This document shows positions 1-64,000 of a DNA stretch of 64,000 nt, one piece after another; the stretch's first letter is position 1; each line of letters opens with the position of its first letter. The stretch is from Lachnospiraceae bacterium UBA1818 (GTDB lineage Bacteria > Bacillota > Clostridia > Lachnospirales > Lachnospiraceae): assembly GCA_904419285.1 (NCBI GenBank), contig CAJFQZ010000007.1, positions 95,706-159,705 on the forward strand. The letters run 5' to 3'. The notes below the pieces were generated by a model. It saw nothing but the letters and a program-made list of their open reading frames with translations, ran no database searches and was not told where the DNA came from. The position numbers and the translations under genes are program-made.

Positions 1-495
1 TGGGGTGCCCAGGCGGGGATCTATTATCACTATGGAATCAATAAGACGGAGCTTCCGAAAAAACTCTCCGGTGTATTCAGGCATCGCGTGAGAAACCGCA
101 GGATACCTCTGGTCAGAGGATTTGACGATGTGTTTATGGCACCTCATTCCAGACACACAGAGGTCCCGCAGGATCTTCTTGAGGCGGATGAGAGGATCAC
201 GATCCTGGCAGATTCACGCCAGGCAGGTGTTTTCCTGTGCATGGCTGAAAATGGCAGGCAGGTTTTTGTCATGGGACATCCCGAGTATGACCGCATGACT
301 CTCGATTCTGAATACAAGAGGGATATCGGAAGAGGCCTGAATCCGCAGATTCCGGAAAATTATTATCCGGACGACGATCCGGAGAATAAACCCCTGCTCA
401 CATGGCGTTCCCATGCGAATAATCTTTACACAAACTGGCTGAACTATTATGTCTATCAGGTGACACCGTACGATCTGTACGGGACGCCGTTTTAG
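1..495 (+). CDS. metA: homoserine O-acyltransferase MetA (5' end outside window)
   Basis: C-terminal 164 residues of a MetA-family homoserine O-succinyl/acetyltransferase, which activates homoserine in methionine synthesis. The frame is open from base 1, so the start lies upstream. The segment GHPEYDR carries the His and Glu that complete the MetA catalytic triad; the catalytic Cys and the residue that sets acetyl versus succinyl specificity are off the window. SRHTEVP and the WLNYYVYQ C-terminus are typical of the family. An O-acetylhomoserine sulfhydrylase (metY, 41588) elsewhere in the window would use the product if it is O-acetylhomoserine, which is inference. Confidence 0.93.
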   Translation, partial: WGAQAGIYYHYGINKTELPKKLSGVFRHRVRNRRIPLVRGFDDVFMAPHSRHTEVPQDLLEADERITILADSRQAGVFLCMAENGRQVFVMGHPEYDRMTLDSEYKRDIGRGLNPQIPENYYPDDDPENKPLLTWRSHANNLYTNWLNYYVYQVTPYDLYGTPF

Positions 496-533
496 GGCCA
501 GATGGCAGAATACATAAAGAGGAGGACATTAAA

Positions 534-1709
534 GTGGACAGCAGTCATTTTTCGACCCTGATCAATGATTTTAAGCCGGGGATCTTCGGAGCCCTGAATG
601 AAAAAAAGGAAGAACTTCTTCGGGAAGGAAGAAAAGTCTATAATCTGTCGGTCGGGACACCGGATTTCCGGCCGGCGCCTCATGTGATGAAGGCGATGCA
701 GGACGCCTGCGGGAATCCGGAGAATTATAAATATTCTCTGGCGGATCTGCCGGAACTTCTTGAGGCGGTCTGTTATCGTTATGAAAAAAGATTCGGAGTA
801 CATATCAGTACAGATGAAGTGATGTCGGTCTACGGCTCTCAGGAGGCCATGGCACATATCGGCATGGTATTCTGCGACCCGGGTGATGTGATCCTTGTTC
901 CGAATCCGGGCTATCCGATGTTTGAGATGAGCGGGATCATGGCAAAGGCGGATGTGCAGTACTACAGTATAGAGGAAAAGAATGGCTACCTTCCGGATCT
1001 GGAGAGCATACCGGAAGAAACGCTGAAAAGGACAAAATATATGATCGTTTCCTATCCGCTGAATCCGGTCTGCGTCTGCGCGCCGGACGAGTTTTATGTG
1101 AAGCTGATCGCATTTGCAAAAAAGCATGATATCGTGATCCTGCACGACAATGCATATTCGGATATTACATTTACGGGAAAGCCGGGAAAGTCTTTCCTCT
1201 CCTTTGAGGGGGCAAAGGATGTGGGAGTTGAGTTCTATTCACTCTCCAAGTCCTATAATCTGACCGGGGCAAGAATCTCCTTTGTAGTCGGAAACCGTGA
1301 TATCATCAGCAGATTCCGTCTGCTCCGCTCTCAGATTGATTATGGGATCTTTTATCCGGTACAGCTGGCGGCGATCGCAGCCCTGACCGGACCGGATGAC
1401 TTTATCGAGGAGCAGAGAGAACAGTATGCGGCGCGCAATCGGGCATTGTGCGGCGGGCTGAGGAGTATCGGCTGGAATGTTCCGGACAGCCAGGGGACTA
1501 TGTTTGTCTGGGCTCGGATTCCAGAGGGATACGAATCTTCGGCAGATTTCTGCATGAAGCTGATGGAGCAGACCGGTGTGATCGTGACCCCGGGAAGCGC
1601 CTTCGGAAGTAATGGAGAGGGATTTGTCCGGATGGCTCTGGTAGTGGACCTGGAGATGATCTCGGAGATCATCCGTGTACTTGACGCATCCGGTATATTC
1701 AGGAGATAG
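534..1709 (+). CDS. PLP-dependent class I/II aminotransferase
   Basis: 391-residue fold-type I aminotransferase. GTG start at 534 has GGAGG at 521-525. Visible PLP features are the phosphate-side NPGYP (about residues 124-128), the NP-containing SYPLNPV (173-179), DNAY (205-208), and SLSKSYNLTGAR with Schiff-base Lys near 239. It resembles LL-diaminopimelate or alanine/aspartate-type aminotransferases (DapL-like group), but substrate cannot be read from sequence. It lies 38 bp after metA and 30 bp before the dUTPase, all same strand, so possibly co-transcribed. Confidence 0.85.
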   Translation: MDSSHFSTLINDFKPGIFGALNEKKEELLREGRKVYNLSVGTPDFRPAPHVMKAMQDACGNPENYKYSLADLPELLEAVCYRYEKRFGVHISTDEVMSVYGSQEAMAHIGMVFCDPGDVILVPNPGYPMFEMSGIMAKADVQYYSIEEKNGYLPDLESIPEETLKRTKYMIVSYPLNPVCVCAPDEFYVKLIAFAKKHDIVILHDNAYSDITFTGKPGKSFLSFEGAKDVGVEFYSLSKSYNLTGARISFVVGNRDIISRFRLLRSQIDYGIFYPVQLAAIAALTGPDDFIEEQREQYAARNRALCGGLRSIGWNVPDSQGTMFVWARIPEGYESSADFCMKLMEQTGVIVTPGSAFGSNGEGFVRMALVVDLEMISEIIRVLDASGIFRR

Positions 1710-1739
1710 GGATTCGGAGAAAGGACAGGGAGAGACAGA

Positions 1740-2258
1740 ATGAACAGGATAGCAAAGTTTGAGAAGGTGAGTTTTGAGCAGTTCCTGGAAGGCTGGGCAG
1801 ATACGTTTGGTCATGCGGAAGAGGAGAATGTCAGGGAGATCTACGAACAGCTCCGGCTCCCCCGCAGAGCGACCGCGGGCAGCGCGGGGTATGATTTCTT
1901 CGCCCCGGCAGATCTGGTGCTCCGTCCGGGTGAGACAGTTAAGGTGCCTACAGGGATCCGCGTGTGGATGGAGCCGGAATGGGTGCTGAAGTGTTATCCC
2001 CGGAGCGGTCTGGGATTTAAGTACAGGCTGCAGCTCAACAACACGGTCGGGATCATTGACAGCGATTACTACTATTCGGACAATGAAGGGCATATATTCG
2101 CCAAGCTCACGAACGATACCAACGAGGACAGGACAGTGGAGATCGCGGCGGGATCCGGATTCATGCAGGGAATCTTCGTAGAATACGGGATCACTGTAGA
2201 TGATGACGTGACGGATGTGCGCAACGGCGGTTTCGGCAGTACAACAAAGCAGGGCTGA
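1740..2258 (+). CDS. dut: dUTP diphosphatase (trimeric dUTPase family)
   Basis: 172-residue dUTPase/dCTP-deaminase fold protein that would hydrolyse dUTP to dUMP. The five dUTPase motifs can be traced: AGYDFFAP (motif 1), PRSGLGFKY (2), NTVGIIDSDYY (3), GFMQGIFV (4) and NGGFGST near the C-terminus (5). The motif-3 region carries an insert with extra tyrosines, and the N-terminus has about 40 residues before motif 1, slightly longer than the compact enzyme; this form is common in Clostridia. Start ATG 1740 follows a GGGAGAGA ribosome-binding region. Confidence 0.88.
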   Translation: MNRIAKFEKVSFEQFLEGWADTFGHAEEENVREIYEQLRLPRRATAGSAGYDFFAPADLVLRPGETVKVPTGIRVWMEPEWVLKCYPRSGLGFKYRLQLNNTVGIIDSDYYYSDNEGHIFAKLTNDTNEDRTVEIAAGSGFMQGIFVEYGITVDDDVTDVRNGGFGSTTKQG

Positions 2259-2347
2259 GCCCGTAAGCTTACAAAAATGTAAGTGCATTTAAGAAAATCG
2301 TAAGGAAATCATATGGAAGAATACAGCTGTGTTCTTTATACTGTATA

Positions 2348-2376
2348 TCAGATGAGGGGCCAACCCCTGAATCTGA
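2348..2376 (+). other. imperfect hairpin in dut / small-protein gap
   Basis: The 162-bp gap after dut contains an imperfect hairpin (TCAGAT...AGGGG/CCCCT...ATCTGA, 2348-2376) and a short GTAAGCTTAC palindrome at 2266-2275. There is no T-run, so it is not a good intrinsic terminator. It may be part of the untranslated leader of the small membrane protein. Confidence 0.35.
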
Positions 2377-2420
2377 GGATGACTGTTTGGATAAACTATG
2401 AAAAAGGCAGGAGATACGGT

Positions 2421-2627
2421 ATGAAATGGATCAAAAGGCTGTGTTCTTTCATTTTTTTATGTGTTCTGATCGCAGGAGGAATCCTGCTCTGGCAGGGATA
2501 CAGAGAGTACAGGGAAGCGCTTCAGACCAAAAGTGTAGAAGAGATGGCTCGGCAGATCGAGTCAGAACTAGGGCAGAGACAGGCGCAGGTTCTGGAAAAA
2601 ATGAGAAAAGCAGGATATCTGGAATAG
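2421..2627 (+). CDS. small single-pass membrane protein, unknown function
   Basis: 68-residue protein. The chosen ATG 2421 has a GGCAGGAG ribosome-binding site at 2407-2414; an upstream in-frame ATG at 2313 lacks this and would add 36 unrelated residues. It begins MKWIKRL, followed by one hydrophobic segment (about residues 7-22, FIFLCVLIAGGILLW), then a charged, probably helical tail rich in Glu, Gln and Arg. It could be a signal-anchored surface helix. It lies upstream of the GerA gene, but a functional link is not evident. Confidence 0.55.
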   Translation: MKWIKRLCSFIFLCVLIAGGILLWQGYREYREALQTKSVEEMARQIESELGQRQAQVLEKMRKAGYLE

Positions 2628-2729
2628 GCGGCTGCAGTATGCATAGTTTTCCTGATAAGAGGAGAATCTAACCATAGAACCGCAAGGACAGATCGTGAGG
2701 TCTTCCGGCAGAAAAGGGGAATGGATTCT

Positions 2730-4097
2730 ATGGTTGAGAAGAATGAAAAAAAGATCAGTGCTTCTTTTGAGGAGAACATAACATACATGAATCAGATCCT
2801 TCCGGTGAAAGAAAGCTTTGATATCATCCGGAGAGAGATCGGGATCGGAGGAAGATCCTCTGTATTTTATTACATCGACGGCTTTGTAAAGGACGAGGCC
2901 ATGCTGAAGATCATGGACTCCTTTCTGTCGGTGGAGGAGAAAGACATGCCTGAGGACGCTGAAGCCTTTGCCAGAAAGAATGTGCCTTATGTTGAGGTTG
3001 ATGTACTGGAAGACTTTGATCAGGTGCTCAGGAACGTTCTGTCAGGAGCGGCGGTCCTCTTTATAGACGGGTACAGTGAGTGCGTCTGCATTGACTGCCG
3101 TACCTATCCGGCGAGAAGTGTGGACGAGCCGGATAAGGATAAATCTCTGAGAGGTTCCAGAGACGGATTTGTAGAGACAATCGTTTTCAATACTGCTCTG
3201 ATCCGCAGGCGGATCAGAGACCCTCATCTCGTGATGGAGATGATGGAAGCGGGGCAGGCTTCGAGGACGGATATCGCGCTCTGCTATATGCAGGACAGGG
3301 TGGACAAAGAACTTCTGCAGAATCTGAAAAGCAGGATCGAGAGCCTGAAGGTGGACGATCTGAGGATGAATCAGCAGAGCCTTGCGGAAGCTCTTTTTAA
3401 GAGAAAATGGTTCAATCCGTTTCCGAAATTTAAATATACAGAGCGCCCGGATACAGCGGCGGCCTGCGTGCTGGAGGGGAAAGTTGTGATCCTGGTGGAC
3501 AATTCTCCTTCTGCCATGATCCTTCCGACCTCTATACTGGACATGATCGAAGAGGCGAATGACTATTATTTCCCGACGCTCACAGGAGTATATCTGAAAA
3601 CGGCAAGGATCCTGATCACTGTGGCCACTGTATTTTTTACTCCGCTGTATCTGCTCTTTATGCAGAATCAGGAGTGGCTTCCTGAGGCGTTTGAGTTTGT
3701 CGCCGTGAGAGATACAGTCAATATCCCGCTGATCTTCCAGTTCCTGCTGCTGGAGATATCCATCGACGGGCTGCGGCTCGCGGCAATGAACACACCGACT
3801 ATGCTCAGCACGCCGCTCAGCGTGATCGCAGGTATTGTGATGGGAGAGTTCTCGGTGCAGTCGGGGTGGTTCAACAGTGAGGTGATGCTGTACATGGCGT
3901 TCGTAGCAGTGGCAAACTATACACAGCCTAATTTCGAGCTCGGCTACGCCCTGAAATTCATGCGCCTGCTGCTTCTTATACTGACTGCGTGTTTCAATCT
4001 GTACGGATTTATCCTGGGGTGTATCCTGGTCCTCTGTTTCCTGATCTTCAACAAGACTCTGTCGGGAAGAAATTATCTGAATGTAAAACTGAACTGA
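2730..4097 (+). CDS. GerA-family spore germination protein (A subunit)
   Basis: 455-residue protein of the GerA germinant-receptor A-subunit family: a hydrophilic N-terminal region (about 1-280) and a C-terminal membrane part with several helices. ATG 2730 sits 9 bases after AAAGGGGA; ATG 2721 abuts it and is too close. Conserved family features include FIDGYSEC, the ESSEP-like region replaced by SRDGFVETI with NTALIRRRIRDP, the VDNSPSAMILP stretch and the NTPTMLSTPLSVIAG membrane segment. It indicates a spore former. No B or C subunit follows, so it is an orphan A subunit or acts with subunits elsewhere. Confidence 0.87.
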   Translation: MVEKNEKKISASFEENITYMNQILPVKESFDIIRREIGIGGRSSVFYYIDGFVKDEAMLKIMDSFLSVEEKDMPEDAEAFARKNVPYVEVDVLEDFDQVLRNVLSGAAVLFIDGYSECVCIDCRTYPARSVDEPDKDKSLRGSRDGFVETIVFNTALIRRRIRDPHLVMEMMEAGQASRTDIALCYMQDRVDKELLQNLKSRIESLKVDDLRMNQQSLAEALFKRKWFNPFPKFKYTERPDTAAACVLEGKVVILVDNSPSAMILPTSILDMIEEANDYYFPTLTGVYLKTARILITVATVFFTPLYLLFMQNQEWLPEAFEFVAVRDTVNIPLIFQFLLLEISIDGLRLAAMNTPTMLSTPLSVIAGIVMGEFSVQSGWFNSEVMLYMAFVAVANYTQPNFELGYALKFMRLLLLILTACFNLYGFILGCILVLCFLIFNKTLSGRNYLNVKLN

Positions 4098-4128
4098 CCG
4101 TCTGACCGCTTCATTTTTCTGAAAAGTT

Positions 4129-4157
4129 TTGATTAATATCAGAAAAAATGCTATGAT
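4129..4157 (+). promoter_or_regulatory. sigma-A-type promoter for degV
   Basis: TTGATT (4129-4134), 17-bp spacer, TATGAT (4152-4157), in the gap between the GerA gene and the DegV gene. Match to TTGACA/TATAAT with ideal spacing. Confidence 0.6.
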
Positions 4158-4217
4158 ATTCAAAGATAAGTCCGTCTTTACCAGGGGGACAAATACAGAT
4201 CCGGGAGGAATCGAGAT

Positions 4218-5081
4218 ATGAGAGATTTTGTGATTACAGTGAACAGCACGGTGGACCTGCCGAGGGAATGGCTGGAAGAGAGGAATGTTCCGGTGATTCC
4301 GTTAAAATATACGATCGACGGAGAGACCTACACGGATATGTACGGCCTGTCGGCAAAAGAATTTTTTGACAAGCTCAGGGAGGGCCACATGTCGGTGACC
4401 TCCCAGATCAATCCCGGGGAGGCTGAGGAGATGCTCGAGCCTTTTCTGAAAGAAGGAAAGGATATTCTTCATCTGGGCTTCTCTTCAGGGCTCAGCGGAA
4501 CGCTGAACAGCATGAAGATCGCAGAGGCAGAACTCTCTGAAAAATACCCGGAGGCAAAGATCATCATTATCGATACGCTCTGCGCCTGCCTGGGGGAGGG
4601 CCTTCTTCTGTACAAGGCGCTTCAGCTCAAAGAAAAAGGAAAGACGATCGATGAGATCGCGCAGTGGGTCGAGGAGAATAAGCTGCACATCTGCCATGAT
4701 GTGACGGTGGATGACCTGAACCATCTCCACAGGGGAGGACGCATCTCGAAGACGACCGCGGTTCTCGGCACGCTGGTGCAGATCAAGCCGATCATACATA
4801 TGGACAATAACGGAAAACTCCAGGTGATCGGCAAAGAGCGCGGGCGTAAGAAGTCGCTGAACAGGATCGTGGATATGGCAGTGGAACAGTCAAAGGGATG
4901 GGATAATGATATTATCATGATCACCCACGGAGACTGTATCGAGGATGCAGAGTATGTGGCAAAACTGGTGCGGGAAAAAATGGGGATCGATAATATTCTG
5001 ATCAATAATATCGGTACGGTGATCGGGAGCCATACCGGCCCGGGCGTCGTAGCGGTGTTCTGCATGGGAAATAAACGGTAA
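4218..5081 (+). CDS. DegV family fatty-acid-binding protein
   Basis: 287-residue DegV/FakB-type protein. The family binds a fatty acid and in Firmicutes can present it to the FakA kinase for phospholipid synthesis. Visible features: N-terminal ITVNSTVDLP, the TSQINPGE segment, FSSGLSGTLNS with the Ser residues that hold the carboxylate, DTLCACLGEG, the HRGGRISK motif (RGGRIS, family signature) and a C-terminal IGTVIGSHTGPG. Length matches the family. The start at 4218 is preceded by GGGAGGAA. A FakA partner is not in the window. Confidence 0.9.
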   Translation: MRDFVITVNSTVDLPREWLEERNVPVIPLKYTIDGETYTDMYGLSAKEFFDKLREGHMSVTSQINPGEAEEMLEPFLKEGKDILHLGFSSGLSGTLNSMKIAEAELSEKYPEAKIIIIDTLCACLGEGLLLYKALQLKEKGKTIDEIAQWVEENKLHICHDVTVDDLNHLHRGGRISKTTAVLGTLVQIKPIIHMDNNGKLQVIGKERGRKKSLNRIVDMAVEQSKGWDNDIIMITHGDCIEDAEYVAKLVREKMGIDNILINNIGTVIGSHTGPGVVAVFCMGNKR

Positions 5082-5096
5082 AAAAGAGAAAAAGTG

Positions 5097-5125
5097 TTGA
5101 CATGAGAGAGTGGATATGGTAAATT
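5097..5125 (+). promoter_or_regulatory. promoter of infC-rpmI-rplT
   Basis: TTGACA (5097-5102), 17-bp spacer, TAAATT (5120-5125). Transcription would start near 5132, giving an approximately 200-nt leader before infC. Part of the spacer (5106-5116) is an 11-bp inverted match to 5158-5168. Confidence 0.75.
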
Positions 5126-5131
5126 AATAGA

Positions 5132-5280
5132 CGCGTTAAGCAAAAAACAAAGTAGAGTATCCACTCTCACCGCAGCACGATCGGGTGACTGACGGTCTGA
5201 TATTGATTCAAGAGTTTCCGCGGAAGAGCGGAGGACTGTATTGATTGTCGGGTGGATATGATATTCACTCGTTTTTTTGT
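5132..5280 (+). promoter_or_regulatory. infC leader with terminator/antiterminator structure
   Basis: Leader of the IF3-L35-L20 operon. A terminator-like hairpin at 5251-5270 (GGTGGATAT...ATTCACTC) is followed by seven T residues (5272-5278) before the infC ribosome-binding site. The segment TATCCAC at 5158-5164 is complementary to GTGGATA at 5252-5258, so pairing of the two would dissolve the terminator. This is the layout of an attenuator. In Bacillus, L20 represses the same operon through its leader, so an L20-responsive leader is the likely interpretation, but the L20-binding fold was not verified. Confidence 0.6.
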
Positions 5281-5333
5281 GTTTTCGCAGAGGAAAACCT
5301 GAAAGGAAATTCATTTTACGGAGGTATACGACA

Positions 5334-5840
5334 ATTAGCGATTTAATGATTAACGAGCAGATCAGAGACAGAGAAGTACGTCTGATCGGTGAGGATGGGG
5401 AACAGTTGGGTATCATGTCAGCCAGAGAGGCAATGAAGATCGCCATGGAGGCAGAACTTGACCTGGTTAAGATCGCACCTACGGCAAAACCGCCGGTCTG
5501 CAAGATCATTGATTACGGTAAGTATAAGTATGAGCAGACCAGAAAAGAGAAAGAAGCCAAAAAGAAGCAGAGAACTGTTGAGATCAAAGAAGTGCGTTTA
5601 TCACCGAACATCGATACGAATGACCTGAATACAAAAGTGAACAACGCCAAGAAGTTCATCTCGAAGGGAAATAAAGTTAAGGTTACGCTGCGTTTCCGCG
5701 GACGAGAGATGGCTCATGTTCAGCAGAGCAGACATATTCTGGATGATTTCGCAGAGATGCTTTCCGATATCGCGGTTGTTGAGAAAGCGCCGAAGCTGGA
5801 AGGCAGAAATATGAGCATGGTTTTAACTGAAAAACGTTAA
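5334..5840 (+). CDS. infC: translation initiation factor IF-3
   Basis: 168-residue IF3: binds the 30S subunit, blocks 50S joining and proofreads initiator codon choice. The start is assigned to AUU at 5334-5336, 9 bases after GGAGG (5320-5324), giving the typical IF3 N-terminus [18 protein letters not shown] (Ile read as Met). The first in-frame ATG (5346) is 21 bases from the site, too far, and the TTG at 5277 overlaps the terminator T-run. A non-AUG start is a known IF3 autoregulation device in other bacteria. Contains the N-domain, the Lys-rich linker (EKEAKKKQR) and C-domain segment [14 protein letters not shown]. First gene of the operon with rpmI and rplT. Confidence 0.93.
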
Positions 5841-5898
5841 AAACATAGAATCCGGGATGAAGATCCTGAAAGGCAGCACAATAAAGGAGGAAATTATC

Positions 5899-6096
5899 AT
5901 GCCAAAAATCAAAACAAATAGAGCGGCAGCAAAACGCTTCAAAAAGACAGGTACAGGAAAACTGAAAAGAAATAAAGCTTACAAGAGCCATATCTTAACG
6001 AAAAAGTCTACAAAGAGAAAAAGAAATCTCAGACAGGCGACGATTACAGATGCAACAAATGTAAAGAACATGAAGAAGGTTTTACCTTATCTGTAA
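5899..6096 (+). CDS. rpmI: 50S ribosomal protein L35
   Basis: 65-residue basic protein starting [18 protein letters not shown], the L35 signature, ending KKVLPYL. ATG 5899 is preceded by AAAGGAGG (5883-5890). An upstream in-frame ATG at 5857 would add 14 unrelated residues. Middle gene of the IF3-L35-L20 operon, 58 bp after infC and 31 bp before rplT. Confidence 0.97.
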
Positions 6097-6127
6097 GATT
6101 TGGAAGTTGATGAAGGAGGATTAAGAA

Positions 6128-6484
6128 ATGGCAAGAATCAAAGGCGGAATGAACGCTAAGAAGAAACATAACAGAACACTGAAACTGGCAAAAGGATACA
6201 GAGGAGCACGTTCCAAGCAGTACAGAGTTGCAAAACAGTCTGTAATGAGAGCTCTTACATCTGCTTATGCAGGAAGAAAGCAGCGCAAACGTCAGATGAG
6301 ACAGCTGTGGATCGCACGTATCAACGCAGCGGCAAGAATGAACGGACTTTCCTACAGCAAGTTCATGCACGGCCTGAAGCTGGCTGACGTGGATATGAAC
6401 AGAAAAATGCTTGCTGAGCTGGCAGTAAATGACAAAGAAGGATTCGCGACACTCGCAGCACTTGCGAAAGAGAAAATCGCGTAA
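6128..6484 (+). CDS. rplT: 50S ribosomal protein L20
   Basis: 118-residue L20, which binds 23S rRNA early in 50S assembly and in Firmicutes also represses its own operon through the leader. Begins [19 protein letters not shown] and contains [34 protein letters not shown] and a C-terminal [13 protein letters not shown] segment; length is normal. GGAGGA at 6115-6120 is the ribosome-binding site. Last gene of the operon, followed by a terminator. Confidence 0.97.
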
Positions 6485-6496
6485 GATATAGAACGG

Positions 6497-6528
6497 AGAT
6501 CCGGTCCCGGAAGGGATCGGATCTTTTC
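6497..6528 (+). terminator. intrinsic terminator after rplT
   Basis: Twelve-bp stem with one G-U pair (AGATCCGGTCCC, 6497-6508, with GGGATCGGATCT, 6513-6524), GGAA loop, then TTTTCTG. Positioned 13 bp after the rplT stop. Confidence 0.85.
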
Positions 6529-6585
6529 TGTTGTATGATAACGCAGAAATATGCAGGAAGTGTCATGCAGATTGAACAAAAATAG

Positions 6586-6614
6586 TTGACTTTTCTGTCT
6601 CTGCGTGATAAAGT
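6586..6614 (+). promoter_or_regulatory. promoter of the T-box leader
   Basis: TTGACT (6586-6591), 17-bp spacer, TAAAGT (6609-6614), directly upstream of the T-box RNA. Confidence 0.6.
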
Positions 6615-6623
6615 TTGACTAAA

Positions 6624-6900
6624 CCGTTGAAGAAGAGTAAGTAGCTTTATCGATCTGCCTTACAGAGAGCTGCGGGCGGTGGGATCGCAGCATGCCGGAC
6701 ATAAGGTGAATGGGCTTCTGAGGGCGAGCTGAACAGAGGAGTAGGCGAGCCGGAGAGTAAACTCCGTTAATAAAAGGAGCATATGTCTGTATGCAATGAG
6801 TGGATGTGATTTCACATCAAGCCGGGTGGCACCGCAGGAGTCTGAATAGCAGCTCTTGTCCCTGCAATCGTTTATGTTGTGTGGGACAGGAGCTTTTTTG
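6624..6900 (+). promoter_or_regulatory. T-box leader, predicted to sense tRNA-Trp
   Basis: Class I T-box. Stem I: lower helix AGAAG (6631-6635) with CTTCT (6715-6719); S-turn strand AGTA (6636-6639) opposite GAA (6708-6710); upper helix CTTTAT (6645-6650) with ATAAGG (6701-6706). The nucleotides after GAA are TGG (6711-6713), the Trp codon. The T-box sequence GGGTGGCACCGCAG is at 6824-6837; its variable base is C (6830), which pairs with discriminator G, the base of bacterial tRNA-Trp. Terminator: AGCTCTTGTCCC (6851-6862) with GGGACAGGAGCT (6883-6894), then T-run. Controls the downstream trpB-like gene. Confidence 0.92.
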
Positions 6901-7021
6901 TATGTCCGGGGGAGAGCCTGAAAGGCAGTGCGGCGGGATCCGCCATGAGGATGCACCTCTGACGGCTTGAAAAATCCGCGGGCAGAGAAACTCCGGTCCC
7001 GGAAGAAGAAAGGAGTAAGAA

Positions 7022-8407
7022 ATGAGCGAAAAGAAAATCCCTTACAAAATCTATCTTGAGGAGAGCGAGATGCCGAAGGAATGGTACAATGTGCGGGCGG
7101 ATATGAAGAATAAGCCGGCGCCGCTCCTGAATCCGGCGACACTGCAGCCCATGACAGCGGAGGAACTCGGAGCGGTATTCTGCGAGGAACTGGTAAAGCA
7201 GGAACTGGACAATGACAACAGATATATTGAGATCCCGGAGAAGATCAGAGACTTTTACAAGATGTATCGTCCTGCGCCGCTGGTAAGAGCATACTGCCTG
7301 GAAGAGAAGCTCCAGACCCCGGCAAAGATCTATTATAAGTTCGAGGGAAACAATACAAGCGGAAGCCATAAGCTGAATTCTGCTATCGCACAGGCGTATT
7401 ATGCGAAGGAACAGGGGCTGAAAGGAGTGACCACGGAGACCGGGGCAGGACAGTGGGGAACCGCGCTGTCCATGGCATGTGCATATCTGGATCTTGACTG
7501 CAGAGTATTCATGGTAAAGTGCTCTTATGAGCAGAAACCGTTCCGGCGCGAGGTGATGAGGACGTATGGGGCGAGCGTTACGCCGTCTCCGTCCGAGACA
7601 ACGGAAGTGGGGAGAAAGATACTTGCAGAGCACCCCGGAACGACAGGAAGCCTTGGGTGTGCGATCTCTGAGGCGGTAGAGGTGGCGACTCACACAGAAG
7701 GATACCGCTATGTGCTTGGCAGCGTGCTCAATCAGGTCCTGCTCCATCAGTCCATCATCGGCGTGGAGACGAAGATCGCCATGGATAAGTACGGGATCAA
7801 ACCGGATATCATTATCGGATGTGCAGGAGGCGGATCAAATCTGGGAGGTCTGATCTCTCCGTTCATGGGCGAGAAGCTCCGCGGTGAGGCGGATTATCAG
7901 TTTATCGCTGTAGAGCCGGCGTCCTGCCCGAGCCTTACACGGGGTGTTTTCGCATATGATTACTGCGATACGGGAATGGTCTGCCCACTGGCGAAGATGT
8001 ACACTCTCGGAAGCGGATTCATTCCGTCGGCAAACCATGCGGGCGGACTCAGATATCACGGCATGAGTTCTGTCCTGTCCCAGCTCTACCACGACGGATA
8101 TATGGAGGCGCGCGCTGTGGAGCAGACTTCCGTATTTGAGGCGGCGGAGCAGTTCGCGAGGGTGGAAGGCATCCTTCCGGCTCCGGAGAGCAGCCATGCG
8201 ATCAAGGCTGCCATTGATGAGGCGCTGAAGTGCAAAGAGACAGGAGAGGAGAAGACGATTCTGTTCGGCCTGACCGGCACGGGATATTTCGATATGGTCG
8301 CGTATGAGAAATTTAATAACGGAGAGATGACGGATTATATCCCGACAGATGAAGATCTGAAAGCTGGATTTGACGGCATTCCGAGGTTCCCCGGGAATAT
8401 GGAGTAA
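7022..8407 (+). CDS. TrpB-like tryptophan synthase beta (TrpB2 type)
   Basis: 461-residue PLP enzyme of the TrpB2 group, longer at the N-terminus than standard TrpB (about 400). It would condense serine with indole to give tryptophan. Visible: RPAPLVRA, EGNNTSGSHKLNSA with the PLP Lys near 117, TETGAGQWGTALS, and the phosphate-binding GCAGGGSNLGG. The gene stands alone: no trpA or other trp genes adjoin it, so it may salvage free indole. Its Trp T-box leader agrees with a role in tryptophan supply. Start ATG 7022 follows AAAGGAG. Confidence 0.9.
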   Translation: MSEKKIPYKIYLEESEMPKEWYNVRADMKNKPAPLLNPATLQPMTAEELGAVFCEELVKQELDNDNRYIEIPEKIRDFYKMYRPAPLVRAYCLEEKLQTPAKIYYKFEGNNTSGSHKLNSAIAQAYYAKEQGLKGVTTETGAGQWGTALSMACAYLDLDCRVFMVKCSYEQKPFRREVMRTYGASVTPSPSETTEVGRKILAEHPGTTGSLGCAISEAVEVATHTEGYRYVLGSVLNQVLLHQSIIGVETKIAMDKYGIKPDIIIGCAGGGSNLGGLISPFMGEKLRGEADYQFIAVEPASCPSLTRGVFAYDYCDTGMVCPLAKMYTLGSGFIPSANHAGGLRYHGMSSVLSQLYHDGYMEARAVEQTSVFEAAEQFARVEGILPAPESSHAIKAAIDEALKCKETGEEKTILFGLTGTGYFDMVAYEKFNNGEMTDYIPTDEDLKAGFDGIPRFPGNME

Positions 8408-8453
8408 AAATTCGAATCACCGGAAGTGCTAAAAGACATATTACAGGATTGTG

Positions 8454-8499
8454 AGCGGCGGCCAAGGCCGCGGGCAGCCCCGGACTTTGACCCGCCGCT
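8454..8499 (+). terminator. GC-rich hairpin after trpB-like gene
   Basis: AGCGGCGG (8454-8461) pairs with CCGCCGCT (8492-8499) around a GC-rich interior with its own GGCCAAGGCC palindrome. No T-run follows on the plus strand (an A-run does, 8505-8511), so it is an atypical terminator or a structured spacer. A second inverted pair of CCGGAT/ATCCGG-type words lies at 8512-8541. Confidence 0.35.
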
Positions 8500-8606
8500 G
8501 TTGCAAAAAAACCGGATTTTCCACGGAGAAAGATCCGGATTTGAGGATGGGAAATTTTCATAATTGTAGATATAAATAAAAAAATCAAAAAAATTTAAAA
8601 AAACTG

Positions 8607-8635
8607 TTGACTTTTTCTCCGGTTAATAGTAATAT
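8607..8635 (+). promoter_or_regulatory. promoter of tRNA-Leu
   Basis: TTGACT (8607-8612), 17-bp spacer, TAATAT (8630-8635); predicted start near 8642, about 49 bases before the mature tRNA 5' end. Confidence 0.75.
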
Positions 8636-8690
8636 ATCAAATGTGCTCAGCACGACACAAAAAAGTGCGGAACACAAACAACTGAAAAAT

Positions 8691-8774
8691 GCGGAAGTGT
8701 CGGAACTGGCAGACGAGCAAGACTAAGGATCTTGTGACATTCGTGTCGTGTGGGTTCAAGTCCCATCTTCCGCA
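8691..8774 (+). tRNA. tRNA-Leu (anticodon AAG)
   Basis: 84-nt class II tRNA. Acceptor stem GCGGAAG (8691-8697) pairs with CTTCCGC (8767-8773), discriminator A (8774). Anticodon stem CAAGA (8718-8722)/TCTTG (8730-8734) frames loop CTAAGGA with anticodon AAG at 8725-8727, reading CUU. A long variable arm (GACATTCGTGTC) and a T arm GTGGG-TTCAAGT-CCCAT are present. CCA is not encoded. Confidence 0.95.
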
Positions 8775-8781
8775 TTGATGA

Positions 8782-8808
8782 AAAGCCTTGAGTATTCAAG
8801 GCTTTTTC
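8782..8808 (+). terminator. terminator of tRNA-Leu, convergent with XRE gene
   Basis: AAAGCCTTGAGTATTCAAGGCTTTTTC forms an AAAGCCTTGA/TCAAGGCTTT stem with T-run starting 8 bases after the tRNA. It overlaps the 3' end of the minus-strand XRE gene and the stem could act on both strands. Confidence 0.85.
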
Positions 8809-9020
8809 TTTTTGCCGGCATCTCTTCCGGCCAGCTCATCCAGACTGATATCAAAAATGTCTGCCACACGTATCAGAGTATAGATATCGGGAATACTGAC
8901 TTCCCGTTCATATGCAGACACGGTCTGCCGCCGGATGTTGAGCTGTGCAGCAAGATCTTTCTGACTCATTCCGTGCTTCTTGCGGAGCTTTCTTATATTA
9001 TTCCCGACTATGTTTGACAT
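8796..9020 (-). CDS. XRE-family HTH transcriptional regulator
   Basis: 74-residue protein that is almost entirely a lambda-repressor-type HTH: MSNIVGNNIRKLRKKHGMS then QKDLAAQLNIRRQTVSAYER and IPDIYTLIRVADIFDISLDEL. ATG 9020 is preferred because GGTGA lies 7 bases upstream on the minus strand; earlier in-frame ATGs exist at 9035 and 9023. No effector domain. It is divergent from the next XRE gene and convergent with tRNA-Leu. Targets unknown. Confidence 0.82.
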   Translation of the reverse strand: MSNIVGNNIRKLRKKHGMSQKDLAAQLNIRRQTVSAYEREVSIPDIYTLIRVADIFDISLDELAGRDAGKKKKP

Positions 9021-9169
9021 CATACTGATCACCATATATATTTTATCATTGTTCTGTCACCGAATGAGCTCATACCCTGAAATTGAGTAGGATGAAATCC
9101 TGAATACGGATAGCACGCGGAGCAGGATTCGATAAAATAGGGTATAGACTATTAAAGGGTGTGAATGGA

Positions 9170-9523
9170 TTGGATAACCGTGTGCGTGAGCTCCGCAAAG
9201 AAAGAGGGCTGAAGCAGGAAGAACTTGCGGCGAAGATCAATGTTTCGCAGCAGACGATCAGCAGGATAGAGAAAGGAGAGAATTCTCTTCCCGCGGATAT
9301 ACTTGTTCACCTTGCAAAATTTTTCCATGTGTCAGCCGATTACATATTAAAGCTGTCTGATGTAAGGCTGATCTCTGAATACAGGATAGAGGTCGAAAAG
9401 GTGATAGAGAGAAATGTGGAGTTCTGCCGCATTTACGAACGGCTGGGCAAGAAGAACCAGGAACTTGTATACAGGCTGATGGAGCAGCTTGAAACGGGGC
9501 AGGGAGCAAAGAAAAGCGAATAA
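9170..9523 (+). CDS. XRE-family HTH transcriptional regulator
   Basis: 117-residue regulator with N-terminal XRE HTH (DNRVRELRKERGLKQEELA, VSQQTISRIEKGENSLP) and a C-terminal helical tail of about 50 residues. TTG 9170 is chosen because AAAGGGTG (9153-9160) is 9 bases upstream and homologues start MDNR; the GTG at 9161 touches that site. The 149-bp gap to the divergent XRE gene contains a small AGGATGAAATCCT hairpin (9089-9101) that could be part of a leader or operator. Followed by its own terminator. Confidence 0.8.
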   Translation: MDNRVRELRKERGLKQEELAAKINVSQQTISRIEKGENSLPADILVHLAKFFHVSADYILKLSDVRLISEYRIEVEKVIERNVEFCRIYERLGKKNQELVYRLMEQLETGQGAKKSE

Positions 9524-9540
9524 AGAAAATTTTAAAAAAA

Positions 9541-9570
9541 AGAGAAATCTTAGCAGGATTTCTCTTTTTT
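9541..9570 (+). terminator. terminator after XRE gene
   Basis: AGAGAAATC (9541-9549) pairs with GATTTCTCT (9557-9565), followed by TTTTT. Confidence 0.85.
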
Positions 9571-9582
9571 GCATTGGATATA

Positions 9583-9591
9583 TGATATAAT
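9583..9591 (+). promoter_or_regulatory. extended -10 promoter of PPK2 gene
   Basis: TGA-TATAAT (TATAAT at 9586-9591), an extended -10 with perfect hexamer. No good -35 at 17 bp. Start would be about 50 bases before the downstream gene. Confidence 0.5.
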
Positions 9592-9649
9592 TACAATAAT
9601 TTAAGAAAACCGGCAAATACTATCAGAACAAAGAAGCGGAGGAAAGGAT

Positions 9650-11191
9650 ATGTTAGAAAAAGTTGATCTGACGAAAAAGATGTCAAAAGATGAGTATAAA
9701 GCAAAGATGCCGCAGCTGGAAGTGCGCCTGGGACAGCTCCAGCGTCAGTGCAAGGAACTTAAGATCCCTGTGATCATCGTTTTTGAAGGATTCGGGGCAT
9801 CCGGGAAAGGCGTTCAGATCGGCCGCCTGATCCAGAGTATGGATCCGAGAGGGTTCAGGGTGTATCCGATCAAAAATGAGACGGAGGAAGAACGGATGCA
9901 TCCTTTCCTCTGGCGCTTTTGGACGAAGACGCCGGAACGCGGACGAATCGCCATCTTCGACGGAAGCTGGTACCGCCGTGTCCTGATCGACCGTTTTGAG
10001 AAGAGAACAAAGGCGAAGGATCTTCCCGGCGCTTTCCATTCCATCAATTCTTTTGAAGAGCAGCTTTCCGCTGATGGGAATGTGATCATCAAGCTGTTCC
10101 TGGATATCGACAAAAAGGAGCAGAAGAAACGGTTTGACAAGCTGGGGAAGAATAAGGAGACGGCCTGGAGGGTGACCCAGGGGGACCTTGAGCGCAATGC
10201 CAGATATGATGAGTATGCGTCAATGATGGAAGACATGCTGTTTTCAACGGATAAGGACTATGCGCCGTGGACGATCATTGAATCTACAGACCGGAGATTT
10301 GCCACAGTGAAGATCTATACTACCGTGATCAAGGCGATGGCGGATCAGATTGAAAAGGTACAGAGAGAAAACGCGGAGAAGACGTCCGCGGAAAAGGAAG
10401 AGAGGAAAGAAGGCGGCATAGATGCTGCAGAGATCGCGCGTGAGGCGGACAGAGACCTGAGGGAACTTCAGGTATCTATCCTGTCGAAAGCGGATCTGTC
10501 GCTGAAATATACAAGAGAGGAGTATAATGAAAAGCTCGATAAGCTTCAGAAGAAGATCGAGAAGCTCCACGGTGAGCTCTACCGGAGAAGGATTCCCGTC
10601 GTGCTTGGATTTGAGGGATGGGATGCCGGCGGCAAGGGCGGAGCGATCAAACGCCTTACGGAAAAGATGGATGCCCGGGGGTATGCGGTTAACCCGACTG
10701 CATCGCCCAATGATATTGAAAAGGCACACCACTATCTCTGGAGGTTCTGGCGGGCAATGCCCAAGGACGGGCATGTGGCGATCTTTGACAGGACCTGGTA
10801 CGGACGCGTGATGGTGGAAAGGATCGAGGGCTTCTGTACAAAAGAAGAATGGCAGAGAGCCTACAAGGAGATCAACGATATGGAGAAGGATCTGTACGAC
10901 GCAGGCGCTATCGTGATCAAATTCTGGATGCATATAGACAAAGACGAACAGGAGCGGAGATTCCGTGAGAGACAGCAGAATCCGGAAAAGCAGTGGAAGA
11001 TCACGGAGGAAGACTGGCGCAACAGAGAGAAATGGGATCAGTATGAGGACGCGGTCAATGAAATGCTGCTTAGGACGTCCACGGATTACGCGCCCTGGGT
11101 CGTTGTGGAAGGAAACGACAAATATTATGCCAGGGTGAAGGTGCTCAGCACAGTGGTAAAGGCCATTGAGGACCGGATCAAAGAAAAATAA
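9650..11191 (+). CDS. pap: polyphosphate:AMP phosphotransferase (tandem PPK2)
   Basis: 513 residues with two PPK2 domains. The first has a P-loop variant FEGFGASGKG (about 44-53); the second has the classic GWDAGGKGGAIKRL (about 322-335). Each domain repeats the WRFWxxxPxxGxIxIFDxxWYxRV block and a C-terminal DYAPWxxxExxDxxxARxK block. Two-domain PPK2 proteins (class II type) typically phosphorylate AMP to ADP with polyphosphate. The N-terminal domain has lost the usual DAAGKG Asp-Ala, suggesting that the C-terminal domain is the catalytic one. Monocistronic context with terminator and promoter upstream; the next gene starts 22 bp downstream. Confidence 0.9.
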   Translation: MLEKVDLTKKMSKDEYKAKMPQLEVRLGQLQRQCKELKIPVIIVFEGFGASGKGVQIGRLIQSMDPRGFRVYPIKNETEEERMHPFLWRFWTKTPERGRIAIFDGSWYRRVLIDRFEKRTKAKDLPGAFHSINSFEEQLSADGNVIIKLFLDIDKKEQKKRFDKLGKNKETAWRVTQGDLERNARYDEYASMMEDMLFSTDKDYAPWTIIESTDRRFATVKIYTTVIKAMADQIEKVQRENAEKTSAEKEERKEGGIDAAEIAREADRDLRELQVSILSKADLSLKYTREEYNEKLDKLQKKIEKLHGELYRRRIPVVLGFEGWDAGGKGGAIKRLTEKMDARGYAVNPTASPNDIEKAHHYLWRFWRAMPKDGHVAIFDRTWYGRVMVERIEGFCTKEEWQRAYKEINDMEKDLYDAGAIVIKFWMHIDKDEQERRFRERQQNPEKQWKITEEDWRNREKWDQYEDAVNEMLLRTSTDYAPWVVVEGNDKYYARVKVLSTVVKAIEDRIKEK

Positions 11192-11212
11192 GCCTGGAGG
11201 ACAGGGAGAGAG

Positions 11213-12232
11213 GTGGCTCAAAATATGTCGATGACGATCAGGGAACAGCTGGAAGCACGTGAGATCGATTATTTAAGTCCCTATGCGACTTTGAGTAAAA
11301 ATTCGAGAGGACGCGAGCGGGAGGAGGCGCAGTGCGATATCCGCCCGGTATTTCAGAGAGACCGGGACCGGATCCTGCACTGCAAGGCTTTCCGAAGACT
11401 GAAGCAGAAGACTCAGGTGTTTCTGCTCCCGAAAGGAGATCACTACAGGACCCGGCTGACGCATACGCTGGAGGTCTCGCAGATCGCGCGGACGATAGCA
11501 AAGGCGCTGCGCCTGAACGAGGATCTGGTCGAGGCGATCGCCCTGGGACACGATCTGGGGCATACGCCGTTCGGACATGCGGGGGAAAAGGCGCTGAACC
11601 ATGTGTATCATTTCTCACATCACAGGCAGAGCCTGCGGGTCGTAGAGTGCATTGAGAAGCAGGGACGGGGACTGAATCTTACCTGGGAGGTGAGGGACGG
11701 CATTCTGAACCACAAGACGTCAGGGTGCCCGCATACTCTGGAAGGCAAGGTCGTCCGTCTCTCCGATAAGATCGCATATATTCATCATGATATGGATGAT
11801 GCGATCCGGGGAGGCATCCTGACAGAGGATGACATTCCGGATGAATTCCGCGGCGTGCTCGGCTGTTCCTGCAAGGAAAGACTGAATACGATGGTGCACA
11901 ACGTGATCACCAGCAGCATGGACCGGCCGGAGATCACAATGTCGGAGCCGGTTGAGGAGGCAATGACAGGTCTGCGGAAATTCATGTTTAAAAACGTCTA
12001 TCTGAATCCAAAGGCAAAAGGCGAGGAAGACAAGGCGGTACATATGATCGAACAGCTCTATGAGTACTATGTGCGGCATACAGATCTGCTGCCGGACCAG
12101 TACCTGGAGGCGATGACTAACCCGGATAACAGCAGGGAGCAGATCGTCTGCGATTATATTGCCGGGATGACGGATTCGTACGCCGTAAAAAAATTCCAGG
12201 AATTTTTTGTACCGGAATCCTGGAAAATTTAA
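11213..12232 (+). CDS. deoxyguanosinetriphosphate triphosphohydrolase-like protein
   Basis: 339-residue HD-domain dGTPase-like protein. Metal ligands are visible in RLTHTLEVSQIA (His) and ALGHDLGHTPFGHAGE (HD). CKAFRRLKQKTQVFL near the N-terminus and KTSGCPHTLEGKVVRLSDKIAYIHHDMDDA are typical. GTG 11213 has GGGAG 5 bases upstream; ATG 11225 or 11231 are alternatives matching shorter homologues. Next to dnaG-rpoD, an arrangement common in Clostridia. Confidence 0.9.
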   Translation: MAQNMSMTIREQLEAREIDYLSPYATLSKNSRGREREEAQCDIRPVFQRDRDRILHCKAFRRLKQKTQVFLLPKGDHYRTRLTHTLEVSQIARTIAKALRLNEDLVEAIALGHDLGHTPFGHAGEKALNHVYHFSHHRQSLRVVECIEKQGRGLNLTWEVRDGILNHKTSGCPHTLEGKVVRLSDKIAYIHHDMDDAIRGGILTEDDIPDEFRGVLGCSCKERLNTMVHNVITSSMDRPEITMSEPVEEAMTGLRKFMFKNVYLNPKAKGEEDKAVHMIEQLYEYYVRHTDLLPDQYLEAMTNPDNSREQIVCDYIAGMTDSYAVKKFQEFFVPESWKI

Positions 12233-12306
12233 AGGAAAGAAAAAGGTTTTGTCGAATATATATTATAGGGTATTCTATTGCTGGAAGCGAATGTGCTTTG
12301 GTGCTG

Positions 12307-12328
12307 AGAATGTGCCGGAGCACATTCT
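12307..12328 (+). promoter_or_regulatory. perfect hairpin in dnaG leader
   Basis: AGAATGTGC (12307-12315), CGGA loop, GCACATTCT (12320-12328): a 9-bp perfect stem ending 6 bases before the dnaG Shine-Dalgarno region. There is no T-run. The word GAATGTGC also occurs at 12289-12296, so the right arm could pair with either copy. It may control translation of primase or be an RNase site. Confidence 0.5.
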
Positions 12329-12345
12329 TATTTATGGAGGTTGGC

Positions 12346-14121
12346 ATGTACTATTCTGAAGAACTGATAGAGGAGATAAGGACAAGAAATGACATAGTAG
12401 ATGTGATTTCCGGCTATGTCCGGCTGCAGAAGAAAGGAAGCTCTTATTTCGGGCTGTGTCCGTTCCACAATGAGAAATCCCCGTCGTTTTCTGTGAGCAG
12501 GCAGAAGCAGATGTATTACTGCTTCGGCTGCGGGGCCGGCGGGAATGTGTTCACATTTCTTATGGAATACGAGAACTTTACTTTTGTGGAGGCGGTAAAG
12601 TTTCTTGCAGACCGGGCGGGAATAGAGCTCCCGAAGGAGGAATACTCAAGAGAAGCAAGGAAGAAGGCGGACTTGAAGTCTTCGATCCTTGAGATCAACA
12701 AGGCGGCTGCAAAATATTTTTATGTCCAGCTCAAGTCAGAGAGTGGAAAAGCAGCCTATACATACCTTAAGAACAGAGAGCTGTCGGATGAGACGATAAC
12801 CGCGTTCGGTCTCGGATATTCCAGCAAATACAGTGATGACCTGTACAAATATCTCAGAAAAAAAGGGTACAGTGAGGAGCTGATCCGCCAGGCAGGCCTG
12901 ATCAATACAGATGAGCGGCAGGGCGTTTACGACAAGTTCTGGAACCGGGTGATGTTCCCTATCATGGACGTGAACAGCAGAGTCATCGGTTTCGGAGGAA
13001 GAGTGATGGGGGATGCCAAACCCAAGTATCTGAATTCCCCGGAGACGGTCGTCTTTGACAAGAGCCGCAACCTGTATGGCCTGAACAGGGCGAGAACATC
13101 GAGAAAGCCGTACTTCCTTCTGTGTGAGGGGTATATGGATGTGATCGCGCTCCATCAGGCAGGATTTACAAATGCAGTGGCTTCTCTCGGGACAGCCCTC
13201 ACTCCGGGACACGCCTCCCTGATCAAGCGCTATGTTCAGGAAGTCTATCTTACATATGACAGCGATGAGGCGGGGACGAAGGCTGCGCTCAGGGCAGTGC
13301 CGATCCTGCGGGATGCAGGAATATCCGCAAAAGTTGTGCGGATGGATCCATATAAGGACCCGGACGAATTCATCAAGAATCTTGGCGCAGAGGAATATGA
13401 ACGTCGGATCGAAGCCGCACGAAATGGCTTTATGTTTACCCTTGAGGTGCTGGAACGGGACTATGACATGCAGTCCCCGGAGGGGAAGACCGCTTTTTTC
13501 AGAGAGGCGGCGCGCCGTCTGCTGAGCTTTGAGGATGAGCTTGAAAGGAACAATTACATAGAAGCGGTGGCATCAGCTTATAAGATCCGCAGAGAGAGCC
13601 TTGAGAAGCTTGTGGCAAAGACAGCAGTGAGTGCCGGGATGGCAAAACCGGTCGAGCGCCCCAGACGCGCAGAGGGAAAACAGAAAACAAAGGAAGACGG
13701 TATTCTGACTTCCCAGAAAGCTCTGCTCACCTGGATGATCGAGGACGATTCTCTGTATGACAAGATCAGCAGATTTATCTCGCCGCATGATTTTACGGAA
13801 AGTATGTACCGGACCGTGGCGGAACTCCTCTACGAACAGCGGAAGAATGGCGAGCTGAATCCCGCGGCGATACTGGATCATTTTACAGAGGAAGAAGAGC
13901 ACAGAGAGGCAGCGGCCCTGTTCCATACCCGGATCAAGGAGCTTAAGACGAAAGAAGAACAGGAGCAGGCGCTGAAAGAGACGATACTCCGGGTCAAGGC
14001 CAACAGTATCGATGATCAGACCATGCATCTTGATCCGACAGATATGGCGGGACTGCAGCATCTGATGGAAGAGAAGCGGAAGCTGGAGGACTTAAGGAAA
14101 CTGCATATTTCTATTGATTAA
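12346..14121 (+). CDS. dnaG: DNA primase
   Basis: 591-residue DnaG, which makes RNA primers at the replication fork. ATG 12346 follows ATGGAGG (12334-12340); earlier in-frame starts would pass through the leader hairpin. Domains: CHC2 zinc finger (CPFHNEKSPSFSV ... YYCFGCGAGG, about 40-67), TOPRIM core (EGYMDVIALHQAGF, SLGTALT, YDSDEAG, about 262-312), and a C-terminal DnaB-binding helical domain from about 430. First gene of the dnaG-rpoD block. Confidence 0.97.
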   Translation: MYYSEELIEEIRTRNDIVDVISGYVRLQKKGSSYFGLCPFHNEKSPSFSVSRQKQMYYCFGCGAGGNVFTFLMEYENFTFVEAVKFLADRAGIELPKEEYSREARKKADLKSSILEINKAAAKYFYVQLKSESGKAAYTYLKNRELSDETITAFGLGYSSKYSDDLYKYLRKKGYSEELIRQAGLINTDERQGVYDKFWNRVMFPIMDVNSRVIGFGGRVMGDAKPKYLNSPETVVFDKSRNLYGLNRARTSRKPYFLLCEGYMDVIALHQAGFTNAVASLGTALTPGHASLIKRYVQEVYLTYDSDEAGTKAALRAVPILRDAGISAKVVRMDPYKDPDEFIKNLGAEEYERRIEAARNGFMFTLEVLERDYDMQSPEGKTAFFREAARRLLSFEDELERNNYIEAVASAYKIRRESLEKLVAKTAVSAGMAKPVERPRRAEGKQKTKEDGILTSQKALLTWMIEDDSLYDKISRFISPHDFTESMYRTVAELLYEQRKNGELNPAAILDHFTEEEEHREAAALFHTRIKELKTKEEQEQALKETILRVKANSIDDQTMHLDPTDMAGLQHLMEEKRKLEDLRKLHISID

Positions 14122-14177
14122 GGATAAAATAAAACAAGATAGCCTGCGCACGCGCGCCGGCAGGGAAGGATGGACAC

Positions 14178-15290
14178 ATGGAAGAGAACGCACAGAAATT
14201 TCTGGAAAAAATGAAGGAGCTTCTTGCTCTGGGAAAAAAGAAAAAGAGCATACTTGACATTCAGGAGATCAATGACTTTTTCAGCGATATGGAACTGAAT
14301 GCAGAGCAGATGGAGAAGGTATTTGACTATCTGGAAGCGAATAATATTGACGTTCTGCGTATCAGCGGTGATCCTGATGATGATGTGGATATGGATGTCA
14401 TCATATCAGAAGAAGATGACGTGGATGTTGAAAATATCGATCTTTCAGTTCCGGAGGGAGTCAGCATAGAGGATCCGGTCCGGATGTATCTGAAAGAGAT
14501 CGGCAAGGTGCCCCTCCTGAGTGCTGAGCGCGAGATCGAGCTGGCAAAAAGAATGGAAGAAGGGGACGAGGACGCGAAAAAGGAGCTCGCTGAGGCAAAT
14601 CTCCGTCTGGTCGTCAGCATTGCCAAGAGATATGTGGGAAGAGGAATGCTTTTCCTTGATCTGATCCAGGAAGGAAACCTGGGACTGATCAAAGCAGTGG
14701 AAAAGTTTGATTACCATAAGGGATATAAGTTCAGTACTTATGCGACATGGTGGATCCGCCAGGCAATCACAAGAGCGATCGCGGATCAGGCAAGGACGAT
14801 CCGTATTCCGGTTCACATGGTTGAAACGATCAACAAGCTGATCCGGGTTTCCAGACAGCTTCTGCAGGAGCTCGGAAGAGAACCGCTGCCGGAAGAGATC
14901 GCCAAGGAGCTGGACATGCCTGTGGAGCGTGTGCGTGAGATCCTGAAGATCTCACAGGAGCCGGTTTCCCTTGAGACTCCGATCGGAGAGGAGGAGGACA
15001 GCCACCTGGGAGATTTTATCCAGGACGATAATGTACCGGTTCCGGCGGAGGCTGCCGCGCAGACTCTTCTGAAGGAGCAGCTTGACGAGGTTCTTGATAC
15101 ACTGACCGAGAGAGAGCAGAAGGTGCTCCGCCTCAGGTTTGGAATGAATGACGGACGTGCCCGCACACTGGAAGAGGTCGGACGGGAGTTTGATGTCACG
15201 AGAGAGCGTATCCGACAGATCGAGGCAAAAGCACTCCGGAAGCTCCGTCATCCGAGCAGAAGCCGTAAACTCAGAGACTATCTTGACTAG
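14178..15290 (+). CDS. rpoD: RNA polymerase primary sigma factor RpoD (SigA)
   Basis: 370-residue housekeeping sigma factor. Acidic N-terminal region 1.1, region 1.2 ([17 protein letters not shown]), region 2 ([33 protein letters not shown]), region 3 ([16 protein letters not shown]) and region 4 ([20 protein letters not shown], ending RKLRDYLD). Compact relative to the E. coli protein because the large non-conserved insert is absent, as in Firmicutes. 56 bp after dnaG. Confidence 0.98.
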
Positions 15291-15315
15291 TGGGGAAGGA
15301 TGACCGTAGAGGATT

Positions 15316-16047
15316 ATGGAATTATCAAAAAGACTGCAGGCGGTCGCAGATCTTGTGACCGCCGGCTGCAGGGTCGCGGATGTAGGGACTGATCACGCCT
15401 ATATACCTATTGCCCTGGTACAGGAAGGCAGAATTCCCGGAGCTGTCGCAATGGATGTCAATACAGGACCGCTGGAGAGAGCCCGCCTCCATGTTGCGGA
15501 AAACCGGCTGGAAGAAAAGATCGAGCTGAGACTGTCGGACGGACTTGCGGCACTGAGTCCCGGGGAAGCTGACTCTGTCGTTATCGCAGGCATGGGCGGG
15601 GGACTGGTCATCCGCATCCTCACAGAAGGAGCGCAGACAGTGCAGGGCGTAAAAGAATGTATCCTTCAGCCCCAGTCTGAGATTGAAAAGGTGAGGGCCT
15701 TTCTTTTAGAGGAAGGCTTTTTGTTTCTACAGGAAAACATGGTGCTGGAGGACGGAAAATACTATCCGATGATGAAAGTGCAGCCGCCGAAGAGTGAGGC
15801 CGTGCATTCGGACGCCTCCGGGAACGGTGTCTGCGCATGGAATGAAACAGAACTGAGATATGGAAAGCTGCTCCTGGAGAGCAGGAATGAAGTGCTGCGT
15901 TCGTTCCTTCAGAGAGAGATCCGCATGAAGGAGCAGATCCTCCGGAATCTCCGGGGAAAAGATTCTGACCGGATTGCAGGCAGGAGAAACGAGCTGGAGC
16001 AAGAATTAAAATATGCTGAGAAAGGGATGGAATACTATGCTTTGTAA
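15316..16047 (+). CDS. trmK: tRNA (adenine22-N1)-methyltransferase
   Basis: 243-residue class I SAM methyltransferase of the TrmK family, which makes m1A22 in tRNA. The SAM-binding stretch VADVGTDHAYIPIALV (about 20-35), AMDVNTGPLERA, the NPPY-equivalent VIAGMGGGLVIRIL and LQPQSEIEKVRAFL are typical, followed by a C-terminal coiled-coil tail. Conserved position after rpoD; its 3' end overlaps the Nif3-like gene by 11 bp. Confidence 0.9.
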   Translation: MELSKRLQAVADLVTAGCRVADVGTDHAYIPIALVQEGRIPGAVAMDVNTGPLERARLHVAENRLEEKIELRLSDGLAALSPGEADSVVIAGMGGGLVIRILTEGAQTVQGVKECILQPQSEIEKVRAFLLEEGFLFLQENMVLEDGKYYPMMKVQPPKSEAVHSDASGNGVCAWNETELRYGKLLLESRNEVLRSFLQREIRMKEQILRNLRGKDSDRIAGRRNELEQELKYAEKGMEYYAL

Positions 16048-16822
16048 AGAGATCATGCAGGTAATCGAGGCTTCCTATCCGAGAAATGCGGCACTGGATT
16101 TTGACAATGTAGGGCTGCTGGCGGGGCGTGCCGAGAAAGAGGTGAACCGGGTCTATCTGGCGCTGGACGCCACGGATGCCGTGATCGACAGGGCGGTTGA
16201 GGCAGGCGCGGATATGCTCATCACGCACCATCCGCTTATTTTTTCACCGATCAAGAAAGTGACGGACGAAGACTTTATCGGTCAGAGGGTCGTCAAGCTT
16301 ATCAGAAATGACCTGAGCTATTATGCAATGCACACGAATTATGATGTCCTCGGGATGGCTCCGCTTTCGGAGAAGATCCTTGAGATCAAAGATGCGGAAG
16401 TCCTGGATGAGACGATGGAGGATGACGAGGGCAGGAAACAGGGGATCGGCAGGATCGGAAACCTTGAGAAACCGATGACTTTGGAGGAATGCTGTGTGTT
16501 CGTCAAGCATAAACTGAAGCTGGGAAGCCTGAAGGTGTTCGGCGATATGGGAAAGACAGTCCGAAGGATCGCTGTCTCGCCGGGATCCGGCAAATCTGCC
16601 ATCTCTGTGGCGCTCAGAAAAGGGGCTGACGTCCTTGTTACCGGAGACATCGGACATCATGACGGAATCGATGCCGTAGAACAGGGACTGGCAGTCATTG
16701 ATGCAGGACACTATGGTACAGAATATATTTTTATTGCAGATATGAAGCAGTTCTTTGAAAGAAAGCTGCCGGGGATCGAGACAGTGACGGAGCCGATCGT
16801 ACATCCGTTTCAGGTCATGTAG
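16037..16822 (+). CDS. Nif3-like dinuclear metal-centre protein
   Basis: 261-residue NIF3/YqfO-family protein; members form hexamers with a two-metal site, and some act as GTP cyclohydrolase I type 2-like enzymes. Metal ligands are visible in LITHHPLIFSPIK (about 62-74), HTNYDV and, near the C-terminus, GDIGHHDGIDAVEQG and DAGHYGTE. It lacks the long PII-like insert found in some Bacillus versions. ATG 16037 has AAAGGG (16021-16026) upstream; it overlaps the trmK stop, indicating coupling. Confidence 0.9.
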   Translation: MLCKEIMQVIEASYPRNAALDFDNVGLLAGRAEKEVNRVYLALDATDAVIDRAVEAGADMLITHHPLIFSPIKKVTDEDFIGQRVVKLIRNDLSYYAMHTNYDVLGMAPLSEKILEIKDAEVLDETMEDDEGRKQGIGRIGNLEKPMTLEECCVFVKHKLKLGSLKVFGDMGKTVRRIAVSPGSGKSAISVALRKGADVLVTGDIGHHDGIDAVEQGLAVIDAGHYGTEYIFIADMKQFFERKLPGIETVTEPIVHPFQVM

Positions 16823-16842
16823 CAGCAGATAGGAGGAAGTGA

Positions 16843-18513
16843 ATGGCGGACCGTAAATGCAGGGTCACAATAGACGGAGAGGTTCGGGAATATGCCAGAG
16901 GAACAGCGTATCAGGAGATCGCCGGGGAGTTCCAGCCGAAATATGAACATCAGATCGTACTTGTCTTTGTCGACCGTTTTCATCTCCAGGAATTAAGAAA
17001 GACGGTGGAGCGGGACTGTGAGCTTAAATTTGTCACGACTGCGGATCCGGTAGGGTATCAGACATACAGGAGAAGCATGTGCTTTCTCCTGGTAAAGGCC
17101 GTCCATGACGTCGCCGGACATGACAAGGTAGACCGCGTCAGGATCCATTTTTCTGTGGGAAAAGGATTCTACTGTACCGTTGACGGGGAGGTGGCGCTGG
17201 ATCAGATATTCCTTGACAAAGTGGAAGAGCGCATGAGAGAGCTCTGCGCGCAGAAGATCCCTGTCAACAAGCGGTCTGTCCATACCGAGGAAGCTGTCGC
17301 TCTGTTTCACAGGCATGGAATGTACGATAAAGAGCGTCTGTTCGAGTACAGGCGCGTTTCCAAAGTGAATATCTACAGCATGAATGAGTTCGAAGACTAT
17401 TACTACGGATATATGGTGCCGGATGCGGGATGCCTGAAATATTTCTCGCTGTATCTGTATGATGACGGCTTTGTGCTGCAGATGCCGTCCCGTGAAAATC
17501 CGGAAGTGGTCCCGGAGTTCAGCCCCAGCCCGAAACTCTTCCAGGTGCTCAAGGAATCTGTCCTCTGGGGAGACCTTCAGGAGATTGATACTGTAGGGGC
17601 GCTGAATGATATGGTTACAAGGTATGATATGCGGGAGGTTGTTTTGGTACAGGAGGCATATCAGGAGAGGCGCATCGGCGAGATCGCCGGACAGATCGCC
17701 GAGCGGAAGAATGTAAAATTTGTCCTGATCGCCGGACCGTCTTCTTCCGGGAAGACAACGTTTTCGCACCGGCTTTCCATTCAGCTCAGGGTCAACGGCT
17801 TGAAGCCCCATCCTATTGCAGTGGATAATTATTTTGTGGACCGGGAGCATACCCCCAGGGATAAGGATGGTAACTACAATTTTGAATGCCTGGAAGCCAT
17901 TGATATAGAAAAATTTAATGAGGATATGGAGGCACTCCTGAATGGAGAAGAAGTCTATCTGCCGATCTTTGATTTCAAGAGCGGAAAGCGAAGGTATTCA
18001 AGAGTGCCGAAAAAACTAGGGGAGAATGATATCCTTGTGATCGAAGGAATCCACTGCCTGAATCCCAGGCTTACGGAGATGCTGGATGATGCCAGCAAAT
18101 TCCGGATCTACATCAGCGCTCTGACGCAGATCAATATCGATGAGCATAACCGCATCCCCTCCACTGACGGAAGGCTGATTCGCCGGATCGTAAGGGATGC
18201 ACGGACCAGAGGGGCCTCGGCGATGAAGACCATCGGGATGTGGCCGTCTGTGAGACGGGGAGAGGAAGAAAATATTTTCCCGTTCCAGGAGCAGGCCGAC
18301 GTAATGTTCAACTCTTCCCTGCTCTATGAGCTTGCCGTGCTGAAACAGTATGTAGAGCCGCTTTTATTCGCGGTGGATAAGGAGTCGGAACAGTATCAGG
18401 AGGCGAAGAGGCTGCTGAAATTCTTCGATTATTTTGTGGGGATCGGGAGCGAATATGTGCCGACCAATTCACTTCTCAGAGAATTTATCGGAGGAGGATG
18501 TTTCCATGTATAA
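16843..18513 (+). CDS. nucleoside kinase with TGS-like N-terminus (uridine-kinase family)
   Basis: 556 residues: an N-terminal TGS/threonyl-tRNA-synthetase-like region (about 1-230, EYARGTAYQEIAGEF, then the SAD-like stretch HRHGMYDKERLFEY) fused to a phosphoribulokinase/uridine kinase domain with P-loop AGPSSSGKTTFSH (about 297-309), DNYFVDREHTPRD and the VIEGIHCLNPRLT Walker-B region. The fusion is widespread in Clostridia, where it is annotated as a nucleoside kinase; the substrate is not established from sequence. Last gene of the block starting at dgt; ends before a convergent terminator. Confidence 0.85.
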   Translation: MADRKCRVTIDGEVREYARGTAYQEIAGEFQPKYEHQIVLVFVDRFHLQELRKTVERDCELKFVTTADPVGYQTYRRSMCFLLVKAVHDVAGHDKVDRVRIHFSVGKGFYCTVDGEVALDQIFLDKVEERMRELCAQKIPVNKRSVHTEEAVALFHRHGMYDKERLFEYRRVSKVNIYSMNEFEDYYYGYMVPDAGCLKYFSLYLYDDGFVLQMPSRENPEVVPEFSPSPKLFQVLKESVLWGDLQEIDTVGALNDMVTRYDMREVVLVQEAYQERRIGEIAGQIAERKNVKFVLIAGPSSSGKTTFSHRLSIQLRVNGLKPHPIAVDNYFVDREHTPRDKDGNYNFECLEAIDIEKFNEDMEALLNGEEVYLPIFDFKSGKRRYSRVPKKLGENDILVIEGIHCLNPRLTEMLDDASKFRIYISALTQINIDEHNRIPSTDGRLIRRIVRDARTRGASAMKTIGMWPSVRRGEEENIFPFQEQADVMFNSSLLYELAVLKQYVEPLLFAVDKESEQYQEAKRLLKFFDYFVGIGSEYVPTNSLLREFIGGGCFHV

Positions 18514-18561
18514 TGGCGGATGATGCAGGGCATGGGAACTGTGAGCACAGAAATACATTGT

Positions 18562-18605
18562 AAAAAGGGAGCCGGCTTCAGCAGATTTTCTGCTGAAGCC
18601 GGCTC
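18562..18605 (-). terminator. intrinsic terminator of aroC (minus strand)
   Basis: Perfect 17-bp stem (18569-18585 with 18589-18605) and 3-nt loop. On the minus strand it is followed by CCCTTTTTAC, a U-run, just after the aroC stop. On the plus strand no T-run follows, though the stem could slow polymerase leaving the nucleoside kinase gene. Confidence 0.88.
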
Positions 18606-18628
18606 CTGCTGCAGCTGCCGGATTGGAA

Positions 18629-19732
18629 TTACTTGTTGTTATAAAAATCTTTGATCCTGTCCAGGCGGGCAGACATATTCTGCAGGAGCAGGTCAGCGAT
18701 CGTGACAGCGGTCATGGATTCAACAACCACTACAGCGCGGGGGACAATGACCGGGTCATGCCTTCCGCGGACCGTCATTTCGATCTCTTCGCCCGATTCG
18801 TTGACAGTGTGCTGAGGACGGGCAATGGAAGCGGTCGGCTTAACTGCCGCGCGGAGGATCAGGCGGGAACCGTCGCTCATGCCTCCGAGGGTCCCTCCGG
18901 AATGATTGGTCCGTTTGCGGACATTTCCATCCTGCATATAGAACGGGTCATTATTTTTGCTGCCGGTGGAAGAAGAGGCACGGAAGCCGTCGCCGATCTC
19001 CACGCCCTTTACCGCGCCGATGGACATGACAGCCTGCGCCAGGAGAGCGTCCAGCTTGTCAAAGACAGGTTCGCCGAGACCTGCAGGCAGACCGTCGGCT
19101 GTGCATTCTATGATCCCCCCGCAGGAATCACATTCTGCCATCAGCGATGAAACATATTCGCCGGCCTCCCGGGCGACTGCATTGTTCGGCATATAGAAGC
19201 TGTTTTCCTGTATTTCGGAGAAGTGGTACTCTTCTTCGGGAACACAATAGGGTCCCAATGCTTTCGTATAAGCCTGCAGTGTGATGCCGAGCTCCCGGAG
19301 AAAAAGCGACGCTACGGCGCCGGCTGCGACCCTGCCGATGGTTTCCCGGCCGGAAGAGCGGCCGCCGCCTCTGTAATCTCGGAATCCGTATTTCTCCTTA
19401 AAAGTGTAGTCTGCGTGTCCGGGACGATAGGAGAATGCGATCTCTCCGTAATCCCGGGAACGCTGATCCTGATTTCGGACGATCATGGAAATGGGCGTAC
19501 CTGTTGTCTTCCCCTCGAATACTCCCGAAAGGATCTCAACAGAGTCCGTTTCCTGCCGTTTTGTCGTATACTTGCTCTGCCCGGGCCTGCGCCTGTCGAG
19601 AAATGCCTGAACGTCATTCTCTGTAAGGGGAATCCCGGCAGGGCATCCGTCGATCACTGCACCTACGGCAGGACCGTGGGACTCCCCCCATGTAGTGACA
19701 CGGAATATTTTGCCAAATGATGAACCACTCAT
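18629..19732 (-). CDS. aroC: chorismate synthase
   Basis: 367-residue chorismate synthase, which converts EPSP to chorismate using reduced FMN. It has the three family signatures: GESHGPAVGAVIDGCPAG (N-terminal), GRSSGRETIGRVAAGA (central) and R-P-Q-H-T-V near the C-terminus, plus GTPISMIVRN and GGTLGGMSDGS. The start has GAAAGGAG 6 bases upstream on the minus strand. Single gene with its own terminator; other shikimate genes are not in the window. Confidence 0.97.
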   Translation of the reverse strand: MSGSSFGKIFRVTTWGESHGPAVGAVIDGCPAGIPLTENDVQAFLDRRRPGQSKYTTKRQETDSVEILSGVFEGKTTGTPISMIVRNQDQRSRDYGEIAFSYRPGHADYTFKEKYGFRDYRGGGRSSGRETIGRVAAGAVASLFLRELGITLQAYTKALGPYCVPEEEYHFSEIQENSFYMPNNAVAREAGEYVSSLMAECDSCGGIIECTADGLPAGLGEPVFDKLDALLAQAVMSIGAVKGVEIGDGFRASSSTGSKNNDPFYMQDGNVRKRTNHSGGTLGGMSDGSRLILRAAVKPTASIARPQHTVNESGEEIEMTVRGRHDPVIVPRAVVVVESMTAVTIADLLLQNMSARLDRIKDFYNNK

Positions 19733-19854
19733 GATTTGCTCCTTTCTGTAACAGTTTGTCTCAAGATATTATATAGGAAGAAACTTCACTGTGCAAGGCA
19801 AAGTATATGGATTTGGACTACAGCGCCAAAACACAAGATTAAGAAAGAATTCAC

Positions 19855-19883
19855 TGTACATTTGAAAAGTTTCGTAATATAAT
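19855..19883 (+). promoter_or_regulatory. promoter of L,D-transpeptidase gene
   Basis: TGTACA (19855-19860), 17-bp spacer, perfect TATAAT (19878-19883), 40 bases before the start codon. Confidence 0.65.
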
Positions 19884-19923
19884 GGGGCATGGATAGTGAA
19901 TTATAGAGAGGGAGTTATATCAG

Positions 19924-21618
19924 ATGAGTAAAAAGGAACAGAAAGAATCTAATGCATTGACTCCGGAAGAAGCTGCCGCAGACGCTCAGGAAGCGGCGGA
20001 AGAAAAAGAGGATATCCTGTCCGGGGAAGATGAGGAGAGGGAGACGGACTGGGATGATATAGAGCCGGAGGAAGATGGGGACGATATAGAAGAATTAGAA
20101 TTTTTCTATGATCCTACAGAGGAGAAAGAAGAAAAGAAAAAGGCTGCCCGGGCAAAAAGAAGGCAGAAGAGACTGCAGAAGAGAGCGGCAAAGGCGGAGA
20201 AAGCAGAAGAAAAAAAGGAAAAGCCGCCGATGGGAAAGAAACCGTGGATCATAGCGGGAAGCATTGTGGGCGGTCTTCTGGTGATCTATCTTGGCGTTTC
20301 GGCGTTTTTTATCAGCCATTTCTATATCAATACTGAGATAAACGGGAAAGATTTTTCCGGAAGATCCGCATCAGCGGTGGAAGAGTATCTGAAGGAACAG
20401 GTACAGGATTATGAACTGACAGTCATCGAACAGAATAATGAACAGGATACGATCAGCGGAAGTGAGATTTCATTAACTTATAAAGAGAGTTCTGAGATCG
20501 AAGATGCCCTGAAGGGGCAGAATCCGCTCTTATGGCCGGCGGGATTTTTCTCCCGGAATTCTGAAAAAGTGACGATCAATGTTGACTATGATGAAGCGGC
20601 TCTTCAGGAAAAGATCCAGAATATCAAGGCCGTCACGCAGGAACAGACGCAGCCCGTGTCAGCCTATCCGAAATTTGACGGCAATTCCTTTGTCGTAGAA
20701 CCGGAGGTGTACGGCACGGCGGTGGATATTGATATGCTGACGGAGAAGATAAAGCAGTATATCAGTGAATTTGAGAGTGAGCTGAACATGATGGATGAGG
20801 GATGCTATGTCCTTCCGAAGTATACTTCGGATTCTCCTGAGGTCCAGGCGGCCTGCGATACGATGAATCAGTACTGCAAGGCGAGCATAACATATACAAT
20901 GGATACGGATGTAGTTGTCGATAAGGCGCTGATCTCCACATGGCTTACATATGACGACAACATGCAGGTGTCTCTGAATGAGGAGAGCGTCCGTGAATGG
21001 ATGCGTCAGTTCGGAGCTACCTATGACACTGTCGGGAAAACAAGGACGATCACAACACCGACCGGCAAGACAACTGAAGTCTCAGGAGGTACATATGGAT
21101 GGTCAGTTGACGAGGACGGTGAGACGACGGCGCTGATCAACAGCATCAAAAACGGAGAAGTGATTTCCAAGGAACCTGCATATGCCCAGACAGCGGCAAC
21201 GCACGAGGCGCAGGACTGGGGAACAACTTATGTTGAAGTCGATCTTACTACACAGCATATGTGGTATATCGTGGACGGTTCGGTCGCAATGGAAGCTGAC
21301 GTGGTGACAGGTCTTCCGACACCTGAGCGCGAGACTCCGGCCGGTGTCTACTCCATCCTGGAGATGAAGAGAGATAAGACACTTGTTGGAGAGACGAATC
21401 CCGCTACCGGAAAACCGATCTACGAGACCCCGGTCGACTACTGGATGCGTGTGACATGGACCGGAGTCGGATTCCATGACGCGAGCTGGCAGTCTTCCTT
21501 CGGAGGCAGCCGCTATATGACAAACGGATCTCACGGCTGCATCAATATGAGACCGGATCAGGCGGCGGCACTCTACAGTATGCTCAGTGTGGGAACACCG
21601 GTCGTCATGCATTATTGA
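19924..21618 (+). CDS. membrane-anchored L,D-transpeptidase (YkuD) with PG-binding domain
   Basis: 564 residues. An acidic then Lys/Arg-rich cytoplasmic N-terminus (1-106; EEKEEKKKAARAKRRQKR), one transmembrane helix (about 107-133), an extracellular VanW-linked peptidoglycan-binding-4-like region (about 135-430) and a C-terminal YkuD domain with catalytic SHGCINMRP (Cys near 539). It would form 3-3 crosslinks in peptidoglycan. The strongly acidic N-terminus with a basic stretch next to the membrane is longer than in minimal YkuD proteins. Own promoter; tgt follows after 48 bp. Confidence 0.92.
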   Translation: MSKKEQKESNALTPEEAAADAQEAAEEKEDILSGEDEERETDWDDIEPEEDGDDIEELEFFYDPTEEKEEKKKAARAKRRQKRLQKRAAKAEKAEEKKEKPPMGKKPWIIAGSIVGGLLVIYLGVSAFFISHFYINTEINGKDFSGRSASAVEEYLKEQVQDYELTVIEQNNEQDTISGSEISLTYKESSEIEDALKGQNPLLWPAGFFSRNSEKVTINVDYDEAALQEKIQNIKAVTQEQTQPVSAYPKFDGNSFVVEPEVYGTAVDIDMLTEKIKQYISEFESELNMMDEGCYVLPKYTSDSPEVQAACDTMNQYCKASITYTMDTDVVVDKALISTWLTYDDNMQVSLNEESVREWMRQFGATYDTVGKTRTITTPTGKTTEVSGGTYGWSVDEDGETTALINSIKNGEVISKEPAYAQTAATHEAQDWGTTYVEVDLTTQHMWYIVDGSVAMEADVVTGLPTPERETPAGVYSILEMKRDKTLVGETNPATGKPIYETPVDYWMRVTWTGVGFHDASWQSSFGGSRYMTNGSHGCINMRPDQAAALYSMLSVGTPVVMHY

Positions 21619-21666
21619 TCAATGTGTGAATGGCAGCAGAAAATAAAACAGAGGAAATCAGATAAT

Positions 21667-22794
21667 ATGTATGAGTTATTAAAGAAAGACGGCCTTGCAA
21701 AAAGAGGCCGTCTCCATACTGTTCACGGAACGATCGAGACGCCGGTCTTCATGAACGTGGGAACAGCGGCTGCGATCAAAGGAGCTGTTTCGACAGACGA
21801 TCTGCGGCAGATCAAAACGCAGGTCGAACTTTCAAATACCTATCACCTCCATGTCAGACCCGGCGACGAAGTAGTGAAAAAACTTGGAGGGCTTCACAAA
21901 TTCATGAACTGGGACAGACCGATACTGACGGATTCGGGAGGATTCCAGGTGTTTTCCCTCGCGTCGCTCAGGAAGATCAGGGAGGAAGGCGTCCGTTTTA
22001 ATTCCCATATTGATGGCAGGAAGATCTTTATGGGGCCGGAGGAGAGCATGCAGATCCAGTCTAATCTCGCTTCCACGATCGCGATGGCTTTTGATGAATG
22101 TCCGTCAAGTGTTGCTGATAAGAAGTATATTGCAGATTCCGTGGCACGTACGACGCGCTGGCTGAAGCGCTGCAAGGCAGAGATGGAACGGCTCAATTCC
22201 CTGCCGGATACGATAAATCCGCATCAGCTTCTGTTTGCGATTAATCAGGGAGGCGTGTACGAGGATATCAGGATCGAACATGCGCAGCAGATCTCAGAGC
22301 TGGACCTGGACGGCTACGCGATCGGCGGACTTGCCGTAGGAGAGAGCCATGAGGAGATGTACCGTATCCTGGATGCGGTAGTCAGATATCTTCCTGAAAA
22401 GAAACCGACCTACCTGATGGGGGTGGGAACCCCCGCCAATATCCTGGAGGCAGTGGACCGGGGCGTTGACTTTTTCGACTGTGTTTACCCGTCGCGAAAC
22501 GGAAGACACGGACATGTTTATACGAACCACGGGAAGATGAATCTTTTCAATGCAAAATACGAGCTCGATGACAGACCGATTGAAGAAGGCTGCGGCTGCC
22601 CTGCCTGCAGGAGTTACAGCCGGGCATATATACGCCATCTGCTGAAAGCAAAGGAGATGCTGGGAATGAGACTCTGCGTGCTCCATAATCTGTATTTCTA
22701 CAATACGATGATGGAAGAGATCAGAGATGCGATCGATGCAGGGGAATATAAGGCTTACAAGAAGCGTAAACTGGAAGGAATGCAGACACAGTAA
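21667..22794 (+). CDS. tgt: tRNA-guanine transglycosylase
   Basis: 375-residue Tgt, which exchanges G34 for preQ1 in GUN-anticodon tRNAs. Visible are SNTYHLHVRPG, ILTDSGGFQVFSLA with the active-site Asp, DECPSS, NQGGVYEDIR, GGLAVGES and the zinc site CGCPACRSYSRAYIRHL ... VLHN. ATG 21667 (MYELLKKDG) has GAGGA upstream; an earlier in-frame ATG at 21622 lacks a site. YajC downstream is a frequent neighbour of Tgt in bacteria. Confidence 0.97.
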   Translation: MYELLKKDGLAKRGRLHTVHGTIETPVFMNVGTAAAIKGAVSTDDLRQIKTQVELSNTYHLHVRPGDEVVKKLGGLHKFMNWDRPILTDSGGFQVFSLASLRKIREEGVRFNSHIDGRKIFMGPEESMQIQSNLASTIAMAFDECPSSVADKKYIADSVARTTRWLKRCKAEMERLNSLPDTINPHQLLFAINQGGVYEDIRIEHAQQISELDLDGYAIGGLAVGESHEEMYRILDAVVRYLPEKKPTYLMGVGTPANILEAVDRGVDFFDCVYPSRNGRHGHVYTNHGKMNLFNAKYELDDRPIEEGCGCPACRSYSRAYIRHLLKAKEMLGMRLCVLHNLYFYNTMMEEIRDAIDAGEYKAYKKRKLEGMQTQ

Positions 22795-22833
22795 CTGAAT
22801 TGTTGCGGCAAATGTGAAAATTTGTAAAAAGGC

Positions 22834-22862
22834 TTGAAGAATCCAGCTTTTTTGTGTATAGT
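22834..22862 (+). promoter_or_regulatory. promoter of yajC
   Basis: TTGAAG (22834-22839), 17-bp spacer, TATAGT (22857-22862), about 40 bases before the start. Confidence 0.6.
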
Positions 22863-22903
22863 AATCTTATTGTGTAACACAAGGAGTTAGGAGGAAATAT
22901 GAT

Positions 22904-23179
22904 ATGGAGCTGATTGGTATAATCTTGATTTATGCTGTCGTGATCGGCGGTATGTGGTTCCTGCTGATGCGCCCGCAGAAGAAGGAGCAGAAGAGAGTAC
23001 AGGCGATGCTGTCAACGATGGAAGTCGGCGATACAGCGCTTACGACAAGCGGATTTTATGGTGTGATCATAGACATTACAGACGATGACGTGATCGTTGA
23101 GTTCGGCAACAACAAGAACTGCCGTATTCCGATGCAGAAGTCCGCGATCGCACAGATCGAGAAACCGAATGCTGAATAA
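22904..23179 (+). CDS. yajC: preprotein translocase subunit YajC
   Basis: 91-residue YajC, accessory to SecDF in the Sec translocon. One N-terminal transmembrane helix (about 2-20, LIGIILIYAVVIGGMWFLLM), the RPQKKEQKRVQAML signature and the VGDTALTTSGFYGVI domain. The usual secD/secF partners do not follow. Own promoter and terminator. Confidence 0.92.
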   Translation: MELIGIILIYAVVIGGMWFLLMRPQKKEQKRVQAMLSTMEVGDTALTTSGFYGVIIDITDDDVIVEFGNNKNCRIPMQKSAIAQIEKPNAE

Positions 23180-23195
23180 CCGTGTTGTTTTCATG

Positions 23196-23225
23196 AAACC
23201 GGAAGGCTGAATGCCCTCCGGTTTT
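23196..23225 (+). terminator. terminator after yajC
   Basis: AAACCGGAAGG (23196-23206) pairs with CCCTCCGGTTT (23214-23224) with one mismatch, followed by TCTCT; located 17 bp after the stop. Confidence 0.7.
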
Positions 23226-23290
23226 CTCTATATAATATAAGTATATAATGCGGGAATTTTAGAGCGCCCTCTATTTTTCTTCCTAAATAC

Positions 23291-23319
23291 TTGAAAGATA
23301 AAGTGAAATGCGGTATGAT
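23291..23319 (+). promoter_or_regulatory. promoter of leuB-ilvD-ilvB
   Basis: TTGAAA (23291-23296), 17-bp spacer, TATGAT (23314-23319). The transcript leader would be only about 33 nt, so there is no room for a T-box or peptide attenuator here. Confidence 0.75.
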
Positions 23320-23358
23320 TAAAACTAGTATTTTTTACATTTGGAAGGATGTGCAGAT

Positions 23359-24444
23359 ATGGAAATGAAAATCGGAGTTATCAAAGGGGATGGCATCGGT
23401 CCGGAGATCGTGGATGAAGCGCTGAAAGTGCTCGACAAGACAGCCGGGATATATGGCCATGCCTTTTCTTATACCCAGCTTCTCATGGGAGGGGCATCGA
23501 TCGATGTGAACGGTGTTCCACTTACAGAGGAGACGCTGGAGCTGGCGAAAGGCTGCGATGCAGTGCTGATGGGCTCGATCGGAGGAGATGCGAAGACCTC
23601 TCCCTGGTATCAGCTTGAACCGTCAAAACGTCCGGAGGCGGGACTTCTTGCCCTGCGCAAGGGACTGAACCTTTTTGCCAATCTGAGACCTGCAGTTCTC
23701 TACAAAGAACTGAAAGGAGCCTGCCCTCTGAAGGAAGAGATCGCGGACAGAGGATTTGACATGATGATCATGCGTGAACTGACCGGAGGGCTGTATTTCG
23801 GCAGGAGGAGCACTGAGTCAGTGGAAGGCGTCCTCGTGGCTAAAGATGAACTGACCTACAGCGAGACTGAGATCCGCAGGATCGCAAAAAGGGCTTTTGA
23901 CATCGCGATGAAGCGCAGAAAAAAGGTTACCAGCGTCGACAAGGCAAATGTCCTTGACTCTTCACGACTCTGGAGAAAAGTGACAGAGGAGGTCGCGGAA
24001 GATTATCCGGAAGTTACACTGGAGCATATGCTTGTTGATAACTGCGCGATGCAGCTTGTGAAGGATCCATCCCAGTTTGATGTGATCCTGACAGAGAACA
24101 TGTTCGGGGATATCCTTTCGGATGAGGCGAGCATGGTGACCGGTTCGATCGGAATGCTGGCATCAGCCAGTCTGAACGAGACAAAATTCGGCCTTTACGA
24201 GCCAAGCGGAGGATCGGCGCCGGATATTGCCGGAAAGGGAATCGCCAATCCCATTGCCACGATCCTTTCAGCGGCGATGATGCTGAGGTATTCATTTGAT
24301 CTCGACAAGGAGGCAGAGGCGATAGAAAATGCAGTCTCAAAGGTACTGCAGGACGGATACCGTACGATCGATATCATGTCTGAGGGAATGAAGCAGATCG
24401 GAACGGCAGAAATGGGAGACCGGATCTGTTCGTATATCGGCTGA
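23359..24444 (+). CDS. leuB: 3-isopropylmalate dehydrogenase
   Basis: 361 residues; NAD-dependent oxidative decarboxylation of 3-isopropylmalate in leucine synthesis. [18 protein letters not shown] at the N-terminus, [11 protein letters not shown], the [14 protein letters not shown] segment and [21 protein letters not shown] identify the family. ATG 23359 has GGAAGGA (23343-23349) 9 bases upstream; the TTG at 23341 lies within the same region without its own site. First gene of a branched-chain block with ilvD and ilvB; leuA, leuC and leuD are absent here. Confidence 0.95.
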
Positions 24445-24501
24445 TTCGGCAGTACATATCAACTACAGAGATAAGAACATACAGAAGGAGAGGAGACAGA
24501 A

Positions 24502-26172
24502 ATGAGAAGTGATACAGTAAAAAAAGGAGTTCAGCAGGCACCGCACCGTTCCCTTTTTAATGCACTGGGAATGACACAGGAAGAGCTTGACAGACCGCTG
24601 ATCGGTGTTGTCAGTTCATATAATGAGATTGTTCCGGGACATATGAACCTGGATAAGATCACGGAAGCGGTAAAGATGGGAGTTGCAATGGCAGGAGGAA
24701 CCCCAATCGTCGTGCCGGCCATCGCCGTATGTGATGGAATCGCTATGGGACATATAGGAATGAAGTATTCGCTCGTTACGAGAGACCTGATCGCGGACTC
24801 CACAGAGGCGCTGGCGATGGCACATCAGTTTGACGGTCTTGTCATGATCCCCAACTGCGACAAGAATGTACCAGGACTTCTGATGGCTGCAGCACGTGTG
24901 AATATTCCGACTATATTTGTCAGCGGCGGCCCGATGCTGGCCGGGCATGTGAAGGGCGGAAAGACAAGTCTCTCCAGTATGTTTGAGGCTGTGGGCGCCC
25001 ACGCGGCAGGTAAGATCACGGATGAAGACCTCTGTGAGTTCGAGAACAAGGCGTGTCCTACCTGCGGTTCCTGCTCGGGAATGTATACAGCGAACAGCAT
25101 GAACTGTCTGACAGAGGCTCTTGGCATGGGACTCAGGGGAAATGGAACGATCCCTGCTGTATATTCTGCAAGAATCCAGCTCGCGAAGCATGCCGGCATG
25201 CAGGTGATGGAACTTGTGAGAAAGAATATCCGTCCCAGAGATATCATGACAGAGGATGCGATCCTGAACGCACTTACAGTGGATATGGCGCTTGGATGTT
25301 CGACGAACAGCATGCTCCATCTTCCGGCGATCGCACATGAGATCGGAATGGACTTTGAGATAGATTTTGCAAATACGATCAGCGAGAAGACTCCGAACCT
25401 CTGCCATCTTGCACCGGCAGGACATACATATATTGAAGACCTCAATGAGGCGGGCGGCGTCTACGCTGTCATGAATGAGCTGAATAAGAAAGGTCTTCTC
25501 CATACAGACTGCATGACAGTCACAGGTAAGACGATCGGTGAGAATATCGCCGGATGTGAGAATAAGAATCCGGAAGTCATCCGTCCGATCGACAATCCGT
25601 ATTCAGAGACGGGCGGACTTGCCGTCCTGAAAGGAAATCTTGCTCCGGACGGCAGTGTTGTAAAACGTTCTGCAGTGTGTGACGAGATGCTCGTTCACGA
25701 AGGACCGGCGCGCATCTTTGAGAGCGATGAAGAGGCGACAGAGGCGATCAAGAGCGGAAAGATAAATCCTGGAGATGTGATCGTGATCCGCTATGAAGGA
25801 CCGAAGGGCGGTCCGGGAATGAGAGAGATGCTGAACCCGACTTCAGCCATTGCCGGGTACGGTCTCGGATCAACGGTAGCCCTGATCACAGACGGAAGAT
25901 TTTCAGGCGCATCCAGGGGTGCATCTATCGGACATGTATCTCCGGAGGCTGCTGTCGGTGGACCGATCGCGCTTGTAGAGGAAGGCGACATTATCAAGAT
26001 CAATATTCCGGAACTTAAGCTTGAACTGGATATATCTGATGAAGAGATGGCGGCGAGAAGAGCAAAATGGCAGCCGAGAGAACCAAAGGTAAAGACGGGA
26101 TATCTTGCAAGATATGCTTCCATGGTTACGTCAGGAAACCGTGGAGCGATCCTTGAAGTACCGAAGAATTAA
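24502..26172 (+). CDS. ilvD: dihydroxy-acid dehydratase
   Basis: 556-residue IlvD, the FeS dehydratase common to valine, isoleucine and leucine synthesis. FeS-cluster cysteines are seen in [30 protein letters not shown] (cysteines around 189-195), and [13 protein letters not shown]-terminal [20 protein letters not shown] is typical. 57 bp after leuB and 24 bp before ilvB. Confidence 0.97.
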
Positions 26173-26196
26173 TGAATGACCAGGAGGAAGTGCACC

Positions 26197-27873
26197 ATGC
26201 AGTTAAGTGGAGCAGAGATAGTGATAGAATGTTTGAAGGAGCAGGGAGTGGATACTGTCTTCGGGTATCCGGGCGGAGCGATCTTGAATGTTTATGATGC
26301 TTTATATAAGCATCGCAGCGAGATCCGCCATATCCTCACTTCACATGAGCAGGGCGCATCCCATGCTGCGGACGGATATGCCCGGGCTACCGGAAAAGTA
26401 GGCGTATGTCTTGCGACAAGCGGACCCGGCGCAACGAATCTTGTTACCGGGATTGCAACGGCATACATGGATTCCATCCCGATCGTGGCGATCACCTGTA
26501 ATGTGGGAGTACCGCTTCTCGGAAAAGACAGTTTCCAGGAGATCGATATCACAGGGATCACGATGCCCATTACAAAACATAATTTTATCGTCAAGGATGT
26601 TACAAAGCTTGCCGATACGATCCGGAAGGCATTCCGTATTGCAAAGAGCGGAAGACCTGGACCGGTGCTCATTGATATACCGAAGGACATCACTTCGAAT
26701 GTAACGGAGTACGAAAAAGAAGAACTCGGGAAATATAATCCGACGGAATGTCATATTAATGAAGAGGAGATCTCGCGTGCGGTTTCCCTGATCGAAGCGT
26801 CAGAGCGTCCGTTTGTCTTTGTCGGCGGCGGCGCCGTTCTCTCTGGGGCGAGCGAAGAACTGTTCAAGTTCGTGGATAAGCTGGATGCTCCTGTCACAGA
26901 TTCTCTGATGGGCAAGGGCGCATTCCCGGGGACAGATCCGCGCTATACCGGGATGCTCGGAATGCACGGCACCAAGGCATCGAATTTCGGGGTCAGCGAG
27001 TGTGATCTTCTGATCGTGCTCGGCGCCCGTTTCAGTGACCGTGTGACGGGAAATACAGAGAAATTTGCAAGGAACGCACGGATCCTTCAGATCGACATCG
27101 ATCCTGCAGAGATGAACAAAAATGTGATCATCACAGCAGGCGTGGAGGGTGATATCAAAACGGCGCTCCGGATGATCAATGAGAGACTGGGACAGCAGAA
27201 CCACTCGGAGTGGCTGAAAAAGATTGAGGAATACAAGGAAAAATATCCTTTAAAATATCATCATGACATATTGACCGGACCGTTTATCGTGGAGGAGATC
27301 TACCGTCAGACCAATGGCGATGCGATCATCAGTACTGAGGTGGGACAGAACCAGATGTGGGCGGCCCAGTACTATAAGTTTACAAAGCCGAGAACGCTGC
27401 TTACATCCGGCGGACTGGGCACCATGGGATATGGCCTTGGAGCTGCAATGGGCGCAAAGGTCGGCTGTCCGGAGAAGACTGTGGTCAACATTGCGGGAGA
27501 CGGCTGCTTCCGTATGAATATGAACGAGATCGCCACGGCAGTACGGCATAAGATCCCGATCATTGAGGTCGTCATCAACAATCATGTTCTCGGCATGGTC
27601 CGTCAGTGGCAGGATCTGTTTTATGACGAGAGATATTCCGCAACTGTCCTCAGAGACGCAGTGGATTTTGCAAAGCTTGCAGAGGCAATGGGCGCAGTGG
27701 GAATGCATGTGGAGAGCCAGGAGGAGTTCAAAAAAGCTTTTGCGGATGCGCTTGCCATGGACCGTCCTGTTGTGATCGACTGTCAGATCGGAAGCGATGA
27801 TAAGGTATGGCCAATGGTCGCTCCGGGATCTGCCATCAGTGATGCATTCGATGAAGAAGATATGTCGAAATAA
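26197..27873 (+). CDS. ilvB: acetolactate synthase large subunit
   Basis: 558-residue ThDP-dependent acetolactate synthase catalytic subunit. GYPGGAILNVYDAL with the ThDP Glu in LTSHEQGASHAADGYARATG, the FAD/central domain, and the C-terminal ThDP motif GDGCFRMNMNEIATA (GDG-N). ATG 26197 has AGGAGGA (26182-26188) upstream. The regulatory small subunit IlvN/IlvH does not follow; the next gene is serC. Confidence 0.94.
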   Translation: MQLSGAEIVIECLKEQGVDTVFGYPGGAILNVYDALYKHRSEIRHILTSHEQGASHAADGYARATGKVGVCLATSGPGATNLVTGIATAYMDSIPIVAITCNVGVPLLGKDSFQEIDITGITMPITKHNFIVKDVTKLADTIRKAFRIAKSGRPGPVLIDIPKDITSNVTEYEKEELGKYNPTECHINEEEISRAVSLIEASERPFVFVGGGAVLSGASEELFKFVDKLDAPVTDSLMGKGAFPGTDPRYTGMLGMHGTKASNFGVSECDLLIVLGARFSDRVTGNTEKFARNARILQIDIDPAEMNKNVIITAGVEGDIKTALRMINERLGQQNHSEWLKKIEEYKEKYPLKYHHDILTGPFIVEEIYRQTNGDAIISTEVGQNQMWAAQYYKFTKPRTLLTSGGLGTMGYGLGAAMGAKVGCPEKTVVNIAGDGCFRMNMNEIATAVRHKIPIIEVVINNHVLGMVRQWQDLFYDERYSATVLRDAVDFAKLAEAMGAVGMHVESQEEFKKAFADALAMDRPVVIDCQIGSDDKVWPMVAPGSAISDAFDEEDMSK

Positions 27874-27941
27874 TTCGCTGCTCAGACGATGCAGGAACAG
27901 GGATTATAAAAGTAAATTTAAATCATGAGGAGGTAACAGAA

Positions 27942-29024
27942 ATGAGCAGAGTATACAATTTTTCAGCCGGTCCGGCTGTGCTCCCGGAAGAAGTGCTTCG
28001 GGAAGCAGCCGATGAGATGCTGGATTACAGAGGAACAGGGATGTCCGTGATGGAAATGAGCCATCGCTCAAAGGCGTTTGAGGAGATCATTACCACCGCG
28101 GAACAGGATTTGAGGGACCTGATGGGAATACCGGACAATTATAAGGTTTTATTCCTCCAGGGTGGCGCATCCCAGCAGTTTGCCATGATCCCGATGAATC
28201 TTATGAAAAACAGAGTCGCCGATTATATCATCACAGGGCAGTGGGCCAAAAAGGCGGCGAAAGAGGCTGAAAAATACGGAAAGGTGAACAGGATCGCTTC
28301 TTCGGAAGACAAAACCTTCTCCTATATACCGGACTGCTCGGATCTTCCGGTTTCCGAGGATGCAGATTATGTCTACATCTGCGAAAATAATACGATTTAC
28401 GGTACAAAGTTCAAAAAGCTTCCGAACACAAAGGGAAAGACCCTGGTTGCAGATGTGTCCTCCTGTTTTCTGTCTGAGCCTGTTGACGTGACAAAATACG
28501 GGGTTATCTACGGCGGTGTCCAGAAGAATATCGGACCGGCGGGAGTCGTTATCGTTATCATCAGGGAAGATCTGATCACAGAGGATGTACTTCCGGGAAC
28601 ACCGACCATGCTTACATATAAGACACATGCTGATGCAAAATCGCTGTACAATACACCTCCGGCATATGGAATCTATATCTGCGGCAAGGTATTCAAGTGG
28701 ATCAAGAATATGGGCGGTCTGGAAGCAATGAAAGAGAGAAATGAAAAGAAGGCAAAAGTCCTCTATGATTTCCTCGATCAGAGCAGACTCTTCAAAGGAA
28801 CTGTCGTCAAGGAAGACCGTTCTCTGATGAACGTGCCGTTCGTTACCGGCGATGCAGAGCTGGACGCAAAATTCGTAAAAGAGGCGAAGGAGGCCGGCCT
28901 TGAGAACCTGAAAGGACACAGGACCGTCGGCGGAATGCGCGCAAGTATTTACAATGCGATGCCGTATGAGGGCGTTGTTGCACTGGTTGATTTTATGAAG
29001 AAATTTGAAGAGGAGAATCTGTAA
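27942..29024 (+). CDS. serC: phosphoserine aminotransferase
   Basis: 360 residues; converts 3-phosphohydroxypyruvate to phosphoserine with glutamate. MSRVYNFSAGPAVLPEEVL, LFLQGGASQQFAMIPMNL, ENNTIYGTKF, the PLP Lys in YGGVQKNIGPAGV, and GGMRASIYNAMP are diagnostic. Ribosome-binding site GAGGAGGT. Followed after 1 bp by serA, so the two serine enzymes are translationally linked. Confidence 0.97.
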   Translation: MSRVYNFSAGPAVLPEEVLREAADEMLDYRGTGMSVMEMSHRSKAFEEIITTAEQDLRDLMGIPDNYKVLFLQGGASQQFAMIPMNLMKNRVADYIITGQWAKKAAKEAEKYGKVNRIASSEDKTFSYIPDCSDLPVSEDADYVYICENNTIYGTKFKKLPNTKGKTLVADVSSCFLSEPVDVTKYGVIYGGVQKNIGPAGVVIVIIREDLITEDVLPGTPTMLTYKTHADAKSLYNTPPAYGIYICGKVFKWIKNMGGLEAMKERNEKKAKVLYDFLDQSRLFKGTVVKEDRSLMNVPFVTGDAELDAKFVKEAKEAGLENLKGHRTVGGMRASIYNAMPYEGVVALVDFMKKFEEENL

Positions 29025-29025
29025 G

Positions 29026-30189
29026 ATGTATAAATATCATTGCCTGAATCCAATCTCCCATGTAGGTCTGGACCGATTGGATGAAAATTATGTGAAGACG
29101 GAAGATGCCGGGGAAGCTGATGTCATCCTTGTGCGCAGCGCAAAGATGCATGATATGGAATTCGGACCGAATCTGAAGGCGATCGCCCGCGCAGGAGCGG
29201 GAGTGAACAACATTCCTCTTGACAGGTGTGCAGAGGAAGGCATCGTTGTCTTCAATACACCGGGAGCAAATGCAAACGGTGTGAAAGAACTTGTTATAGC
29301 AGGCATGCTTCTGGCAGCCCGGGATATCATCGGGGGTATCAACTGGGTGCAGGAGCATGAAGAGGACGGGGATATCGCTAAGATAACAGAGAAGAAAAAG
29401 AAAGCGTTCGCCGGTACTGAACTCCAGGGCAAGAAACTGGGTGTGATCGGTCTGGGCGCGATCGGCGTCCTCGTTGCGAACGCGGCGACGAATCTCGGTA
29501 TGGAGGTATACGGATACGATCCGTATCTTTCCGTGGAATCCGCATGGAAGCTGTCAAGAAGCATCCATCATGCGAACACGGTAGATGAACTCTATAAAGA
29601 ATGCGATTACCTGACCATCCATGTGCCTGCCACGGAGGATACGAAAGGAATGATCGATAAGAATGCGATCAGCCTGATGAAAGATCATGTCGTTATCCTG
29701 AATTTTGCAAGAGACACGCTTGTAAACAGCGAGGATATCGTGGATGCGCTCGTCTCGGGAACTGTGAAATGCTATGTGACGGATTTCCCGACACCGGAGA
29801 TTGCCGGCGTAAAGGGCGCAATTGTGATACCGCACCTGGGAGCTTCTACAGAGGAATCCGAGGATAACTGTGCAGAGATGGCTGTTGACGAGATCCGGGA
29901 TTTCCTTGAAAACGGAAATATCAAGCATTCCGTAAATTATCCGGACTGCACGATGGGCGTAAAAGGAGAAGAAGACAGGATTACTGTGTTCCACCACAAT
30001 ATCCCGAATATGCTGGGACAGTTTACATCTCTGCTTGCACAGGAGGATATGAATATCTCGCTGATGACAAACAAGAGCAGAAAAGAATATGCTTATACAG
30101 TCATGGATGTGGACAAAAAAGTAGACGATTCAGTGGCTGAGAAGCTGAAAGCGATCGACGGTGTTCTGAAAGTCCGTGTTATCCGATAG
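29026..30189 (+). CDS. serA: D-3-phosphoglycerate dehydrogenase
   Basis: 387 residues; first enzyme of serine synthesis. ATG 29026 follows GAAGAGGAG (29008-29016); an earlier in-frame ATG at 29005 lies inside serC. Features: ARAGAGVNNIPLD, NTPGANANGVKELV, the Rossmann stretch LGVIGLGAIGVLVANAA, and the catalytic HLGASTEESEDNCA. A C-terminal ACT domain (about 315-387, NMLGQFTSLLAQEDMNIS) suggests amino-acid feedback control. Terminator follows. Confidence 0.96.
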   Translation: MYKYHCLNPISHVGLDRLDENYVKTEDAGEADVILVRSAKMHDMEFGPNLKAIARAGAGVNNIPLDRCAEEGIVVFNTPGANANGVKELVIAGMLLAARDIIGGINWVQEHEEDGDIAKITEKKKKAFAGTELQGKKLGVIGLGAIGVLVANAATNLGMEVYGYDPYLSVESAWKLSRSIHHANTVDELYKECDYLTIHVPATEDTKGMIDKNAISLMKDHVVILNFARDTLVNSEDIVDALVSGTVKCYVTDFPTPEIAGVKGAIVIPHLGASTEESEDNCAEMAVDEIRDFLENGNIKHSVNYPDCTMGVKGEEDRITVFHHNIPNMLGQFTSLLAQEDMNISLMTNKSRKEYAYTVMDVDKKVDDSVAEKLKAIDGVLKVRVIR

Positions 30190-30240
30190 GATATGAAGCG
30201 CGCTGCGTTTGAGAGAAAAGAATATTGATGTTTTACCGCA

Positions 30241-30275
30241 GGGAGGCGGGGCCGTATGGTTCCGCCTCCCTTTTG
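30241..30275 (+). terminator. terminator after serA
   Basis: GGGAGGCGG (30241-30249) pairs with CCGCCTCCC (30262-30270), followed by TTTTGT. Confidence 0.85.
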
Positions 30276-30297
30276 TCTGGTTTTTATCAGGAATATA

Positions 30298-30326
30298 TTG
30301 ACAAAAAGTGCATATATGTATACAAT
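30298..30326 (+). promoter_or_regulatory. promoter with GntR-type operator, citrate-synthase-like gene
   Basis: TTGACA (30298-30303), 17-bp spacer, TACAAT (30321-30326). The palindrome TGTATACA (30317-30324) overlaps the -10 and has the GT-N2-AC core bound by FadR/FCD-type GntR proteins. A wider pair TATGTAT (30315-30321) and ATACATA (30336-30342) flanks the start region. The GntR/FCD gene two positions downstream is the obvious candidate; regulation is inference. Confidence 0.7.
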
Positions 30327-30364
30327 CATACAAGAATACATACTCATGAGGAGGAGACAGAGAA

Positions 30365-31753
30365 ATGGAAGACAGAAAAGTTTTTTTGAATAAACATACA
30401 AATCTTCTGGAGCTGGAAGAACACATGTATCCGCTGGTCGATGTAAAGACGCCGAATGTGTTCCGCAATCTGTTCCGGTATGACGAGATACCGAAGATCG
30501 CATTCAACGACAGGATCGTTCCCCACAATATGCCGGATGAGATCTGGATCACAGATACCACGTTCCGGGATGGACAGCAGTCCAGAGCACCTTATACCAC
30601 GGAGCAGATCGTGAAGATCTATGATTATCTCCACCGTCTGGGGGGACCCAACGGCAAGATCAGGCAGAGCGAGTTTTTCCTGTACAGCAAGAAAGACCGG
30701 GATGCGGTATACCGCTGCCTGGAAAAGGGATATGAGTTCCCGGAGGTGACCAGCTGGATCAGAGCAAGCAGAAAGGATTTCGAGCTGGTCAAGGAGATCG
30801 GCCTGAAAGAGACAGGAATCCTTGTGAGCTGCTCGGATTACCATATTTTCTACAAACTGAAAATGACGAGAAAGCAGGCGCTGGAGCATTATCTGTCAGT
30901 GATACGTGAATGCCTTGAAGTCGGAATCCGCCCGCGGTGCCATCTGGAAGATATCACCCGTTCAGATATTTATGGCTTTGTGATCCCGTTCTGTCTGGAA
31001 CTGATGAAACTGATGGAGGAATATAAGATACCGATCAAGGTCAGAGTATGCGATACGATGGGATATGGAGTGAACTATCCCGGAGCAGTCATCCCGAGAT
31101 CGATCCCCGGCATTATCTATGGAATCATGACCCATGCGGGAGTGCCGAGCGAACTGATCGAGTTCCACGGACATAATGACTTCTATAAAGCGGTCAATAA
31201 CTCAACGACAGCATGGCTCTACGGCGCCAGCGGAGTGAACTGTTCTCTGTTCGGGATCGGAGAGCGGACCGGAAATACGCCTCTGGAGGCAATGGTATTT
31301 GAATATGCACAGCTTCGCGGAACACTCGATGGAATGGATACCCGTGTGATCTCAGAGATTGCAGACTATTATGAGAAGGAGATCGGTTACCACATACCGC
31401 CGTCCACGCCTTTTGTGGGAAGGAATTTCAATGTGACCCGCGCAGGCATCCATGCAGACGGTATGATGAAGAACGAAGAGATCTATAACATATTTGACAC
31501 TGAAAAATTCCTTGGGCGTCCTCCGCTTGTTGCAGTTTCCAATACATCAGGCACAGCGGGCATCGCCTACTGGATCAATGCCTGGTATAAGCTTCCGGAG
31601 GAACGCCGCGTGGATAAAAGCTCCCCTCTTGTCATTAAAATGAAGGAGTGGGTGGACAAAGAATATGAAGATGGAAGAGTTACAGTCTTGACAGATAATG
31701 AATTAGTTGCCAAAATAGACAGTGTATGCGAAGAACTGCATATTACATTGTAA
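30365..31753 (+). CDS. Re-citrate synthase / homocitrate-isopropylmalate synthase family
   Basis: 462-residue DRE-TIM metallolyase: TDTTFRDGQQS (about 62-72), metal-binding EFHGHNDFYKA (about 271-281) and NCSLFGIGERTGNTPLEA. Such proteins claisen-condense acetyl-CoA with a 2-oxoacid. The N-terminal extension of about 55 residues and absence of the LeuA regulatory domain resemble clostridial Re-citrate synthase rather than LeuA. Location with icd supports citrate formation for glutamate synthesis; no leuCD or homocitrate pathway genes are near. Isopropylmalate or homocitrate synthase remain possible. Confidence 0.78.
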   Translation: MEDRKVFLNKHTNLLELEEHMYPLVDVKTPNVFRNLFRYDEIPKIAFNDRIVPHNMPDEIWITDTTFRDGQQSRAPYTTEQIVKIYDYLHRLGGPNGKIRQSEFFLYSKKDRDAVYRCLEKGYEFPEVTSWIRASRKDFELVKEIGLKETGILVSCSDYHIFYKLKMTRKQALEHYLSVIRECLEVGIRPRCHLEDITRSDIYGFVIPFCLELMKLMEEYKIPIKVRVCDTMGYGVNYPGAVIPRSIPGIIYGIMTHAGVPSELIEFHGHNDFYKAVNNSTTAWLYGASGVNCSLFGIGERTGNTPLEAMVFEYAQLRGTLDGMDTRVISEIADYYEKEIGYHIPPSTPFVGRNFNVTRAGIHADGMMKNEEIYNIFDTEKFLGRPPLVAVSNTSGTAGIAYWINAWYKLPEERRVDKSSPLVIKMKEWVDKEYEDGRVTVLTDNELVAKIDSVCEELHITL

Positions 31754-31768
31754 CCAGGAGGGCTTCAT

Positions 31769-32434
31769 ATGGAAGAATATCAGGAACATTCTCTCGGAGG
31801 GCGCGTATTTCAGAAACTCCGCGATGACATCCTCAGCGGGAAATATAAAGAACACGATGAACTCAGAGAGACAACGCTGGGAAAAGAGCTCGGAGTGAGC
31901 CGCACTCCGGTAAGGGAGGCGCTGAGGCAGCTGGAACTGGAAGGTCTTGTCACGATCATTCCGAATAAGGGCGCCTATGTGACCGGCATTTCTCAGAAAG
32001 ATATCCGGGATATCTATGTGATCCGCTCCATGCTGGAGGGATTGTGCGCGCGGTGGGCTGCGCAGCACATCACTGAAGAACAGCTTGATGAGCTGGAAGA
32101 GACGATACTTCTCTCGGAATTCCAGATGAAAAAAGGGAGTGCTTTCAACACGGACCAGGTCACTTTACTGGATGGAAAGTTTCACTCCATACTTTATGAA
32201 GCGTCAGGCAGCCGGATCCTCGGCCATCTTCTGAGCGATTTCCACAACTATGTACGCGCGGCAAGAAAGTCGTCCATAGTTTCAGAAGAGAGGGCGAGAA
32301 AATCGATCCGGGAGCACAAGCAGATTCTCCGTGCAATCAAAGACGGAGATGAAGATCTTGCAGAACAGCTTGCGAATGAGCATATCCTGCATGTCATGCA
32401 GAACCTGAAGAAACAGGGATTTGAAGAGATGTAG
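31769..32434 (+). CDS. GntR-family regulator, FCD subfamily
   Basis: 221 residues: N-terminal winged HTH ([44 protein letters not shown]) and an FCD effector domain with likely metal/ligand His residues ([35 protein letters not shown]). It lies 15 bp after the citrate-synthase-like gene and 71 bp before icd, so it is probably autoregulated with this metabolic unit. The ligand may be an organic acid; not deducible from sequence. Confidence 0.9.
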
Positions 32435-32505
32435 GAAGGCGTCCCGCAGGACAGATACCGCAGCGCAGCGCTGCAAACAGCAAAGAAAGAGAAGGAGACA
32501 GCAGA

Positions 32506-33702
32506 ATGGAAAAAATCAAAATGACAACCCCTCTCGTTGAGATGGACGGGGACGAGATGACGAGAATCTTATGGAAAATGATCAAGGAAGAGCTTCTTGA
32601 GCCATACATAGATCTGAACACAGAGTACTATGACCTCGGCCTTGAACACAGAAATGAGACAAATGATCAGGTGACCGTGGATTCCGCTCTTGCGACAAAA
32701 AAATACAAAGTGGCTGTAAAATGCGCGACGATCACTCCGAATGCAGCGAGAATGGATGAATATAACCTGAAGGAAATGTGGAAGAGCCCGAACGGCACGA
32801 TCCGTGCGATCCTTGACGGTACTGTATTCCGCGCTCCCATCGTTGTGAAAGGAATCGAACCGTGCGTAAAGAACTGGAAAAAACCGATCACGATCGCAAG
32901 ACATGCCTATGGAGATGTCTACAAGGGAAGTGAGATGAAGATTCCGGGCGCGGGCAAAGTTGAACTTGTCTATACGGCAGAAGACGGAACTCAGACAAAG
33001 GAACTTGTGCATGAGTTTGACGGACCTGGCATCGTACAGGGAATGCACAACTTGAACAAGTCTATCGAGAGCTTCGCGAGAAGCTGTTTCTCTTACGCGC
33101 TTGACACGAAACAGGATCTGTGGTTCGCGACAAAGGACACGATCTCCAAAAAATATGATCACACATTCAAGGATATCTTCCAGGAGATCTACGATGCAGA
33201 ATTTGATGAGAAGTTCAAGGCTGCAGGAATTGAGTACTTCTACACTCTGATCGATGACGCTGTAGCGCGTGTGATGAAATCAGCAGGCGGATATATCTGG
33301 GCATGCAAGAACTATGACGGAGACGTTATGAGCGACATGGTATCCTCCGCATTTGGTTCACTGGCGATGATGACATCCGTACTGGTCTCTCCGGAGGGAT
33401 ATTACGAGTATGAGGCGGCTCACGGAACTGTGCAGCGTCATTACTATAAGCACCTTAAGGGAGAAGAGACATCGACCAACTCTGTGGCTACGATCTTTGC
33501 ATGGACTGGTGCGCTCCGCAAGAGAGGTGAGCTTGACGGAAACAAGGAACTTATGGAGTTTGCTGACAGGCTCGAGAAGGCGACGATCGATACGATCGAG
33601 TCCGGCGAGATGACAAAGGACCTGGCTCTGATCACAACGATCGAGAATCCGACCGTGCTGAACACAGAAGGATTTATCAAAGCGATCGCAAAGAGACTGT
33701 AA
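32506..33702 (+). CDS. icd: NADP-dependent isocitrate dehydrogenase
   Basis: 398-residue eukaryotic-type (type II) homodimeric IDH: begins [19 protein letters not shown], with [18 protein letters not shown] substrate segment [45 protein letters not shown]-like [19 protein letters not shown] and [10 protein letters not shown] plus [11 protein letters not shown] cofactor segment typical of NADP enzymes. Catalyses isocitrate to 2-oxoglutarate. With the Re-citrate-synthase-like gene it covers the oxidative branch toward glutamate; aconitase is not in the window. Confidence 0.96.
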
Positions 33703-33743
33703 TACAGAAGAACCGGCTGAAGTTTAGAAGAGAACGGCACCCG

Positions 33744-33793
33744 GAAACAGGAAAAGCTGTCGGAAATGATTTTCCGGCAGCTTTTCCTGTTTC
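33744..33793. terminator. long bidirectional terminator between icd and ABC-F gene
   Basis: 23-bp stem with one U-G pair (33744-33766 with 33771-33793), TGAT loop. Plus strand is followed by TTTATCTTTTTC. It lies between convergent genes and could end both transcripts. Confidence 0.85.
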
Positions 33794-33856
33794 TTTATCT
33801 TTTTCTATCTGTTCTATGATCCCGGTCTGTGAGGTCAGTTGAATGACCGATACTGC

Positions 33857-35776
33857 TTATTCTGCAAGGGATTCCCAGAGCTCATAGAGCTCTTCCAGCC
33901 GGGCTTCGTTTTCAGCGCGTTCGGTGGAGAGTTCCTGGCACTTGACGGAACTGGAGTAAACCTCTTCCAGAGTCATCTGATGATCGATCTCTGCGTTCCG
34001 GTCTTCCAGCCTGCTGATCTCCTCCTCGGTCTTTCTGAGATCATTTTTGCGCTTCCTTTCCCGGGCCTGCTGCTCTTTCTGTTCCTGCCAGCTCAGTTTG
34101 GCTTCTGAGGCAGTGGAAGCAGAAGAGGAGGAAGCGTTATTCTGAGTGGAGGAAGCATATGCTCTGGTGAGCTCTTCCTTTTTCTCAAGATAGTAATCAT
34201 AATTCCCGATATAGTTTACGAATGTACGGTTCACAAGCTCCAGGATGCGGGAAGCGGTCTGATTGATAAAATAGCGGTCGTGAGATACATAGAGTACGGT
34301 GCCGCTGTAATTGTTCAGCGCTTCTTCCAGGATCTCCTTGGACGTAATGTCCAGGTGATTAGTCGGCTCATCCAGGATCAGGAAATTTGCCTCTGAGAGC
34401 ATGAGCTTGGCGAGAGATACCCGTCCCTTCTCGCCGCCGCTTAAGGTTCGGATCTCCTTGAAGACGTCGTCCCCGGTAAACTGGAACGCGGCAAGGGTGC
34501 TGCGTATCTGGGTGTTGTTAAGAGAAGGATAGTCATCGGATATTTCATCGAAGATGGTCTTCTCATCGTGGAGCACATGATGCTCCTGGTCGTAGTATCC
34601 GATCTTGACCTTGGCGCCCAGAGTGAAGGAGCCTTTGTCGGCGGCGGCCACCTGATTCAGTATCTTGAGCAGCGTCGTCTTTCCTGTTCCGTTATCTCCG
34701 ATCACCGCCACATGTTCTCCACGCTTGATCTCAAAGCTGACATCCTCAAACAGAGTCTGGTTACCGAAGCGCTTTGACAGATGCTCTACGGTAAGGACAT
34801 CGTTTCCGCTGATAAAGGAAGGTTCCAGGGTGAAATGGATCTCCCTGGCTGCCTCTGCCGGCTTTTCCACCGGTGTGATCTTATCGAGCATTTTTTCGCG
34901 GCTCTCAGCACGCCGGATAGATTTTTCACGGTTGAAGGAGCGGAGCTTTTCAATGACTGCCTGCTGGTGCCGGATCTCTCTCTGCTGGTTCAGATATTCC
35001 TTGAGCCGGGCGTCCCTGAGCTGCTGTTTCTTTTCGGCATAGGCCTTATAATTTCCAAGATACATCCGGATTTCTCCGCGCTCGATCTCGATCACTTTGG
35101 TCACCACCCGGTTCAGAAAATACCTGTCGTGGGAGACGATGAAGACGGCTCCCGGGTAATTCATAAGAAAGGTTTCCAGCCAGGCAATGGAATTCAGATC
35201 CAGATGGTTGGTCGGCTCATCGAGAAGCAGGATGTCAGGCCGTGTGAGCAGAAGCTTGCCGAGGGAAACTCGTGTCTTCTGGCCCCCGGAAAGCGTATCT
35301 GTCCGCTTGCCGAACTCTTCCTCTGTGAATCCCAGGCCTTTGAGCACACCAACGATCTCACTCTCACAGGCGTATCCGTTCCGGGCCTCAAAATCAGACT
35401 GAAGCCGGTTGTATGTCTCAAGCCGGTCTTTCAGTGCGTCACCGGAAAGTGATTTCAGTTCCTGCTCGATCGAGCGGAGCTGCTCCTCCATCGCAAAGAT
35501 ATCCGCTCTGGCACTTTTTACTTCCTCATAGATAGTGCTTCCGGACAGCAGGCTCTGATGCTGGGCAAGGTATCCGATGGTCCTGCCTTTCGCGAGAATG
35601 ATATCGCCTCCGTCCAGAGGCTCCTCACCCATGATCATCTTTAGTATGGTTGATTTCCCGGCTCCGTTTACACCGACCAGCGCTGCTTTTTCCCGGTCTT
35701 CTATGTGGAACGAACCGTCATGGACGATGACCTGCTCTCCGAATGATTTTTCTATATTATGACATGCGAGTATCAT
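33857..35776 (-). CDS. ABC-F family ATPase (ribosome-associated, YdiF/YfmR-like)
   Basis: 639 residues with two ABC domains and no membrane segments. Domain 1: Walker A GVNGAGKST (about 35-43), LSGGQKTRVSLGKL, LLLDEPTNHLD; domain 2: GDNGTGKTT (about 363), LSGGEKGRVSLAKL, LILDEPTNHLD. An Arg/Lys-rich interdomain linker (about 245-310, QQREIRHQQAVIEKLRSF) fits the P-site tRNA interaction motif, and a C-terminal coiled coil (about 560-639) is present. ABC-F proteins act on stalled ribosomes; a subset gives antibiotic resistance. Length and coiled coil suggest the housekeeping YdiF-like type. Confidence 0.92.
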   Translation of the reverse strand: MILACHNIEKSFGEQVIVHDGSFHIEDREKAALVGVNGAGKSTILKMIMGEEPLDGGDIILAKGRTIGYLAQHQSLLSGSTIYEEVKSARADIFAMEEQLRSIEQELKSLSGDALKDRLETYNRLQSDFEARNGYACESEIVGVLKGLGFTEEEFGKRTDTLSGGQKTRVSLGKLLLTRPDILLLDEPTNHLDLNSIAWLETFLMNYPGAVFIVSHDRYFLNRVVTKVIEIERGEIRMYLGNYKAYAEKKQQLRDARLKEYLNQQREIRHQQAVIEKLRSFNREKSIRRAESREKMLDKITPVEKPAEAAREIHFTLEPSFISGNDVLTVEHLSKRFGNQTLFEDVSFEIKRGEHVAVIGDNGTGKTTLLKILNQVAAADKGSFTLGAKVKIGYYDQEHHVLHDEKTIFDEISDDYPSLNNTQIRSTLAAFQFTGDDVFKEIRTLSGGEKGRVSLAKLMLSEANFLILDEPTNHLDITSKEILEEALNNYSGTVLYVSHDRYFINQTASRILELVNRTFVNYIGNYDYYLEKKEELTRAYASSTQNNASSSSASTASEAKLSWQEQKEQQARERKRKNDLRKTEEEISRLEDRNAEIDHQMTLEEVYSSSVKCQELSTERAENEARLEELYELWESLAE

Positions 35777-35899
35777 GGTACTCCTCCTCGAATGATCTTT
35801 TGAATACTGCCATCTGCGGCCATACCGTGAGAGGGCTGATATTTAATCCCAAAATATCATTATAGCGGAAAAAGTGAAAAATACAAGATGAAGAAAAAT

Positions 35900-35928
35900 T
35901 TGACATAAGAAAAACTCTTTTATATAAT
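35900..35928 (+). promoter_or_regulatory. consensus promoter of rex
   Basis: TTGACA (35900-35905), 17-bp spacer, TATAAT (35923-35928): a perfect sigma-A consensus. No TGTTA-N6-TAACA Rex site was seen here, so autorepression is not evident. Confidence 0.9.
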
Positions 35929-35958
35929 AAGTCTAGATTAAAATTGGAGGGAACAAAT

Positions 35959-36600
35959 TTGGAACACAGAGGAATATCCCGGGCTGTTATATCAAGACTT
36001 CCACGGTATTACAGATATCTGGGAGATCTGCTTGAAGAAGGAGTGGAGCGGATCTCATCCAGCGACTTGAGTAAGACGATGCACGTTACTGCGTCGCAGA
36101 TCCGTCAGGATCTGAATAATTTCGGCGGTTTTGGACAGCAGGGTTACGGCTACAATGTAAAATATCTTTATACAGAGATCGGGAAGATCCTCGGGCTGGA
36201 TAAGAACCATAATTTCATTATTGTAGGAGCGGGAAATCTTGGACAGGCGCTTGCAAATTACGCGGCTTTTGAGCGCAGCGGATTTATCTTAAAGAGTCTT
36301 TTTGATGTGAATCCCAGACTGGAAGGAGTGACCATCCGCGGGATCCCCGTCAGAATGATGGATGAACTGGAAGGATTTCTTCAGAACAATGACATTGAGA
36401 TCGCAGCGCTTACGATTCCTAAGTCCAAGGCGGTCGAGGTCGCTGATCTTCTGACTGCCAACGGTATCAAGGCGATCTGGAATTTTACACATACTGATCT
36501 GACGCTGCCGAAGGATGTGATCGTGGAGAGCGTTCATCTTTCGGACAGTCTTATGACCCTTTCCTATAATATCAGCCGGAAAAATGAAAAGAAAAAATAG
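35959..36600 (+). CDS. rex: redox-sensing transcriptional repressor Rex
   Basis: 213 residues. TTG 35959 is the start: GGAGGGA (35946-35952) lies 6 bases upstream and the product begins MEHRGISRAVISRLPRYYRYL, the usual Rex N-terminus; the TTG at 35944 is inside that site. N-terminal winged HTH (SSDLSKTMHVTASQIRQDL) and C-terminal Rossmann domain (IIVGAGNLGQALANY, about 86-100). Rex senses NADH/NAD+ and represses fermentation genes; a matching operator lies before the alcohol dehydrogenase at 50465. Confidence 0.96.
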   Translation: MEHRGISRAVISRLPRYYRYLGDLLEEGVERISSSDLSKTMHVTASQIRQDLNNFGGFGQQGYGYNVKYLYTEIGKILGLDKNHNFIIVGAGNLGQALANYAAFERSGFILKSLFDVNPRLEGVTIRGIPVRMMDELEGFLQNNDIEIAALTIPKSKAVEVADLLTANGIKAIWNFTHTDLTLPKDVIVESVHLSDSLMTLSYNISRKNEKKK

Positions 36601-36620
36601 ATTTGTGATCATATGACAGG

Positions 36621-36642
36621 ACCCCGCAGCATGCTGCGGGGT
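36621..36642 (+). terminator. palindromic hairpin after rex
   Basis: ACCCCGCAGC-AT-GCTGCGGGGT, an uninterrupted 22-bp palindrome, followed by ATTTG. Strong stem but poor T-run, so termination may be partial with read-through into nnr. Confidence 0.55.
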
Positions 36643-36663
36643 ATTTGAGGTCAGGAAGGCAAG

Positions 36664-38178
36664 GTGAGAGAAGTGAAATATCTGCCGACAGGAAAACAGA
36701 TGAAGGATGCAGATCTTTATACGATCGAGCAGATCGGGATCCCATCCCTGGTGCTTATGGAACGGGCTGCACTTCAGATCGTTGAGACGATGGAGCAGGA
36801 GCACACTGATCTGAGAAAATCGCTTATTGTATGCGGAAGCGGGAATAACGGAGGCGACGGATTTGCCGTGGCAAGGCTGCTCATGGAAAAAGGGCATGAT
36901 GTTTCCGTTTTTTTTGCGGGAAGTGAGAACTCGCTCAGCGATGAATGCAGGCTGCAGAAACAGATTGTGGAAAAACTGGGGATCAGGGTGTTCACAGAGT
37001 TTCCGGAAGAAGAATATAGTGTTATAATAGACGCTGTGTTCGGAGTGGGCCTGAGCAGGGAGATCACCGGCCGTTATCAGGATGTGATCTGCTGGATGAA
37101 TGAACAGGACTGCGGGAAAGTTGCGGTTGATATCCCATCCGGTATCAGCTCTGAGACCGGGGAGGTGCTCGGTACCGCATTCCGCGCACAGCTCACAGTA
37201 TCTATGGGATGTATGAAGCTGGGATGTGCTTTTTCCCCCGGACGTGAGTATGCGGGGAAGGTCAGGGCAGTCCCGATCGGAATTGACACGTCAATATTTG
37301 ACGGGAGGAGAGAAGTCTGCTTTACTTATGAAAAGGGTGAACTGGGAGAGCTTCTTCCTCCGAGAAAAGACAATTCCCATAAAGGAACCTATGGCAGAGT
37401 CCTTATGATCACCGGATGCAGCGGTATGGCAGGAGCAGCTTTTCTGTCTGCCCGCGCAGCGTATGCCGTGGGAGCAGGACTGGTGCAGATCTATACGGCG
37501 GAGGAGAACCGCACTGTACTTCAGGAGCTTCTCCCCGAGGCGGTCATATCCTGTTACAGCCGGTATGACGAAGAACAGCTGGATAGGCTTCTCGAGTGGG
37601 CAGATATTGTATGCATCGGCTGCGGACTCGGTCAGAGTGCTGTCTCAGAGCAGATCCTGACTCATGCGGTCCAGGGGCTGAGGAAGCCCTGCGTGGTCGA
37701 CGCGGACGGACTGAATCTTCTGAGCAGGCATATGGAACTTCTGGAGCAGACAGAAGGGAATATCATTGTGACACCCCACATGAAAGAGATGTCCAGGCTC
37801 ACCGGGAACACGGTGGCTGAGATCGCGGACAGACGGATGCAGATCCTTGATACGTTTACGGAGAAATATCCGGCAGTCTGTGTCCTGAAAGACAGCAGGA
37901 CAGTGGCAGCCTGCCGGGGATATCATAAGTTTGTCAATCTTGCCGGAAACAGCGCAATGGCGAAGGCGGGTTCCGGCGATGTGCTGGCCGGTGTGATAAC
38001 CGGGCTGCTCGCCCAGGGAATGGAGATATTCGACGGTGCAGCGCTGGGAGTCTGGATCCACGCCTGCGGCGGGGATGAGGCAAGAGAGACAGAAGGATCC
38101 TACAGTGTACTTGCCCGGGATCTGATCGACGGAATACAAAAGTGTATAAAAAATGCAGAGGAGTGCAGGAAAAAATGA
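36664..38178 (+). CDS. nnr: bifunctional NAD(P)HX epimerase/dehydratase
   Basis: 504 residues; repairs hydrated NAD(P)H. N-terminal YjeF epimerase domain (about 1-210; PSLVLMERAA, CGSGNNGGDGFAVARLL, DAVFGVG) and C-terminal ADP-dependent dehydratase domain (about 225-504; KGTYGRVLMITGCSGMAGAA, DADGLNLLS, TPHMKEMSRLTG, NSAMAKAGSGDVLAGVI). GTG 36664 is 4 bases after AGGAAGG; GTG 36673 (MKYLPTG) is an equally plausible start. The 3' end overlaps alr by 4 bp (ATGA), so alr translation is coupled. Confidence 0.93.
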   Translation: MREVKYLPTGKQMKDADLYTIEQIGIPSLVLMERAALQIVETMEQEHTDLRKSLIVCGSGNNGGDGFAVARLLMEKGHDVSVFFAGSENSLSDECRLQKQIVEKLGIRVFTEFPEEEYSVIIDAVFGVGLSREITGRYQDVICWMNEQDCGKVAVDIPSGISSETGEVLGTAFRAQLTVSMGCMKLGCAFSPGREYAGKVRAVPIGIDTSIFDGRREVCFTYEKGELGELLPPRKDNSHKGTYGRVLMITGCSGMAGAAFLSARAAYAVGAGLVQIYTAEENRTVLQELLPEAVISCYSRYDEEQLDRLLEWADIVCIGCGLGQSAVSEQILTHAVQGLRKPCVVDADGLNLLSRHMELLEQTEGNIIVTPHMKEMSRLTGNTVAEIADRRMQILDTFTEKYPAVCVLKDSRTVAACRGYHKFVNLAGNSAMAKAGSGDVLAGVITGLLAQGMEIFDGAALGVWIHACGGDEARETEGSYSVLARDLIDGIQKCIKNAEECRKK

Positions 38179-39341
38179 AACAATACAGCAGAGTGTACGC
38201 AGAGATTGATCTTGACGCGATCGCATATAATATGGAACAGATGAAGAAAAGGATCGGCGGAGACGCCAGACTGATCGCGGTCATTAAGACGGACGGATAC
38301 GGCCATGGCGCGGTTCCGATCGCAGAGATGTTCGAAACTGTTCCCTATGTATGGGGATATGCAGTGGCGTGTACGGGGGAGGCAGAGATCCTGAGAGACC
38401 GCGGGATCAGAAAACCGATCCTTGTCCTTGGATGCGTGTTCCCGGATGAGTATGAAACGATGGTGAAGAATGATATACGGGCGGCCGTCTATACGGAGGA
38501 GATGGCGCGCGGAATGTCCGAGGCGGCGGTAAAATTAAACAAGACGGCATATTTTCATATAAAAATCGATACAGGCATGGGACGGATCGGTTTTCCGGTC
38601 TGCGATGAATCCGCAGATACTGTAAAACGCATCAGCACTCTCCCGAACGTATGCCTGGAAGCGATGTTCACACATTTTGCAAAGGCAGACGAGACGGATA
38701 AGAGCTACACTCTGATGCAGCATGAAAAATTTATGCAGATGAAAGAAAAAATCGAGGAACGGAAGATCCCGATCCGATATTTCGACTGTGATAACAGCGC
38801 GGGAATCATAGATTTTCCTGATATGAAGCATGACCTTGCAAGGGCCGGGATCGCAATGTACGGGATGTATCCGTCAGACGAAGTGAATAAAGAGGCCGTT
38901 GATCTCAGGCCGGCCCTCCGCCTGGTCAGCCATGTCACATTTGTCAAGGACGTGGAGCCGGGCACATCGATCAGCTATGGAGGCACCTTTACGGCTGAGA
39001 AAAAAATGCGGGTTGCCACGATCCCGGTAGGCTATGGAGATGGATATCCGCGTTCCCTCTCCAATAAAGGGGAGGTGCTGATCCATGGAAAGCGTGCGAA
39101 GATCCTGGGCAGAGTCTGCATGGATCAGTTCATGGCTGATGTGACCGATATCCCCGAAACGCGATTTATGGACGAGGCCGTGCTGGTCGGGAGTAGCGGA
39201 AATGACCGGATCACGGTGGAAGAGCTTGCGGAGCTGAGCGGAAGGTTCAACTATGAATTTGTCTGCTGCCTTGGAAAGAGAATCCCGAGACAGTATCTGT
39301 CAGGCGGAAGGATCGTTGAACAGGCGGACTGTTTTTCGTAG
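38175..39341 (+). CDS. alr: alanine racemase
   Basis: 388-residue fold-type III PLP enzyme making D-alanine for peptidoglycan. PLP lysine in AVIKTDGYGHGAVP (about 35-48), GRIGFPV region, and catalytic Tyr segment SYGGTFTAEKKMRVATIPVG; C-terminal LGRVCMDQFMADVTD is typical. ATG 38175 overlaps the nnr stop. The gene order alr-mazF is conserved in Firmicutes. Confidence 0.96.
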   Translation: MKQYSRVYAEIDLDAIAYNMEQMKKRIGGDARLIAVIKTDGYGHGAVPIAEMFETVPYVWGYAVACTGEAEILRDRGIRKPILVLGCVFPDEYETMVKNDIRAAVYTEEMARGMSEAAVKLNKTAYFHIKIDTGMGRIGFPVCDESADTVKRISTLPNVCLEAMFTHFAKADETDKSYTLMQHEKFMQMKEKIEERKIPIRYFDCDNSAGIIDFPDMKHDLARAGIAMYGMYPSDEVNKEAVDLRPALRLVSHVTFVKDVEPGTSISYGGTFTAEKKMRVATIPVGYGDGYPRSLSNKGEVLIHGKRAKILGRVCMDQFMADVTDIPETRFMDEAVLVGSSGNDRITVEELAELSGRFNYEFVCCLGKRIPRQYLSGGRIVEQADCFS

Positions 39342-39517
39342 GCAGCAGGAGCAGAATATGTCCCCGATTTTGAGAGACCGGCTGAATACATCCGACAAAA
39401 CTGGAAATACTGAAGTATGCTTTTCCACTGCAGGGGAGAGCACAGGTATAAAAACAGAGGCAGACCGGCAGCCATGTGGTTCGGACCGGAACGCCTGAAA
39501 ATCGGAGTGTGAAAAAA

Positions 39518-39865
39518 TTGGTAATCAGACGCGGAGACATTTATTATGCGGATCTAAGCCCGGTCGTCGGTTCTGAGCAGGGCGGGATCCGGCCGGTCCT
39601 TGTGATCCAGAACAATGTAGGGAACCGCCACAGCCCTACGATCATCTGTGCGGCTATTACATCAAAGATGAATAAGGCAAAGCTGCCTACGCATATCGAA
39701 ATCAGTGCAGAAAACTATAAGATCGTAAAGAATTCGGTCATTCTTCTGGAACAGATCAGGACGATCGACAAACGGCGGCTGAAAGAGTATGTATGCCATA
39801 TCGATCCTGCCATGATGAGAAAAGTAGATGAAGCGATCTGCATCAGCCTGGAGCTTCCTACATAA
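39518..39865 (+). CDS. mazF: MazF/EndoA-family mRNA interferase toxin
   Basis: 115-residue PemK/MazF family toxin similar to Bacillus Endo[57 protein letters not shown] and [17 protein letters not shown]. The family cleaves mRNA at short sequences. TTG 39518 lies 10 bases after CGGAG; GTG 39509 is only 1 base from it. In Bacillus an antitoxin gene (ndoAI) sits between alr and endoA; here the 176-bp gap is too short for it, so the antitoxin is missing or elsewhere. Confidence 0.93.
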
Positions 39866-39877
39866 GACGGCGGCGCA

Positions 39878-39923
39878 GCTGCGGCGGTTCGATAACCTGC
39901 GGACAGAGGCGCCGCAGCCTTTC
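39878..39923 (+). terminator. GC-rich terminator after mazF
   Basis: GCTGCGGCG (39878-39886) pairs perfectly with CGCCGCAGC (39910-39918), followed by CTTTC. Short T-run, moderate support. Confidence 0.55.
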
Positions 39924-39940
39924 AGCGGCAGATCTGCTTC

Positions 39941-39969
39941 TTTACAGATTGTAAAAAGAATGCTAAAAT
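39941..39969 (+). promoter_or_regulatory. promoter of yebC
   Basis: TTTACA (39941-39946), 17-bp spacer, TAAAAT (39964-39969). Confidence 0.55.
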
Positions 39970-40038
39970 TGTATGGCATAATGTGCGTTTTTATATAGAA
40001 TCTTGTAATGATAGAAAGAAAAAGGAGAGTCAAAAGAT

Positions 40039-40770
40039 ATGTCAGGACATTCTAAATTTGCAAATATTAAACACAAAAAGGAAAAAAATGACGCCGCAAA
40101 GGGCAAGATCTTTACAAAGATCGGGCGTGAACTGGCAGTTGCCGTAAAGGAAGGCGGCGGAGCAGATCCGGCAAACAACAGCAGGCTGAGAGACGTCATC
40201 GCCAAGGCAAAGTCAAATAATATGCCCAACGATACGATCGAACGAAATATCAAGAAAGCAGCCGGCGAAGGTTCCGCTGACAACTATGAGCACATTACAT
40301 ACGAAGGCTACGGCCCGAACGGAACAGCCATCATCGTCAAGACGCTGACGGACAACAAAAACAGGACAGCCTCCAATGTGAGAAACGCCTTCACAAAAGG
40401 AAGCGGAAACGTTGGAACGCCAGGATGTGTGTCCTTCATGTTTGATGAGAAAGGACAGATCTTTGTTGCAAAAGAGGACTGCTCCATGGATGCTGACGAG
40501 CTGATGATGCTCGCTCTGGATGCCGGCGCAGAGGACTTCAACGAGGACGAGGAGAGTTATGAGATACTGACGGATCCGGAATCTTTCAGCGATGTGCGCC
40601 TGAAACTGGAAGAGGCAGGGATCACAATGGCGTCTGCGGAAGTAACGATGATCCCGCAGACCTATGTTGAGCTGACCAATGAAGAGGATATCAAAAACAT
40701 CCAGAAAACACTGGATCTTCTGGAAGAGGATGACGATGTTCAGGATGTATATCACAACTGGAGCGAATAA
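40039..40770 (+). CDS. yebC: YebC/PmpR-family regulatory/translation factor
   Basis: 243 residues, typical YebC length. [81 protein letters not shown] and [16 protein letters not shown] identify it. Members are DNA-binding regulators and, more recently, ribosome-associated factors that relieve proline stalling. Likely a single gene; the CFI-box gene follows after 45 bp. Confidence 0.95.
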
Positions 40771-40815
40771 GACGGATCCCTTTGCAGGTAGTGGAAGAAA
40801 GGTGTGAACTGCAGC

Positions 40816-41568
40816 ATGGATATCAACGAACTCAGGGAAGAACTGATAGTTCTGTACAATGACACCATGACATACAAGTTCGATAAAGAAACTTATGTAT
40901 CCGAGATCAAAAAGCTGAAGAAAAAGTACAGCGGACTGTTGAATGATATCGCAGAAATCTGCACGGCATCAGAACCGGTCCCTCAGGAGATCATATCCTG
41001 TATTCCGGAGTATGTTTCCTCAGAACTCCGGGCAATCGGTTCAAAAAGGAAAAAGGAGCTGGCGGCGCTGGATCACAAACTGAATATGGTCTCCTTTTTC
41101 ATGCCGCTGATCGGTGAGGCGCCTGCGGATAATGCGAAAGAAGTTACAAAACAGATGGCAGATGAGTGGAACAGGAAGATGCCGGGAAACAAGATCGGCC
41201 ATTCTACATATGAGAGCATAAATAATGGATTCAGAAGAGGAATTTCCTGCTACATTTCCACAGCCGTTTACCGAAGCCTCGATAAACCGGATGACTGCTA
41301 TGAACTGACCACTCTGCGAAATTACAGAGACAGTTATCTTATGAGCAGCGAAGAGGGAAGAGAGATCGTAAAGGAATATTATAATATTGCCCCGACGATC
41401 GTAAAGAGGATCGACAAGAAGACGGATGCTGACGATATCTACAGAGGCATCTGGGAACAGTGTCTCAGTCCGTGCATTCATCTGATCGAGGAAAACAAGA
41501 ATGAAGAGTGCAGAGTGCTGTACAGCACAATGGTCAGAAAGCTGGAAAAAGAATACTTATATTCATAA
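40816..41568 (+). CDS. CFI-box-CTERM-like protein, unknown function
   Basis: 250 residues. N-terminal part is charged and helical (coiled-coil-like, about 1-110). The C-terminal segment CYISTAVYRSLDKPDDCYEL followed by LRNYRDSYLMSSEEGREIVKEYYNIAPTIVKRI matches the CFI-box arrangement (Cys-hydrophobic-hydrophobic-[ST]-A near the C-terminal third, then a Leu-Arg-x-[FY]-R-D motif), from memory of that family. No signal peptide or membrane segment. ATG 40816 preferred over GTG 40804, which touches the AAAGGTG site. Function unknown; upstream of metY by 19 bp. Confidence 0.6.
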   Translation: MDINELREELIVLYNDTMTYKFDKETYVSEIKKLKKKYSGLLNDIAEICTASEPVPQEIISCIPEYVSSELRAIGSKRKKELAALDHKLNMVSFFMPLIGEAPADNAKEVTKQMADEWNRKMPGNKIGHSTYESINNGFRRGISCYISTAVYRSLDKPDDCYELTTLRNYRDSYLMSSEEGREIVKEYYNIAPTIVKRIDKKTDADDIYRGIWEQCLSPCIHLIEENKNEECRVLYSTMVRKLEKEYLYS

Positions 41569-41587
41569 TTGACAGGAGGAAGAGCAG

Positions 41588-42862
41588 ATGAGCAATTACA
41601 AAATTGAAACAAAATGTATCCAGTCCGGATATGAGCCGGGAAACGGAGAGCCGAGGGTATTGCCGATCTATCAGAGCACAACCTTCCGCTATACAAGCAG
41701 TGAGCAGATGGGACGTCTGTTTGATCTGGAAGAGTCCGGCTATTTTTACACCAGACTTCAGAACCCCACGAACGATGCAGTGGCTGCAAAGATCTGCGAT
41801 CTGGAGGGCGGCGTTGCAGCAATGCTGACTTCTTCAGGGCAGGCGGCCAATTTCTATGCGATCATGAATATAGCACAGGAAGGGGACCACATTGTCTGCG
41901 CTTCCGCACTTTACGGCGGTACATATAATCTTTTCGCGCACACGATCAAGAAGATGGGCGTGGACGCAACCTTTGTTGATCCGGACTGTACGCCGGAAGA
42001 GCTGGATGCTGCATTTCAGGACAATACCAAAGCTGTATTCGGCGAATCAATCGCCAATCCGGCTCTGGTCGTACTGGATTTTGAAAAATTTGCCGATGCA
42101 GCCCACAAACACGGGGTTCCGCTGATCGTGGACAATACATTTGCAACTCCGATCAACTGCCGCCCGTTCGAGTGGGGTGCTGACATCGTCACACATTCAA
42201 CGACAAAATATATGGACGGACATGCAGTCTGTGTCGGCGGAGCGATCGTGGACAGCGGCAATTTTGACTGGGAAGCATACGGAGATAAGTTTCCTGGGCT
42301 GACGACACCTGATGAGACTTATCACGGTATCGTTTATACAAAGAAGTTCGGAAAAGGGGCTTATATCACAAAGGCAACAGCCCAGCTGATGCGTGACCTG
42401 GGCTCGATCCAGTCTCCGCAGAATGCATTCCTTCTCAATATCGGTCTTGAGACACTTCATCTCAGAGTGCCGCGTCACTGTGAGAATGCACTGAAAGTAG
42501 CTGAGTACCTGCAGTCTCATGAGAAGGTTGCATGGGTGAGCTATCCGTCTCTTCCGGGCGACAAATATTATGAACGGGCACAGAAATATATGCCGAACGG
42601 TACATGCGGCGTTCTCACTTTCGGCTTAAAGGGCGGAAGAGAAGCCGCAGTTGAGATGATGGATAAGCTGAAGATGGTAGCGATCGTGACCCATGTGGCA
42701 GATGCAAGAAGCTGCGTTCTTCATCCTGCAAGTCACACCCACCGTCAGATGAATGAGCAGGAACTTCTTGAGGCTGGAGTTCAGCCGGATCTGATCCGTT
42801 TCAGTGTGGGAATTGAAAATGCGGATGACATTATAGCAGATGTGGAGCAGGCACTGCGATAG
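41588..42862 (+). CDS. metY: O-acetylhomoserine sulfhydrylase (MetY)
   Basis: 424-residue Cys/Met-metabolism PLP enzyme: FYTRLQNPTNDAV, LTSSGQAANFYAI, GGTYNLF, the PLP Lys segment THSTTKYMDGH, and AYVTHVADARS-like IVTHVADARSCVLHPASHTH. The roughly 50-residue insert (FDWEAYGDKFPGLTTPDETYHG) distinguishes MetY from MetB/MetC. It would make homocysteine from O-acetylhomoserine and sulfide, using the product of the MetA-type enzyme at the left edge if that is an acetyltransferase. Followed by a strong terminator. Confidence 0.94.
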   Translation: MSNYKIETKCIQSGYEPGNGEPRVLPIYQSTTFRYTSSEQMGRLFDLEESGYFYTRLQNPTNDAVAAKICDLEGGVAAMLTSSGQAANFYAIMNIAQEGDHIVCASALYGGTYNLFAHTIKKMGVDATFVDPDCTPEELDAAFQDNTKAVFGESIANPALVVLDFEKFADAAHKHGVPLIVDNTFATPINCRPFEWGADIVTHSTTKYMDGHAVCVGGAIVDSGNFDWEAYGDKFPGLTTPDETYHGIVYTKKFGKGAYITKATAQLMRDLGSIQSPQNAFLLNIGLETLHLRVPRHCENALKVAEYLQSHEKVAWVSYPSLPGDKYYERAQKYMPNGTCGVLTFGLKGGREAAVEMMDKLKMVAIVTHVADARSCVLHPASHTHRQMNEQELLEAGVQPDLIRFSVGIENADDIIADVEQALR

Positions 42863-42868
42863 GCGAAG

Positions 42869-42907
42869 ATGGTATGGATGTATACAATCACATCCATGCC
42901 ATTTTTC
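42869..42907 (+). terminator. terminator after metY
   Basis: Thirteen-bp stem with one U-G pair (42869-42881 with 42890-42902), then ATTTTTCC. Confidence 0.85.
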
Positions 42908-43006
42908 CATGTAAAACGGCATTCAGTTCATTCCGTCCGCATAAAAAAGCGTCCTCTGTCAAATAATAAGAAGCAGTTCAGCAGGATTGCAGGGAGGATG
43001 TATATA

Positions 43007-43744
43007 ATGAGCGAAGAGAGAAAGAACGCCGAAGACGCACAGGAAAAGAGAAATCGTGAGAATGAAGAAATCAGAGAAATGGGGACGCTTGACCTGGGAG
43101 AGAAGGGCGGCCGTCACGGGATCCAGCTTCTTACGATCATCGGGGAGATCGAGGGACATGAGGCTGTCTCCGGAAATACAAAGGCCACCAAGTACGAACA
43201 TCTTCTCCCACGGCTGGCGGAGATGGAAGAAGATCCCGGCACGGAGGGGATTCTTATCCTCTTGAATACACTGGGCGGAGATGTGGAAGCGGGCCTTGCG
43301 ATCGCGGAGATGATCGCATCTCTGAGCAAACCGACAGTCTCTCTCGTGCTGGGCGGCAGTCATTCGATCGGCGGACCGCTTGCTGTCTCTGCGGATTATT
43401 CCTTTATCGTTCCGACCGGGACAATGATCGTTCATCCGGTCCGGTCTACAGGAATGTTCATCGGTGTGATCCAGAGCTACCGGAATATGGAGCGGACGCA
43501 GGACAGGATCGCACGGTTTATTTCGGATCATTCCAGGATCTCTCAGGAGAGACTTGTAGAGCTTATGCTGGATTCCACACAGCTGGTCAAAGACGTGGGA
43601 ACCATGCTCGAGGGGGAGGACGCCGTGCGGGAAGGACTGATCGATGAGGTCGGGGGCATCAGCCAGGCTTTTGCCAAACTTCATGAAATGATCGAGGAAC
43701 GTCGGAGCAGCACCGCCGTCCAAAGTAACAATAGAGAAAATTAA
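43007..43744 (+). CDS. tepA: ClpP-like serine protease (TepA/YmfB type)
   Basis: 245 residues with a ClpP-class fold: NTLGGDVEAGLAIAEMI, LVLGGSHSIGGPLAVSAD with the putative catalytic Ser, and FIVPTGTMIVHPVRSTG. Unlike true ClpP the GxSxS nucleophile context is GGSHSIGG and the His region is HPVRSTG. Similar proteins are encoded next to spoIIIE in Bacillus, as here. ATG 43007 (MSEERKNAE) has AGGGAGG (42991-42997) 9 bases upstream; an earlier in-frame frame extends to 42869 but overlaps the metY terminator. The first 40 residues are highly charged. Confidence 0.85.
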   Translation: MSEERKNAEDAQEKRNRENEEIREMGTLDLGEKGGRHGIQLLTIIGEIEGHEAVSGNTKATKYEHLLPRLAEMEEDPGTEGILILLNTLGGDVEAGLAIAEMIASLSKPTVSLVLGGSHSIGGPLAVSADYSFIVPTGTMIVHPVRSTGMFIGVIQSYRNMERTQDRIARFISDHSRISQERLVELMLDSTQLVKDVGTMLEGEDAVREGLIDEVGGISQAFAKLHEMIEERRSSTAVQSNNREN

Positions 43745-43746
43745 TA

Positions 43747-43775
43747 ATGACACAATTTTTAATTGATGATATACT
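43747..43775 (+). promoter_or_regulatory. promoter of ftsK/spoIIIE
   Basis: ATGACA (43747-43752), 17-bp spacer, TATACT (43770-43775), immediately after the tepA-like stop. Confidence 0.65.
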
Positions 43776-43810
43776 AGAACTAGTATGTGTAATTATTAAG
43801 GGGGAATTCT

Positions 43811-46366
43811 ATGGCTGCAAAGTCAACTAAAAGAAAAAAAACTACAAAAAACACATCGAGAAAAAAGCAGCAGAATACAGAGATACAGAGCGAGATCGCA
43901 ATCCTTGCAGCACTCGCGGTATGTATTCTGCTGGTATTAAGCTGCTTTGGAGCAGGGGGGATCGTTGGGGAGGCAGTCTCATCCGTGCTCTTCGGCCTGT
44001 TTGGCTTCATGGCGTATCTGCTGCCATTTCTTCTGTTCTGCGGAACTGCATTTTTCATCTCCAACAAGGGAAATGCGCACGCATACATAAAGGAAGCAGC
44101 GGGTGTCGTCCTGTTTTTAGTGATCACTGCGATCCTTGAACTGATCATCAACCAGTATGAGCCGGGAACATCGATCCTGTCTTATTACCGTGAGGCAAGC
44201 CTGCACAAAAATGCGGGAGGACTGACCGGAGGATGTATCGTCAGTCTGTTCTGCCCGCTGATCGGTGAGATCGGGACCTATGTCGTTCTCTTTGTCCTGG
44301 TGATCATCTGTGTTATCCTGATCACAGAGAAATCTCTGCTGGCTCCTCTTGGAAAGAAGAGCAGAAAAGCCTATGAACAGGCACGGCAGAAACGGCAGGA
44401 AACAGCTGTGATCAGAGCAAAGAGGCGGGAAGAGAAGAAAAAGGAAGAGCAGAAGACAAGAAAAGGAACCGAAGAGAATGATGCTCGGTCAGGAAACAGA
44501 AGGGCGGATAAGAAGTTTTCCGGTGTTTCCTTTGCCACGACACTGTCTCCGGAAGATTCCTCCGATACCAGAGGAAAACGAGGAAGACGGAAATCTCCTG
44601 AGGTAAAGGAACTGACTCCGAATATGACATTCGATGAGCCGCCTGCAGAGCCTTTTGCAAATGATTTTGTGATACACAGGGCAGTGGAGGATGATCCTGC
44701 GCAGCCAGATCCGTTTTCTGACACAATCGAACCAGAAGGGACGACCGTTTTGTCTGATGATACTGCCGAGATGCCGAAGACGGCGGCTCAGCCTGTGAAA
44801 GCATCCCGGAGAAGGAACAAACAGGATATTCATGAGCTGACTGTGGAGACGGAGAATGTGGCGGCTGCGGTCAAGGCCCAGGAAGAAGAAAAGCGCCCGG
44901 CGTATCACACGCCTCCGCTCAGCCTGCTGAAACGCGGGAAGAAGACAGGCGGCGATTCGGATTCTCATCTGAAGGCGACTGCGGCCAAGCTGGAACAGAC
45001 GCTGCGGAATTTCGGAGTGGGAGTCCATGTGACGAACGCCAGCTGCGGGCCCTCTGTGACCCGCTATGAACTTCAGCCGGAACAGGGAGTAAAGGTCAGC
45101 CGGATCGTGGGACTTGCCGATGATATCAAGCTGAATCTTGCGGTCGCGGATCTCAGGATCGAGGCTCCGATTCCGGGAAAAGCGGCAGTCGGCATCGAAG
45201 TTCCGAACAGTGAGAATACGGCTGTGATGCTCCGGGATCTTCTGGAATCAAAAGAATTCCAGAACAGCCCGTCTCCCATTTCATTCGCTGTGGGCAAGGA
45301 TATCGCAGGAAAGGTCATCGTCTCGGACATTGCCAAGATGCCCCATCTTCTCGTGGCAGGAGCTACGGGATCCGGAAAATCCGTGTGCATCAATACGCTG
45401 ATCATGAGTATTATATATAAGGCGGATCCTGACGAGGTGAAGCTGATCCTTGTCGATCCGAAAGTTGTTGAGCTGAGTGTATATAACGGGATCCCGCATC
45501 TTATGATCCCCGTAGTCACAGACCCGAAGAAGGCGGCAGGTGCTCTGAACTGGGCTGTTGCAGAGATGGAAAAGCGGTATAAACTGTTTGCGGACTATAA
45601 TGTAAGGGATCTGAAAGGATTCAATGAGAAAGTTGAAAAGGGAGAGACAGGCGAGGACGCGAAGAAGAAGCTGCCTCAGATTGTGATCATCATAGACGAG
45701 CTTGCGGATCTTATGATGGTTGCTCCGGGTGAGGTGGAAAGTTCGATCTGCCGGCTTGCACAGCTCGCGAGAGCGGCAGGCCTGCATCTGATCCTTGCAA
45801 CACAGAGACCGTCTGTCAATGTGATCACCGGCCTGATCAAGGCAAATATGCCGTCAAGGATCGCATTTTCCGTTTCGTCCGGTGTGGATTCCAGGACGAT
45901 CATTGATATGAATGGAGCTGAAAAACTGCTGGGGAAAGGGGATATGCTCTTTTATCCGGCAGGTTATCCGAAACCGGTACGCGTGCAGGGCTCCTTCGTG
46001 TCAGATGCGGAGGTGCAGGCTGTCGTAGATTATCTGATCAACCACAATGCCGGTGCTTCCTACAGCAATGAGCTGGAAGAACATATGAATGCGAATCTTC
46101 CGTCCGGAGGGGAATCTCCGGCTGCAGAAGGAAATTCGGACAGAGATGTATACTTTACAGATGCGGGAAAGCTGATCATAGAGAAAGAGAAGGCATCCAT
46201 CGGTATGCTGCAGAGAATGTTCAAGATCGGCTTCAACCGCGCGGCAAGGATCATGGATCAGCTTGCGGATGCAGGGGTGGTCGGACCGGAAGAGGGAACC
46301 AAACCCCGCAAGGTATTAATGACAAAAGAAGAGTTTGAACAGTACATAGAGGAACAGAATAATTAA
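43811..46366 (+). CDS. FtsK/SpoIIIE DNA translocase
   Basis: 851 residues. N-terminal membrane domain with about four helices (about 30-180), a long charged linker (about 185-390), then the FtsK motor: alpha/beta region ([27 protein letters not shown]), Walker [14 protein letters not shown] (about 514-526), Walker [13 protein letters not shown] (about 625-636), and a C-terminal winged-helix gamma domain ([23 protein letters not shown]) that reads polar DNA motifs. Works in chromosome segregation at the septum and, in spore formers, pumping DNA into the forespore. The neighbouring ClpP-like gene supports the SpoIIIE relationship. Confidence 0.95.
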
Positions 46367-46386
46367 CAGTCAGAGGAGGAGAAAAA

Positions 46387-48057
46387 ATGAAAACAGATAT
46401 TCAGATCGCACAGGAAGCTGAAATGATGCACATCCGGGACGTTGCCGGAACCATTGGGATCTCAGAGGATGAGCTGGAATTTTACGGAAAGTATAAGGCA
46501 AAACTTTCCGATGAACTCTGGGAAAAGATCAAGGACAACGAGGACGGAAAGCTTGTGCTGGTCACCGCGATCAATCCTACGCCGGCGGGGGAAGGAAAGA
46601 CTACGACAACCGTGGGGCTCGGAGAAGCGATGGCAAAGCTTAATAAAAAGGCGCTGATCGCACTCCGCGAGCCGTCTCTCGGCCCGTGCTTCGGGATCAA
46701 GGGAGGAGCGGCAGGCGGCGGTTATGCCCAGGTCGTCCCGATGGAGGACCTCAACCTGCACTTTACCGGAGATTTTCACGCGATCACATCAGCGAACAAT
46801 CTTCTGGCTGCGATGCTTGACAATCATATTCAGCAGGGCAATGCCCTGGGCATTGATCCGCGCCAGGTCGTCTGGAAACGCTGCGTGGATATGAATGACC
46901 GTGTATTAAGGAACATTGTGGTGGGACTTGGAAGCAAGATGGATGGTATGGTCAGAGAAGATCATTTTGTGATCACCGTCGCATCTGAGATCATGGCGAT
47001 CCTCTGTCTGGCAGATGACCTTGCAGACCTGAAACGCAGACTGGGCAGGATCATCGTAGCCTATACCTTCGCCGGCGACCCGGTGACAGCAGACGATCTT
47101 CATGCGACAGGTGCCATGACGGCGCTTCTGAAAGACGCTGTCAAACCGAATATCATCCAGACACTGGAGCATACGCCGGCTCTTGTCCATGGAGGACCGT
47201 TCGCCAATATTGCCCACGGATGCAACAGTGTACGTGCCACTAAGATGGCGCTGAAGCTGAGCGATATCACGATCACTGAGGCGGGATTCGGCGCGGATCT
47301 CGGCGCAGAGAAGTTCTTCGATATTAAATGCCGTATGGCAGGGCTGAAGCCGGATGCCGTGGTCCTGGTTGCAACTGTACGCGCCTTGAAGTATAATGGC
47401 GGCGTTGCAAAGGCAGATCTCGCAGAAGAGAATCTTGACGCTCTTGCAAAAGGAATCGTAAATCTTGAAAAACATATAGAGAACATTCAGAAATATGGAG
47501 TTCCGGTTATCGTTACACTGAATTCCTTTGTCACAGATACTGAGGCAGAAAATGAATATATCAGAAAATTCTGTGAGGAGCGGGGATGCGAATTCGCTCT
47601 CTCAGAAGTATGGGAGAAAGGCGGAGAAGGCGGAATCGCCCTGGCACAGAAGGTTCTGGATACGCTCGAGAATAAAGAGAGTCATTTCCATACACTCTAT
47701 GGAGATGAGCTGTCCCTGAAAGAAAAGATCGAGACGATCTGTAAGGAAATCTATGGCGCAAGGGGCGTGATCTACGAGCCTGCCGCTGAGAGACAGCTCG
47801 CTAAGATTGAGGCTATGGGCTTCTCATCCTTCCCGGTATGTATGGCAAAGAATCAGTATTCGCTGTCTGATGATGCGAAAAAACTGGGAAGGCCGGAGAA
47901 CTTTGATATCCATATCAGAGAGGTCTATGTCAGCGCAGGCGCCGGATTTGTCGTGGCGCTCACCGGAGCGGTAATGACGATGCCGGGGCTGCCGAAAGTT
48001 CCGGCGGCAAATGGAATCGACGTGACAGAGGACGGCAGAATCACAGGACTGTTTTAA
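46387..48057 (+). CDS. fhs: formate-tetrahydrofolate ligase
   Basis: 556-residue Fhs, ATP-dependent formation of 10-formyl-THF from formate. P-loop-like [19 protein letters not shown] (about 63-81), [27 protein letters not shown], and [15 protein letters not shown] are signatures; length is standard. 20 bp after ftsK and 11 bp before folD, so fhs-folD form a C1 unit. No acetyl-CoA synthase genes are present, so it cannot be taken as proof of acetogenesis. Confidence 0.98.
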
Positions 48058-48068
48058 AGGAGAAATCA

Positions 48069-48908
48069 ATGGCGCAGTTAATTGACGGAAAACAGATCTC
48101 AAAGCAGATCAAAGACGAATTGAAAATAGAAGTACAGAAATTAAAAGAACAAGGCACGGGAATCTGTCTGGCTGTAGTACAGGTGGGGGAGGACCCCGCC
48201 TCTACAGTCTACGTGAACAATAAGAAGAAAGCATGTGCTTATATTGGTATTGAATCCAGGGCATATGAACTCCCGGAGACAACCTCTGAGGAGGAACTGG
48301 TCTCTCTGGTGGAAGAGCTGAATCAGGATGATAGCGTAAACGGGATTCTTGTCCAGCTTCCACTGCCTGAGCATATCAATGAAGACCGGATCATACGCAC
48401 GATCTCGCCGGACAAAGATGTTGACGGGTTCCATCCGGTCAGTGTGGGACGTCTCTGGATCGGAGAGAAAGGATTTCTCTCCTGTACTCCGGCAGGGATC
48501 ATTCAGCTCTTAAAACGCTCCGGCATTTCGATAGAAGGGAAGGAATGCGTCATAATCGGAAGAAGCAATATCGTCGGCAAACCGATGGCGGCCCTCCTTT
48601 TAAGAGAAAACGGGACAGTGACGATCGCGCATTCCAGAACAAGGAATCTTGCGGAAATCACAAGACGGGCTGATATCCTGATCGTTGCGATCGGGAAGGA
48701 GCGCTTTATCACCTCAGAATATGTAAAGGACGGCGCCGTGGTGATCGATGTGGGAATGCACCGTGATTCAGAAAATCATCTGTGCGGCGATGTCGACTTT
48801 AAAGATGTCGAGCCCAGAGTTTCTGCTATTACCCCGGTCCCGGGCGGCGTTGGCCCGATGACGATCGCTATGCTGATGAATAACTGTGTAGAAACAGCGC
48901 GCAGGTAG
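48069..48908 (+). CDS. folD: bifunctional methylene-THF dehydrogenase/cyclohydrolase
   Basis: 279-residue FolD, interconverting 5,10-methylene-THF and 10-formyl-THF. YVNNKKKACAYIGIES with the catalytic Lys, GILVQLPLPEHI, DKDVDGFHPVSVGRL, the NADP fold stretch CVIIGRSNIVGKPMAALL and TPVPGGVGPMTIAMLM are diagnostic. Works with the Fhs encoded immediately upstream. Confidence 0.98.
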   Translation: MAQLIDGKQISKQIKDELKIEVQKLKEQGTGICLAVVQVGEDPASTVYVNNKKKACAYIGIESRAYELPETTSEEELVSLVEELNQDDSVNGILVQLPLPEHINEDRIIRTISPDKDVDGFHPVSVGRLWIGEKGFLSCTPAGIIQLLKRSGISIEGKECVIIGRSNIVGKPMAALLLRENGTVTIAHSRTRNLAEITRRADILIVAIGKERFITSEYVKDGAVVIDVGMHRDSENHLCGDVDFKDVEPRVSAITPVPGGVGPMTIAMLMNNCVETARR

Positions 48909-48919
48909 GAGGAAGCAGT

Positions 48920-50296
48920 ATGAGATGTACACATTGCGGAGCAGACATTCCCGAAGATCAGATGTTCTGTCCTGAATGCGGTGCTGAAGTCCAGATCGTT
49001 CCGGATTATAATCCTCTGGACGACGTTCTTGCCAGGGAAGTGAAGGGGTCTGTCGAGGGCGCTACAAGACAGCTTGAGACAGACAGTCTCAGGCGGTACC
49101 GCAGGAGCAGTACGCCCCAGAATGTGAATTCCACGAGGGTGCTGAGCGAAGGAGAGCTGGGGCGCATACGGGGAGAAGCCGGCAGAGAGTACGGCCGCCC
49201 CGGAGAACGAGGCCGCCAGGGCGGGCAGCAAAGCGGCACGGGAAGAATGCGGCAGGAACAGGGCAGCGGCCGTGTTCAGAGAAATCCGGAAAGCGGCAGA
49301 GGCCGGCAGACGCCTGAGGACGTCCGGAGAAGCCAGGAGGAGCGGCGCCGGAGGCAGATGAAAAGGAAGCAGGCGGCGCGCAGGCGCAGGAGAAATCTGC
49401 TTATTTTTCTCTTTGCAATGCTCGTCCTCATTGCGCTGGGAGTCTATGTTATCTACCAGAACTCTTATACAGGGGTAGTGAGAAAGGGCTATCGGGCGCT
49501 TCAGTCTGACAGCTATACAGAAGCAGAGAATTATTTTAACAGAGCAATCACCAAGGATGAATCGCGTGCCGAGGCCTATACAGGCCTGTCAGAGGTTTAT
49601 AAGGACCAGAATGATCTGGATGGGGCAGAATCTGTATTTCTGACGGCTCTTGAGACGCAGCCTTCCAATGTGGGGCTGTATCAGGCGGTCATCAGTTTTT
49701 ATATGGATACAGAACAGCAGGCAAAGATTTCCGTCCTGCTTGAAAACTGTGAGGACAGCAATGTCCTGAAAGCAGTGGCGGATTATGTCTCGGAAGCTCC
49801 GGAATTCGCTCTTGATCCCGGCACCTACAATGAAGTACAGGAAGTTGCGTTAAGTTCTGAAACAGGCGGTACGATCTACTATACGACCGACGGAACTGAT
49901 CCTACCACATCCAGCACAAAATATACGGAACCGATCCTTCTTCAGGACGAGGGAACCACTGAGATCCGTGCGATCGCGGTAAACAAGAACGACATACCAA
50001 GTGTCGTTTCTTCCGGCGAATATACGATTGAATTTCCTATCGCGAATGCCCCGGCAGTCACTCCTGCTACAGGTCAGTATGATGAGCCGGTACAGATCAC
50101 GATCACTGTTCCGGACGGCTACACGGCATATTATACGATGGACGGAAGTACGCCGACAGCTGAGTCCGAACAGTATACAGGGCCAGTCGATATGCCGCAG
50201 AACCAGCGTACGATTTTCAGCGCGGTCCTGATCAATAACCAGAACGGAAAATCGACGGCTGTAACGACCAGAAACTATATCACCGGTTCGGAATAA
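48920..50296 (+). CDS. zinc-ribbon, TPR, chitobiase-C-repeat membrane protein
   Basis: 458 residues. N-terminal zinc ribbon (CTHCGADIPEDQMFCPECG, residues 3-21), a long low-complexity Arg/Gly/Gln linker (about 50-155), one transmembrane helix (about 158-178), TPR-like repeats (about 185-285; YTEAENYFNRAI, AYTGLSEVYKDQNDLDGAE), then two chitobiase/hexosaminidase C-terminal-type repeats (TGGTIYYTTDGTDPTTSS and YTAYYTMDGSTPTAES). The zinc ribbon is cytoplasmic and the repeats probably outside. Function unknown; may be a surface scaffold. Follows folD by 11 bp. Confidence 0.8.
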   Translation: MRCTHCGADIPEDQMFCPECGAEVQIVPDYNPLDDVLAREVKGSVEGATRQLETDSLRRYRRSSTPQNVNSTRVLSEGELGRIRGEAGREYGRPGERGRQGGQQSGTGRMRQEQGSGRVQRNPESGRGRQTPEDVRRSQEERRRRQMKRKQAARRRRRNLLIFLFAMLVLIALGVYVIYQNSYTGVVRKGYRALQSDSYTEAENYFNRAITKDESRAEAYTGLSEVYKDQNDLDGAESVFLTALETQPSNVGLYQAVISFYMDTEQQAKISVLLENCEDSNVLKAVADYVSEAPEFALDPGTYNEVQEVALSSETGGTIYYTTDGTDPTTSSTKYTEPILLQDEGTTEIRAIAVNKNDIPSVVSSGEYTIEFPIANAPAVTPATGQYDEPVQITITVPDGYTAYYTMDGSTPTAESEQYTGPVDMPQNQRTIFSAVLINNQNGKSTAVTTRNYITGSE

Positions 50297-50337
50297 ATTA
50301 TACGAAATGATAAAAATTTAATAGTAACATATGCTGA

Positions 50338-50396
50338 AATGCAACTGTATTTATTGTGTGATATTTATTAAAAATTTACAGAAATACAGTTGCATT
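50338..50396 (+). repeat. 15-bp perfect inverted repeat upstream of adh
   Basis: AATGCAACTGTATTT (50338-50352) and AAATACAGTTGCATT (50382-50396) are exact complements, 29 bp apart. The right arm contains the -35 of the adh promoter. It may be a terminator for the preceding gene (CTGTTT follows), or an operator pair. Confidence 0.7.
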
Positions 50397-50418
50397 CTGT
50401 TTATCAGAGAGTTATAAT
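50390..50418 (+). promoter_or_regulatory. promoter of adh
   Basis: TTGCAT (50390-50395), 17-bp spacer, TATAAT (50413-50418). Start predicted near 50425, inside the Rex-type site. Confidence 0.75.
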
Positions 50419-50423
50419 AGTTG

Positions 50424-50439
50424 TGTTAAAAAAATAACA
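50424..50439 (+). promoter_or_regulatory. putative Rex operator
   Basis: TGTTA-AAAAAA-TAACA (50424-50439) is an exact match to the reported clostridial Rex consensus half-sites (TGTTA and TAACA, 6-bp spacing). It covers the predicted transcription start of the alcohol dehydrogenase gene, a classic Rex target, and rex itself is in this window. Confidence 0.8.
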
Positions 50440-50464
50440 AAATTACATAAAGGAGATGCTTGAG

Positions 50465-51646
50465 ATGAGCAGATTTTGTTTACCAAGAGACATTTATCAC
50501 GGAAAAGGCTGCCTGGAAGAACTGAAAAACCTGAAGGGCAAAAAGGCAATGCTTGTCGTGGGAGGCGGCTCCATGAGACGCCAGGGATTCCTTGACAGGG
50601 CAGTGAACTATCTGAAGGAAGCAGGCATGGAAGTTGAGCTGTTTGAAGGTGTTGAGCCGGACCCGTCAGTGGAGACAGTCATGAAGGGTGCCGAGGCAAT
50701 GCGCGCATTCGGTCCTGACTGGATCGTTGCCATGGGCGGAGGATCACCGATCGATGCGGCAAAGGCAATGTGGGCATTCTATGAATATCCTGAGACTTCC
50801 TTTGAAGATCTCTGCACACCGTTCAATTTCCCGGAGCTCAGAACAAAAGCTAAATTCGCAGCGATCCCGTCTACATCAGGAACTGCGACAGAGGTAACCG
50901 CATTCTCAGTCATCACAAACTATCAGACGGGTGTGAAATATCCGCTGGCTGACTTCAACATCACACCGGATGTTGCCATTGTGGACCCGGATCTTGTATC
51001 AGGACTTCCGGTAAAACAGGTTGCATACACCGGAATGGATGCGCTGACACATGCGATTGAGGCATATGTTTCCACACTCCACGGACCGTTTACTGATCCG
51101 CTCGCACTCCAGGCGATCGAGATGGTGCTGGATTACCTGCCGGCATCCTACAACTGCAATATGGAGGCGAGAGAGCAGATGCACTATGCACAGTGTCTTG
51201 CAGGAATGGCGTTCTCCAACGCACTGCTGGGAATCGTTCACTCCATGGCACACAAGACCGGTGCTGCATTCTCCACAGGACATATCCCGCACGGATGCGC
51301 GAACGCGATCTATCTTCCTTATGTAATCGCATATAATGCAAAAGATCCGGTAGCTGCAGGACGCTACGCTGAGATCGCACGCAGGATGGGACTTCCGGGA
51401 ACTTCCGAGAAGGCGCTGATCAACAGCCTGAGAGAGAAGATCAATGAGTTCAATGTAAAATTGAACATCCCGAGGACGCTGAAAGAGTTCGGCATCAATG
51501 AGGACGAGTTCAAGGAGAAGGTTGCTCATATCGCAGAGCTGGCAGTCGGCGACGCGTGCACAGGCTCCAATCCGCGAGAGATCGATCCGGCGACAATGGA
51601 GAAGCTCCTCACATGCACTTACTACGGAACAGAGGTTGATTTCTAA
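50465..51646 (+). CDS. iron-containing alcohol dehydrogenase
   Basis: 393-residue group III Fe-ADH, close to butanol/1,3-propanediol dehydrogenases. NAD-binding VVGGGSMRRQG and MGGGSPIDAAKAMW (about 95-108), PSTSGTATEVTAFSVI, and the metal-binding histidines in GMDALTHAIEAY, IVHSMAHKTGAAF and IPHGCANAIYLP. ATG 50465 has AAAGGAG (50450-50456) 8 bases upstream; ATG 50456 overlaps it. Likely consumes NADH by reducing aldehydes; control by Rex is predicted from the operator. Confidence 0.93.
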   Translation: MSRFCLPRDIYHGKGCLEELKNLKGKKAMLVVGGGSMRRQGFLDRAVNYLKEAGMEVELFEGVEPDPSVETVMKGAEAMRAFGPDWIVAMGGGSPIDAAKAMWAFYEYPETSFEDLCTPFNFPELRTKAKFAAIPSTSGTATEVTAFSVITNYQTGVKYPLADFNITPDVAIVDPDLVSGLPVKQVAYTGMDALTHAIEAYVSTLHGPFTDPLALQAIEMVLDYLPASYNCNMEAREQMHYAQCLAGMAFSNALLGIVHSMAHKTGAAFSTGHIPHGCANAIYLPYVIAYNAKDPVAAGRYAEIARRMGLPGTSEKALINSLREKINEFNVKLNIPRTLKEFGINEDEFKEKVAHIAELAVGDACTGSNPREIDPATMEKLLTCTYYGTEVDF

Positions 51647-51682
51647 TTTCCAAATCCGCAGGAAAAGAACATATGACTGATC

Positions 51683-51717
51683 AGAAAAGCAGGGTTTCAA
51701 GCTCTGCTTTTCTTTTG
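51683..51717 (+). terminator. terminator after adh
   Basis: AGAAAAGCAG (51683-51692) pairs with CTGCTTTTCT (51704-51713), followed by TTTTGG. Confidence 0.85.
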
Positions 51718-51757
51718 GAATTCCATATTTTTTACGCTCCTTCCGTATATCAAAATA

Positions 51758-51787
51758 TTGCAGTATAAACGAGAAGCGTGGTATAAT
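51758..51787 (+). promoter_or_regulatory. promoter of nfnAB
   Basis: TTGCAG (51758-51763), 18-bp spacer, TATAAT (51782-51787). Confidence 0.65.
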
Positions 51788-51851
51788 TACTTGCTATTCC
51801 AAGATTTATGGCGTATTATATTGAAAGAGTGAATTTAGAAGGAGGAAGACC

Positions 51852-52739
51852 ATGTATCAGATAATGAAAGCAGAAAAACTGGCCGACAAGATCTTTCTTA
51901 TGGACGTACATGCACCCCGTGTTGCACAGCACTGTCAGCCGGGTCAGTTTGTTATTGTTAAAATGGATGAGAAGGGCGAACGTATTCCGCTTACGATCTG
52001 TGACTATGACAGAGAAGCAGGAACGATCACCATTGTCGTTCAGGAAGTGGGAGCATCCACGACAAAGATGGGAAGTCTGAAGGAAGGAGATTATTTCCGT
52101 GATTTTACCGGACCGCTTGGATGCCCTTCCGAATTTGTAAATGAGGATATTGAGGCTCTGAAAAAGAAAAAGATGCTGTTCGTGGCAGGCGGTGTCGGCG
52201 CAGCTCCAGTCTATCCGCAGGTAAAGTGGCTGCATGAGAGAGGAATCGAAGCAGATGTGATCGTAGGCGCAAAGACGAAGGATATGCTGATCCTTGAGGA
52301 CGAGATGAAGTCGGTTGCAGGGAATTATTATCCGTGTACAGATGACGGTACATATGGTCATGCCGGAATGGTTACGACCATGGTTGAGGAACTGGTAAAC
52401 GAAGGAAAGAAATACGATGTCTGCGTTGCCATCGGACCGATGATCATGATGAAGTTTGTCTGTCTTCTCACCAAGAAGCTTGAGATCCCGACAATCGTCA
52501 GCATGAACCCGATCATGGTAGACGGAACCGGAATGTGCGGTGCATGCCGTCTTCAGGTCGGCGATGAGATCAAATTTGCCTGTGTGGACGGACCGGAATT
52601 TGACGGACACCTTGTAGATTTCGATCAGGCGATGAAGAGGAGCAGGATGTATAAGACACAGGAGGGACGCGCGCTTCTGAAGCTGCAGGAGGGCGACACT
52701 CATCACGGCGGATGCGGACATTGTGGAGGTGACGAATAA
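51852..52739 (+). CDS. nfnA: NfnA-like ferredoxin:NADP+ oxidoreductase small subunit
   Basis: 295-residue FAD/NAD-binding reductase (also annotated sulfide/dihydroorotate dehydrogenase-like). N-terminal FAD domain, nucleotide-binding FVAGGVGAAPVYPQVKWL (about 113-130) and a [2Fe-2S] cluster site with Cys residues in GMCGACRLQVG and FACVDGPEFDGHLVDF; an extra Cys-rich tail GGCGHCGGDE ends the protein. With the following gene it would form the electron-bifurcating transhydrogenase linking NADH, NADPH and ferredoxin. Stop overlaps the next start by one base. Confidence 0.92.
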   Translation: MYQIMKAEKLADKIFLMDVHAPRVAQHCQPGQFVIVKMDEKGERIPLTICDYDREAGTITIVVQEVGASTTKMGSLKEGDYFRDFTGPLGCPSEFVNEDIEALKKKKMLFVAGGVGAAPVYPQVKWLHERGIEADVIVGAKTKDMLILEDEMKSVAGNYYPCTDDGTYGHAGMVTTMVEELVNEGKKYDVCVAIGPMIMMKFVCLLTKKLEIPTIVSMNPIMVDGTGMCGACRLQVGDEIKFACVDGPEFDGHLVDFDQAMKRSRMYKTQEGRALLKLQEGDTHHGGCGHCGGDE

Positions 52740-54133
52740 TGGCAGATATGTTAAAGAAAGTTCCTGTAAGAGAGCAGGATCCGAAAGTACGTGCAACGAA
52801 CTTTGACGAGGTTTGTCTTGGATATAATCTGGAAGAAGCAATGGACGAGGCGACGAGATGCCTGAACTGCAAGAATGCAAAATGTATCCAGGGATGTCCG
52901 GTATCCATCGATATTCCAGCTTTCATCCATGAAGTCAAGGAAGGTAATATTGAGGAAGCATACAAGGTGATCGGAAAGTCCAGCGCCCTTCCGGCGATCT
53001 GCGGACGTGTCTGCCCTCAGGAGTCCCAGTGTGAGGGAAAATGCATCCGAGGAATCAAAGGCGAGCCGGTGTCTATCGGAAAGCTGGAGAGATTTGTTGC
53101 CGACTATGCTCTTGAAAATGATATTAAACCGGTTGGTGCTGAGACAAAGAACGGACATAAGGTGGCCGTGATCGGTTCAGGACCGTCCGGTCTGACCTGC
53201 GCAGGCGATCTTGCAAAGATGGGATACGATGTGACAGTATTCGAGGCACTGCATGAGCTTGGCGGTGTGCTCGTATACGGAATTCCTGAGTTCCGTCTCC
53301 CGAAGCAGAGGGTTGTTGCGAAAGAGATCGAGAAGGTGAAAGAACTCGGCGTAAAGTTCGAGACAAACGTTGTGATCGGCAAATCCACGACGATCGACCA
53401 GCTCATGGAGGATGAAGGGTTTGAGGCCGTATTCATCGGATCCGGAGCCGGACTTCCGATGTTCATGGGAATCCCGGGAGAGAATGCCAATGAGGTGTTC
53501 TCGGCGAACGAGTATCTGACAAGAAGTAATCTGATGAAAGCCTACGATGATTCCTACGATACTCTGATCGCAGCGGGAAAGAAAGTCGCTGTTGTGGGCG
53601 GAGGAAATGTGGCGATGGACGCTGCAAGAACAGCACTCCGTCTCGGAGCCGACGTACATATCGTGTACAGGAGAAGTGAGGCAGAACTCCCGGCCAGAGT
53701 GGAAGAGGTGCATCACGCCAAGGAAGAGGGCGTTGTCTTTAACCTTCTGACAAATCCGAAGAAGATCAATGTTGATGAGAACGGAAATATCACAAGCATG
53801 ACCGTGGTTAAAATGGAACTGGGCGAGCCGGATGCGTCCGGCAGAAGACGTCCGATCGAGATCCCGGGATCAGAGTATGATATTGAGGTGGACACGGTGA
53901 TCATGTCCCTCGGAACTTCTCCGAACCCGCTGATCTCATCCACGACAAAAGGACTTGAGACGAACCGGAGAAAATGTATCGTCGCCGACGAGGAGAACGG
54001 CCAGACTTCCAAGGAAGGCGTATTTGCCGGCGGTGACGCTGTTACAGGCGCGGCTACTGTTATCCTTGCCATGGGTGCAGGTAAGGCAGGAGCGAAAGGA
54101 ATCGATGAATATCTCAAGAGCAAAGAGAAATAA
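52739..54133 (+). CDS. nfnB: NfnB-like / GltD-type NADPH oxidoreductase
   Basis: 464-residue flavoprotein of the glutamate-synthase small-subunit family. N-terminal FeS-binding cysteines (CLNCKNAKCIQGCPVSIDIP and CGRVCPQESQCEGKCIRG), FAD fold VAVIGSGPSGLTCAGDLA (about 141-158) and NADPH fold VAVVGGGNVAMDAARTALRLG (about 283-303), then GVFAGGDAVTGAATV. No GltB large subunit is adjacent, and the partner immediately upstream is NfnA-like, so Nfn bifurcation is preferred over glutamate synthase. Confidence 0.92.
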   Translation: MADMLKKVPVREQDPKVRATNFDEVCLGYNLEEAMDEATRCLNCKNAKCIQGCPVSIDIPAFIHEVKEGNIEEAYKVIGKSSALPAICGRVCPQESQCEGKCIRGIKGEPVSIGKLERFVADYALENDIKPVGAETKNGHKVAVIGSGPSGLTCAGDLAKMGYDVTVFEALHELGGVLVYGIPEFRLPKQRVVAKEIEKVKELGVKFETNVVIGKSTTIDQLMEDEGFEAVFIGSGAGLPMFMGIPGENANEVFSANEYLTRSNLMKAYDDSYDTLIAAGKKVAVVGGGNVAMDAARTALRLGADVHIVYRRSEAELPARVEEVHHAKEEGVVFNLLTNPKKINVDENGNITSMTVVKMELGEPDASGRRRPIEIPGSEYDIEVDTVIMSLGTSPNPLISSTTKGLETNRRKCIVADEENGQTSKEGVFAGGDAVTGAATVILAMGAGKAGAKGIDEYLKSKEK

Positions 54134-54136
54134 TAT

Positions 54137-54838
54137 ATGACAGTTGAAGCAATCAGGGAGCGGCTTTTCAGTTTCGCGGAAGAGGACTACAAAGAGTTTA
54201 ACCGGAAACTGCTCCCCGGAGTAGAACATGTGATAGGCATACGCCTTCCAGCTATGAGAAAACTGGCAAGGGAAGCCGCAAAAGAAGATTTTCGCTCTTA
54301 TCTGGACGAGGCACGGAATGCAGTCGGAACTGATTCTTTTCATGAGGAGATCATGATGCAGGGATTAGTGCTCGGATATGCAAAGATGGCGCGTGAAGAA
54401 CGGGCAGTGTATTTGGACGAGTTCGTTCCGAAGATCGGGAACTGGGCAGTGTGCGACAGCTGTGTGACCGCATACAAATTCATGGAGAAAGAACCAGAAT
54501 ACTGGTTTAACTATCTCCTGAAATTCCGGGACAGCAGAGAAGAGTTTGAACTGCGTTTTATGATCGTGGCGATGATGTCCCACTTTGTGGATGAGGCTCA
54601 CATTGACGAAATCCTCCGCTGCTGCAATGAGATCCGGCATGATGGATATTACACAAAGATGGGCGTGGCATGGACCGTTCAGGTCTGTTATGTAAAATTT
54701 CCGGAAAAGACAAGGCACTTTCTGGAGACAGACACCATGGATGACTTCACCCACAATAAAGCCATCCAGAAAATACGTGAATCCTACCGGGTGAGCCGGG
54801 AAGAAAAAGAAGAGCTGAGCCTCCTGAAGCGGAGATAA
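54137..54838 (+). CDS. DNA alkylation repair protein (AlkD-like)
   Basis: 233-residue HEAT-like-repeat protein of the AlkD family. LLPGVEHVIGIRLPAMRKLARE near the N-terminus, HEEIMMQGLVLGYAK, and the WAVCDSCVTAYKF segment containing the functional Trp/Asp area are typical; MGVAWTVQVCYVKFPEK matches the C-terminal repeats. Family members excise N3- or N7-alkylated bases, though not all are active. It starts 4 bp after nfnB, likely read through. Confidence 0.85.
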   Translation: MTVEAIRERLFSFAEEDYKEFNRKLLPGVEHVIGIRLPAMRKLAREAAKEDFRSYLDEARNAVGTDSFHEEIMMQGLVLGYAKMAREERAVYLDEFVPKIGNWAVCDSCVTAYKFMEKEPEYWFNYLLKFRDSREEFELRFMIVAMMSHFVDEAHIDEILRCCNEIRHDGYYTKMGVAWTVQVCYVKFPEKTRHFLETDTMDDFTHNKAIQKIRESYRVSREEKEELSLLKRR

Positions 54839-54880
54839 ATCCGGGGCTGGCAGTGCAGACTTCTGATCTGACTCACATCC

Positions 54881-55156
54881 GAAACCAGCGGGATGGGATT
54901 CAACAGTAATCTATTCTGCGATAAGGGGCGGGGGATTCAGGTTCCGTTCCGAAGAATAAAGAAAAACTAAAAGCTTCGAAAGATGGCTGAAAGCAATCCG
55001 AAAAGCAGCACAACTCGCTGTCGCTCAGACAGTACTGCTTTTCGGATTAACGCCATCTTCCGAAGCTTTAAGATTTTCTAAATCCTTCTCCAAAGTCACC
55101 TGAATCCCCCGCCCCTTATCCCCGAAAGTTCTTCGCAATCCATCCCGCCGGTTTCT
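54881..55156. repeat. roughly 275-bp imperfect inverted repeat (large hairpin)
   Basis: Four nested arm pairs: 54881-54900 with 55138-55156 (GAAACCAGCGGGATGG-type, near match); 54921-54942 with 55098-55119 (22 bp, exact); 54971-54987 with 55052-55068 (16 of 17); 54995-55008 with 55035-55048 (14 bp, exact). A small CTGTC/GACAG hairpin is at the tip (about 55018-55032). No coding capacity. It may be a mobile palindromic element (MITE-like), a structured RNA or a convergent terminator. Confidence 0.85.
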
Positions 55157-55184
55157 AAGCTATTCAAATTTGAGGTCTGTCCTG

Positions 55185-55250
55185 CGAACCCGGAGATTTA
55201 AAGCCGGACTACTGATGTACTTTGTGGTTTTAGGAAAAATTCCGGGTTCG
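55185..55250 (+). repeat. second inverted repeat, alternative pairing arms
   Basis: CGAACCCGGA (55185-55194) and TCCGGGTTCG (55241-55250) pair perfectly. The right arm can instead pair with ACGAACCCGAATTT at 55301-55314, so two mutually exclusive hairpins share one arm. It lies between the large inverted repeat and the FKBP gene. Confidence 0.7.
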
Positions 55251-55314
55251 TATGGAAAGGTCTGTTTTCGGAAGATATTTTCAAAAATAGCACTATCTAC
55301 ACGAACCCGAATTT
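55232..55314 (-). terminator. terminator of FKBP gene (minus strand)
   Basis: On the minus strand AAATTCGGGTTCGT (55314-55301) pairs with ACGAACCCGGAATTT (55251-55237), followed by TTTCC. Stem overlaps the stop codon of the FKBP gene; the loop is long, about 49 nt. Confidence 0.6.
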
Positions 55315-55894
55315 ACTCGTAAATTCCATTGATCGTGACGGTGAATACTGCATCCTTTCCTGCCATATCGGTGGAGTAGTAGTCATCCGGGAAGGTGACG
55401 TTTACTTCTACAGTCTCGCCGGGATGTGCGCCGATGAGCTGCTCTTCGAAGTCATCGATATAGCTTCCGGAACCGATCACGAGATCTGTTCCCATTCCCT
55501 CTGTGCTGCCTCCGTCGAACTCAACGCCGTCGACTGTGCCGACGTAATCGATATTGACCGTATCGCCGTCTTCAACAGTCAGAGATGTGTCGGTAGAGTA
55601 GCTGTTCTCTGTTCCGTTGTCCGTTGTGCTTCCGGTATCCGAGCTGCTCGATGCTGTCGTGTTGTCTGAACTGCCGGTGTTGTCAGAAGTCTTGTTAGAA
55701 TAGACGACAAGGACGACTACAAGGATGATCACGACAAGGATCGGGATCCCGATCGCCAGGACTTTGCTCAGCTTTCTTCGGAATTCCTTCTTGCGGCGTT
55801 CCTCAGCGCGCCGCTGCTGAGCCATCTTTCTGTTTTCTTTTTTCATTGTGCCTATTGCCCCCGTTTCAGGATTATTGATTCGAATTTCGCGCAT
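55313..55894 (-). CDS. membrane-anchored FKBP-type peptidyl-prolyl isomerase
   Basis: 193 residues: a basic N-terminus (KKENRKMAQQRRAEERRKKEF), one transmembrane helix (about 47-69, VLAIGIPILVVIILVVVLVVYS), a Ser/Thr/Asp/Asn-rich spacer (about 70-102) and an FKBP domain (VEDGDTVNIDYVGTVDGVEFDGG, LVIGSGSYIDDFEEQLIGAHPGE, AVFTVTINGIYE). The domain is short and probably extracytoplasmic, assisting folding of exported proteins. Start ATG 55894 is a poor-context choice; a start at 55846 (MKKENRK) is possible. Confidence 0.87.
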   Translation of the reverse strand: MREIRINNPETGAIGTMKKENRKMAQQRRAEERRKKEFRRKLSKVLAIGIPILVVIILVVVLVVYSNKTSDNTGSSDNTTASSSSDTGSTTDNGTENSYSTDTSLTVEDGDTVNIDYVGTVDGVEFDGGSTEGMGTDLVIGSGSYIDDFEEQLIGAHPGETVEVNVTFPDDYYSTDMAGKDAVFTVTINGIYE

Positions 55895-56000
55895 GTACGT
55901 AAATTATGGACCTTCACAGATGCTTGACATACATGTACGATCTGACATCTATTATAAGTAAAAAATATGACTAATTTGTGATTATTTTTCAAAAAATACA

Positions 56001-56063
56001 TGTTATACTATTGCTATCGCCCTTTTGGGACATGGAGCTTCTTCGGCAAACGGCAGAAGCTCC
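56001..56063 (+). promoter_or_regulatory. helD promoter and leader hairpin
   Basis: Extended -10 TGT-TATACT (56001-56009) without a good -35, followed by a GGAGCTTCT (56034-56042)/AGAAGCTCC (56055-56063) hairpin with no T-run, 38 bases before the start codon. Confidence 0.5.
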
Positions 56064-56100
56064 AAGAGTATTTTGGAAAAGAAGACTGGAGAAAGAAACA

Positions 56101-58146
56101 ATGGCAGAGAACAGCAGATATATGGACGGAACATTGTTCTTACAAGACGTAACGGAAAAGATAAGGCAGAGGCTTGATGATATAAAGCAGTCTCTCGATG
56201 AAGGACAGAAAGAGATTGAGAGTATGCACGAATACTACTGGGAAAACTATACGGAGATGGACCAGTACGGATATGAGGATTATGACAATCAGCAGGCACT
56301 CCTCAGTCAGGTGAACGCCAATCAGGATAAGCTTGTGCTGAAACACCGATTTGAACGGATGGCTGATGCTCCGTTTTTCGGAAGAGTGGATTTCATTTTT
56401 GATGGAGAAGACGAGGCGGAGCCCTTCTATATCGGGATCGGCAACTTCGCGGAGAAAGCCGGTATGACACCGTTGATCTATGACTGGCGTGCGCCTGTGA
56501 GCGGACTTTTCTATGACTACGACAAAGGTCCAGCATCATATGAAGCCCCTGCCGGTACGATCAGGGGAGAGATCAGTTCCAAATGGCAGTATAAGATCCG
56601 CGGCGGGAAAATGATCTACGCCTTTGAGAGTGATACGAAGATCGACGATGAGATCCTGAAACAGGAGCTTGGAAATAATGGCGATGTGAAGCTGAAGAAT
56701 ATTGTCAGAACAATTCAGAAAGAGCAGAATGCGATCATTCGAAATACAAAGGATAAGATCCTTGTGATCCAGGGCGCTGCGGGAAGCGGAAAGACTTCCA
56801 TTGCGCTTCACCGGATCGCCTATCTTCTGTACCATGACAGGAAGAATCTGAAATCTTCGAATGTGCTCGTTCTTTCACCGAACAGCGTTTTTGGAGATTA
56901 TATTTCGCACATCCTGCCGGAACTGGGAGAAGAGAACATCCGTGAGATGAGCTTTGATCTTTTCGCATACCGGGAATTGAAGGATACTGCTGTGGACTGC
57001 GAAGACCGTTATGATCATCTGGAACGGATCATGAAATTCCCGGATGACCAGGAAAAAGAGCGCTTCCGCATGAAGCAGTCGGAGTCTTTTGTCGGCCTGA
57101 TCGAGGGCTTCCTGGCGACTCTGGAGGACCGGCTGGTGGATTTCCGTCCTATCAGTTTCAGGGGTTCCCAGCTTACAGAAGAAGAACTGATCCGCATGTT
57201 CTATTTTAAATTTCAGGAGACGCCGCTTCTTGCAAGAATGGATGCGGTGATGGACTACTTTGTCGATGCCTACGAGACACTGAAGGGCAGAGATATCTCG
57301 GATGAGGACAGAGAGATGCTCAGAGAGAAGTTTGACAGCATGTATGTGACGAAAGACATCTATACGATCTACAACTGGCTTCTGGAAGATTATGGATATG
57401 ACATGCTTCCCGATGTCCCGTACGAGAGAAGGAAAGTTCAGTATGAAGATGTATTTCCGATGCTTTATCTGAAATATCGTCTTCTCGGGCACGGGGCGCA
57501 GAAGAATATTAAACATCTTGTGATCGATGAGATGCAGGACTACTCGTTCCTGCAGTATGTGCTCCTGAAACAGATCTTCCAGTGCAGGATGACGATCCTG
57601 GGGGATTACGCTCAGACGCTTGATACAAAACAGCATGATGTACTGAAGTTTCTGCCCAAGATCTTCGGAAAGGAGATACGGCAGGTCATACTCAGGAAGA
57701 GCTACAGGAATACTTATGAGATCGCCCGGTATGCAGGAGAGATCAGTGGGATCAGAGATCTCGAACTACTGGAGCGCCACGGAAAAGAAGTGGAGGAGAG
57801 AAGATTCTCCTCAGAAGATGAGATGCTGGAAGCGGTCAGAGAAAATCTCCGCCTGGGAAGCGAAGGCTATGAGACAGCCGCTGTAATCACAATGACGGAA
57901 GAGGAAGCCTATGACATTTACCGTCTGCTCACGAACCGGGGCATAGATGCGGCATATGTTGACAGAGACAGCTCTGCTTTTAAGAGAGGTCTGACCGTGA
58001 CGACATTCTATCTGGCAAAGGGTCTGGAATTTGACCAGGTGTTTACGATCAAAGGCACAGAAGGAAATCCTCTGGAGAAACAGGCACAATACATCAGTGC
58101 AACGCGGGCGCTTCAGGAACTGTATGTTTACCAGTGTGAGAATTGA
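56101..58146 (+). CDS. helD: HelD-like RNA polymerase-recycling helicase
   Basis: 681-residue SF1 helicase of the UvrD/HelD group. N-terminal coiled-coil region (about 1-90), P-loop VIQGAAGSGKTSIALHRIAYLL (about 222-243, split here for length: GAAGSGKTS), VIDEMQDYSFLQY Walker B, LGDYAQTLD, SYRNTYEIARY and C-terminal TTFYLAKGLEFDQVF, YISATRAL motifs. In Bacillus HelD binds RNA polymerase and releases stalled or post-termination complexes. ATG 56101 (MAENSRYMDG) follows the leader hairpin; upstream in-frame codons would run through that hairpin. Confidence 0.88.
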   Translation: MAENSRYMDGTLFLQDVTEKIRQRLDDIKQSLDEGQKEIESMHEYYWENYTEMDQYGYEDYDNQQALLSQVNANQDKLVLKHRFERMADAPFFGRVDFIFDGEDEAEPFYIGIGNFAEKAGMTPLIYDWRAPVSGLFYDYDKGPASYEAPAGTIRGEISSKWQYKIRGGKMIYAFESDTKIDDEILKQELGNNGDVKLKNIVRTIQKEQNAIIRNTKDKILVIQGAAGSGKTSIALHRIAYLLYHDRKNLKSSNVLVLSPNSVFGDYISHILPELGEENIREMSFDLFAYRELKDTAVDCEDRYDHLERIMKFPDDQEKERFRMKQSESFVGLIEGFLATLEDRLVDFRPISFRGSQLTEEELIRMFYFKFQETPLLARMDAVMDYFVDAYETLKGRDISDEDREMLREKFDSMYVTKDIYTIYNWLLEDYGYDMLPDVPYERRKVQYEDVFPMLYLKYRLLGHGAQKNIKHLVIDEMQDYSFLQYVLLKQIFQCRMTILGDYAQTLDTKQHDVLKFLPKIFGKEIRQVILRKSYRNTYEIARYAGEISGIRDLELLERHGKEVEERRFSSEDEMLEAVRENLRLGSEGYETAAVITMTEEEAYDIYRLLTNRGIDAAYVDRDSSAFKRGLTVTTFYLAKGLEFDQVFTIKGTEGNPLEKQAQYISATRALQELYVYQCEN

Positions 58147-58206
58147 AGATAAACCGGAATAATCTGCCTCCTTTGGGACATGTTATTAGTAAAAAAGGAG
58201 GCAGCT

Positions 58207-59640
58207 ATGGAATCAATCTGGAGCAGGACATACAGTCTGAGAAAAAAGGATGCGCTGCACAGTGATGTAGCTGCAGATGCCGCTGTGATCGGAGGCGGCA
58301 TGGCGGGAATCCTGACGGCATACCAGCTGGAACGGGCTGGTATGCGCACTGTCGTTCTGGAGGCGGAGCGCATCGGGAGCGGGCAGACAAAGGGGACCAC
58401 CGCCAAGATTACTTCTCAGCATGGAATGTTCTGTCGTTCATTTATCGAAAAGCAGGGAATAGATACCGCGGAAAAATATGTGTGGGCCAATCAGGAGGCA
58501 GTAGAAGAATTCAAAAAGACTGTACAGCGGGAAAAGATTGACTGTGATCTGGAAGAAACCGCTTCCTATGTTTATTCTGATAACGAGGAAGAGCTTATTC
58601 AGGAAAGTGAGGCTGCAGGGAAACTCGGCGTCTGCGCATCTCTGGAAAAGAAGGTAGAGATCCCCGTTCCATGTGCCGGAGCTGTGAGATTTGAACATCA
58701 GGCGCAGTTCCATCCGCTGAAATTCCTGGACGCTCTTGCAGAAGGACTGACAGTCTATGAGAACAGTCCGGTAACAGAAGTAGAGGAGCAGTTTGTCCGC
58801 ACGCCCTGTGGGAGCGTCCGGGCTGACAGCATTATCTTTGCGTTGCACTATCCGTTTATTAATTTCCCGGGGATGTATTTTACCCGGATGCACCAAGCGA
58901 GATCCTATGTGCTGGCTCTGGAGGGAGCGGGAAATATAGAAGGCATGTATATCGGCAGCGGACCGGACGCGTTGTCCTTCAGACAATATGGAAAATATCT
59001 TCTGATCGGAGGGAGGGTTCACCGGACCGGAGAAAACAAAGAGGGCGGCAAGTACGAAGAACTGAGAAACAGAGCGCGCATTCTGTACCCTGGGAGCAGG
59101 GAAACCGCCTGCTGGTCGGCGCAGGACTGCATAACAGCGGATCAGATCCCGTTTATCGGACAGTATGCGCCGGGCCGTCCGCACTGGTTTGCCGCTTCAG
59201 GATTTCAGAAGTGGGGCATGACTTCCTCCATGGTCTCGGCAATGATTCTGAGTGATATCATCTGCGGAAGGCAGAACCCCTATGCAGACATATTTTCTCC
59301 GGAGCGGTTTTCGGCAGAAGAGCTTCCGCAGATCATGAAAGACGGGGGAAAGGCTGTGAAAGGCCTAATCAAAAGATTCTTTCATATCCCCGGTGAAACA
59401 GTGAATCTGATCGAGCCGGGACATGCGGCTGTCGTGGAGACCGCACAGGGCAAAGCAGGCGTCTATAAGACGGAGGAGAACAAGGTGTTTCAGGTTGATA
59501 TTGTATGTCCTCATCTCGGCTGCCAGCTTGTATGGAATCCGGATGAGAGAACCTGGGACTGCCCTTGTCACGGCTCACGGTTTGATTATGAAGGAAATCT
59601 GCTGGAGGGACCGGCGCAGGAGGGAATCCATTATGAGTGA
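58207..59640 (+). CDS. FAD-dependent oxidoreductase with C-terminal Rieske domain
   Basis: 477 residues. DAO-type FAD fold at the N-terminus (AAVIGGGMAGILTAYQLERAG, about 27-47; VLEAERIGSGQTKGTTAK) and a C-terminal Rieske [2Fe-2S] domain (VCPHLGCQLVW ... WDCPCHGSRFDYEG, about 433-461) with both Cys-His ligand pairs. Comparable fusion proteins occur in Bacillus (YhfW). Substrate unknown. ATG 58207 has AAGGAGG 6 bases upstream. Its last bases overlap the start of a small gene fragment. Confidence 0.92.
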   Translation: MESIWSRTYSLRKKDALHSDVAADAAVIGGGMAGILTAYQLERAGMRTVVLEAERIGSGQTKGTTAKITSQHGMFCRSFIEKQGIDTAEKYVWANQEAVEEFKKTVQREKIDCDLEETASYVYSDNEEELIQESEAAGKLGVCASLEKKVEIPVPCAGAVRFEHQAQFHPLKFLDALAEGLTVYENSPVTEVEEQFVRTPCGSVRADSIIFALHYPFINFPGMYFTRMHQARSYVLALEGAGNIEGMYIGSGPDALSFRQYGKYLLIGGRVHRTGENKEGGKYEELRNRARILYPGSRETACWSAQDCITADQIPFIGQYAPGRPHWFAASGFQKWGMTSSMVSAMILSDIICGRQNPYADIFSPERFSAEELPQIMKDGGKAVKGLIKRFFHIPGETVNLIEPGHAAVVETAQGKAGVYKTEENKVFQVDIVCPHLGCQLVWNPDERTWDCPCHGSRFDYEGNLLEGPAQEGIHYE

Positions 59641-59728
59641 GTATTTCTACGGATGGTATTTCCGATGCCAGGGGAATGGGCGCTGTATCGCAGTGATACC
59701 GGCGGTACATCTTCCGGGCAGCAATTGA
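59633..59728 (+). pseudogene. 5' fragment of a tocopherol-cyclase-like gene
   Basis: A 31-codon frame, [16 protein letters not shown] followed by [15 protein letters not shown], with a proper AGGAGGG site and an 8-bp overlap with the Rieske gene stop. FxGWYFRCQ...AxIPAxH is the usual start of tocopherol cyclase/carotenoid-hydratase-like proteins of about 300 residues found in Lachnospiraceae (from memory). Here the frame stops at 59726-59728 and rlmH begins 38 bp later, so the rest has been deleted. Whether the 31-residue peptide is made is unknown. Confidence 0.6.
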
Positions 59729-59766
59729 CAAAGCGGCGTTCGAATACGAGACAAAAGAGGAAGAAA

Positions 59767-60246
59767 ATGAAAATAACAGTAATCGCAGTAGGAAAGATAA
59801 AAGAGAAATATTTAAAAGACGCTCTCGCGGAATACAGTAAAAGGCTGAGCCGCTATTGTAAGCTGGAGATCATAGAGGTGGCGGATGAGAAGACGCCAGA
59901 TCAGGCGAGCAAAGCGGCTGAAGACTTGATCCGGGCAAAAGAAGGCGAGCGTATCCTGAAACATATCCGGGACGATATGTATGTGATCACGCTGGAGATC
60001 GAAGGAAAGATGCTTACCTCCGAGGAGTTCGCAGATAAGATCGAGACTCTGGGCGTGCAGGGGAAGAGCAGCATTGCATTTGTGATAGGCGGTTCCATCG
60101 GACTGGGAAAAGAAGTGCTGAAGCGTTCAGACTTTGCACTCAGCTTTTCGAAGATGACATTTCCGCATCAGCTGATGCGGGTGGTGCTGCTGGAGCAGGT
60201 ATATCGGGGGTATCGGATCATGAATGGGGAACCGTATCACAAGTAG
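59767..60246 (+). CDS. rlmH: 23S rRNA (pseudouridine1915-N3)-methyltransferase RlmH
   Basis: 159-residue SPOUT methyltransferase: [22 protein letters not shown] at the N-terminus, [17 protein letters not shown] knot region, [23 protein letters not shown] and the C-terminal [10 protein letters not shown]. Full length and intact. Its 3' end (GGGAACCGTATCACAAGTAG) resembles the staphylococcal orfX/rlmH end used as the SCC attachment site, and a diverged copy of this end and of the terminator lies 1.6 kb downstream. Confidence 0.96.
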
Positions 60247-60310
60247 GGGCGTTTTTCGCATTGGGGTGTGATATGGTGTGAAGTAATGAATCATGTAAAG
60301 TGTTTGGAAA

Positions 60311-60342
60311 GGGAGTGGACAGATGATGGTCCACTCTCTTTT
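60311..60342 (+). terminator. terminator of rlmH (in repeat A)
   Basis: GAGTGGAC (60313-60320), loop AGATGATG, GTCCACTC (60329-60336), then TCTTTTTG. Confidence 0.88.
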
Positions 60343-60361
60343 TGCATATTCAAGAAAGAAA

Positions 60362-60390
60362 ATGACAGAGAAATGCTGGGGTGTTATAAT
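60362..60390 (+). promoter_or_regulatory. promoter in repeat A
   Basis: ATGACA (60362-60367), 17-bp spacer, TATAAT (60385-60390). The same hexamers and spacing recur in copy B, so the promoter is conserved within the repeat and would drive the small genes after it. Confidence 0.75.
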
Positions 60391-60516
60391 AGACTAAAGT
60401 AATTTGTCGACTTAAAATTTTATGCACATAAAAACTTATTTGAAAATATTGCTGTGGAAGAAAGAGATGCAACATGTAATTTTATTCGCAATTGAAACTA
60501 ATTGAGGTCTAGAAAA

Positions 60517-60843
60517 ATGAAAACATATTATCAAAATGGAATAGTTGAGGATGTTCACTATTTTATAGATAAAACTGATGAATTTCAGATTCAAGAATTA
60601 GATAACGAAACACAAAATAGGTTTACTTATCCAGAGGACTCCATTAATTATGCTTTAGATGGAGAGATATGCGTGTTATATGACACACTGAGAGATATGA
60701 TATTTGATGATATAGATCAATACTATCAAGAGTTGAGTATCTTACCTATATGGGTTCAAGAGGCTGGGCAAAATTCTGACTGTGTTATAAGCGTAGATAC
60801 ATTTAATGAATGGATAAGTGAGAGTAACATTCCTAATTCGTGA
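60517..60843 (+). CDS. hypothetical protein, first gene of repeat-flanked module
   Basis: 108-residue acidic soluble protein rich in Asp, Glu and Tyr; no recognised domain, signal or membrane segment. ATG 60517 has GAGGT (60504-60508) 8 bases upstream. Base composition is AT-rich compared with the core genes. It lies 15 bp before the DUF3990-like gene and probably shares its transcript from the repeat A promoter. Its last codons overlap a variant of the junction motif (TTCCTAATT, 60830-60838). Confidence 0.7.
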   Translation: MKTYYQNGIVEDVHYFIDKTDEFQIQELDNETQNRFTYPEDSINYALDGEICVLYDTLRDMIFDDIDQYYQELSILPIWVQEAGQNSDCVISVDTFNEWISESNIPNS

Positions 60844-60858
60844 AGGAGTAAAAAGTAT

Positions 60859-61311
60859 ATGATTTTATATCATGGAAGTAATGTAACAGTTCAAGAACCG
60901 CAGATCTTGGAAAATGGATTTTACAAAGATTTCGGCTACGGATTTTATTGTACCATTATAGAAAAACAGGCAAAACGCTGGGCTTTGACAAAACGTAGAA
61001 AGCATATTGTCAATTTTTATGAATATTTACCTGATAAAGACCTGAACATAAAAAAGTTTAGTGAGATGACAGAGGAGTGGCTGCAGTTTGTCGTAAACTG
61101 CCGGCTTGGTTTAAAACATGATTATGACATTGTTGAGGGACCAATGGCGGATGATACAATCTGGGATTATGTTGAGGATTATATGGCTGAACGAATTTCA
61201 AAAGCGGCTTTCTGGGAATTGGTTAAGTTTAAGTATCCGACACATCAGATTGTATTCTGCACAGAGAAAGCATTACAGACTATCAAATTTGAAGGGAGTT
61301 ATTCGCTATGA
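60859..61311 (+). CDS. DUF3990-like protein, probable ADP-ribosyltransferase fold
   Basis: 150 residues. The start LYHGSNVTVQEPQIL, followed by DFGYGFYCTIIEKQAKRWAL, matches the DUF3990 pattern (Y-H-G-S, then F-G-x-G-F-Y-x-T, then QA..WA), a family placed in the ART superfamily and common in small toxin-like modules (from memory, unverified). A conserved Glu/Gln near the C-terminus (HQIVFCTEKAL) may complete the site. GGAG site upstream; ends in a 4-bp ATGA overlap with the next gene, so the two proteins are made together. Confidence 0.65.
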   Translation: MILYHGSNVTVQEPQILENGFYKDFGYGFYCTIIEKQAKRWALTKRRKHIVNFYEYLPDKDLNIKKFSEMTEEWLQFVVNCRLGLKHDYDIVEGPMADDTIWDYVEDYMAERISKAAFWELVKFKYPTHQIVFCTEKALQTIKFEGSYSL

Positions 61312-61778
61312 CAAATAAATTTTTCCCAGAAGAGCAAATAACCCAGAATGATCTTTATTTTCTGTGTTATATGATAGAACGCATAGCAAGGAAATTACAT
61401 CAGAAAAACAAATATGTTGTTAATTCTATAGCTAAAGATGAGTGGGTGCGTCTGATCAGCCTGGCTAATGTACTTCACTGTGAGAATCCTCTGAAAATTG
61501 AAGATGAATGGATTGAAGAGTATAAGTTAGCAAGAGGAAATTTTGATATTACGGATGTCAATTCAGAACTGGTAGATGAGATTCCATCAGAAACACAGAT
61601 GGGGAAGGTGTATACAAGGCTGATTCTGTCAACGTTACAGCCAGAGGAAGATTATATTGATGGAATGATCCGAGTATATAACGATGAAATATGTGATACG
61701 ATTGATAATTACAATAGCAGTGCATATTATGAACCGTCTTATGTGATCACAAGAGCTTATAATAATGGGGGATTTTAA
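61308..61778 (+). CDS. conserved hypothetical partner of DUF3990-like gene
   Basis: 156-residue soluble protein, start overlapping the stop of the preceding gene (ATGA). QNDLYFLCYMIERIARKL followed by NKYVVNSIAKDEWVRLISLANVLHC, and the C-terminal DNYNSSAYYEPSYVITRAY, look like a conserved helical family in Lachnospiraceae, but no named domain is recognised with certainty. Tight coupling suggests it may neutralise or modulate the ART-like protein. Function is inference. Confidence 0.65.
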   Translation: MTNKFFPEEQITQNDLYFLCYMIERIARKLHQKNKYVVNSIAKDEWVRLISLANVLHCENPLKIEDEWIEEYKLARGNFDITDVNSELVDEIPSETQMGKVYTRLILSTLQPEEDYIDGMIRVYNDEICDTIDNYNSSAYYEPSYVITRAYNNGGF

Positions 61779-61808
61779 AAGGAACCGAAAACCGCACTTG
61801 GATACGTT

Positions 61809-61993
61809 ATGGGGAGCCGTATCACAAGTAAGTGAGGTTTTTTCGCATTTAGTTGTAATATGGTATGAAGTAATGAATCATGTGGAGTATTTGAAAGGGA
61901 GTGGACGATGATGTTCCGCTCTCTTTTCGTATGGGTAAGAAAGACAATGACAGGGAAATAAACGAATGGTATAATGAAATAAAATAGGTCGAC
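61809..61993 (+). repeat. direct repeat copy B: diverged rlmH end, terminator, promoter
   Basis: 185-bp partner of 60224-60411. ATGGGGAGCCGTATCACAAG corresponds to the rlmH 3' end without a functional rlmH in front; the hairpin (GAGTGGAC, 61899-61906, with GTTCCGCTC, 61913-61921, then TCTTTTC) keeps its stem through compensating pairs; ATGACA-17-TATAAT and GTCGAC are conserved. Reads as a second attachment-site-like end. Confidence 0.85.
61947..61975 (+). promoter_or_regulatory. promoter in repeat B
   Basis: ATGACA (61947-61952), 17-bp spacer, TATAAT (61970-61975), 65 bases before the DUF1648-like gene. Confidence 0.75.
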
Positions 61994-62039
61994 AGATTGG
62001 AATTTATGTTTATGTCATGCCTAGAATGGAGTGTTTTGA

Positions 62040-62477
62040 ATGTTTAGATTGTCACCAATAAAATTATGGAGAAATATCTCAATAATAATGTTTCTGCTAG
62101 CAATAATTTTTTGTTTGTTCGGAACCTTTACCATTCATGGTGATTTGGTTGTACATTGGAATGAGGTAGGAGTTCCGAATAATTCTACCGGGAAATGGTT
62201 TTTATGGGCTATGCTGTTAATGGCATTTTTATCTATGTTTACGCATAGTAGCTTTTCAAAAAAGCGTCCTGGACAAAATTCGTTAAGTATGGAGATGTCC
62301 GGGGCTTTTTCAACTGCATTGCTATCTACTTGGTCTATAACCAATATAATATTGGTGACCTATTATTTCTATCCATTAACAGATATTGTTATTATGGGTT
62401 CAATAGCTATTGTTTTCTGTTATATTTTATTTCCTATAATTGCTTATATTCGGAACAGAAAAAACAACAAATCCTAA
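62040..62477 (+). CDS. DUF1648/SdpI-like membrane protein
   Basis: 145 residues with four predicted membrane helices (about 12-32, 53-70, 89-107, 115-135). VVHWNEVGVPNNSTGKWFLW resembles the DUF1648 motif (I-P-x-H-W-N-x-x-G), found in SdpI-type immunity proteins. It lacks the long C-terminus of SdpI. AT-rich. The ninth-from-last to stop codons form part of a junction motif copy (62467-62483). Confidence 0.65.
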   Translation: MFRLSPIKLWRNISIIMFLLAIIFCLFGTFTIHGDLVVHWNEVGVPNNSTGKWFLWAMLLMAFLSMFTHSSFSKKRPGQNSLSMEMSGAFSTALLSTWSITNIILVTYYFYPLTDIVIMGSIAIVFCYILFPIIAYIRNRKNNKS

Positions 62478-62483
62478 TTTGTA
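62467..62483 (+). repeat. junction motif copy 1
   Basis: acaaatcctaatttgta: ACAAAT and ATTTGT are inverted around CCTA. Identical 17 bp recur at 63063-63079. Core ATCCTAATT. Confidence 0.8.
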
Positions 62484-62519
62484 GTCCGGATAATTAGAAG
62501 AGATAAGGAGAAATTTTTT

Positions 62520-62867
62520 ATGACAGCGGAAGAAGTGTTTTGTGATTTGTATGATAAATATGGTAAAGATTTTACTTGGCACATGATTCCGTTATCGCAA
62601 TCAAACGGAACTTTGGTTGAAGAACTAAAAAAAGAAATTGGAAATAATCATTTTCTATACAATAGAAGAATATGGGCCGTGGCAATGTGCGAAGGAAATG
62701 GGGATGTATTGTATGTTACTGGAAGTGAAAATGGAAAAGATATTTATTATATTTTTTCGCTGAAGTATTCGGTGGATAATAACATAGACGGATTTCTAAA
62801 GTACAAGGAATTTAAAGATATATATGAAGTAAAGGATTTTATTGAACAATCATTAAGTGAGAATTAA
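62520..62867 (+). CDS. hypothetical protein
   Basis: 115-residue soluble protein with no recognised domain; aromatic-rich with GGDVLYVTGSENGKDIYYIF-like beta segments (GNGDVLYVTGSENGKDIYYI). GGAG site (62508-62511) upstream. Looks like the small immunity-type or orphan proteins common in accessory arrays, but this is not demonstrated. A junction motif copy follows at 62881. Confidence 0.6.
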   Translation: MTAEEVFCDLYDKYGKDFTWHMIPLSQSNGTLVEELKKEIGNNHFLYNRRIWAVAMCEGNGDVLYVTGSENGKDIYYIFSLKYSVDNNIDGFLKYKEFKDIYEVKDFIEQSLSEN

Positions 62868-62880
62868 TTTGAAACAGTAA

Positions 62881-62889
62881 ATCCTAATT
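62881..62889 (+). repeat. junction motif copy 2
   Basis: ATCCTAATT, 14 bases after the stop of the preceding gene and 16 before the next start. Confidence 0.75.
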
Positions 62890-62904
62890 CTGGAGACGAT
62901 TTGG

Positions 62905-63063
62905 ATGGAATATCTAAAGTTATTTTGGAAGCATAATCTCGATGATGAGCCAGTTGTAATTCTTTATGAGATAAATAAAAGCAATGAACGGTTAGCAATT
63001 AGGTCTATTGATATATTTGAACAAACATGGAATAATCATTACTATGGGAATGCTTTATCTTGA
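62905..63063 (+). CDS. short DUF6881-like protein, probably C-terminally truncated
   Basis: 52 residues beginning MEYLKLFWKHNLDDEPVVIL, which follows the DUF6881 start (MEYIKVxWxHxxxDEP) from memory; the next segment RSIDIFEQTWNNHYYG corresponds to the V-x-I-F-x-x-G region. The family is nearer 90 residues, so about 35-40 C-terminal residues are missing; the frame stops at the junction motif (63061-63063). Probably a decayed cassette. Confidence 0.5.
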   Translation: MEYLKLFWKHNLDDEPVVILYEINKSNERLAIRSIDIFEQTWNNHYYGNALS

Positions 63064-63079
63064 CAAATCCTAATTTGTA
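63063..63079 (+). repeat. junction motif copy 3
   Basis: acaaatcctaatttgta, identical to 62467-62483. Directly followed by a GGGAG ribosome-binding site for the next gene. Confidence 0.8.
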
Positions 63080-63093
63080 AGGGAGATGACTTT

Positions 63094-63510
63094 GTGAAAA
63101 AATTAAGTGAAGATGCTGAAAAAATAATGGCGGAACGATTTGGAAAAGATACCATTATTGCATTGGCAACAGTAGAAAATGAGGTGCCTTTTGTACGTTA
63201 TGTAAATGCTTATTATGAGAAAGGTGCATTTTATATTATTACATATGCACTTTCAAATAAAATGAGGCATATGGAAAGCAACTCTACTGTAGCAATAGCT
63301 GGTGAATGGTTCACGGCACATGGAAAGAGTATCAATTTGGGATATTTCGGGAAAGAGGAAAATTATCGGATTGCCGAGAAACTAAAAAAGGTATTTTCTG
63401 AGTGGATTGACAATGGACATAATAATTTTGATGATGAGAATACTATAATTTTATGTGTAGAATTAACCGATGGACTGTTACTTGCACATGGAACAATGTA
63501 TGAGTTTTAG
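63094..63510 (+). CDS. pyridoxamine 5'-phosphate oxidase family protein
   Basis: 138-residue split-barrel flavin-binding-like protein: IIALATVENEVPFVRYVNAYYEKGAFYIITYALSNKMRHME (quoted here in parts: IIALATVENEVPFVRYVNA, FYIITYALSNKMRHM) and VAIAGEWFTAHGKSINLG. Such proteins often bind FMN or F420; substrate unknown. GTG 63094 lies 8 bases after GGGAG. Stands between two junction motif copies. Confidence 0.75.
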   Translation: MKKLSEDAEKIMAERFGKDTIIALATVENEVPFVRYVNAYYEKGAFYIITYALSNKMRHMESNSTVAIAGEWFTAHGKSINLGYFGKEENYRIAEKLKKVFSEWIDNGHNNFDDENTIILCVELTDGLLLAHGTMYEF

Positions 63511-63536
63511 TTTTCAGTTTCCGGTTTGTATGGCAG

Positions 63537-63545
63537 ATCCTAATT
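63537..63545 (+). repeat. junction motif copy 4
   Basis: ATCCTAATT, 26 bases after the PPOX-like gene stop. A fifth, variant copy (TTCCTAATT) is at 60830-60838. Confidence 0.75.
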
Positions 63546-63562
63546 TAAAAATATTCTTAATG

Positions 63563-63571
63563 TGATATAAT
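63563..63571 (+). promoter_or_regulatory. extended -10 promoter of last gene pair
   Basis: TGA-TATAAT (TATAAT at 63566-63571), no clear -35; 34 bases before the next start. Confidence 0.5.
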
Positions 63572-63604
63572 AGTAGCGTATAAGAAGTAGGGAGGAATTA
63601 TGAT

Positions 63605-63877
63605 ATGATGTATCCGTTTATGACATTGAATGATGAAACAGAGATTGTTCATTCTGATATGCAGAATGATGGAAGAGTTAAAGTGTATATCGAAAGACCG
63701 GATGAAAAATATGGATTTAAACATGCTACATGCTGGCTCCCCGATTACACATGGGAAGATATTTACCATTTTTCGGAAGAAGAGATTAAGCAATTCGAAG
63801 AGATAATAAGATCAACTGCTCATCTTATTATTGAATTCTCTCAGGAAGGGGGCTTTGAGAATGCCTCAAATCTTTAG
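63605..63877 (+). CDS. small DUF4160-partner protein
   Basis: 90 residues: MYPFMTLNDETEIVHSDM, KVYIERPDEKYGFKHATCWLPDY and EEEIKQFEEIIRSTAHLI. Proteins of this shape usually precede DUF4160 genes, as here, in a two-gene module possibly of toxin-antitoxin type (from memory, unproven). GGAGGA (63591-63596) upstream; ATG 63608 is an alternative start. Overlaps the next frame by 17 bp. Confidence 0.65.
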   Translation: MMYPFMTLNDETEIVHSDMQNDGRVKVYIERPDEKYGFKHATCWLPDYTWEDIYHFSEEEIKQFEEIIRSTAHLIIEFSQEGGFENASNL

Positions 63878-64000
63878 AATGGGAGAATACTGAATTTATT
63901 TCTGGACAAATGAGAATAAACCTGTTGAACCGATCCACGTACATATCGCAAAAGGAAAGCCTTCCGAAAATGCAACAAAGGTATGGATTACCAGCGCAGG
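63861..64000 (+). pseudogene. DUF4160 gene with in-frame TGA, 3' end outside window
   Basis: ATG 63861 opens MPQIFRMGEY, then TGA at 63891-63893, then IYFWTNENKPVEPIHVHIAK and GKPSENATKVWITSAG to the edge in the same frame. Homologues have MPxIxRxGxYxIYFWxNE-type sequence, so TGA stands at a residue of the conserved N-terminus where a sense codon is expected (likely Val/Trp/Lys position). A single-base change could explain it. The gene is therefore a probable pseudogene or needs read-through. Confidence 0.7.

Follow-up and report, generated by a model that had tools for sequence, protein, structure and literature searches.

The repeat that flanks a small gene module behind rlmH in Lachnospiraceae bacterium UBA1818 forms a single step in an array that runs along the rlmH strand 3' of this gene, and with a probability of roughly 0.7 we regard its copies as successive att junctions of small integrative cassettes that are stacked at the rlmH 3' end in the manner of SCC and ECC elements, lack ccr and are mobilised in trans. 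Core and end sequences, stacking on the same strand, shuffled junction partners, a filled/empty pair of genomes with a hybrid att site and a cassette identity well above that of the hosts were all directly observed. Many Mediterraneibacter carry such arrays, as do certain other Lachnospiraceae, and a comparison of these loci bears out one part of the preliminary description, the proposal that rlmH is an integration hotspot here, and reveals an SCC-like att architecture. The features found in the window, the whole analysed stretch of 64,000 nucleotides, are collected in Table 1; the window ends at the contig end, and the array apparently resumes on contig C31.

Table 1. Features of the rlmH locus and the array behind it (window positions).
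Feature	Positions	Strand	Evidence
rlmH (SPOUT methyltransferase), anchor gene	59767..60246	+	Pfam PF02590, E 9.3e-62
att core 1 (attL), TGGGGAACCGTATCACAAGTAG, last rlmH codons	60225..60246	+	core table, 52 internal + 43 proximal sites
Left element end, IR-L-like, GGGCGTTTTTCGCATTGGGG	60247..60266	+	position relative to core; comparison with other sites
Terminator hairpin, unit A	60306..60343	+	fold; helix kept in 22 aligned terminators
Promoter ATGACA-17-TATAAT, unit A	60362..60390	+	11/12 consensus matches
First cargo gene, 108 aa from ATG	60517..60843	+	ORF; no Pfam/PADLOC match
Degenerate second-type boundary CCTAATTCGTGAAGG	60832..60846	+	cross-species homology of DUF3990 cassette starts here
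DUF3990 gene, matches PDC-M10A	60859..61311	+	PF13151 1.8e-52; PADLOC PDLC04411 4.5e-78
156 aa partner gene, matches PDC-M10B	61308..61778	+	PADLOC PDLC04416 1.5e-87, residues 1-156
Right element end IR-R, AACCGCACTTGGATACGTTA	61790..61809	+	18-base form counted across sites
att core 2 (rlmH end as repeated in copy B)	61810..61831	+	core table; A/B alignment
IR-L of next element, GTGAGGTTTTTTCGCATTTAG	61832..61852	+	fold pairing; core table
Terminator hairpin, unit B	61893..61927	+	fold compared with shuffles
Promoter, unit B	61947..61975	+	11/12 consensus matches
Second-type boundary behind promoter, ACAGATTGGAATTT	61992..62005	+	homology switch; motif table
145 aa membrane-type gene	62040..62477	+	ORF; DUF1648 below cut-off
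Second-type boundary ACAAATCCTAATTTGTA, contains stop codon of preceding gene	62467..62483	+	exact-copy count
115 aa gene, no family	62520..62867	+	ORF; no Pfam/PADLOC match
52 aa DUF6881-like gene, short	62905..63063	+	PF21812 1.2e-6, above cut-off
Second-type boundary ACAAATCCTAATTTGTA preceding PNPOx gene	63063..63079	+	copy count; alignment
Pyridoxamine 5'-phosphate oxidase-like gene	63094..63510	+	PF01243 2.3e-6, barely above cut-off
90 aa gene, one of a two-gene pair	63605..63877	+	ORF; homology
DUF4160-type gene, early in-frame stop 63891-63893, truncated by contig end	63861..64000	+	sequence reading

The repeat was confirmed: copy A, at 60224-60411, aligns to copy B, at 61809-61993, with 149 of 190 columns identical (78.4 %), 83 % identity in the best 151-bp stretch and 84-85 % in the direct-repeat pieces D1 and D3. 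As described beforehand, both copies contain the rlmH-end sequence, an ATGACA-17-TATAAT promoter and the hexamer GTCGAC (60406-60411 and 61988-61993), the promoters being the two best promoter-like sites within 59600-64000. A terminator with compensating stem changes had been described as well; a strong hairpin fold is indeed present in both copies, with -22.2 kcal/mol in unit A (0 of 200 shuffles equal or better) and -17.0 kcal/mol in unit B (2 of 200), but two-sided stem changes found no support, with none of 14 pairs affected in 22 aligned terminators, which keep the helix with 94.9 % of cells paired. Within 59600-64000, a simple terminator scan picked up neither hairpin and Rfam returned no match up to E 1. 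A third copy of the repeat and a partial fourth are located on another contig.

Internal junctions follow the order AACCGCACTTGGATACGTTA, TGGRGARCCRTATCAYAARTAA and GTGCGGTTTTTTCGCATTTGG and are inverted repeats flanking the rlmH-end direct repeat, as in SCC and ECC elements, with which they also share the position at the 3' end of rlmH (orfX). Inspection and counting revealed a dyad symmetry, AACCGCACTT-GGATACG...CGTATCACAAGT-AAGTGCGGTT, at the right junction of internal sites; in the window, 61787-61800 pairs with 61829-61842 at -19.3 kcal/mol (1 of 200 shuffles equal or better). The 18-base form of IR-R was found with up to 4 mismatches at 46/52 internal sites, 0/43 rlmH-proximal sites and in 15 of 20000 random windows, counts that are partly circular because array sites had served to build the profiles and the sites were chosen with a profile containing IR-R. 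It had been suggested that each inserted unit carries its own rlmH end, terminator and promoter. This holds for the 19/52 internal and 25/43 rlmH-proximal junctions falling into the right-flank cluster with the full unit (single linkage, at least 80 % over at least 75 bp), but other elements begin differently. A lenient promoter pattern, allowing up to 3 mismatches and counted without random control, is present at 37/50 internal and 29/42 rlmH-proximal sites.

The repeat lies far beyond chance. When 80 named rlmH loci, some of which had themselves contributed units to the unit profile, were searched with this profile, the 660 kb upstream of the gene gave no match and the 507 kb downstream gave 24, of which 23 are on the rlmH strand and a weak one on the other. 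The att profile likewise yielded 0 upstream and 21 downstream matches in these 660 and 507 kb, all on the rlmH strand and distributed over 14 of the 80 loci. The GC content is 33.9 % after rlmH versus 49.8 % before it, and 22 of 34 intervals between sites measure 1-3 kb.

The locus comparison proposed in the preliminary description turned up loci with higher copy numbers, loci with a single rlmH end and one precise filled/empty pair, so that the picture of two identical copies everywhere and no empty site does not hold. That the rlmH end was duplicated locally in tandem long ago and inherited vertically since, a view favoured by copies homologous through terminator and promoter, is therefore most improbable and was rejected, as junctions are shuffled across species: the same right flanks stand behind rlmH in some species and at internal sites in others, as for an internal site (L096@442) and an rlmH-proximal one (L021) that have 768 bp in common at 96.5 %, from the core onward. 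Cassette order differs in 23 locus pairs, and in 91 of 110 pairs with at least 400 bp in common cassette identity exceeds that of rlmH by more than 5 points (median difference +14.8 points), these pairs being related and some genomes supplying two contigs. Cassettes have thus changed hosts across species and genus borders.

Alignment of 250 junction pairs across the core, pairs that are not independent, locates the points at which homology is lost. All 36 proximal/internal pairs sharing the right flank alone lose it -4 to +1 bp from the core start, although break positions of -10 to +59 were allowed. In the 14 internal/internal right-only pairs homology ends 7-21 bp left of the core start, in IR-R, and in the 64 left-only pairs -8 to +48 bp after the core. 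This clustering argues against RecA-type homologous recombination between the roughly 190-bp units following DNA uptake or conjugation, from which breaks would be expected to spread over the unit and for which the att-like appearance would be a relic. We consider this explanation unlikely, even though the units are long and alike, the own genome is without a serine recombinase, homology ends more than 20 bp from either boundary type at 292 of 406 endpoints, and some species have a unit in common but differ in the cargo directly behind it (unit B of the window matches locus L025 at 98.5 % over 199 bp).

The filled/empty pair, formed by two related single-contig genomes, that of Claveliimonas bilis with locus L029 and that with locus L144, speaks against both of these alternatives. 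Its left flanks are 98.6 % identical over 5132 bp up to att, and from the next att on the identity is 98.9 % over 630 bp, while 3675 bp present in L029 are absent from L144. The att site of L144 combines the left half of L029 att1 with the right half of att2, which places the crossover within GGGAACC; the parental sites share merely 7 identical bases around the exchange and at most 12 within 80 bp. A further difference between the two loci, of about 0.8 kb, follows 630 bp beyond att at a point that has no att of its own.

A second, short boundary type, ACAAATCCTAATTTGT, divides promoterless genes in the array. In 349 kb, variants of its motif number 132 on the array strand and 35 on the other strand, as compared to 29 and 23 upstream of rlmH, and two control motif pairs gave 6 and 11 matches on the array strand. 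Homology endpoints fall within 20 bp of the motif in 63 of 406 cases, against a random mean of 10.3 (maximum 19, n=200). In the window, ACAAATCCTAATTTGTA has 2 exact copies versus 0.14 expected, an expectation that allows up to 3 mismatches, and the only 2 matches with up to 1 mismatch in the own genome are both in the array. At the boundary behind the unit B promoter, homology to C. bilis L029 switches from window position 61997 to 63062. The pyridoxamine 5'-phosphate oxidase-like gene is common to several species, its left boundary being seen in 10 loci including the window, and the DUF4160-type gene is intact in relatives.

Integron cassettes are small promoterless genes in one orientation behind a promoter, with short recombination-like sites between them. 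The array is similar in its same-orientation promoterless small genes behind a promoter and its short boundaries, and differs in that no linked integrase was recognised, its boundary sites appear smaller than attC and promoter units recur. An integron-like process, in which a tyrosine recombinase would add single-gene cassettes at ACARAT-NNN-AATTT behind the promoter while the rlmH-end sites form a second system, could draw on the strand bias, the control counts and the endpoint enrichment, on three PF00589 matches in the own genome and on one gene found behind differing left halves of the motif. It nevertheless appears doubtful to us: the sites of 14-17 bp appear much smaller than attC, the crossover position within the motif varies, its TGG form also turns up clearly by chance (27 and 18 matches upstream of rlmH), and no integrase was recognised when array loci were read by eye. 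Possible, if less likely than not, is a two-tier platform without a recombinase of its own, on which the rlmH-end att would stack transcription units and promoterless genes would join at ACARAT-NNN-AATTT, palindromic where two cassettes meet. Gut Lachnospiraceae might thus share an integron-like common pool of small defence-type genes, with enzymes provided in trans.

Both genes of module 1 match the component models of PDC-M10 nearly full-length (PADLOC-DB 2.0.0), marking them as a candidate phage-defence pair, here situated in an rlmH cassette. Homology of the DUF3990 cassette starts at 60831-60833 in comparison with L007, L013, L014, L016, L022 and L029 (twice), and at 60821, 60841 and 60843 for L008, L010 and L032, respectively. 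Module 1 DNA had no match in phage and plasmid records, nor did its 156-aa protein in viral contigs.

A recombinase of the Ccr type or another integrase near rlmH, which had been envisaged beforehand, was not found in the array, and the own genome (94 % complete) contains 0 matches each to the serine recombinase domains PF00239 and PF07508. CcrA scored above cut-off in 0 of 299 family genomes and CcrB in 0 of 58 genus genomes, so this search for CcrA and CcrB found neither gene within an element in the arrays, the own genome or the relatives sampled. Among the matches listed, none to PF07508 in the 58 genus genomes and none to PF00589 in 13 genomes lies between two cores; C15 and C30 are the places listed for two of the three PF00589 matches in the own genome. 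Inspection of array-locus ORF lists by eye revealed no recombinase, nor an integrase beside the array. When 26 serine recombinase ORFs served as tblastn queries on the window and the collected loci, no match fell between two cores; matches were obtained in L104, which is not an array, in L107 and L108 of C. bilis beyond the array and, weakly, in L110 of genome G074, about 25 kb downstream of rlmH. Many rlmH contigs stop shortly after rlmH, so that a recombinase may still be linked to some loci.

In the reading we prefer, that of cassettes stacked at successive att junctions, a cassette starts with a form of GTGCGGTTTTTTCGCATTTGG directly behind the rlmH-end core, often followed by a terminator and promoter that would insulate and drive its genes, and ends with a form of AACCGCACTTGGATACGTTA immediately before the next core. 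A site-specific recombinase, most likely of the large serine type and supplied in trans by another element, would cut the core close to its dyad centre or exactly there, and an excised cassette would form a circle able to insert at any rlmH end. The 292 homology endpoints away from both boundary types, the second difference between L029 and L144 and the lack of a match for module 1 in phage and plasmid records count against this reading, as does the recombinase search without a find in the array. The ACARAT-NNN-AATTT boundary may permit gain and loss of promoterless genes behind the promoter, and cargo such as the PDC-M10 pair may be retained as host defence. If true, this would extend SCC-type cassette systems to a gut bacterial class distant from both staphylococci and enterococci, where minimal elements that apparently have no recombinase of their own cross genera with a candidate phage-defence pair, and it predicts a trans-acting recombinase so far unrecognised. 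It would also provide a compact case of a chromosome collecting and expressing small accessory genes behind insulated promoters.

A search confined to the open PMC literature found no publication on rlmH cassettes in Lachnospiraceae. ECC elements are described as having att sites of about 50 bp with the core TATCATAA and inverted repeats both in attR and in attECC, several attR sites in 16/32 ECCs, ccrAB and 42 ORFs on average (PMC6222049). The arrays share with them the rlmH 3' end, the att core (as a rule TATCAYAA), inverted repeats, variable cargo and multiple sites, whereas they usually contain few small genes per interval and no ccr was found. Two further reports describe a ccr-less pseudo-SCC of 16.5 kb in tandem with SCCmec in S. 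aureus S0385 (PMC2900268) and a ccr-less SCC-like remnant in S. haemolyticus (PMC3637587). The host here is a Lachnospiraceae and not a staphylococcus, most intervals measure 1-3 kb against the 16.5 kb of the S0385 element, and the arrays are set apart by a terminator-promoter unit that recurs after many of the cores, by a second type of boundary between genes and by an own genome in which no serine recombinase was found. Insertion at the orfX/rlmH 3' end, direct repeats of the integration site, terminal inverted repeats and tandem stacking are nevertheless common to both, as is a ccr-less element presumed to rely on a recombinase provided in trans, and by this analogy the rlmH cassettes resemble staphylococcal SCC elements in miniature.

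Both copies of the repeat, copy A closing rlmH and copy B with its core 1,585 bp further downstream, combine the end of rlmH with a hairpin terminator and an ATGACA-17-TATAAT promoter, which bears out the preliminary description of such a repeat about 1.6 kb apart. They agree in 149 of 190 alignment columns (78.4%), and in 83% over the best 151 bp. The best named matches of the RlmH protein come from Mediterraneibacter, and the GC content of the window is 49.8% ahead of the rlmH stop vs 33.9% behind it. The window, 95706-159705 of contig C7, ends where this contig ends, and contig C31 of the same genome holds a third and a partial fourth copy of this unit. As C7 closes with a stretch that matches the first bases of the C31 reverse strand at 356 of 366 positions (97.3%), the array, judged by sequence, probably goes on from C7 to C31; the likeness may also come from a strain variant or from a stretch present twice. 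The DUF4160-type gene at the window end has an early in-frame stop, with intact copies in relatives, and the one ahead of the third att holds a run of Ns.

Coordinates of features at the rlmH arrays
Feature	Locus or contig	Position	Remark
End of C7	window	63635-64000	compared with C31 reverse strand 1-366
22-N run	C31, reverse strand	447-468	within DUF4160-type gene
Internal junction	L096	442	vs rlmH-proximal L021: 768 bp at 96.5%
Internal junction	L029 (Claveliimonas bilis)	12132	vs L021: 774 bp at 88.5%
Internal junction	L012	11924	vs L015 95.5%, vs L039 89.6%, each over 154 bp
Close cores	L014	4397-4448	
Close cores	L028	10480-10531	
Close cores	L030	10480-10531	
Close cores	L143	2560-2611	
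Close cores	L033	7432-7488	
Larger rlmH-adjacent stretch	L014	4491-9789	AraC-type regulator
Insert splitting a unit	L029 (C. bilis)	14551-16589	directly after terminator stem

A consensus drawn from 52 internal and 43 rlmH-proximal sites gives the att as right end AACCGCACTTGGATACGTTA, core TGGRGARCCRTATCAYAARTAA, which is the last rlmH codons, and left end GTGCGGTTTTTTCGCATTTGG, with variants; the two ends are inverted repeats flanking the core. At up to 4 mismatches, the 18-base right-end form occurs in 46 of 52 internal sites (exceptions in L064, L085, L143, L151, L152 and L153), in 0 of 43 proximal sites and in 15 of 20,000 random windows; this count is partly circular because the profile that picked the sites contains the right end, which does not apply to the unrelated flanks. 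The left-end form is found in 22/52 internal and 27/43 proximal sites vs 38/20,000 random windows, and the left flanks of internal sites fall into 16 clusters plus the rlmH cluster.

A filled and an empty site could be compared directly between the complete genome of C. bilis (L029) and genome G380, a single 3.11 Mb contig (L144). Both agree from ahead of rlmH to just beyond the att (98.6% over 5,132 bp) and again from the next L029 att onward (98.9% over 630 bp), while the 3,675 bp between the two L029 atts are absent from L144, providing the empty site envisaged earlier. The sole att of L144 joins CTTGAGTACGTTATAGGGAACC, as in L029 att1, to GCGTCACGAGTAAGTGTGG, as in att2, with the exchange point within GGGAACC, by inspection at or near the dyad centre. 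Around the exchange, att1 and att2 are identical in those 7 bases only, with a maximum of 12 within 80 bp, too few for ordinary homologous recombination. Past the 630 bp, the two loci differ again by about 0.8 kb (838 vs 36 bases), where no att is present.

Among 250 junction pairs aligned through the core, 111 had no flank in common over 60 bp, 64 shared only the left, 50 only the right and 25 both. In all 36 right-only pairs of a proximal and an internal site, homology ended -4 to +1 bp from the core start, out of an admitted range of -10 to +59. Internal flanks recur at rlmH-proximal and other loci (see table), with the right flank of the C. bilis junction also common to L024, and copy B matches L025 over 199 bp at 98.5%. 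One DUF4160-type pair stops at the core in L017, L029, L036, L087, L093, L143 and L144, followed by several different right neighbours. When 110 locus pairs with 400 bp or more of array in common were compared, cassette identity exceeded rlmH identity by more than 5 points in 91 (median +14.8), the pairs being non-independent and the compared 12-kb stretches possibly including ordinary chromosomal genes beyond the array; between C. bilis and M. catenae, the cassette is 94.1% and rlmH 72.9% identical. Segment order differs in 23 locus pairs.

Within units, homology also repeatedly begins or stops at a second, short boundary, which reads ACAAATCCTAATTTGT where it separates genes and ACAGATTGGAATTT where it follows the promoter. 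At up to 2 mismatches, the former occurs 51 times on the array strand and 11 times on the other, the latter 81 and 24 times; a stretch of comparable size upstream of rlmH gives 2 and 5, and 27 and 18, per strand. Homology endpoints lay within 20 bp of a core in 51 of 406 cases (random mean 6.0, maximum 11 of 200) and of the short motif in 63 (random mean 10.3, maximum 19 of 200), with 292 near neither. Two control motif pairs, occurring 6 and 11 times on the array strand, had 0 endpoints nearby. By a loose pattern, the motif often stands between a stop codon and the ribosome-binding-like sequence of the next gene (38/51 and 55/81, respectively).

Module 1 between copies A and B, a DUF3990 gene with a 156 aa partner, matched both proteins of the candidate phage-defence pair PDC-M10 (PADLOC). 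Other array cargo comprises SUKH/SMI1, DUF4160, PNPOx, flavin reductase and RibD-like genes, as well as a DUF3795-like gene matched below cut-off. Metabolic operons may use the rlmH site too, since the larger stretch in L014 carries, by eye, an AraC-type regulator with sugar transporter-like and alpha-galactosidase-like genes. The insert in C. bilis contains an ORF resembling, by eye, a group II intron reverse transcriptase. Past the array in the complete C. bilis genome (L107, L108) lies an apparent integrative element that, by eye, carries serine recombinases along with a gene of the tetracycline ribosomal-protection type.

Copy B was matched in 35 of 58 genus genomes at E <= 0.001, in some by short pieces only; rlmH was detected in 45 of the 58. 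Its 70-bp att matched 25 of 397 genomes of the family sample, only 9 of which, own genome included, match from the first 10 bases, the right-end part; the remaining matches cover mainly the rlmH end. Across 80 named rlmH loci, some of which supplied the profiles, the att profile gave 0 matches upstream and 21 downstream, all on the rlmH strand and in 14 loci, and the unit profile 0 and 24, one of these weak and on the opposite strand. At least two sites were present in 23 of 61 loci (four duplicates dropped, rlmH-less array contigs counted), and 22 of the 34 intervals between neighbouring sites, which range from 51 bp to 7.4 kb, measure 1-3 kb. Cores just 51-56 bp apart are empty mini-cassettes, hardly more than two end sequences.

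A serine recombinase near rlmH, which the preliminary description had considered, did not appear: the own genome gave 0 matches to PF00239 and PF07508, and in relatives the closest PF07508 match on an rlmH contig, among those listed, is 25 kb off (G074). PF07508 is present somewhere in 45 of 58 genus genomes, and the own genome has three matches to the tyrosine recombinase family PF00589, the two with a listed place lying on C15 and C30. None of 299 family genomes reached the cut-off for CcrA (best score 142 vs 700 bits), nor did any of 58 genus genomes for CcrB (best score 235 vs 900). The cassettes would be moved by a mechanism acting in trans. The array elements work like the SCC and ECC cassettes of staphylococci and enterococci, apart from the ccr genes, searched as CcrA and CcrB. 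In this they resemble the pseudo-SCC of S. aureus S0385 (PMC2900268) and a region in S. haemolyticus WCH1 (PMC3637587), which are likewise ccr-less.
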